26,664 bases of DNA from a virus, in IMG/VR virus record IMGVR_UViG_3300042516_001737, positions 1 to 26,664 of that record; one strand, 5' to 3'. The notes beneath the pieces are model-generated. The model had not been told where the DNA came from and ran no database searches. It saw only the letters and a program-made list of their open reading frames with translations. Each line of letters begins with the position of its first letter. Position 1 is the first letter of the stretch. A program made the position numbers and the translations under genes. Below, piece by piece: positions 1 to 26,664 of the stretch.

Positions 1-3
1 TTG

Positions 4-12
4 TGCTATAAT
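4..12 (+). promoter_or_regulatory. extended -10 promoter element
   Basis: The sequence TGCTATAAT is a perfect bacterial sigma-70-type extended -10 element (TGn followed by TATAAT at 7-12). It lies 25 bases before the ATG at 38, so transcription would begin around base 18-20 and leave a short leader carrying the AGGAGG ribosome binding site at 28-33. The -35 region falls outside the window. It could drive the tail chaperone and tape measure genes. A chance match inside the 3' end of an upstream gene is also possible, since the frame starting at base 1 runs to a TAA at 13-15. Confidence 0.45.
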
Positions 13-37
13 TAAGGAAGCCTATATAGGAGGAAAA

Positions 38-370
38 ATGGCAACAACAGTACATGAGGGTGAAGAACTTACTCTAATGGATGGCTCAAAGATCAAGGTT
101 CGTCCCTTGAAGATTTCTTTGCTACGTCCATTTATGAAGAAGTTTGAACAGGTAGCAGCGGTGGCAGAAGATAATGAGAAGTCTATGACTCTTCTTATTG
201 AATGTGTACAGATCGCTATGGAACAATATAAGCCAGATCTTGCAAAAGATCTAAATGCTCTAGAAGATATTCTAGATCTACCAACAGTTTACAAGGTAAT
301 CGAGGCTGCTTCTGGCGTCAAACTTACTGATGCAAATTCTTTGCTGAACACAGTTCTTGCAAACAATTAA
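38..370 (+). CDS. candidate tail assembly chaperone
   Basis: This is a 110-aa, probably soluble, largely helical protein directly upstream of the tape measure gene. That is the place where siphophages encode the chaperones (lambda gpG/gpGT-type) that coat the tape measure protein during tail assembly. I recognise no catalytic motif, so the role rests on position, size and the acidic helical character. The ATG at 38 is supported by a strong AGGAGG at 28-33. However, this frame is open without a stop back to base 2, so it might also be the downstream part of a longer or frameshifted product; only upstream sequence can settle that. Downstream, a TAG at 385-387 just before the tape measure ATG rules out a frameshift fusion into the tape measure. 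The gap to that gene is 17 bases. Confidence 0.6.
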   Translation: MATTVHEGEELTLMDGSKIKVRPLKISLLRPFMKKFEQVAAVAEDNEKSMTLLIECVQIAMEQYKPDLAKDLNALEDILDLPTVYKVIEAASGVKLTDANSLLNTVLANN

Positions 371-387
371 ATAAAGAGGTGACATAG

Positions 388-3300
388 ATGAGTGATGTTA
401 ATGCCAATATTGGCGTACAAATTGATACGTCGTCCGCATTAGCAGAACTTAAAAATCTACAGCGTCAACTTGCAAATTTTCATGCATCAATAGCAAAAAC
501 TAGCGCAGCCGCTTCAGCAGCGCAAAAGGGGTTGCAAACCAATCTCTTAAATTCTATCAATGCTACAGGGCAGTTTCATGCCACAATGGGCAATGTTAGA
601 ACATCTACGGAGTCATTTACTCACGCATTAGAGTCTAATAAACTTTCAATGCGTGAGTATTTCCGTTATGCTGGTGGTGCATCAAAAACTTTTGGAAGGC
701 TATTTAGACAAGAGTTTGACACAATTGGCAAGGTAGCCGAAGAACGTGTAAAGAAGATGCAGACCCAATATATTAAGATGGGTCGAGACGCAAGCGGTGC
801 AATGAAGGCTATGGCAATTATGCCAACTACATTGAACATGGATGACTATGCTACAAAAACAGCAGTTGCTGCACAAAGACAAGCATTATTTAATCAGTTA
901 ATAAAACAAGGATCTACACAACTTTTAAATTTTGGTAAAAATACCCAGTGGGCAGGCCGCCAACTTATGGTTGGTTTTACAATACCGCTTGCATATTTTG
1001 GCACAACTGCCTCTAAAGTATTTATGGATCTTGAAGCACAGGCTATTAAGTTTAAGCGTGTTTATGGAGACATGTTTACAACTGCTGATGAAACAAATAA
1101 AGCACTTGCAGATGTTCAGGCATTAGCAGAAGGATTTACTAAATACGGAGTTGCAGTAAGTAAAACTATGGAAATGGCAGCATCTGCTGCCGCAATGGGT
1201 AAAACAGGCGCAGACCTTACAGCACAAGTATCAGAAGCAACTAGACTTGCTGTTCTTGGTGGAGTAGAGCAAGAGCAGGCTCTTGAAACAACTATATCAC
1301 TTACAAATGCATTCGGTATTGCAGCAGAAGATCTTGCAGCAAAAATTAACTTTCTTAACTCTGTAGAAAACCAAACAGTTGTATCTATTGAAGACTTAAC
1401 AATTGCAATTCCTAAAGCGGGACCAGTTGTTCAACAACTTGGTGGCAATGTTGAAGATTTAGCATTTTTCCTTACAGCAATGAAGGAAGGTGGAATTAAC
1501 GCATCAGAAGGTGCTAACGCACTCAAGTCTGGTCTTGCATCATTAATTAATCCAAGTAAAAAAGCAAGCGAATTTCTTGGTAGTCTTGGCGTAAATATTA
1601 AAGGAATTGTTGAAACAAATAAAGGTGATATAAAGGCAACAGTTATAGGATTTGCACAAGCCCTAGACACACTTGCACCACTTGATCGCTCAAGGGCAAT
1701 CGAACAACTTTTTGGAAAATTCCAGTTTGCCCGTCTATCAACATTATTCCAGAATATCACTAAAGAAGGAACACAGGCAAGTAAGGTTTTAAAGATGGCT
1801 GGTGCTTCAGTAGAAGAACTTGCAATCTTATCTGAGCGAGAATTAAAAACAGTAGAAAATGCTGTGGGTGTACAATTTAAGTCAGCAGTAGAGGAACTAA
1901 AGTTAGCAATTGCCCCAATAGGAAAAACATTTTTGCAGGCTGTAACACCAATCGTAAAGGTTGTTGGAGATCTTCTTGACAAGTTCAATAATTTAGGTGA
2001 TGGCACAAAGAAGTTTATAGTAATTGCATCTACTCTTGTTGGAATTATTGGACCAACACTGTTAATGACTTTTGGTTTGGTTGCTAACGGTGTAGCAAAT
2101 ATTATTAAGTTATTCCTTGCACTACGTGGAGGATTTCTAAGATTAGGTGGCAATAGCAAGATTCTTGCAGAGCAGACTAACTATCTCAATGCAGAACAGT
2201 TAGAGTCTGCAACAGTTGCTGCTTCACTTAACCAAGCACACACAAGACTTACACAATCATTTACCGCACAGGCTTCTGCTGTAAGAGCACTAAGACAAGC
2301 ATACATAGATGCAACTGTCGCTGCAGCAACATTTGCTAGAGCAAATCCAGGAATGATGATGCCTACCAGAGGTGGTAGGACACCAAAGAAATTTGCAAGG
2401 GGATCAACATATGTACCAGGAACAGGTAATAAAGACACAGTACCATCTATGCTTACCCCTGGAGAAGCGGTTATTCCAAGAGACATTGCTCAAAATCCAC
2501 AATTCCAGCCAATCATTGATGCGTTAGTTACTGGAAAACTTCAAGGGTTTGAAGAGGGAACTGTAAATGTAGGTGGTAAATCATTTAAGACAACTAGTCA
2601 GAAGAGTGCAAGAAGTCTTGAAAGCGCCATTGCTGAACTAAGATCTCAAGGCATACCAGAAGAAAAGATTATTTGGGCACTAGAAACAAATGTGTCAAAG
2701 GGTCGACCAATGACCAAAAGCCAACTATTTAGACGTTTAAGTATTAATCGTGGTTCAAGTTCTGGATCATCTGCTCCGTCATCAATACGAAATCTTGCAA
2801 AGCAATCACAATCTGGCTTCCTTCAAGAAACAGAAGTAATTAAAGAATCGCTTAAAAAACAAGGGGTAGTGTTAACTCCAGCACAAGAAAAGAACTTGTT
2901 TAATGTTCAGGCATCTCACATTGAAGAAACAAGAACTGGTGGAGTAAAAGAGTGGAACGCTAAAAACCTTGTTGCTGATTTAGGATATGTCAATAACTAT
3001 ATAAATACTGTAAAGGGTAAACTTGGAACAGATTTGCTTAAAATGTCTGATGCAGAATTACAAAAACTTGGAATTGATAGAAAAGAACTTCAAAAATTAC
3101 AAGCAGGAACTCACCCTACTACAGCAGAAGCAGCAAAAACTTTAAGAGCCGTTGCCCAATATGATTCAATTCGCAACCCAAATTCATACCAAGCCAAAGC
3201 GGTTGTTGCTGGATTAGAACATAGAGCAAAAACAAATTTCTATGCAACACCAATGAAAACATTAGAAGAAAGTAGACCTCCTGCAAGTAAGGTAGAAAAA

Positions 3301-6300
3301 TCAATAAAGTCTAGAGCAGATTTAGCAGAACAAGAAAGAAATGCTAAAGCAGGTAATGACTCTGAGCAAATAATGAAGCAGATAGATAAAGACATAAGAA
3401 GAACTGCTTTAGGAAAACAAGCACCAACAGATTTTGGAAAACAAATATCTCCAACAACTGGACATAGTTTTCCAGTTAAAGGTTTGGGCGGTGTATATCA
3501 AAAGCCAGACGGCAGCATGGTATTTGTTAAGCCAGTCATAGACGCAAAAGCGGCTTTAGCAGAACAAAGAGCAACTATTATTGCTAGAGAAGCACACGGG
3601 CTAGATTCACCAAAACAAGAAATTAAGACTATGCTTGACCCATCTGATCCAACAGGCAAGAGAAAACTCATTGTTTTAGAGTCTGCCTTTGATCCTAAAT
3701 TTAATCCAGAAACTATGACTGGAAAATTTACAAAGGACGAATATTTTAAACAACTTGTTGCAGCAAACCTTCGTGGAGATAAAGACCTAGGTAGAGGAAA
3801 TCTTTCTGGCAATGTTCTTGCAGATGTTGGAACAGCAGGAGTTTTTGAAAAGGCATCTGGAAAAAGAGATTATGCCAAAGTAATGCCATCAATGGCAGAG
3901 CAGGCAAGAATTAATTTACTTGGAGTAAAGGGTGGTGCAAAAAAATTCTTTGCAGAATCAACACTTGATATTCCTAAAGGAATGACCGCAGACGAATATC
4001 ACACAAGAATGATAAAAGAAATTGATACGGTGCTTCCAAAACTAAGAGAAACTGTATCAAGACTTGATCTCACCCCTGCAGAAAGAACAGTTTATGCTGG
4101 CATGATTGCAAGGCTTGAGGAAGGAAGAAAGGTTGATTGGAGAGAATTCCACAAACTTCACTCTAGCGTTGTTGTTACAAAGAAAGAATCTTTACAAGAT
4201 AAAAAAACTAAAAAAATATCTCCAATTAAAGGCAAGCCAAAGCCTGCAAATGTAAAATCTTCAAGTAAAGATCCTGCAGATAAAATTATTACACAAGTTC
4301 CTCCAGGCAAAAAGGTTGTACAAACACCTAAGACAGGTAGGATAGTCCTTCCAGGACGTGCAGATGCTCCAGAAGCCGACACTGCGGTAAGAGGTGTTCG
4401 TCTTAGTGATGCACAAAAACAGTTTAGAGCAGAGCAAAACTCTTTAAGAAGACAAATTCAAAAACTTGAAAAAGAAAAACTTGCAAGAGAAAAAAAGTTT
4501 GGGCCTGTTCGTGAAGTTAAAGATCGTCAGTTTAATTCAGAGCAAAACTCTTTAAGAAGACAAGTTGAAAAAAGCCAGAAGGAAAGACTTCGCCTAGAAA
4601 AAGATGAAATACGTGCTCAAAAAGTAAGAGCAGAAATATTAAAAAATGGCACCAAGGCTTTAGATAATGCTCTTGTAGCAACAGAAGATTCAAACAAAGC
4701 ACAAATAAGTACAAAAGAAAAACTTACACAGTTTAGTAATAAAGCAGGCCTTGGCATTGGGGCAATGAGTGGTTTAACAGTTGCTGCCTCATTTGCTGGT
4801 GGCAAGGTTGGAGAAATGGCTCAGACAATTATGCCATTTGTATTTGGCTTACAAGGCATAGTAATGCTACTTCCGCTACTGGCCAATCCCTGGGTAGCAG
4901 CAATTGCAGCCGTTGCTGCTGTCGGTGGTGCCATGTGGAAAATGGCCAAAGACGTTGAAGACGCTAGAAAAGAAGGAGTAAGCCTTGCTCAAGCAATGAG
5001 CATGACTTCTGCTAAACTACAAAGTCTTTCAAAAATAACTGGAACGGTTAGCGCTACAGAAGAAGCAGATAGAAAACGACAAAACACATTAACAGGTGAA
5101 AGTGCAGTTCAAAGAAAATTTGGTCAAAATGTTCTTGGTAGTGAATTTGGTAAAGGCCTTATAGCGGATATTGAAAAGCAAGCAAAGTCTGGGCAAGGTA
5201 TACAAGAAATTGGTAGAAATATATCTAATAGCCTTGCCTATGCAATTCTTCAAGGAACAGTAACAACAGATCAAGCAAAAAGTATTGCCTCTGCACTTGG
5301 AGAAGAATTACAGAGTTATGAGATACCAGCAATCATTAGCGGTAGATTGGTTACGCTTCTTGGACCCAACGGAGAGAATTTAACAAGAGACCCATTACAA
5401 GTAACTCTTGAACTTCAAAAAGACTCAATGTCAAGACAGTCTGATTTCTTTAAAGAAGCGCTAGGAAACATAAAGCCAACTGTAGGTCTTAGTGCTAAGC
5501 AAACTATACTTGCATCAACAGGTGCGGGTGCTGTAGGAGGAGCAGTAGTTGGTGGCGTCGGCGGTGCTGGCGTAGGAGCAGTTCCAGGAGCAATCATAGG
5601 AGGTGCAGCAGGCTTAGTTGGCGGAGTAGGTGCGGCATACTTTAATTCAAAAGATCAAGCACAAAACGCTAAACTAGGTGGAGCAGCATTACAACTTGGT
5701 TTAGAGCAGGTTGGAATGAATAATGGATTGGTTGATTCACTAAATAAACAATATGACATTAAAGTTAAAATGGCAAAAACAGATGCTGAAATTCAAACAA
5801 TTGAGGATCAAAGAAAGAAGGCTCTAGAAACTCTTAATGCTAAAAACAACGAAGCCTTAAATCTTCTTATTGCACAAAAAGATGCTTTTGGTCCAGCCAT
5901 ATTTACAGCGGGAATTAATTCAGCAATAGATGCACTCTACAAAGATGGACCAATGAAAGTTTTTGCAGATGAGGCAAAGAAAGAATTAGAAAATATTGGA
6001 AACGCAGATTTTAAAGCAATGCTTCAAGTTGAGTTTGCGAGTGGAGCACTTGACCCCGTAACAGTGATGAAACTTGCAAATAATGAAAATCTACAAAGTA
6101 AATTTTCTCTTTTGGTCGAAAAAAAGGGAAGTGAGGAAGCAAATGTAATAATGCAACTTCTCATGAAGGCTGGAGCAGACGACACAAATCTTCCAATATT
6201 TATGGATATATTAAACAAAAATCCTAAAAACTTTGACAAGAATATGAATGCTATTAAGGTTCTTGCTAACATGAAACAAAAATATGGAATTAGTATTAAT

Positions 6301-8841
6301 GTTAATGATGATGGCGTATCGCAAGTCAAAGAAGTTGCTGCAATAACTGAAAAACTGGCAGGTATAAAGGGAGAAGAATTAACAAAACAAGCCTTCCTTG
6401 ATCTTGGCATTACTGGGGATATGACAGGGCCAGAATTTGATATACTATGGAAAACCCTTGTTGGTACATCAAACACAATCAATAAGTCAGTTATAGTTGA
6501 CTTTGTTGCTGCTGGAGATGCCAATGTTATCGATGCCTACATGTCTGCTATGGGAATTACAAGACTTAAAGGAAGAAGCGCTGGTGCTCAAAGAAAAGCA
6601 CTTGCGGATAAAGCAGCAGCATGGGCAGTTGGAAGACAAGGCCAAGTTGATAAAAATGGTAACCCTATTGTTAAAAATCCTACCGAAACAACGCCAAAAG
6701 CAAGAAACACAACTTTTGATAGTATACTTCAAGATCTTAAGAATACAAGAGATGCAACTATTGATGCTCAAGGTGGAGCCAAAGAACTTATGCGTATTCT
6801 TGGTAGTAAAAAAGATTTACAACTGTTTAACGGTATTGATCAACAACTATCTAAACTTGGTGCAAACTCCGACTTTATTGATTTTGTTGGTGGACTAGAA
6901 AATGCTATTAAAGAAAAAGTTATTAAAATTAATAAACAAGGAGTTGTTTCATATGGAGAATTTGGTGAGGCTGCTAAAAAAGCATATGATGAAAAACAAC
7001 TTGGAGCATTTAGTTCTAAGTCAGCCATAGCAATAAAAGAATTACAGGGCCAGCGTTCAGGATTTGTAGCACTAAAGGCTGCTGGAGTTGAATCTGCTGA
7101 TGCTATTGAAATGGTTGCAGATGCTACATTTATGGTTTCTCTTGCTGCTCAAAAAAATCCTGAAGAAATTAAAAAGATGGTTGACGAGTGGAAGATCATG
7201 AAAAAAGAAATGAATCTTACCGCTGCTACAACAAATCCACAACAATATTTTAATGACCAAATGGCTGTCGCAGAAAGACAATTTAGTTTCCAAGAAGCAA
7301 TGGCAAGAAGAACTTATGAACCACAAATTGAAGCAACACAAAAACTAGTAGATGCAAACAACGTTCTTATTGACCAGAATCAACGTAAACTTGAAATGGA
7401 TGCTAAATACGGTAGCCGTCAGATTGATAAAATTAATTCTGAGATTGAGGGATTAAACAGACAACTTGCAAAGGGTGTAGATGCTACACTTCAAACTCTT
7501 TCTGTTGAGTCTGCTAAACTTTCAGAAGATCAGGCAACAATTGCCAAAACAGTTGACGGCATTAATCAAAAATACGATTTACAAGAAAAAGCACTTTCAA
7601 AAATATCAGAACTCAACCAAGATATTATTGCTGAAAAGAAAACACAGATATCTCTTGCTGATGCATTAACACAAGGAGATATTTCGGCAGCAGCACAGGC
7701 TGCCCAAGATGTAAGATCTGCTTCTTCAAGTAGAGCACAGCAGTTAGCAAGCGATGCTATCACTGCAGCAAGAGAGTTAGAAATAAATGCAGTTACGGGA
7801 TCATTAACTGGCAAAAATTCAATCGCCATTACAGAAAGACAATATCAGATTGATCGTGAAACATATAAACTTGGAATTCAACGTGCTAGTATTGAAGCGC
7901 AGATTGCTGACAAGCAAGAAGAAATTTATAAAATTGAATTATTGCGTAAGCCAGTAATTGCAGAAATTACAAGACTTGAAGATCTTAACTATAACTATAA
8001 TGTAAATGTTATTCCTGCACTAAAAACAAAACTTCAGGCAGAACTTGATGCAGTAAAAGCACAAAGAGATAGATGGTACGATGCACAATTGGCCATTGAG
8101 GGTGCAAACATAAAAACAAAAGAATTTCAAGATAAACTTACAGCCGCAAACGGAATACTTGCATCGGTAAGCAAGTTATGGGGAGACATTACAGACAAAA
8201 ATCTTAAACTTACAATTCAAACTATCGAAGAAGTTATTAGAAAAGAAGCGTTTTCTCCAACACCACCACCACCACCAACTCCAACTCCAACACCTCCAGT
8301 AGACACTGCAGCAGCACTTAGAAAGTTACAGTCTGGACAAAATCTGTCTGATGCGGAACGAGTAGCACTTGGTATGCAAACCGCAGCAGCCGCCAAAGCA
8401 GCAGCAGATAAAGCAGCAGCAGATAAAGCAGCAGCGGATGCCGCGGCAAAAGCAGCAGCAGATGCAGCAGCCGCAAAATTTGGAACACCATTTGGTCAAG
8501 CAGGATCAGCGTTAAATAAAAAATTAGGAGGGATAGGATTCCTATCTTCTGGTGGTATGGTTCCTAAATATTTTGCTGATGGAGGGTTTTCACGAGGAAC
8601 AGACACAGTTCCTGCTATGCTTACTCCAGGAGAATTTGTTATTAATAAAAATGCAGCAAATAGCATTGGAGTCAACAATCTTAATAGACTGAATAGTGGA
8701 GAATCTTTGGGCAGTTCAGTGTATAATTATAGTGTAGGGATTAATGTTACAAACGCTAATGCAGATGCCAACGATATTGCAAGGGCAGTCATGGGACAAA
8801 TTAAGTATATAGATTCACAAAGAATTAGAGGACAAAGGTAA
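388..8841 (+). CDS. tape measure protein (very long)
   Basis: At 2817 aa this is the tail tape measure protein, which sets tail length and is thought to be ejected with the DNA. Residues about 190-560 resemble the TP901-type phage minor tail/tape measure domain, with Ala/Gly-rich helices and many small-residue heptads. Hydrophobic stretches lie near 540-580 and 1482-1521, and a glycine-zipper segment near 1712-1752. The motif TVPxMLTPGExVI occurs twice, near 685 and 2742, about 2050 residues apart. Between them are a possible kinase-like domain (about 1025-1255) and a charged coiled coil with an internal duplication (about 1345-1410). Residues 2285-2620 are long coiled coil, followed by a proline-rich linker (about 2623-2640) and an Ala/Lys/Asp repeat (about 2666-2696). 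The ATG follows an AGAGGTG ribosome binding site. The stop overlaps the next ATG (TAATG). Confidence 0.93.
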   Translation: MSDVNANIGVQIDTSSALAELKNLQRQLANFHASIAKTSAAASAAQKGLQTNLLNSINATGQFHATMGNVRTSTESFTHALESNKLSMREYFRYAGGASKTFGRLFRQEFDTIGKVAEERVKKMQTQYIKMGRDASGAMKAMAIMPTTLNMDDYATKTAVAAQRQALFNQLIKQGSTQLLNFGKNTQWAGRQLMVGFTIPLAYFGTTASKVFMDLEAQAIKFKRVYGDMFTTADETNKALADVQALAEGFTKYGVAVSKTMEMAASAAAMGKTGADLTAQVSEATRLAVLGGVEQEQALETTISLTNAFGIAAEDLAAKINFLNSVENQTVVSIEDLTIAIPKAGPVVQQLGGNVEDLAFFLTAMKEGGINASEGANALKSGLASLINPSKKASEFLGSLGVNIKGIVETNKGDIKATVIGFAQALDTLAPLDRSRAIEQLFGKFQFARLSTLFQNITKEGTQASKVLKMAGASVEELAILSERELKTVENAVGVQFKSAVEELKLAIAPIGKTFLQAVTPIVKVVGDLLDKFNNLGDGTKKFIVIASTLVGIIGPTLLMTFGLVANGVANIIKLFLALRGGFLRLGGNSKILAEQTNYLNAEQLESATVAASLNQAHTRLTQSFTAQASAVRALRQAYIDATVAAATFARANPGMMMPTRGGRTPKKFARGSTYVPGTGNKDTVPSMLTPGEAVIPRDIAQNPQFQPIIDALVTGKLQGFEEGTVNVGGKSFKTTSQKSARSLESAIAELRSQGIPEEKIIWALETNVSKGRPMTKSQLFRRLSINRGSSSGSSAPSSIRNLAKQSQSGFLQETEVIKESLKKQGVVLTPAQEKNLFNVQASHIEETRTGGVKEWNAKNLVADLGYVNNYINTVKGKLGTDLLKMSDAELQKLGIDRKELQKLQAGTHPTTAEAAKTLRAVAQYDSIRNPNSYQAKAVVAGLEHRAKTNFYATPMKTLEESRPPASKVEKSIKSRADLAEQERNAKAGNDSEQIMKQIDKDIRRTALGKQAPTDFGKQISPTTGHSFPVKGLGGVYQKPDGSMVFVKPVIDAKAALAEQRATIIAREAHGLDSPKQEIKTMLDPSDPTGKRKLIVLESAFDPKFNPETMTGKFTKDEYFKQLVAANLRGDKDLGRGNLSGNVLADVGTAGVFEKASGKRDYAKVMPSMAEQARINLLGVKGGAKKFFAESTLDIPKGMTADEYHTRMIKEIDTVLPKLRETVSRLDLTPAERTVYAGMIARLEEGRKVDWREFHKLHSSVVVTKKESLQDKKTKKISPIKGKPKPANVKSSSKDPADKIITQVPPGKKVVQTPKTGRIVLPGRADAPEADTAVRGVRLSDAQKQFRAEQNSLRRQIQKLEKEKLAREKKFGPVREVKDRQFNSEQNSLRRQVEKSQKERLRLEKDEIRAQKVRAEILKNGTKALDNALVATEDSNKAQISTKEKLTQFSNKAGLGIGAMSGLTVAASFAGGKVGEMAQTIMPFVFGLQGIVMLLPLLANPWVAAIAAVAAVGGAMWKMAKDVEDARKEGVSLAQAMSMTSAKLQSLSKITGTVSATEEADRKRQNTLTGESAVQRKFGQNVLGSEFGKGLIADIEKQAKSGQGIQEIGRNISNSLAYAILQGTVTTDQAKSIASALGEELQSYEIPAIISGRLVTLLGPNGENLTRDPLQVTLELQKDSMSRQSDFFKEALGNIKPTVGLSAKQTILASTGAGAVGGAVVGGVGGAGVGAVPGAIIGGAAGLVGGVGAAYFNSKDQAQNAKLGGAALQLGLEQVGMNNGLVDSLNKQYDIKVKMAKTDAEIQTIEDQRKKALETLNAKNNEALNLLIAQKDAFGPAIFTAGINSAIDALYKDGPMKVFADEAKKELENIGNADFKAMLQVEFASGALDPVTVMKLANNENLQSKFSLLVEKKGSEEANVIMQLLMKAGADDTNLPIFMDILNKNPKNFDKNMNAIKVLANMKQKYGISINVNDDGVSQVKEVAAITEKLAGIKGEELTKQAFLDLGITGDMTGPEFDILWKTLVGTSNTINKSVIVDFVAAGDANVIDAYMSAMGITRLKGRSAGAQRKALADKAAAWAVGRQGQVDKNGNPIVKNPTETTPKARNTTFDSILQDLKNTRDATIDAQGGAKELMRILGSKKDLQLFNGIDQQLSKLGANSDFIDFVGGLENAIKEKVIKINKQGVVSYGEFGEAAKKAYDEKQLGAFSSKSAIAIKELQGQRSGFVALKAAGVESADAIEMVADATFMVSLAAQKNPEEIKKMVDEWKIMKKEMNLTAATTNPQQYFNDQMAVAERQFSFQEAMARRTYEPQIEATQKLVDANNVLIDQNQRKLEMDAKYGSRQIDKINSEIEGLNRQLAKGVDATLQTLSVESAKLSEDQATIAKTVDGINQKYDLQEKALSKISELNQDIIAEKKTQISLADALTQGDISAAAQAAQDVRSASSSRAQQLASDAITAARELEINAVTGSLTGKNSIAITERQYQIDRETYKLGIQRASIEAQIADKQEEIYKIELLRKPVIAEITRLEDLNYNYNVNVIPALKTKLQAELDAVKAQRDRWYDAQLAIEGANIKTKEFQDKLTAANGILASVSKLWGDITDKNLKLTIQTIEEVIRKEAFSPTPPPPPTPTPTPPVDTAAALRKLQSGQNLSDAERVALGMQTAAAAKAAADKAAADKAAADAAAKAAADAAAAKFGTPFGQAGSALNKKLGGIGFLSSGGMVPKYFADGGFSRGTDTVPAMLTPGEFVINKNAANSIGVNNLNRLNSGESLGSSVYNYSVGINVTNANADANDIARAVMGQIKYIDSQRIRGQR
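3460..4152 (+). other. possible kinase-like domain within the tape measure
   Basis: Residues about 1025-1255 of the tape measure do not look like tape measure sequence. They contain a beta-hairpin with a lysine (GGVYQKPDGSMVFVKP, K1048), a helix with E1059 and E1068, a hydrophobic strand LIVLESAF (1094-1101), and a segment RGDKDLGRGNLSGNVLADVG (1129-1148) followed by VFEKASG. This order resembles the ATP-grasping lysine, helix-C glutamate, hinge and GDxxxxN catalytic loop of PI-kinase/HipA-like folds. The expected metal-binding aspartate after the loop is not clear: D1146 is a candidate, and E1154 sits where an aspartate might be. A degenerate or structural domain, or a wholly different fold, is possible. 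Confidence 0.3.
4430..4563 (+). repeat. in-frame 108-base duplication in the tape measure coiled coil
   Basis: A 26-base stretch at 4430-4455 recurs exactly at 4538-4563, 108 bases (36 codons) apart. The encoded segments share EQNSLRRQ and then diverge while keeping the Lys/Glu-rich coiled-coil pattern (QIQKLEKEK versus QVEKSQKER). This looks like a tandem duplication of a 36-residue helical unit, with one well-conserved core left. It extends the rod without changing the reading frame. Confidence 0.75.
5518..5640 (+). other. glycine-zipper segment of the tape measure
   Basis: Residues about 1711-1752 are almost entirely Gly, Ala, Val and Ile with GxxxG spacing (for example GGAVVGGVGGAGVGAVPGA). 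Such segments pack into or across membranes. In a tape measure protein this would fit a part that inserts into the host membrane to help form the DNA channel after ejection. That role is inferred from composition only. Confidence 0.55.
8398..8475 (+). repeat. Ala-Ala-Ala-Asp-Lys codon repeat
   Basis: A 15-base unit encoding AAADK is repeated exactly at 8398-8412 and 8413-8427. It continues as degenerate copies to about 8475 and gives a TolA-like Ala/Lys/Asp helix near residues 2671-2696 of the tape measure. It follows a proline-rich stretch (8254-8300). The run is prone to replication slippage and looks like a flexible or helical spacer before the C-terminal conserved motif. Confidence 0.8.
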
Positions 8842-9476
8842 TGGCAACATCAGGCTACATGACAGGCAGAAAGCGCTATCAGAGACCACAGGCTGTCTTA
8901 TGGTCTGATAATGCTGGAACGCTCTCAAATGGCCTCTATGTGCCCACAGGGTACGAGGTTGGGGCAGTTGTGCCAGATGGCACAGCACCAAACTTAATTG
9001 ATCAGTTTATTATTTTATCGGATCATAATAGATCTGAAATTTCTTTTAACACTGAAAGAATTGAAAAACGTCAGCGCACAATTAATGGAAGAATGAGATC
9101 TTATCATATTGCAGATAAGTTAAATATTTCATTTTCTTGGAATGATCTACCATCAAGATCTCACGCATTAGTTGCAGATTTTAATTCTTCTGGGGTATCT
9201 CCTTTGAAAAATTCCACATCTGAATATACTGCAGACGGTGGAGCAGGTGGCGTACAACTTTTAGATTGGTACGAAAACCACAAAGGTCCTTTTTGGATGT
9301 ATCTTTCTTATGACAAGTATTCTAATTTTGGAAATGACGATGCAGCATTTGGACACCTAAATTCATATAACCAAATTATGCAAGTATATTTTTCAGATTT
9401 TAACTATACTGTTACAAAACGTGGTGGAAGTAACTTTGATCTTTGGAATGTTAGCGTAACACTGGAAGAGGCATAA
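8841..9476 (+). CDS. minor tail protein, distal-tail-like
   Basis: This 211-aa beta-rich protein is encoded directly after the tape measure. That position in siphophages normally belongs to the distal tail (Dit-like) protein, which joins the tail tube to the tail tip. The sequence has alternating strands and aromatic residues (for example LNISFSWNDLP, FWMYLSYDKY) and no catalytic motif. Its start overlaps the tape measure stop by one base (TAATG), with AAAGG just upstream, and its own stop overlaps the next gene in the same way. This suggests that the two tail-tip proteins are translated in fixed proportion. The assignment is mainly positional. Confidence 0.65.
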   Translation: MATSGYMTGRKRYQRPQAVLWSDNAGTLSNGLYVPTGYEVGAVVPDGTAPNLIDQFIILSDHNRSEISFNTERIEKRQRTINGRMRSYHIADKLNISFSWNDLPSRSHALVADFNSSGVSPLKNSTSEYTADGGAGGVQLLDWYENHKGPFWMYLSYDKYSNFGNDDAAFGHLNSYNQIMQVYFSDFNYTVTKRGGSNFDLWNVSVTLEEA

Positions 9477-12400
9477 TGTTTGTTAATGATGCCTTAAAAA
9501 CTCATCTTGAAACTTCTTCAACCATTCAACTGCAATCATTAATTTCGGCTGAGTGGAATATGAATATGCCAGATAATATTTATAAACTTGGAAACTATAG
9601 ATATAGGCCAACAGATAATACTTCAAAGTTTAGAACAATGCCAAGCAGTTTTGACCAATTAGATTCAGCAGGTTATTATACTGGGGCTACTGATGCAGAT
9701 GTTATTGTAGATGGCGGATACAACAATGAAGGAGTGCCACAATTCTTTAAGTCTAAAAAAGAAAAAATGAATATGATTTACTCTTTAGAAGACTGCTTAA
9801 AGCCATTTAGACCAAGATCAGGAATCAACAAAACTCTTTATTTTAATGGAAAATTTATTGCAAACTCTGGAGCATCAATGGCTGAAAGGCCAAGATATTA
9901 TATGCCATCAAGATATGATCAATTTAAATATTGGACTTCTTACAGAACAGAAGATGGCGTAGAACAAGGAATTGCTAAAAATAAATTAGGTTCTCTTTTT
10001 TATATTAATGACACGGCTCCTTTTGTTGTCTATAAAGAAAAGGTTCCAGCAAATAGAATTATTGTAAAAATGCAAACAAATATTGGCTCGGTAAATTTAG
10101 GTCCATTTACAACGGCATCAAGGTCTATTAGCGATCCACTACATGGTAATACAAACAAAACAACTCCCCTTAGATGGAAGGTTCAGTATTTAGATGAAAA
10201 CAATTGGATAGATGCTCTTTCATTTGATGAAAATTCTTTAAGAGATAATGGAAACCCCATTATTGGCTCTGATGGATATGTAGAACTACAGTATGGTCTT
10301 ATTGTGCCAAAAGAATATAAAGATATTTTTATTTTTGCAGAACAACTTTCATCTGCCAGTCTATTGCCTGAAAAATCTGTTAATGGTTATGCATATCTTG
10401 TTGTTGCAAATAATGAAGACAGAGGAACATTCCATATCTGGAATGAAATAACTTCAGAATACAAAACGTTTGTTCCCACATACGGTTGGCGTGTTTCAGA
10501 AGATGTTCTTAATAATGAAACAAACATGGTTACAGATCTAACTTCTCCAGCATATTTTAAAAACACACTAGACAATAAAAATATTTATAAAGAATTTCAA
10601 TATGTTCGTGGAATTAGAATTGTTGTTGATACAATGAACAAGTTTGACTCTTGTTTTGATTTAATTGAAATGTCTCCAAGACTAGTTGTTGATATATCTA
10701 ATAAAGTTACAGATTTTAAGATAACTAAGTCACTTTCCGATATTGGAAATACATCTTTGCCAGTTGGGCAACTTCTTGCATCAAGTGGAACTTTAAATTT
10801 ATTTGATGATGACCAGGCTTTTAACGATAATAACACTGCAAGCATTATTTCAAAATATAACAGTAGAAACATTAAGTTTAATTTTTATGAAAAAATTGTT
10901 AATGTTTTAGGATACGACTATTATGTTCCCATAAAAACTCTTTATTCAGAAGGCTTCCCACAGTCAGATGCCATGGCTGCCTCTATTTCAATAGAACTAA
11001 GAGACTTGTTTTTCTTTTTAGAATCAATGCCAGCACCAAGACTGCTAACAACAAACACATCCCTTAGTTATGCGATCACAACTCTCTTGGATTATATAGG
11101 ATTTACTAACTATACGTTTAAAAGAGTTTCGGGTGAAAAAGAATCCATCATTCCTTTTTTCTTTGTTGCTCCAGATCAAAATGTTGCCGAAGTTTTAAAT
11201 CAGTTAGCAGTTGCCACACAAAGTGCAATGTTTTTTGATGAATATAATAATTTTGTTGTAATGAGCAAAGACTACATGATGCCAACAAGCGCTCAAAGAG
11301 CAATTGATTTTTCATTGTCTGGCTCTACAGGACAAAACGATACTGGGGTTGTAGAAAATTCTTCATCGGGAAATTTGCCAAATATTATTTCAATTGCATC
11401 TGAAGATAAGCAGATATTTAATGATGGAAAAATTACTTACACTAGCAGATACATTCAAAGATCATATGGATCTATACGACAAGCAACGATGGTTGATGAA
11501 GATAAAACCTGGATATATAAGCCAGCACTGTTGTGGGAAGTTTCTGGAACTGAAAACACCAAAACAGTAAATGAACTTGCCTCAAAGCAGGGTAATTATG
11601 TTCTGGGAGCAATTCCGATTAATTCAAATATTCCAAACACCTTACCAGTTGTGGTCAACAATATTGTTACTAATAATATAATTGATTTAGGAGAAAATGT
11701 TTACTGGCTAACAAGATACTCAGGGTACTTATACTCTAACGGAGAGATTATTAAATATGATGCAGCACAATTTAATATAACTGGTACAGGAAATGTTTGG
11801 ATTAGCGATAACCAAGAATATCAAAAATATTTTGCCTCTTTACCATTTAATGGAAAAATTTATCCAACAGGTTTAGTTAGAATATACTCTCTACCTTACT
11901 ATGAAACTGTTGATGGAAACACAAGAATAAAAAATGGTTTAGTTCAAGCACACGGAAGAGCGCAGTTTGGAACTACAATAGCAGAACATACTGCTGGAAT
12001 TAGCACATATTGGTCAAACAACGATAATGTTCGTGGATGCAAAATGAAATCAAACTACTTATTTACTACAGAAATTAATCCAAGCATACCAGCAACAGTT
12101 GTAGGTGCTGCAGGTATAGATAACACCACAGCAAAAAAAACTACCAGAAATGGAGTTATTAAAAACTTTTTATCAACCAAATATTTAACAGAAACTGATG
12201 TAAACTCTTTAACATCTACAAAATCAGGAACAATTCAGTCATCGGCTTTAGTTATAAACGGACCATCATTTAAAACAACAGAGTCACCACTTGATTTTAT
12301 TTCTTATGTTTATAAGCCACTAGACAATGCGTATAAACATTTTGGAACAAGAATGAGGATTGTTGGTAAAATTGAAAATAGTGTCATATCAACACAAACA

Positions 12401-13786
12401 CCAATTGGATCAACATCATATTATCAGGTTGTTGGAACACAGACAGACCAAACAACAAACATCAGCGGAGCCTCTGGTGGCCTTGGCGTTATGCTAAATC
12501 CAGAAACAAACAATGGATACTATTTTGAAATTATCGCACTAACATCCGACAATGTTGAGTCATATTTAAAAATAGACAAAAATGGACAATCAGGTATAGT
12601 CTTAAACAATGTTGTTTTTTATAAAATCAAAAAAGACTCATCTACCAATGAGGCAATACCCGTAAAACTTTGGGGCGGTCTTGCAAAAATTTTAGTAGAT
12701 GATGGAAGATTTACTGGTCAATATAGGCTTGCATCAGAAGAAAATCCAACAGTTTATGATTTATCAGTTGAATATCAAGACATTGGAAAGACAAGAAGAT
12801 TTTATCTTTATATTAACAATCAGTTGATCAAGATTGTTGATGATGCAGACCCTCTACCAGTTTATAACAACATGGCACTGTTTGCCCGTGGATCTTCAAG
12901 AATTATGTTTGAAAATATATTTGCATTAGCAGAAAATTATTCACAAAATACAGTTTTTACCGTTGCAAAACCTTTAGCACAAGTTTTTGGGGAAGATCAA
13001 GTAAATGCAAATGAATCATTTAGAAAATATGCAATGAGCGGTATAATTCAGTCTACTTATCTATCAGGTATAAGTTCTCAACAGCCTCCAAAATATAATA
13101 TGTATTTTGAAGAGTTTGGCTCGATTATGCGTGAATGTTCTTATTTTGACATTAGATATGATAGGGCTTTTCCAGCACTAACCGCACAACTTTCTCCTAC
13201 CTTTAATAAAATTAAGGGATACACAACTTCTGGGTTTTATGCAGACTCATACGGTGCAGAGTTTATGATTTTTAATTCTACAGACAAAGCACTTGTTCTT
13301 GATGAAACTTCAGGAAACTATTTAAGAATACAGGGAGTTACTTTCACAAATGACACGACTCATGAATTAACTGTAGACGATTATTTTAAAAAGAAATCTA
13401 ATTTTTCTGATCCAGAATTAAAAGGAAGCACTCTTTTAGTATCTCCCCTTATTGAAAATGCAAAATATGATAACATTAAGCAAAGTAGAATGATTTATGG
13501 AAAAAATGAATTTAGTATTGATAGTTTATACATTCAAACAGACGATGATGCCCAAGCACTAATGGGGTGGATTGTAAACAAGTTGATGACTCCTAAAAAG
13601 GCAGTCGGGGTAGAAATATTCAGTATACCAACACTACAACTGGGGGATATAGTTACAATTAATTACAAAGATGGCAATGGCCTAGACCTAATTACAAAAA
13701 ACACAACAAGGTTTGTTATTTACAATATTGAATACTCTAGAGGTGTTTCTGGACCAGCAATGAAAATATTTATGAGTGAGGTGTAA
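9476..13786 (+). CDS. large tail-hub / baseplate minor tail protein
   Basis: This 1436-aa protein sits where siphophages encode the tail-associated hub (Tal/gp27/gpJ-like). Residues about 408-600 have the look of a hub domain: alternating strands, then a helix and a VAEVLNQLAVATQSAMFFDE-type segment near 570-590, typical of hub proteins built on the T4 gp27 plan. Residues about 920-1155 look like a concanavalin/LamG-like jelly roll (for example GKTRRFYLYINNQLIK), a fold often used for carbohydrate binding. The C-terminal 100 residues (ending near IPTLQLGDIVTINY) resemble the closing part of hub proteins. No peptidase or lysozyme motif is evident. It begins with a TAATG overlap and ends two bases before the next ATG. 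Confidence 0.7.
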   Translation: MFVNDALKTHLETSSTIQLQSLISAEWNMNMPDNIYKLGNYRYRPTDNTSKFRTMPSSFDQLDSAGYYTGATDADVIVDGGYNNEGVPQFFKSKKEKMNMIYSLEDCLKPFRPRSGINKTLYFNGKFIANSGASMAERPRYYMPSRYDQFKYWTSYRTEDGVEQGIAKNKLGSLFYINDTAPFVVYKEKVPANRIIVKMQTNIGSVNLGPFTTASRSISDPLHGNTNKTTPLRWKVQYLDENNWIDALSFDENSLRDNGNPIIGSDGYVELQYGLIVPKEYKDIFIFAEQLSSASLLPEKSVNGYAYLVVANNEDRGTFHIWNEITSEYKTFVPTYGWRVSEDVLNNETNMVTDLTSPAYFKNTLDNKNIYKEFQYVRGIRIVVDTMNKFDSCFDLIEMSPRLVVDISNKVTDFKITKSLSDIGNTSLPVGQLLASSGTLNLFDDDQAFNDNNTASIISKYNSRNIKFNFYEKIVNVLGYDYYVPIKTLYSEGFPQSDAMAASISIELRDLFFFLESMPAPRLLTTNTSLSYAITTLLDYIGFTNYTFKRVSGEKESIIPFFFVAPDQNVAEVLNQLAVATQSAMFFDEYNNFVVMSKDYMMPTSAQRAIDFSLSGSTGQNDTGVVENSSSGNLPNIISIASEDKQIFNDGKITYTSRYIQRSYGSIRQATMVDEDKTWIYKPALLWEVSGTENTKTVNELASKQGNYVLGAIPINSNIPNTLPVVVNNIVTNNIIDLGENVYWLTRYSGYLYSNGEIIKYDAAQFNITGTGNVWISDNQEYQKYFASLPFNGKIYPTGLVRIYSLPYYETVDGNTRIKNGLVQAHGRAQFGTTIAEHTAGISTYWSNNDNVRGCKMKSNYLFTTEINPSIPATVVGAAGIDNTTAKKTTRNGVIKNFLSTKYLTETDVNSLTSTKSGTIQSSALVINGPSFKTTESPLDFISYVYKPLDNAYKHFGTRMRIVGKIENSVISTQTPIGSTSYYQVVGTQTDQTTNISGASGGLGVMLNPETNNGYYFEIIALTSDNVESYLKIDKNGQSGIVLNNVVFYKIKKDSSTNEAIPVKLWGGLAKILVDDGRFTGQYRLASEENPTVYDLSVEYQDIGKTRRFYLYINNQLIKIVDDADPLPVYNNMALFARGSSRIMFENIFALAENYSQNTVFTVAKPLAQVFGEDQVNANESFRKYAMSGIIQSTYLSGISSQQPPKYNMYFEEFGSIMRECSYFDIRYDRAFPALTAQLSPTFNKIKGYTTSGFYADSYGAEFMIFNSTDKALVLDETSGNYLRIQGVTFTNDTTHELTVDDYFKKKSNFSDPELKGSTLLVSPLIENAKYDNIKQSRMIYGKNEFSIDSLYIQTDDDAQALMGWIVNKLMTPKKAVGVEIFSIPTLQLGDIVTINYKDGNGLDLITKNTTRFVIYNIEYSRGVSGPAMKIFMSEV

Positions 13787-13788
13787 AC

Positions 13789-14454
13789 ATGGCAACTAGT
13801 ATAGGCGTTTCAGCAGACGCTAACGGAGATTTGTATGAAATATTTTCTGACGGAACAAGAAAATTAAAAGAGGCAGGATATAATGATAGGGTTCTTGGTA
13901 AAGACTGGTGGAGAAACCCAAACCCAATAACAGGGCCTCAGACAGCAACTACTCCCCCAATGACAACCACTCCAGCAACTCCAGCACTTGTGTCTACTAT
14001 TGCATCAATCTCTACCTCAGTTGCTACAAACACAGTTAAGACTGCAACACCAGACGTTATTCTTTTTGATGATGAAATAGTCCCAATTGAAATAATGACA
14101 GACTTGATATTTGAAAATATTGGTGGCCAAGAACTAATCAATATTGCAAGAGGAGATATCATTAATGGTCAAAAAGTAACCTACCAGCCAATTAAAAATA
14201 TTTCAGACATAGAAAGACAGTATAACCCCAACAATATTATTGGTATTCAAAAAACATCAGATACATATTTTGCAAATTTTCCAATACAGATTAAAGATAA
14301 AACCCCAAATGTTGGATCAGGTCCAAACGGTGAGTATGTTTACTTTGACAGCACTACCAATGATCTAGTAATTAATCTAATTAACATTCAAGGCGATGAA
14401 CAAGTAGAGATCCAAATAGCAACAGATGGTACAATATATGAGGCGGAACTATAA
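13789..14454 (+). CDS. minor tail protein of unknown fold
   Basis: This is a 221-aa protein in the tail-tip gene string. The N-terminus (about 1-45) contains a small strand-rich unit with WW at about 43-44. It is followed by a low-complexity Thr/Pro/Ala linker (about 48-80) and an acidic beta-rich domain to the end. The two-part layout with a Thr/Pro hinge suits a tail-attached adapter or fibre component. I do not recognise a named family. The ATG is two bases after the previous stop, within range of GTGAGGTG. The stop overlaps the next ATG (TAATG). Confidence 0.6.
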   Translation: MATSIGVSADANGDLYEIFSDGTRKLKEAGYNDRVLGKDWWRNPNPITGPQTATTPPMTTTPATPALVSTIASISTSVATNTVKTATPDVILFDDEIVPIEIMTDLIFENIGGQELINIARGDIINGQKVTYQPIKNISDIERQYNPNNIIGIQKTSDTYFANFPIQIKDKTPNVGSGPNGEYVYFDSTTNDLVINLINIQGDEQVEIQIATDGTIYEAEL

Positions 14455-15596
14455 TGATAACTAATACTGGAAAATCAATTTTGGGCAAATATTTACTGGG
14501 CCAGGCACCAGCATATGCGTCGTACATTGCTGTTGGCTGTGGTGCAAAACCACTAGAGACTGGCGATATCCCTGGAGACTACTCAAATAAACAAAACTTA
14601 GATTTTGAAATGTTTAGAATTCCAATTTCTTCAAGAGGATTTGTAAATGAGGGCGGAATAAATAAAATAGTTTTAACAGGAGAATTACCAACAGAAGAGC
14701 GATACGAAATTAGCGAGGTTGGTATATACTCTGCTGGAGTTAACCCCTCTGCTGGGCTATATGACAGTAAAACCCTTTTTGGTTTTGCATCAACGGATAA
14801 CTGGAATAGACATACATCTTCTGCAGTTTCAGAAATCCCAACTATCTCTTCTGCTTTAGATGAGGCAAACGATAATATTATTTCAACAACAAATGCTGTT
14901 TTTAAAACAAACTCAGACAACTCAATATTTTACAAAAGTTCTCGTGCAAATAGATACGAAAGATGTAGATTTTTAAATAATATTTTAGCAATTCGTGGAA
15001 ACGAGTCTAATCTGACCAAAACTAATGGTCAGTTTGTAATTGGTACTGGATCAAATCATATACATTTGGCTGGTGTTGATCTAGACCTAACACAAAACTC
15101 TCCAATTGATCAATTAAAGTTGGCGTTTTCATTAATAAGTAAAGATGGCTCATCCTCTTCTGTTCCAGACACTGTAAGAATTCTTGTAGACTTTGCATCT
15201 ACTGATACTGGATCTGGAGAATATGCTAGGTTTGAAGCAGAACTAGTTAATGGGACTGGTGTAGGAGAATATGACTTTACAACAAATAGATATTTTGTAA
15301 TATCCAAACAGTTACAACAGTTAAATACAAGTGCTAACTTTACGTGGGATGCTGTTACTGTTGTTAAAATTTACGTATCTACTTTAGTTTCTGGGACGCC
15401 ATCTGCAAACTATTATATTGCATTAGATGCGATGAGACTAGAAAATGTTGCAACTATTAATCCTTTGTATGGATTAGTTGGATACTCTGCTATTCAGAAT
15501 TCTAGTGCAGACACAATAATTAAATCCCCCAATACAAATAATTATATTGAGTTCAGATTTTCCGTTGGAGTATCTGACTCTTTTGGTGTTTCATAA
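14454..15596 (+). CDS. tail fibre / receptor-binding candidate
   Basis: This 380-aa protein has an N-terminus (residues 1-95, beginning MITNTGKSILGKYLLGQAP) that resembles the attachment domain of minor tail proteins common in actinobacteriophages. That domain probably docks on the tail tip. Residues about 160-350 are a beta-rich domain with alternating hydrophobic strands (IRGNESNL, LKLAFSLI, ARFEAELV, YYIALDAMRLEN), in the style of carbohydrate-binding jelly-roll modules. This makes it a good candidate for host recognition, which is inferred from architecture and position. Both ends overlap neighbouring genes by one base (TAATG), so it belongs to the tail-tip operon. Confidence 0.6.
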   Translation: MITNTGKSILGKYLLGQAPAYASYIAVGCGAKPLETGDIPGDYSNKQNLDFEMFRIPISSRGFVNEGGINKIVLTGELPTEERYEISEVGIYSAGVNPSAGLYDSKTLFGFASTDNWNRHTSSAVSEIPTISSALDEANDNIISTTNAVFKTNSDNSIFYKSSRANRYERCRFLNNILAIRGNESNLTKTNGQFVIGTGSNHIHLAGVDLDLTQNSPIDQLKLAFSLISKDGSSSSVPDTVRILVDFASTDTGSGEYARFEAELVNGTGVGEYDFTTNRYFVISKQLQQLNTSANFTWDAVTVVKIYVSTLVSGTPSANYYIALDAMRLENVATINPLYGLVGYSAIQNSSADTIIKSPNTNNYIEFRFSVGVSDSFGVS

Positions 15597-16135
15597 TGGC
15601 AGAAATATTAAAAAAGGTTGTTGTTAAAAATAAAAACCTTCCTTATGTTTCTTTTGATGAAACAATGATTTTTTATCCAGTAAGATACAGAATTGTGTCA
15701 GAAGATAAAAATAGGGTTTCTCAGTGGTCACCAACGTACAAATTGGAAGTACCACCAACCAGCGCAGCGGGACTGCCATATGATGGCGCTGTTTCATCAA
15801 AAAGGTTTAACATATCAACTTCTGGATCAAGTCCAGTAAAAATAGATGCCAACTGGTCATTTAAGCAGGCTAGCGAATCCCCCACTGATCTAGAAAAAGT
15901 ATTTAGTAATACTCAAAGTTTTGACATATGGATAAGATGGAACGCAGTGGCATATCCAAATACAGCAAGTTGGGAAAGTTGGGAATTTTTTTCAACAGTA
16001 AACACAACATCTTTTTCAACTACAAAAAGAACAACGGCAACAACAAATCAAATAGAAATAGCAGTACAAATACCAACTAATACAAAGGTAAGAGATGATA
16101 GGCTTACGCTTTTTATTGGAAAGTCTAACGTTTAA
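15596..16135 (+). CDS. minor tail protein, beta-sandwich
   Basis: This is a 179-aa, strand-rich protein with no Cys and many Ser/Thr. The N-terminal half (VRYRIVSEDKNRVSQWSPTY) has the Tyr/Trp/Pro pattern of a fibronectin-III-like strand pair, which is common in phage tail fibres. The C-terminal half (IWIRWNAV and WEFFST regions) forms a second beta unit. It probably decorates or extends the tail tip beside the preceding fibre-like protein. It starts by a TAATG overlap. An 11-base gap with AAAGGAG separates it from the next gene, so that gene has its own ribosome binding site. Confidence 0.55.
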   Translation: MAEILKKVVVKNKNLPYVSFDETMIFYPVRYRIVSEDKNRVSQWSPTYKLEVPPTSAAGLPYDGAVSSKRFNISTSGSSPVKIDANWSFKQASESPTDLEKVFSNTQSFDIWIRWNAVAYPNTASWESWEFFSTVNTTSFSTTKRTTATTNQIEIAVQIPTNTKVRDDRLTLFIGKSNV

Positions 16136-16146
16136 AAGGAGATATT

Positions 16147-16587
16147 ATGGCACAAGTACCACTACCCGAAAGAGGGCAACCGCTAGATGTTACATATATC
16201 TATCAATTAGCAGAAGCAATTAATAGTATATCAAATCAAGTAACATCTGCAACATACAACTATACAAGCATTGATGCTGGCACTGGAGCACCACAAAATG
16301 TTAAAACTTCAGAGGCAAGATTTATTGGTGGATATAAACAAGTTACAAATAATACAAACGTAAATGCTGGGGACGAAAAAACAGAATCTTATTCGTTTTC
16401 AGAATTTAAATATCCTCCAGTAGTTACAGCAACAATATCAAATATTAGTGGTACAGCAGCAGGAACAGATGCAACGGTTATCCTAAAGTCTGTTACAACT
16501 TCAAAAGTGGATTTTGTTGTAAAATTTAATACTGGTGGAGTTTCCTCAGTTGGTGTTAATATTATTGCAATAGGCGTCACTAACTAA
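16147..16587 (+). CDS. probable small tail fibre / tip protein
   Basis: This is a 146-aa protein with a strong AAAGGAG ribosome binding site 5-11 bases upstream of its ATG. Residues 1-40 contain a short helical segment (IYQLAEAINSISNQV) that could trimerise. The rest is a Thr/Val-rich beta domain (SFSEFKYPPVVTATISNIS and VDFVVKFNTGG). The helix-then-beta layout matches short trimeric tail-tip or head-decoration proteins. I do not recognise the family. It is the last gene of the tail block; 15 bases later the zinc ribbon gene begins. Confidence 0.5.
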   Translation: MAQVPLPERGQPLDVTYIYQLAEAINSISNQVTSATYNYTSIDAGTGAPQNVKTSEARFIGGYKQVTNNTNVNAGDEKTESYSFSEFKYPPVVTATISNISGTAAGTDATVILKSVTTSKVDFVVKFNTGGVSSVGVNIIAIGVTN

Positions 16588-16602
16588 AATAAGGGGTATA
16601 AG

Positions 16603-16794
16603 TTGATTTTTTGCACAAAATGCAAAGGAAGAATGTTTATTGATAGACAGTTTTCTAGCATAGACCATATGGAAACATTCTGCATAATGTGCGGGACTAG
16701 AAAGTTTTATCATCCACCTAGTGAAAGTCAGGAAGGAAAATGGCTACTACAAAAGGAAAGATTCAGAGCGAAGAGTACAATCGTGAACCTGTAA
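16603..16794 (+). CDS. small zinc-ribbon protein (TTG start)
   Basis: This 63-aa protein has two CxxC knuckles, C4/C7 and C27/C30, spaced like a zinc ribbon, so it probably binds one zinc and perhaps nucleic acid or a protein partner. The TTG start at 16603 is preferred over the ATG at residue 11, because only TTG keeps the first CxxC pair and an AAGGGG ribosome binding site lies at 16591-16596. The C-terminal third is basic and overlaps the next gene by 55 bases in another frame. That overlap is unusually long here; the last residues may be unconserved. Confidence 0.6.
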   Translation: MIFCTKCKGRMFIDRQFSSIDHMETFCIMCGTRKFYHPPSESQEGKWLLQKERFRAKSTIVNL

Positions 16795-17282
16795 TAAAGG
16801 GTAACCAGAAAATTTGGTTTCTTAATGGCGATCTCGTAAGACTCTACCACAGTTCAAGATCTACTGGCATGGTAACTGTTTATAATATCACTAAAGATAG
16901 ATTAGAGACCTGCTTGCGTTCTGATTTTAGACGCAATAGGCAAAGAGCATATACTGTAGCAGAAACTGCTAAACTTGTCAATAGGCACAGAAAGTATATT
17001 CCAGATCTAATTAAACGAGGAATGATTCCTGCACCCATTGGGTCAAGTTTTGAAGGAAAGCGTGGATGGCAAGTCAGAGCATACTACTCTGAAGACCACG
17101 TAAAAGAGATTCGTGCTATACTTGCAAGTATACATATTGGACAACCAAGAAAAGACAAATTAATAACAAATAATATGACTCCCACAAGCCAAGAATTGAC
17201 ACGGCGAATGGGAGACGGTATACTTACATATACGAAGACAGAAGATGGCAGGTTTATTCCTGTATGGTCTGAAAGTATTTAA
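16740..17282 (+). CDS. MerR-like helix-turn-helix DNA-binding protein
   Basis: This is a 180-aa basic protein. Residues 70-135 form a winged helix-turn-helix of the MerR/excisionase type: AYTVAETAKLVNRHRKYI, then LIKRGMIPAP and a wing ending in RAYYSEDHVKEI. The N-terminal 60 residues carry a separate strand-rich unit (WFLNGDLVRLYHSS). It is the first gene of the replication half and may act as a regulator or origin-binding protein; nothing in the sequence decides which. The ATG at 16740 has AGGAAGG just upstream. It overlaps the zinc ribbon gene by 55 bases and ends 20 bases before the next gene. Confidence 0.75.
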   Translation: MATTKGKIQSEEYNREPVIKGNQKIWFLNGDLVRLYHSSRSTGMVTVYNITKDRLETCLRSDFRRNRQRAYTVAETAKLVNRHRKYIPDLIKRGMIPAPIGSSFEGKRGWQVRAYYSEDHVKEIRAILASIHIGQPRKDKLITNNMTPTSQELTRRMGDGILTYTKTEDGRFIPVWSESI

Positions 17283-17302
17283 AACAATGAAATGGGTGGG
17301 TA

Positions 17303-17512
17303 ATGGAAAACGATTCAACAAAGGTAAATGTAACTCTAGGATATACTCTTAACCTAGGCAATTTCCAGTCCTTGAGACTTGATCTAGGTGTCGTAGATTC
17401 AAAGCGTGATGGTGAGAGCACAGACCAGGCTTTTGAACGTGTTTACAAGTTTGTAGAAGATAAACTTACGGCTAAAATTAAAGAAGCACAAGAAGAGGCA
17501 TCCGAAGACTAA
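17303..17512 (+). CDS. small conserved-looking phage protein
   Basis: This is a 69-aa acidic protein. Residues 7-30 read as two beta strands with the signature GYTLNLGNFQSLRLDLGV, followed by a helix (about 40-66) rich in Glu and Lys. Short proteins with this strand-strand-helix layout recur near replication genes in phages as far as I remember, but I cannot name a function. Its ribosome binding site is weak (GGGTGGG upstream of the ATG). Its stop overlaps the next ATG (TAATG), so it is coupled to the presumed helicase accessory gene. Confidence 0.6.
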   Translation: MENDSTKVNVTLGYTLNLGNFQSLRLDLGVVDSKRDGESTDQAFERVYKFVEDKLTAKIKEAQEEASED

Positions 17513-17820
17513 TGGCTGACCGCAAAGACCGAATGGCTTTGCTCAGTAGATTTAACAAACTATATCTGCAAAGATATGAGCAAAAGTCTAACATGAACCT
17601 CAACGTAGAGCAGTGGGCTGCAGATGCCCTTGTTGAGTCCTATGGAGTATCTGAATGCTATGATGTTCTTGAGTATTATTTTTCTATAGCACAAGAACCA
17701 AGTTGGAATTATTTTGCATATAACATGGAAAAAATTATAAACGGTAAAGCAGAAGTAGAACAAGACAAAAAAGATAGAGTAGAACGCAGACGAATGGCTA
17801 AGGAGTGGCTAAGTGAATAA
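17512..17820 (+). CDS. small helical protein before the helicase, loader candidate
   Basis: This is a 102-aa highly charged helical protein. Residues about 25-75 have a compact helical core with conserved-looking aromatics (EQWAADALVESYG, WNYFAYNMEKII), and the C-terminus (KKDRVERRRMAKEWL) is a basic amphipathic helix. It lies directly before the DnaB-type helicase and overlaps it by 8 bases. This is a common place for helicase loaders or replisome organisers in phages. No ATPase motif is present, so it would be a non-ATPase loader of the lambda P or T4 gp59 kind in role, not in sequence. The functional guess is positional. Confidence 0.5.
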   Translation: MADRKDRMALLSRFNKLYLQRYEQKSNMNLNVEQWAADALVESYGVSECYDVLEYYFSIAQEPSWNYFAYNMEKIINGKAEVEQDKKDRVERRRMAKEWLSE

Positions 17821-19039
17821 TACAGAGGCAAAGGTAATTACCGCAGTATTAGAGGATAAACAGATCCATGTACTACTTCAAGCCAATGTAGAAAACCTAT
17901 TAAGGACACATAGTGATATATGGAACTTTATTCGTTTATATTCAGAAAATAATCAATGCCTACCACCTTCAGATTTAGTAAGAGAAAAGTTTCGTGACTT
18001 TGAGCCAGTATCTGGTGTTGGCTCTACTAAGCATCACCTTTCAGAACTTCAAACAGAGTATCTAAGCGATAGCCTAAAAGACATTCTTCGTAATGCTGCA
18101 GGCGAGGTGCAGGGTGGAAATGGTGTTGGTGCACTTGAACATCTTATTACAAAGACCTCAGAACTTAAAAAGAATACTGCAGCAATTCGTGATATTGATG
18201 CAACAGACCTTGAAGATGCAGTCGCTTATTATGAAAGAGTACAGAAACAAAATGAACTAGGTGCTGTTGGTATTAAGACTGGTCTTCCAGGATTTGATAA
18301 CTATCTACCTGCTGGAATTATGCCAGGACAACTTGGAGTCTTTCTTGCCTATCCAGGTATTGGTAAGTCTTGGATGGCTTTGTACTTTGCTGTGCAGGCA
18401 TGGAAGCAGGGGAAGTCTCCTATGATTATTTCACTCGAAATGTCTGAGACAGAAGTTCGTAATCGTGTATTTGCAATTATGGGTGAAGGACTTTGGTCTC
18501 ATCGAAAGTTATCCAATGGTGAAATTGAAATTGATATGCTTCGTAAGTGGCATGCAAACAAGGTAGAGGGTCGACCAGAGTTCCACATTATTTCAAATGA
18601 TTCAGGTGGAGAGGTAACACCTTCTGTGATCCGTGGAAAGATTGACCAGTACAAGCCTGATTTTGTTGTGGTGGATTATCTCCAGTTAATGAGTCCAAAC
18701 CAAAGGGCTGATAATGAAACGGTAAAGATGAAGAACCTTTCCCGAGAACTTAAACTAATGTCTATCAGTGAAGAAGTACCTATCATTGCTATCTCATCTG
18801 CTACACCTGATGATGTAAAAGACCTGAGCACACCACCTACATTAGGACAAACTGCTTGGTCTAGGCAAATTTCTTATGATGCTGACTGGCTTCTTGCCCT
18901 AGGTCGTGGAACAAATAGTGATATTATTGAGTGTGTATTTAGAAAGAATCGTAATTGGTTTATGGGCGACTTTTTAGTTCAGGTAGATTTTGATAAAGGT
19001 TACTATCGTTATAAAGATTTTGAGGATAAAAATGTTTAA
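17813..19039 (+). CDS. DnaB-family replicative DNA helicase
   Basis: This 408-aa protein matches the RecA-like motor of hexameric DnaB helicases, which unwind DNA ahead of the fork. The Walker A is AYPGIGKS (residues 179-186) and the Walker B is FVVVDYLQL (284-292, D288). A motif near ISLEMSETEVRNRVFAI follows the first strand pair as in DnaB, and the region SRQISYDADWLLAL with RKNRNW leads to the arginine-finger end. The first 160 residues form a helical N-terminal domain shorter than in bacterial DnaB (about 450-470 aa overall). The start is GTG, with AGGAG at 17801-17805. It overlaps the upstream gene by 8 bases and the next gene by 8 bases. Confidence 0.92.
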   Translation: MNNTEAKVITAVLEDKQIHVLLQANVENLLRTHSDIWNFIRLYSENNQCLPPSDLVREKFRDFEPVSGVGSTKHHLSELQTEYLSDSLKDILRNAAGEVQGGNGVGALEHLITKTSELKKNTAAIRDIDATDLEDAVAYYERVQKQNELGAVGIKTGLPGFDNYLPAGIMPGQLGVFLAYPGIGKSWMALYFAVQAWKQGKSPMIISLEMSETEVRNRVFAIMGEGLWSHRKLSNGEIEIDMLRKWHANKVEGRPEFHIISNDSGGEVTPSVIRGKIDQYKPDFVVVDYLQLMSPNQRADNETVKMKNLSRELKLMSISEEVPIIAISSATPDDVKDLSTPPTLGQTAWSRQISYDADWLLALGRGTNSDIIECVFRKNRNWFMGDFLVQVDFDKGYYRYKDFEDKNV

Positions 19040-19760
19040 CAAAAATAAAAAAATTATATTTAAGGCACAAGAAGAGCATGCACAACTTCTTAGTCCTATG
19101 CCAAAGCCAGCATCAAAGACAATTCCAGATTGGTATAAAAAACAAAAAAACTTTTCTAATGGTCATAATGATCCAGTGCGTGGATTTAAAGATAAAGCAG
19201 AGGCAACTTACAAGTTCTGTATTCCATTTGTTGACACACTTACTTCTGGGTACATGTTTACACTTCCAGCAACAATTTTTGTTGAAAATATAGGCACAGA
19301 AGGAAACTACGAACCTTTTATAAGTTGGAAGGTAAGTTGGAAAGTTCTTGATTCTATAAAGCCAGAAGCCTATCAAGGATACCCAACACCAACTGGGTAC
19401 AACCCTTTTATATTTAGGTGGTATGCAGGATTTAAAATACAGACTCCAACTGGTTATAGTTCTTGGATAACACATCCATCACATAGGTGGGATCTTCCGT
19501 TTTTAACTATGAATGGTCTTGTTGATACAGATAAGCAGCCAAATAGTTTACTTTTGCCATTCTTTATTAAAGAAGGGTTTGAGGGAATGATTGAAGAGGG
19601 AACGCCTATTGCACAAATAATTCCAGTAAAAAGAGAAACTTGGAAATCAGAAAAAATGGACATGTCTCCAGAAGATGCTTTTATTCAGGCAAATTCTAGC
19701 AAGATTAATTATTCACAAACTTATAGAAAAAAATATTGGGCAAAGAAAAAGTATGAATAG
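19032..19760 (+). CDS. unknown family, dUTPase-like fold candidate (copy A)
   Basis: This 242-aa protein is a paralogue of the one at 21718-22440. The two share MPKPA followed by PDWYK near residues 23-36, a middle part with strand pairs, a GYSxxITHP segment, IKEGFEG, GTP..QIIP.KR, and a closing YxKxYW. The order GLVDTD (162-167), then EEGTPIAQIIP (188-198), resembles motif 3 and motif 4 of trimeric dUTPases and dCTP deaminases (G-V-I-D-x-D, then G-x-x-I-A-Q). The classic dUTPase serine motif is not clear, so activity is uncertain. I chose the ATG at 19032, overlapping the helicase stop, because an upstream ATG at 18990 would overlap the helicase by 50 bases. The 3' end overlaps the primase start by 8 bases. 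Confidence 0.55.
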   Translation: MFNKNKKIIFKAQEEHAQLLSPMPKPASKTIPDWYKKQKNFSNGHNDPVRGFKDKAEATYKFCIPFVDTLTSGYMFTLPATIFVENIGTEGNYEPFISWKVSWKVLDSIKPEAYQGYPTPTGYNPFIFRWYAGFKIQTPTGYSSWITHPSHRWDLPFLTMNGLVDTDKQPNSLLLPFFIKEGFEGMIEEGTPIAQIIPVKRETWKSEKMDMSPEDAFIQANSSKINYSQTYRKKYWAKKKYE

Positions 19761-20673
19761 TATTTATAGTCAAGAACAAATTAGTCGTGTTTTAACTGGT
19801 TCAGGAATAAACATTGAAACAGAGTTTGGTAACGATTTTATAATTTATTGTCCTTATCATAATAATAGCAGAACTCCAGCAGGAGAAGTAGCAAAAGACA
19901 GTGGATTGTTTTTTTGTTTTGGGTGCCAAACAACCAAAACTCTTGAAGAGTTTGTCATGTTTACAACTGGAAGATCTTATTTTGAAACCGTTAGATACAT
20001 TAAGAGCAAAGAAACAGAAACAAATATTGAGACTGTTGTCAATAAGGCTATGTACGCAGCACCAGATTTTGTACAATATGATGAAGTCTTGATTAAGCGC
20101 TTAAATAACCAAGCACTTGAATCGCCCAGAGCAGTTCGTTATTATGCTGGAAGATACATTACGGAAGAATCTATTAAAAAGTTTTCTTTGGGATATTCTG
20201 AAAAACAAGACATGGTAACAGTGCCAGTTCATTCTCCAGACGGAATGACTATTGGGTTTGTTGGTCGTTCTATTGAAGGTAAAGAATTTAAAAATACTCC
20301 AGGACTTCCTAAAGGAAAAATTTTATTTAATCTTCATAGAGTAAAAACTTCAAGTTTAGTCTATGTAGTAGAGTCATCATTTGACGCTATAAGATTAGAT
20401 CAGGTAGGTTTTCCAGCAGTTGCGACTTTAGGTGCTAATGTATCTTCGTCACAAATTAAGTTGTTAGAAAAATACTTTAACAATGTTATACTTGTAGCAG
20501 ATAACGATGAAGCAGGACTAATAATGAAAGATAAACTAATTGAAAAACTTGGCTCATCGGTTAGTATAATTAAACTAGATAAAAAATATAAAGATATTGG
20601 TGACATGGATGATAGTGCAATTAAAAATCTTGAATTTCAGTTTGACAAATCTATAATGTCTATGCTAAAATAA
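19753..20673 (+). CDS. DnaG-type DNA primase, short form
   Basis: This 306-aa primase makes RNA primers for replication. It has a CHC2 zinc-binding head with C33, H36, C55 and C58 (YCPYHNNS and FFCFGCQ). The TOPRIM domain shows the catalytic glutamate in VYVVESSFDAI (E207) and the DxD motif ADNDEAG (D250, D252). It stops soon after TOPRIM, so it lacks the long C-terminal helicase-binding domain of bacterial DnaG (about 580-600 aa) and lacks a fused helicase. The separate DnaB-type helicase lies one gene upstream. The ATG at 19753 overlaps the previous gene by 8 bases; an upstream ATG at 19675 would add 26 residues overlapping the neighbour and was not chosen. Confidence 0.9.
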   Translation: MNSIYSQEQISRVLTGSGINIETEFGNDFIIYCPYHNNSRTPAGEVAKDSGLFFCFGCQTTKTLEEFVMFTTGRSYFETVRYIKSKETETNIETVVNKAMYAAPDFVQYDEVLIKRLNNQALESPRAVRYYAGRYITEESIKKFSLGYSEKQDMVTVPVHSPDGMTIGFVGRSIEGKEFKNTPGLPKGKILFNLHRVKTSSLVYVVESSFDAIRLDQVGFPAVATLGANVSSSQIKLLEKYFNNVILVADNDEAGLIMKDKLIEKLGSSVSIIKLDKKYKDIGDMDDSAIKNLEFQFDKSIMSMLK

Positions 20674-20690
20674 TATATGGGGATAAGGTT

Positions 20691-20987
20691 ATGAAGTTCA
20701 AAACACAATGGATAGAAGCATTAAAGACAATGAGACTTAAGTCATATTGGAATAGGCCAAACACTGTAGAGTTTTTTGCTTTTATGACTAAGATTGCAAT
20801 CATATTTCCAGGACTTCTACTTGGCAAACAGTTTTGGTGGTTATATATTTTTGCTTTGGTATCAAGCATTGCACTTATATGGTCATCTACAGTAAAGACT
20901 CTTCCTACAATTATTTGGTTCAATATTTTGTGGACTTTGCTGGCAATTTTATCAATTGCAAAACATTTTGAACTAATACTAAAATAA
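20691..20987 (+). CDS. small membrane protein
   Basis: This is a 98-aa protein with a basic N-terminal region (about 1-25, KTMRLKSYWNRP), then three predicted membrane-spanning stretches near residues 32-46, 48-65 and 72-90 (IAIIFPGLLLG, WLYIFALVSSIALIW, IIWFNILWTLLAILSI). No family is recognised. It is the only membrane protein in the replication block, lying between primase and the ssDNA-binding protein. Candidate roles are anchoring replication at the membrane or superinfection exclusion; neither is shown. The ribosome binding region is GGGGATAAGG. Confidence 0.6.
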   Translation: MKFKTQWIEALKTMRLKSYWNRPNTVEFFAFMTKIAIIFPGLLLGKQFWWLYIFALVSSIALIWSSTVKTLPTIIWFNILWTLLAILSIAKHFELILK

Positions 20988-21011
20988 CAAACAAAACAAA
21001 GGAGAAAGCAT

Positions 21012-21668
21012 ATGAGCGTAATCAAGGGACTCAAAAACATTAATGCCCTGCTCGACAAGCCAAAGTACGACGAAAACTCACCAAAGGTAAAGTGGCTAAA
21101 ACTTGCCGACGGTCAATCAGTAAAGATTCGCTTTATTGAAGAACTAGATGAAGACTCAGCAAATTACAACGAGGCTCGTGGCCTTGCACTAGTTGTTAAA
21201 GAACATACAAATCCAAAGGACTATAAGCGCAAGGCTGTAGACACAATGGAAACAGAAGGCCGTGACTGGGCTGAAGAAATGCATCGTAAGGATCCAAAGG
21301 CTGGCTGGAGAGCACGTCTTCGTTTTTATTGCAATGTTCTTGTAGATGATGGTATTGAAAAGCCATATGTTGCAATTTGGTCAATGGGTATCAGCAAACA
21401 ATCATCATTTAACACAATTAAAGAATATGCCATGGAGACTGGTAGCATTTCAAATGTTGTATGGAAGTTAAAGCGTAATGGTCAAGGAACTGAAACTAAT
21501 TACACACTAATTCCATCAGCACCAGACAAGGAGCCTTTTGACTGGTCTGGAACAGAACCATTCCCATTGGAATCAGCACTCAAGAAGATTCCATATGCAG
21601 AACAGGAAGCCTTTTATCTAGGCTTTGATGGTCCAACAACAACGTCTGCAACAAATACAGACTGGTAG
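21012..21668 (+). CDS. single-stranded DNA-binding protein (gp32/T7 gp2.5-like)
   Basis: This 218-aa protein looks like the phage ssDNA-binding proteins annotated in actinobacteriophages. It begins with a short basic segment, then KWLKLADGQSVKIRFIEELDED (about 27-48), the opening strands of an OB fold. The core continues through RARLRFYCNVLVDDG and YVAIWSMGISKQSSF. A C-terminal region rich in Pro and Glu ends in TNTDW, less acidic than in T4 gp32. Such proteins coat single strands at the fork and organise polymerase and recombinase. The start has a strong AAAGGAG. A hairpin terminator follows 8 bases after the stop codon. Confidence 0.75.
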   Translation: MSVIKGLKNINALLDKPKYDENSPKVKWLKLADGQSVKIRFIEELDEDSANYNEARGLALVVKEHTNPKDYKRKAVDTMETEGRDWAEEMHRKDPKAGWRARLRFYCNVLVDDGIEKPYVAIWSMGISKQSSFNTIKEYAMETGSISNVVWKLKRNGQGTETNYTLIPSAPDKEPFDWSGTEPFPLESALKKIPYAEQEAFYLGFDGPTTTSATNTDW

Positions 21669-21676
21669 TTAATTCG

Positions 21677-21707
21677 TTGGGGGAGGGGTTTTCTCTCCCC
21701 CAATTTA
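21677..21707 (+). terminator. rho-independent-like hairpin terminator
   Basis: The arms TTGGGGGAG (21677-21685) and CTCCCCCAA (21695-21703) pair perfectly. A G-T wobble and a G-C pair extend the stem to 11 bp around a GTTTT loop. The stem is followed by only three Ts, then AAATAAT, so release may be partial. It stands between the ssDNA-binding protein and the second dUTPase-like gene, and would let the upstream genes be expressed above the polymerase genes. Confidence 0.85.
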
Positions 21708-21717
21708 AATAATAGAA

Positions 21718-22440
21718 ATGGAAAAAATGAAAGAAATACTTTTTGTAACAGAAAACAAACTTGTTGAAGAAGTAATTCCCATGCCTAAACCAGCAAAATT
21801 TTATTTGCCAGACTGGTATAAGAACACAACAAAATTTTTTAATGGAAACAAATTAGAATTTGATGAAAGTTTTAATCCACTACTAACAGTAAAAGCATGC
21901 ATGCCACTTTTTGACATTTTATCCATGGGGTACATACAAGAAACATGGTGTGATATTCACATTTCTAGAATTAACGGCGCACTCTCATACTCTTATAAAT
22001 ATCCAGAAGTTGAAATCATGGGAGACAGAGATATTCGTGGACTTGGAAAGTTTAATATTCCAGAAGGCTACGATAACGTTTTTTTTCATTGGAACAGGGT
22101 ATGGAATCCAATTTTGCCAAAAGGATATAGCGCAATAATTACACACCCATTTTACTCCGACGATCTACCATTTAAATCATTTTCTGCAGTGGTAGATTAT
22201 GATAATTACAACTTATCTGGTAAAGTTGGTTTTGTAATAAAGGAAGGATTTGAGGGAGTTATTCCTGCTGGAACACCAATGTATCAAATCATTCCATTCA
22301 AAAGAGACAATTGGATTTCAAAAAAACATGTTTTAACAGAAAAAGAAAAGATCAAGTTAAAAACACAAAGGTTTAATGTTTCAAAACTTTTTTCAAATGC
22401 ATATAAAAAAATATACTGGAATAGGAAAGAATTTAATTGA
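21718..22440 (+). CDS. unknown family, dUTPase-like fold candidate (copy B)
   Basis: This 240-aa paralogue of copy A shares the MPKPA...LPDWYK opening (residues 22-35), a FFHWNRVW segment, GYSAIITHP, IKEGFEGVIPAGTP and a closing YKKIYW. The motif AVVDYDNYNLSGKV (D160) resembles dUTPase motif 3 (G-V-I-D-x-D-Y-x-G-x) more closely than copy A does. AGTPMYQIIPFKR (184-196) matches the motif 4 region. A dUTPase/dCTP-deaminase-like beta fold is therefore plausible, but activity is unproven. An alternative is a related beta-barrel with another role. Start choice is uncertain: ATG at 21718 or 21727, neither with a strong ribosome binding site. It follows the terminator and overlaps the polymerase start by 4 bases. 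Confidence 0.5.
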   Translation: MEKMKEILFVTENKLVEEVIPMPKPAKFYLPDWYKNTTKFFNGNKLEFDESFNPLLTVKACMPLFDILSMGYIQETWCDIHISRINGALSYSYKYPEVEIMGDRDIRGLGKFNIPEGYDNVFFHWNRVWNPILPKGYSAIITHPFYSDDLPFKSFSAVVDYDNYNLSGKVGFVIKEGFEGVIPAGTPMYQIIPFKRDNWISKKHVLTEKEKIKLKTQRFNVSKLFSNAYKKIYWNRKEFN

Positions 22441-25400
22441 TTAAAAACTATGCAGCATTGCATGTACACACACACTATTCATTATTTGACGGTGTTGCTA
22501 CTCCAGAAGAATATATTGACCGAGCAGTTGAACTTGGTATGCCAGCATTGGCTATCACAGATCACGGAACCCTATCTGGGCATCGGGAACTGTACCGAAT
22601 TGCAAAAGCAAAAGGTGTAAAGCCTATTCTTGGTGTAGAAGGATATTTTTGTGCTGATAGATTTGATAAGAGGGCAAAGGCAGAACGCACTGAGCCAACT
22701 GATATGATCTATAATCACATTATCCTTCTCGCCAAGAACCAACTTGGTTTAGAGAATCTAAACAAAATTAATGAGATCGCTTGGACTGAAGGATATTTTA
22801 ATAAGCCACGCTTTGACTTTGAAGTTCTTGAAAAGTACAGCGAAGGAATTATTGTTTTATCTGGATGTTTAAGCGGTATCATTGCAAAGGCATTAGAGCA
22901 TGGAGAATATGCTCAAGCCAAGAAACATATTGAATGGTTTAAGCGTGTCTTTAAGGATGATTTCTATATGGAACTCATGCCTCATAATGGTGCAGAAGTT
23001 AATGGGCAACTTGCAGAACTTGCAGACGAGTTTAATATACAGACGGTTGTAACTCCAGACTGCCATCATGTTGATGAATCACAAAAAGAAATTCAAGAGT
23101 TTAAGTTACTTATGAACTCTCATGCTAAAGTACAAAAAGATACTACCTATGATAAGTCAAAGAAGCAAGACGGAATGATGAAGCGTCTTGATTATCTTTA
23201 TGGAGAAGACCGACAAATGTCATTTAATAAATTTGACATTCACCTTCTTTCATATGATGAGATGAAGTTTGCCATGGAATCCCAGGGTATTGTGAGGGAA
23301 GATATGTACATTAACTCTATTGGTATCGCTAACAAGGTAGAAGACTATGATATTAAAGATGGCCTAAACCTGTTGCCAGTACAGTATAAGAACCCAGATA
23401 AAGAACTAAAGGCTCTGGCTTTGGAAGGTTTGAAGAATCGTGGTTTGGACAATAACCAAGAATACTTAGACCGTCTTGATGAGGAACTAGAAATAATTAA
23501 AAATAAAAACTTTGGTCCATACTTTCTTGTTGTACAAAATATGATTGGTTGGGCAAAGAAAGAGGGAATTCTTGTAGGTCCAGGTCGTGGCTCTGCCGCA
23601 GGATCTCTTGTTTGCTATGCTTTAGGAATTACAGATGTTGATCCAATAAAGCATGGACTCTTGTTCTTCCGATTTATTAACCCAGATCGCAATGACTTCC
23701 CTGATATTGACACTGACATTCAAGACACTCGTCGTGAAGAAGTAAAAGATTATTTGGTTAGACAATATAGGCACGTAGCGTCAATTGCTACATTCTTAGA
23801 GTTTACTGGCAAGGGTATCGTTCGTGACGTTTCACGAGTATTAAACATCCCCCTATCTGACGTAAACAAAGTTCTAAAGACCGTAGACACTTGGGATGAT
23901 TTTTGTGTTTCAAAATCAACAAGAGAGTTTCGTGATAAGTACCCAGAAGTAGAGATATACGGAGAACAACTTCGTGGCCGTATTCGTGGTACTGGTATTC
24001 ATGCTGCTGGTGTAGTTACCGCAAAAGAGCCAATCTTTAGGCATGCTCCAATGGAAACAAGATCTTCTACTGGTAGCGATGAGCGTATTCCTGTTGTTGG
24101 TGTGGATATGGAAGAGGCTGAACGTATTGGATTAATTAAGATTGATGCCTTGGGTTTAAAGACTCTTAGTGTACTTAAAGATACTATAGATATGGTTAAA
24201 GAAAATCACTATGTAGATATTGACTTACTTTCAATTGATATGGATGATAAAGATGTATATGACATGCTTTCTAGTGGATACACCAAAGGCGTATTCCAGT
24301 GCGAAGCAACACCATACACAAACCTTTTAATTAAAATGGGAGTAAAGAACCTTGATGAACTTGCAGCATCAAATGCTTTGGTTCGCCCAGGTGCTGCAAA
24401 TACTATTGGTAAAGATTATATTGACCGTAAGCATGGTCGTCAAAATATTAACTATCTTCACCAAATCCTAAAACCATTTACGGAGGATACTTATGGTTGC
24501 ATTCTTTACCAGGAACAAGTTATGCAGGCATGCGTACAACTTGGCGGTATGTCCATGTCGGAAGCAGATAAAGTTAGAAAGATCATTGGAAAGAAAAAAG
24601 ATGCTAAAGAGTTTAATGAGTTCCAAGATCGTTTCATTAGTGGTGCTAGTAAGTATATCTCCCCTAATGATGCTTTGGATCTGTGGCATGATTTTGAAGC
24701 GCATGCTGGGTATTCGTTCAACAAGTCGCATGCCGTTGCTTACAGTACTCTCTCGTACTGGACAGCGTGGCTCAAATACCACTATCCGCTAGAGTTTATG
24801 TTTGCACTATTAAAAAATGAAAAAGATAAAGACGGAAGAACGGAGTATCTGATTGAAGCGAAAAGAATGGGAATTAGTATTAAACTCCCTCACATTAACG
24901 ATTCGGATAAAGATTTTAAAATTGAGGGTAAGGGTATTAGGTTTGGACTCAGTGCTATCAAGTTCATATCTGATACGATTGCAGAAAGATATATTGCAGC
25001 ACGGCCTTTTAAGTCCTATAGAGAACTCGAAGAGTTCACATTTACAAAAGGAAACGGAGTAAACTCTCGTGCCTTACAGGCATTAAGAGTAATTGGTGCA
25101 GCAACTTTTGCAGACCATCCACGTAATGATGATGAGATTAAAGAAAATCTTTATGAGTATTTAAATCTTCCAGAATTCAACATAACTATTCCGTCACACT
25201 ATTATGCATTTATTAGTGATACGGAAAGTTTTGAAGAAAAGGGATCCTTCATACTTCTTGGTATGGTAAAAGCCATCAAGCGTGGTACTGGCTGGTCAAG
25301 AGTTGAGGTTTTAGATAAGACTGGATCTGTTGGAATATTTGATGAAGAACAAACAACAATTGAAACTGGAAAAACATACCTACTACTTGCAACAGACAAT

Positions 25401-25715
25401 AGAATTGTTTCTGCAATTCCAGTTGATGAGATTAAAGGTTCTGATAATGCTCTTGTAAAGTTTTTAAGTTACAAGCAATTGCCATACTCAGATGAAGAGA
25501 TGTTTGTAGTATCTTTTAAACCAAGAGTCACCAAGGCTGGAAAAAAAATGGCGACACTAACACTTGCAGACACTGGAAGAGATCTGCACCCCATTACAGT
25601 GTTTCCTACGGCATTTGCAAAAGCCTATATGAAACTTGAAGAAGGTAAGTCATACAAGTTTAGTTTTGGAAAAACAAAAGATGGAACAATAACCCTGGAG
25701 GATATAAATGTATGA
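22437..25715 (+). CDS. dnaE: DNA polymerase III alpha subunit (C-family replicative polymerase)
   Basis: This is the 1092-aa phage replicative polymerase, slightly shorter than bacterial DnaE (about 1160-1180 aa). The N-terminal PHP domain keeps the full set of nine metal ligands: H9, H11, D18, H43, E68, H94, C144, D208 and H210. The palm has D423 and D425 in FPDIDTDIQD and the third aspartate D570 in IKIDALGLK. The nucleotide-binding GPGRGSAAGSLVCY and the FNKSHAVAYS segment are also classic. C-terminal OB-type units lie near 920-1000 and 1010-1092 (WSRVEVLDKTGSVGIF, KKMATLTLADTG). I do not see an obvious internal clamp-binding QxxLF motif. The start is TTG at 22437, overlapping the previous TGA by 4 bases, with AGGAAAG upstream. 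It overlaps the MazG gene by 8 bases. Confidence 0.95.
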   Translation: MIKNYAALHVHTHYSLFDGVATPEEYIDRAVELGMPALAITDHGTLSGHRELYRIAKAKGVKPILGVEGYFCADRFDKRAKAERTEPTDMIYNHIILLAKNQLGLENLNKINEIAWTEGYFNKPRFDFEVLEKYSEGIIVLSGCLSGIIAKALEHGEYAQAKKHIEWFKRVFKDDFYMELMPHNGAEVNGQLAELADEFNIQTVVTPDCHHVDESQKEIQEFKLLMNSHAKVQKDTTYDKSKKQDGMMKRLDYLYGEDRQMSFNKFDIHLLSYDEMKFAMESQGIVREDMYINSIGIANKVEDYDIKDGLNLLPVQYKNPDKELKALALEGLKNRGLDNNQEYLDRLDEELEIIKNKNFGPYFLVVQNMIGWAKKEGILVGPGRGSAAGSLVCYALGITDVDPIKHGLLFFRFINPDRNDFPDIDTDIQDTRREEVKDYLVRQYRHVASIATFLEFTGKGIVRDVSRVLNIPLSDVNKVLKTVDTWDDFCVSKSTREFRDKYPEVEIYGEQLRGRIRGTGIHAAGVVTAKEPIFRHAPMETRSSTGSDERIPVVGVDMEEAERIGLIKIDALGLKTLSVLKDTIDMVKENHYVDIDLLSIDMDDKDVYDMLSSGYTKGVFQCEATPYTNLLIKMGVKNLDELAASNALVRPGAANTIGKDYIDRKHGRQNINYLHQILKPFTEDTYGCILYQEQVMQACVQLGGMSMSEADKVRKIIGKKKDAKEFNEFQDRFISGASKYISPNDALDLWHDFEAHAGYSFNKSHAVAYSTLSYWTAWLKYHYPLEFMFALLKNEKDKDGRTEYLIEAKRMGISIKLPHINDSDKDFKIEGKGIRFGLSAIKFISDTIAERYIAARPFKSYRELEEFTFTKGNGVNSRALQALRVIGAATFADHPRNDDEIKENLYEYLNLPEFNITIPSHYYAFISDTESFEEKGSFILLGMVKAIKRGTGWSRVEVLDKTGSVGIFDEEQTTIETGKTYLLLATDNRIVSAIPVDEIKGSDNALVKFLSYKQLPYSDEEMFVVSFKPRVTKAGKKMATLTLADTGRDLHPITVFPTAFAKAYMKLEEGKSYKFSFGKTKDGTITLEDINV

Positions 25716-26052
25716 TAACATGTTTGACAATCTAGCAATAGAGTTGCATAAAAATGCAGTTGAAAAAGGTTTTTGGGGAAGCCCAGAAGATCATGACGTT
25801 ATAAATGATATCTTTATTGCTAAGCAATGTATGATGATTGTTTCAGAAGTTACTGAGGTAATGGAAGCAGTACGTAAAGATAAAGGTGAAGAAGAAATAA
25901 CTAAAGAGTTTGCAGACATTATTATTCGCACACTTGATTTGTATGCAGGAATGGTTGAAGCAGGATATACTAGATTATCACTTGATCAAGCACTAAAAGA
26001 AAAGGTCGACTTTAATAAAACTAGACCAGAAAAACACGGGGTACGATTTTAA
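25708..26052 (+). CDS. MazG-type nucleotide pyrophosphohydrolase
   Basis: This is a 114-aa helical protein of the MazG/all-alpha NTP-PPase type, which hydrolyses (d)NTPs to NMPs and pyrophosphate. The metal-binding residues are visible as ExxE at E47/E50 (SEVTEVMEAV) and ExxD at E67/D70 (KEFADIII). Phage-encoded MazG proteins are thought to shape the nucleotide or alarmone pool during infection. The single-domain length is normal for phage copies. The ATG at 25708 has GGAGG upstream and overlaps the polymerase stop by 8 bases. Its stop overlaps the recombinase start (TAATG), tying its expression to the replication proteins. Confidence 0.88.
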   Translation: MYDNMFDNLAIELHKNAVEKGFWGSPEDHDVINDIFIAKQCMMIVSEVTEVMEAVRKDKGEEEITKEFADIIIRTLDLYAGMVEAGYTRLSLDQALKEKVDFNKTRPEKHGVRF

Positions 26053-26664
26053 TGTCAGTAACAATGGAAGAAGTGTTAGCACAACTTAACCCTAAGTTGC
26101 GTAAAACTATTATGGTGGGAGATTCAGTCCCACCAACAGAGTATGCAGAGACACCAAGTTTTGGTTTAAACCGTGCCTTAGCAGGGGGCTTGCCATATGG
26201 TAGACAAGTTCTTGTTTGGGGTTCAAAGTCGTCTGCAAAGTCCTCCCTATGCCTTCAGATGATAGGTCTAGCACAAAAGGAAGGAAAGATCTGTGCATGG
26301 ATTGATGCTGAAATGTCATATGACAAAGTTTGGGCAGAACGACTTGGAGTAGACTCATCTAAACTTATTTATTCACAAGCACGTACAATTAATGAGATGG
26401 TTGATGTAGGGACTAATCTTATAAATGCTGGAGTCGACATTGTTGTTGTTGACTCAATTACGTCATTGCTACCCGCAATTTATTTTGAAAAGGATTCTAA
26501 TGAACTTAAACAACTTGAAAATACAAAACAAATTGGTGCAGAGTCTCGTGACTTTTCCAATGCTTGGAAGATGATTAATTATGCGAATAATAAAGTTAAG
26601 CCAACTCTGTTTGTCCTTATTAGTCAAAGCCGTAATAATATTAATGCTATGTATACTAGCCAGC
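26052..26664 (+). CDS. RecA-like recombinase (runs off the window)
   Basis: The first 204 residues of a RecA/UvsX-type strand-exchange protein are visible; the 3' end lies outside. The nucleotide-binding loop reads GSKSSAKSS (57-65). The usual GxxxxGK(T/S) is altered, as A62 stands where the second glycine should be. The catalytic glutamate is kept in WIDAEMSYD (E87), the Walker B in IVVVDSITSL (D134), and the switch region in LFVLISQSRNN. A short N-terminal part precedes the FGLNRALAGGLPYG strand, so it is a core-only type. It starts by TAATG overlap with the MazG gene and is likely the recombination or repair partner of the phage replisome. Confidence 0.88.
   Translation, partial: MSVTMEEVLAQLNPKLRKTIMVGDSVPPTEYAETPSFGLNRALAGGLPYGRQVLVWGSKSSAKSSLCLQMIGLAQKEGKICAWIDAEMSYDKVWAERLGVDSSKLIYSQARTINEMVDVGTNLINAGVDIVVVDSITSLLPAIYFEKDSNELKQLENTKQIGAESRDFSNAWKMINYANNKVKPTLFVLISQSRNNINAMYTSQ

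What the first reader, a model, noticed from the sequence alone, without database searches (positions are those of the whole stretch)
3460..4152. Possible kinase-like enzyme domain inside a phage tape measure protein
Seen: a block of about 230 residues in the tape measure with an ordered set of features (GGVYQKPDGSMVFVKP, then a helix with E1059/E1068, LIVLESAF, then GDKDLGRGNLSGN at 1130-1142) that does not look like the coiled or Ala-rich tape measure sequence around it. Known: PI-kinase/HipA-like folds place an ATP-binding lysine, a helix-C glutamate, a hinge and a GDxxxxN loop in this order, and tape measures are known to carry embedded enzymatic domains such as peptidases. Inferred: an enzyme or effector delivered into the host with the tape measure. 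The final metal-binding aspartate is uncertain, so it may be degenerate.
Basis: partly seen in the sequence, partly recalled or inferred. Interest (0 to 1): 0.6.

Follow-up and report, generated by a model that had tools for sequence, protein, structure and literature searches.

The report
Swappable kinase inside phage tape measure
Inside the long protein that sets the tail length of a freshwater phage, probably one that infects actinobacteria, there is a complete and strictly conserved kinase-type enzyme domain that some close relatives carry and others lack; this suggests that these phages deliver a protein-modifying enzyme into the bacterium as part of the tail itself.

Summary
TMP residues ~1005-1269 (window ~3400-4194) form a discrete domain found in 148 IMG/VR ORFs, nearly all plainly tape measures. 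In 101 distinct sequences (mean identity 51%) only 11 of 265 columns are fully invariant, and these include every canonical kinase position: K1048, E1059, D1133, N1138, D1146. An AlphaFold model (pLDDT 87) matches CtkA (Z 11.0), PI4KIIα, LepB, HipA and VPS34, so it belongs to the PI3/4K-HipA kinase superfamily. Profile comparison shows homology (P 1.5e-6; controls ≥0.028) to a widespread unnamed kinase domain in phage head/portal-region proteins, some also carrying ADP-ribosyltransferase, MuF, NUDIX or LPD38 domains.

The domain lies in a polymorphic stretch of the TMP. About a third of TMPs with a similar N-terminus carry it; others lack it. Kinase identity barely tracks TMP identity (rho 0.16). 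Most likely it is an active kinase delivered with the TMP to modify host proteins. Delivery, target and activity are inferred, not shown.

The parts
388..8841 (+). Tape measure protein (TMP), 2817 aa
   Evidence: ORF; PhageMin_Tail PF10145 E 5e-23; phrog_10030 'tail length tape measure protein' E 4e-97; N-terminus 30-32% identical to TMPs of Streptomyces phages such as Muntaha and Riptide
2308..4680 (+). Polymorphic stretch of the TMP (residues ~641-1431) between conserved N-terminal and central TMP regions; holds the kinase in about a third of near relatives, other or shorter sequence in the rest
   Evidence: Comparison of 134 slots, 37 without kinase
2572..3291 (+). Separate domain upstream of the kinase (TMP 729-968), conserved H/N-N-Y-N/H pattern, fold unassigned; found with and without the kinase
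   Evidence: A4, 16 sequences; AF2 pLDDT 88; no PDB match, best Z 4.5
3400..4194 (+). Kinase-like domain, TMP residues ~1005-1269
   Evidence: HMM limits; AF2 pLDDT 87.3, pTM 0.85; CtkA Z 11.0
3502..3537 (+). N-lobe strands with the ATP-binding lysine K1048 (codon 3529-3531)
   Evidence: K 101/101; strand 44-50 of the model
3544..3591 (+). Helix C with E1059 (codon 3562-3564), salt-bridge partner of K1048 by analogy
   Evidence: E1059 101/101; helix 53-68 of the model
3664..3687 (+). Hinge-like strand KLIVLESA (E1098 96/101, S1099 99/101)
   Evidence: strand 93-100 of the model
3772..3801 (+). Catalytic loop R1129-G-D1131-K-D1133-L-x-x-G-N1138
   Evidence: R1129, D1131, D1133, L1134, N1138 101/101
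3823..3831 (+). Metal-binding D1146-V-G1148, only 8 residues after N1138
   Evidence: D1146 101/101, G1148 99/101; aligned with the V-D-x-G-G motif of head-region kinases
3853..3861 (+). ASG motif (1156-1158) after the D-V-G, aligned with R-A-Q-G of head-region kinases
   Evidence: 99-100/101; hhalign A2 vs A3

Best explanation
The block is a catalytically competent atypical kinase domain of the PI3/4K-HipA superfamily, carried as an exchangeable cassette in the middle of the tape measure of freshwater phages that probably infect actinobacteria. It is homologous to a kinase domain found in large phage proteins encoded next to the portal and capsid genes. Proposed mechanism: the kinase is made as part of the TMP, rides in the tail tube unfolded or compressed, and emerges with the TMP when the tail opens. 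It then folds on the cytoplasmic side, uses ATP-Mg (K1048/E1059, D1133, N1138, D1146) and phosphorylates host protein(s) at the first moment of infection, favouring phage takeover or blunting defence. Shown here by computation: fold, homology, invariant catalytic set, presence/absence polymorphism and exchange between TMP backbones. Inferred: enzymatic activity, delivery, a protein substrate and benefit to the phage.
For: Fold: (CtkA Z 11.0, 198 residues, 4.1 Å; PI4KIIα 9.8; LepB 9.7; HipA 9.5). A neighbouring TMP domain put through the same pipeline gave no match above Z 4.5, so the result is not a pipeline artefact. Invariance: 5/5 canonical positions 101/101, including a divergent allele (L157, 26-30% identical to the others compared). 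Homology to the head-region kinase family: P 1.4e-5, 9.8e-6 with shuffles 0.15-0.86, 1.5e-6 with controls of 0.028 or more; HHTV-1 gp13, P 0.0023, aligns K, E and D-[LI]-x-x-G-N. Company kept by the relatives: gene next to the portal gene in GodonK, Forza and Sixama; ADP-ribosyltransferase annotated 'phage particle associated' in fHe-Yen8-01; LPD38+NUDIX or MuF-type+ART in the same protein. Cassette behaviour: about 24 of 69 informative TMPs with a similar N-terminus carry it; L135 and L148 match the window over TMP 641-964 at 71-73% yet lack it; kinase versus N-terminus identity rho 0.16, with pairs such as 79%/27% (N-terminus/kinase) and 47%/68%.
Against: No biochemical or virion data exist for this protein. 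There is no direct sequence match to HipA (P 0.37), no Pfam family and no PDB sequence match of note. The Foldseek E-value is only 1.2e-3. The N-to-D spacing is 8, shorter than the 13 of the head-region relatives. A folded ~265-aa domain should not fit a siphovirus tail tube, so it must ride unfolded or extended. Cargo in the middle of a TMP is unusual. No cultured phage in INPHARED carries it. That no literature case was found rests on open-access papers only.
Confidence: 0.6

Rival explanations
1. A kinase-fold enzyme whose substrate is not a host protein: a lipid (PI4K-like, acting on the membrane the TMP crosses), a small molecule, or a non-phosphoryl chemistry such as AMPylation.
For: PI4KIIα is the second distinct protein (Z 9.8) and VPS34 scores 9.2; some kinase-fold proteins perform other transfers (established knowledge).
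Against: The best match is CtkA, a protein kinase, and HipA/HipT score 9.2-9.5. The homologous domains sit beside ADP-ribosyltransferases, which usually modify proteins. Fold alone cannot settle the substrate.
Confidence: 0.2
2. It acts during virion assembly: it phosphorylates the TMP itself, tail chaperones or baseplate proteins in the producing cell, and is not an injected effector.
For: The TMP is made during late assembly; the domain is covalently part of it; the catalytic set is invariant.
Against: Only about a third of TMPs with a similar N-terminus carry it, so it is not needed for assembly of this tail type. Homologues lie in differently built head-region proteins.
Confidence: 0.11
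3. Inactive pseudokinase or scaffold: the fold is kept as a binding or spacer domain of the tape measure.
For: Short N-to-D loop; no activity data.
Against: K, E, D, N and D are invariant in 101 sequences averaging 51% identity; no degenerate copy was seen.
Confidence: 0.04
4. A superinfection-exclusion or defence kinase expressed late in the infected cell, as proposed for the HipA-like kinase gene between portal and capsid genes in gut 'Gratiaviridae' phages (PMC8008677).
For: Published proposal for a late-expressed HipA-like phage kinase.
Against: Here the kinase is inside the TMP polypeptide, so most of it would end up in virions.
Confidence: 0.05

Closest known systems
Phage head-region large proteins with the same kinase domain (GodonK gp67, Forza gp78, HHTV-1 gp13, fHe-Yen8-01 ART protein)
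   Same: Homologous kinase domain (P 1.5e-6); K, E, D..N, D-x-G order; part of a large protein of the virion gene region
   Different: Encoded beside portal/capsid genes, not in the tape measure; N-to-D spacing 13 instead of 8; some joined to ADP-ribosyltransferase, NUDIX or MuF-type domains
CtkA of Helicobacter pylori
   Same: Best structural match, Z 11.0 over 198 residues
   Different: Stand-alone bacterial protein; 14% identity; no phage tail context
HipA / HipT toxins
   Same: Same fold superfamily, Z 9.5 and 9.2
   Different: No direct sequence match; no Pfam HipA hit; part of a structural protein, not a free toxin
Kinases of polyvalent proteins described by Iyer et al. 2017 (PMC5512222)
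   Same: Idea of kinase domains in large proteins injected with phage DNA
   Different: Those are described as serine/threonine/tyrosine-superfamily domains that lost the C-terminal subdomain and have a conserved histidine and aspartate; ours is of PI3/4K-HipA type with a C-lobe; tape measures are not mentioned in that paper
Sle1-type tape-measure-related effectors of actinobacterial contractile injection systems (PMC13277306)
   Same: Tape-measure-like protein carrying exchangeable functional domains that is ejected from a tail-like tube
   Different: Bacterial injection system, C-terminal domains, no kinase mentioned in that paper; ours is a phage with an internal kinase

Membership tests
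PI3/4K-HipA kinase superfamily (by fold) | Bilobal kinase-like fold nearest to this superfamily | tested here: met
   Top rows by Z are CtkA, PI4KIIα, LepB, HipA, HipT, VPS34
PI3/4K-HipA kinase superfamily (by fold) | ATP-binding Lys and helix-C Glu | tested here: met
   K1048 and E1059 101/101, on a strand and the following helix of the model
PI3/4K-HipA kinase superfamily (by fold) | Catalytic Asp, Asn five residues on, and metal-binding Asp | tested here: met
   D1133, N1138, D1146 101/101; spacing between N and the second D unusually short
PI3/4K-HipA kinase superfamily (by fold) | ATP-dependent phosphotransfer | not testable with these tools
   needs a biochemical assay
HipA toxin family | Match to Pfam HipA models or to E. 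coli HipA | tested here: not met
   No HipA hit in Pfam for 26 members; hhalign to E. coli HipA P 0.37
HipA toxin family | HipB antitoxin encoded alongside | not tested
   the domain lies within the TMP; no dedicated search for a HipB-like gene was made
Head-region phage kinase family (A3, unnamed) | Sequence-profile homology | tested here: met
   P 1.5e-6 against reversed/shuffled controls 0.028-0.6
Head-region phage kinase family (A3, unnamed) | N-to-D spacing of 13 and V-D-x-G-G-S-L-x-x-R-A motif | tested here: not met
   Spacing 8 and D-V-G-x-A-G-V-F-x-x-A-S-G instead
Polyvalent proteins (Iyer et al. 2017) | LPD-type or other catalogued polyvalent domains in the same protein | tested here: not met
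   Only PhageMin_Tail is found in this TMP
Polyvalent proteins (Iyer et al. 2017) | Virion protein delivered into the host | not testable with these tools
   TMP identity makes it a virion protein by inference; delivery of this domain untested
Tape measure proteins | TMP profile match, length and place among tail genes | tested here: met
   PF10145 and phrog_10030; 2817 aa; followed by further tail-type genes

The most novel reading that the evidence does not exclude
Tape measures of these phages are modular effector carriers: a stretch of the TMP between conserved assembly regions is an exchange slot, and the kinase is one of several cargoes that enter the host cell as part of the tail itself, a delivery route parallel to the head-injected effector proteins.
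Probability: 0.45. Interest if true: 0.78.

Novelty: new variant of a known kind. Interest (0 to 1): 0.6.

Why it matters
Virion-borne enzymes that act at the first moment of infection are known mostly from the head (T4 Alt, MuF and polyvalent proteins). A homologous kinase built into the tape measure, and exchanged between TMP backbones, points to the tail tube as a second effector route. It makes a long-standing question testable: does the TMP only measure and pierce, or does it also carry an enzyme that acts on the host? It also offers a defined enzyme with point mutants that would separate assembly from effector function.

Tried and rejected
Pfam and PHROG scans of the domain and its members: nothing credible. 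PDB sequence searches with a single sequence and with a profile: nothing credible. GTDB genome contigs: no relative found. INPHARED phages by tblastn: nothing below E 3. Direct comparison with E. coli HipA: no signal for either kinase profile; the link to HipA therefore rests on structure, plus weak HipA_2/LepB_N hits of the head-region relatives. Streptomyces TMPs Muntaha and Riptide: no kinase. Upstream domain TMP 729-968: its H...GG...NL...NN pattern and strand-strand-helix order look HNH-like by eye, but no fold match was returned, so I do not claim it. Search for HipA_C in the window: none. Literature: no paper found with a kinase inside a tape measure (open-access library only).

Full report
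Setting. The window is a 26.7-kb virus record from IMG/VR with tail genes followed by replication genes. Its longest ORF, 388-8841, is a 2817-aa tape measure protein (TMP): PhageMin_Tail E 5e-23, phrog_10030 E 4e-97. Its N-terminus is 30-32% identical to TMPs of Streptomyces phages such as Muntaha and Riptide, and its DnaE-like polymerase is about 56% identical to those of Streptomyces phages. There is no close DNA match in INPHARED. Actinobacterial hosts are therefore likely but not shown; 'freshwater' is likewise inferred.

Observation. Neither Pfam nor PHROGs knows the domain. A search of viral contigs gave 44 relatives and an alignment search many more. In all, 148 ORFs bear the domain. 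Almost all are long ORFs with the domain far from their start; the exceptions are contig-end fragments such as L122 and a 174-aa ORF in L123, probably a broken reading frame.

Conservation. Over 101 distinct sequences (mean identity 51%), 11 of 265 columns are completely invariant: K1048, E1059, P1075, F1114, Q1122, R1129, D1131, D1133, L1134, N1138, D1146. These contain the whole kinase set (hypergeometric p 4e-8, with the caveat that the five positions were named with the motif in mind, and that related sequences are not independent). The 'uncertain' metal aspartate is D1146.

Fold. AlphaFold2 on 26 aligned sequences gave pLDDT 87.3, pTM 0.85. Foldseek's top PDB hit is CtkA (E 1.2e-3, prob 0.97). 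VIA-align ranks CtkA first (Z 11.0, 4.1 Å over 198 residues), then PI4KIIα 9.8, LepB 9.7, HipA 9.5, HipT 9.2, VPS34 9.2. The neighbouring TMP domain 729-968, modelled as confidently (pLDDT 88), returned nothing above Z 4.5. Residue-level equivalence to the solved kinases was not computed; it is inferred from motif order and the sequence-profile alignments below.

Wider family. BFVD matches led to GodonK gp67, directly after the portal gene, and HHTV-1 gp13, two genes before the MuF-like gene. Eleven such kinase regions share N-x-D ... N ... V-D-x-G. The TMP kinase profile matches this family with P 1.4e-5 and 9.8e-6, and 1.5e-6 with 80 more members, against reversed and shuffled controls of 0.028-0.86. 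The alignment pairs K with K, E with E, the catalytic loops, and D-V-G-x-A-G-V-F-x-x-A-S-G with V-D-x-G-G-S-L-x-x-R-A-x-G; the larger one covers only the N-lobe. At least 325 stretches in IMG/VR encode this family. Members sit in proteins with LPD38 and NUDIX, or with MuF-type head morphogenesis plus ADP-ribosyltransferase, and one is annotated as phage-particle associated. This is the link to injected head proteins described by Iyer et al. (PMC5512222), although the kinases in that paper are described as a different type.

Cassette behaviour. TMPs sharing the window's N-terminus (68-91% identical) were collected. About 24 of 69 whose sequence reaches far enough carry the kinase. L135 and L148 match the window over TMP 641-964 at 71-73% and resume near residue 1432, without the kinase. 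Other TMPs hold different sequence there. Kinase identity hardly follows N-terminal identity (Spearman 0.16); L023/L157 are 79% in the N-terminus and 27% in the kinase, and L002/L083 47% and 68%. The domain is thus gained, lost or exchanged. The upstream domain is found in 19 loci only, so the two are independent modules.

Mechanism. An enzyme set that is never broken, in a part of the TMP that many relatives do without, fits an accessory effector better than an assembly part. Being part of the TMP would deliver it with the tail contents; TMPs are described as ejected and inserted into the cell membrane, and tape-measure-like effectors with swappable domains exist in actinobacterial contractile injection systems (PMC13277306). 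A protein substrate is the most likely guess from CtkA/HipA and the ADP-ribosyltransferase company, but lipids or small molecules are not excluded. How a 265-aa domain in the middle of the TMP passes the tube and refolds is unknown.

Verdict. Catalytic competence is probable, delivery plausible, target unknown. It is a new variant of a known kind (virion-borne phage kinase), new in its place in the tape measure and in its short N-to-D loop. No step had to be referred.

Noticed in passing
window 2572-3291 (TMP 729-968): A second discrete TMP domain upstream of the kinase with invariant H, N-N-Y-N and H-P residues and a confident model but no PDB match; by eye HNH-like.
   Followed up: partly
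L221-L300; L210:26522-30961; L207:9436-12738: A widespread kinase family without a Pfam name in phage head-region proteins (at least 325 stretches in IMG/VR), some joined to ART, MuF-type, NUDIX or LPD38 domains.
   Followed up: partly
L207:9436-12738 (HHTV-1 gp13): An archaeal virus protein with a kinase domain between two HExxH-type motifs (HEMAHD, HEMQHT), suggesting peptidases on both sides.
   Followed up: no
window 18990-19760 and 21718-22440: Two related proteins sharing PMPKPA..PDWYK motifs, function unknown.
   Followed up: no
TMP slots of L131, L136, L160, L170, L193, L199, L206: Kinase-free slots hold several different sequences that may be other cargoes.
   Followed up: partly
L123, around 8001-8724: The kinase lies in a 174-aa ORF in a 101-kb contig, probably a frameshift or sequencing error in the TMP.
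   Followed up: no
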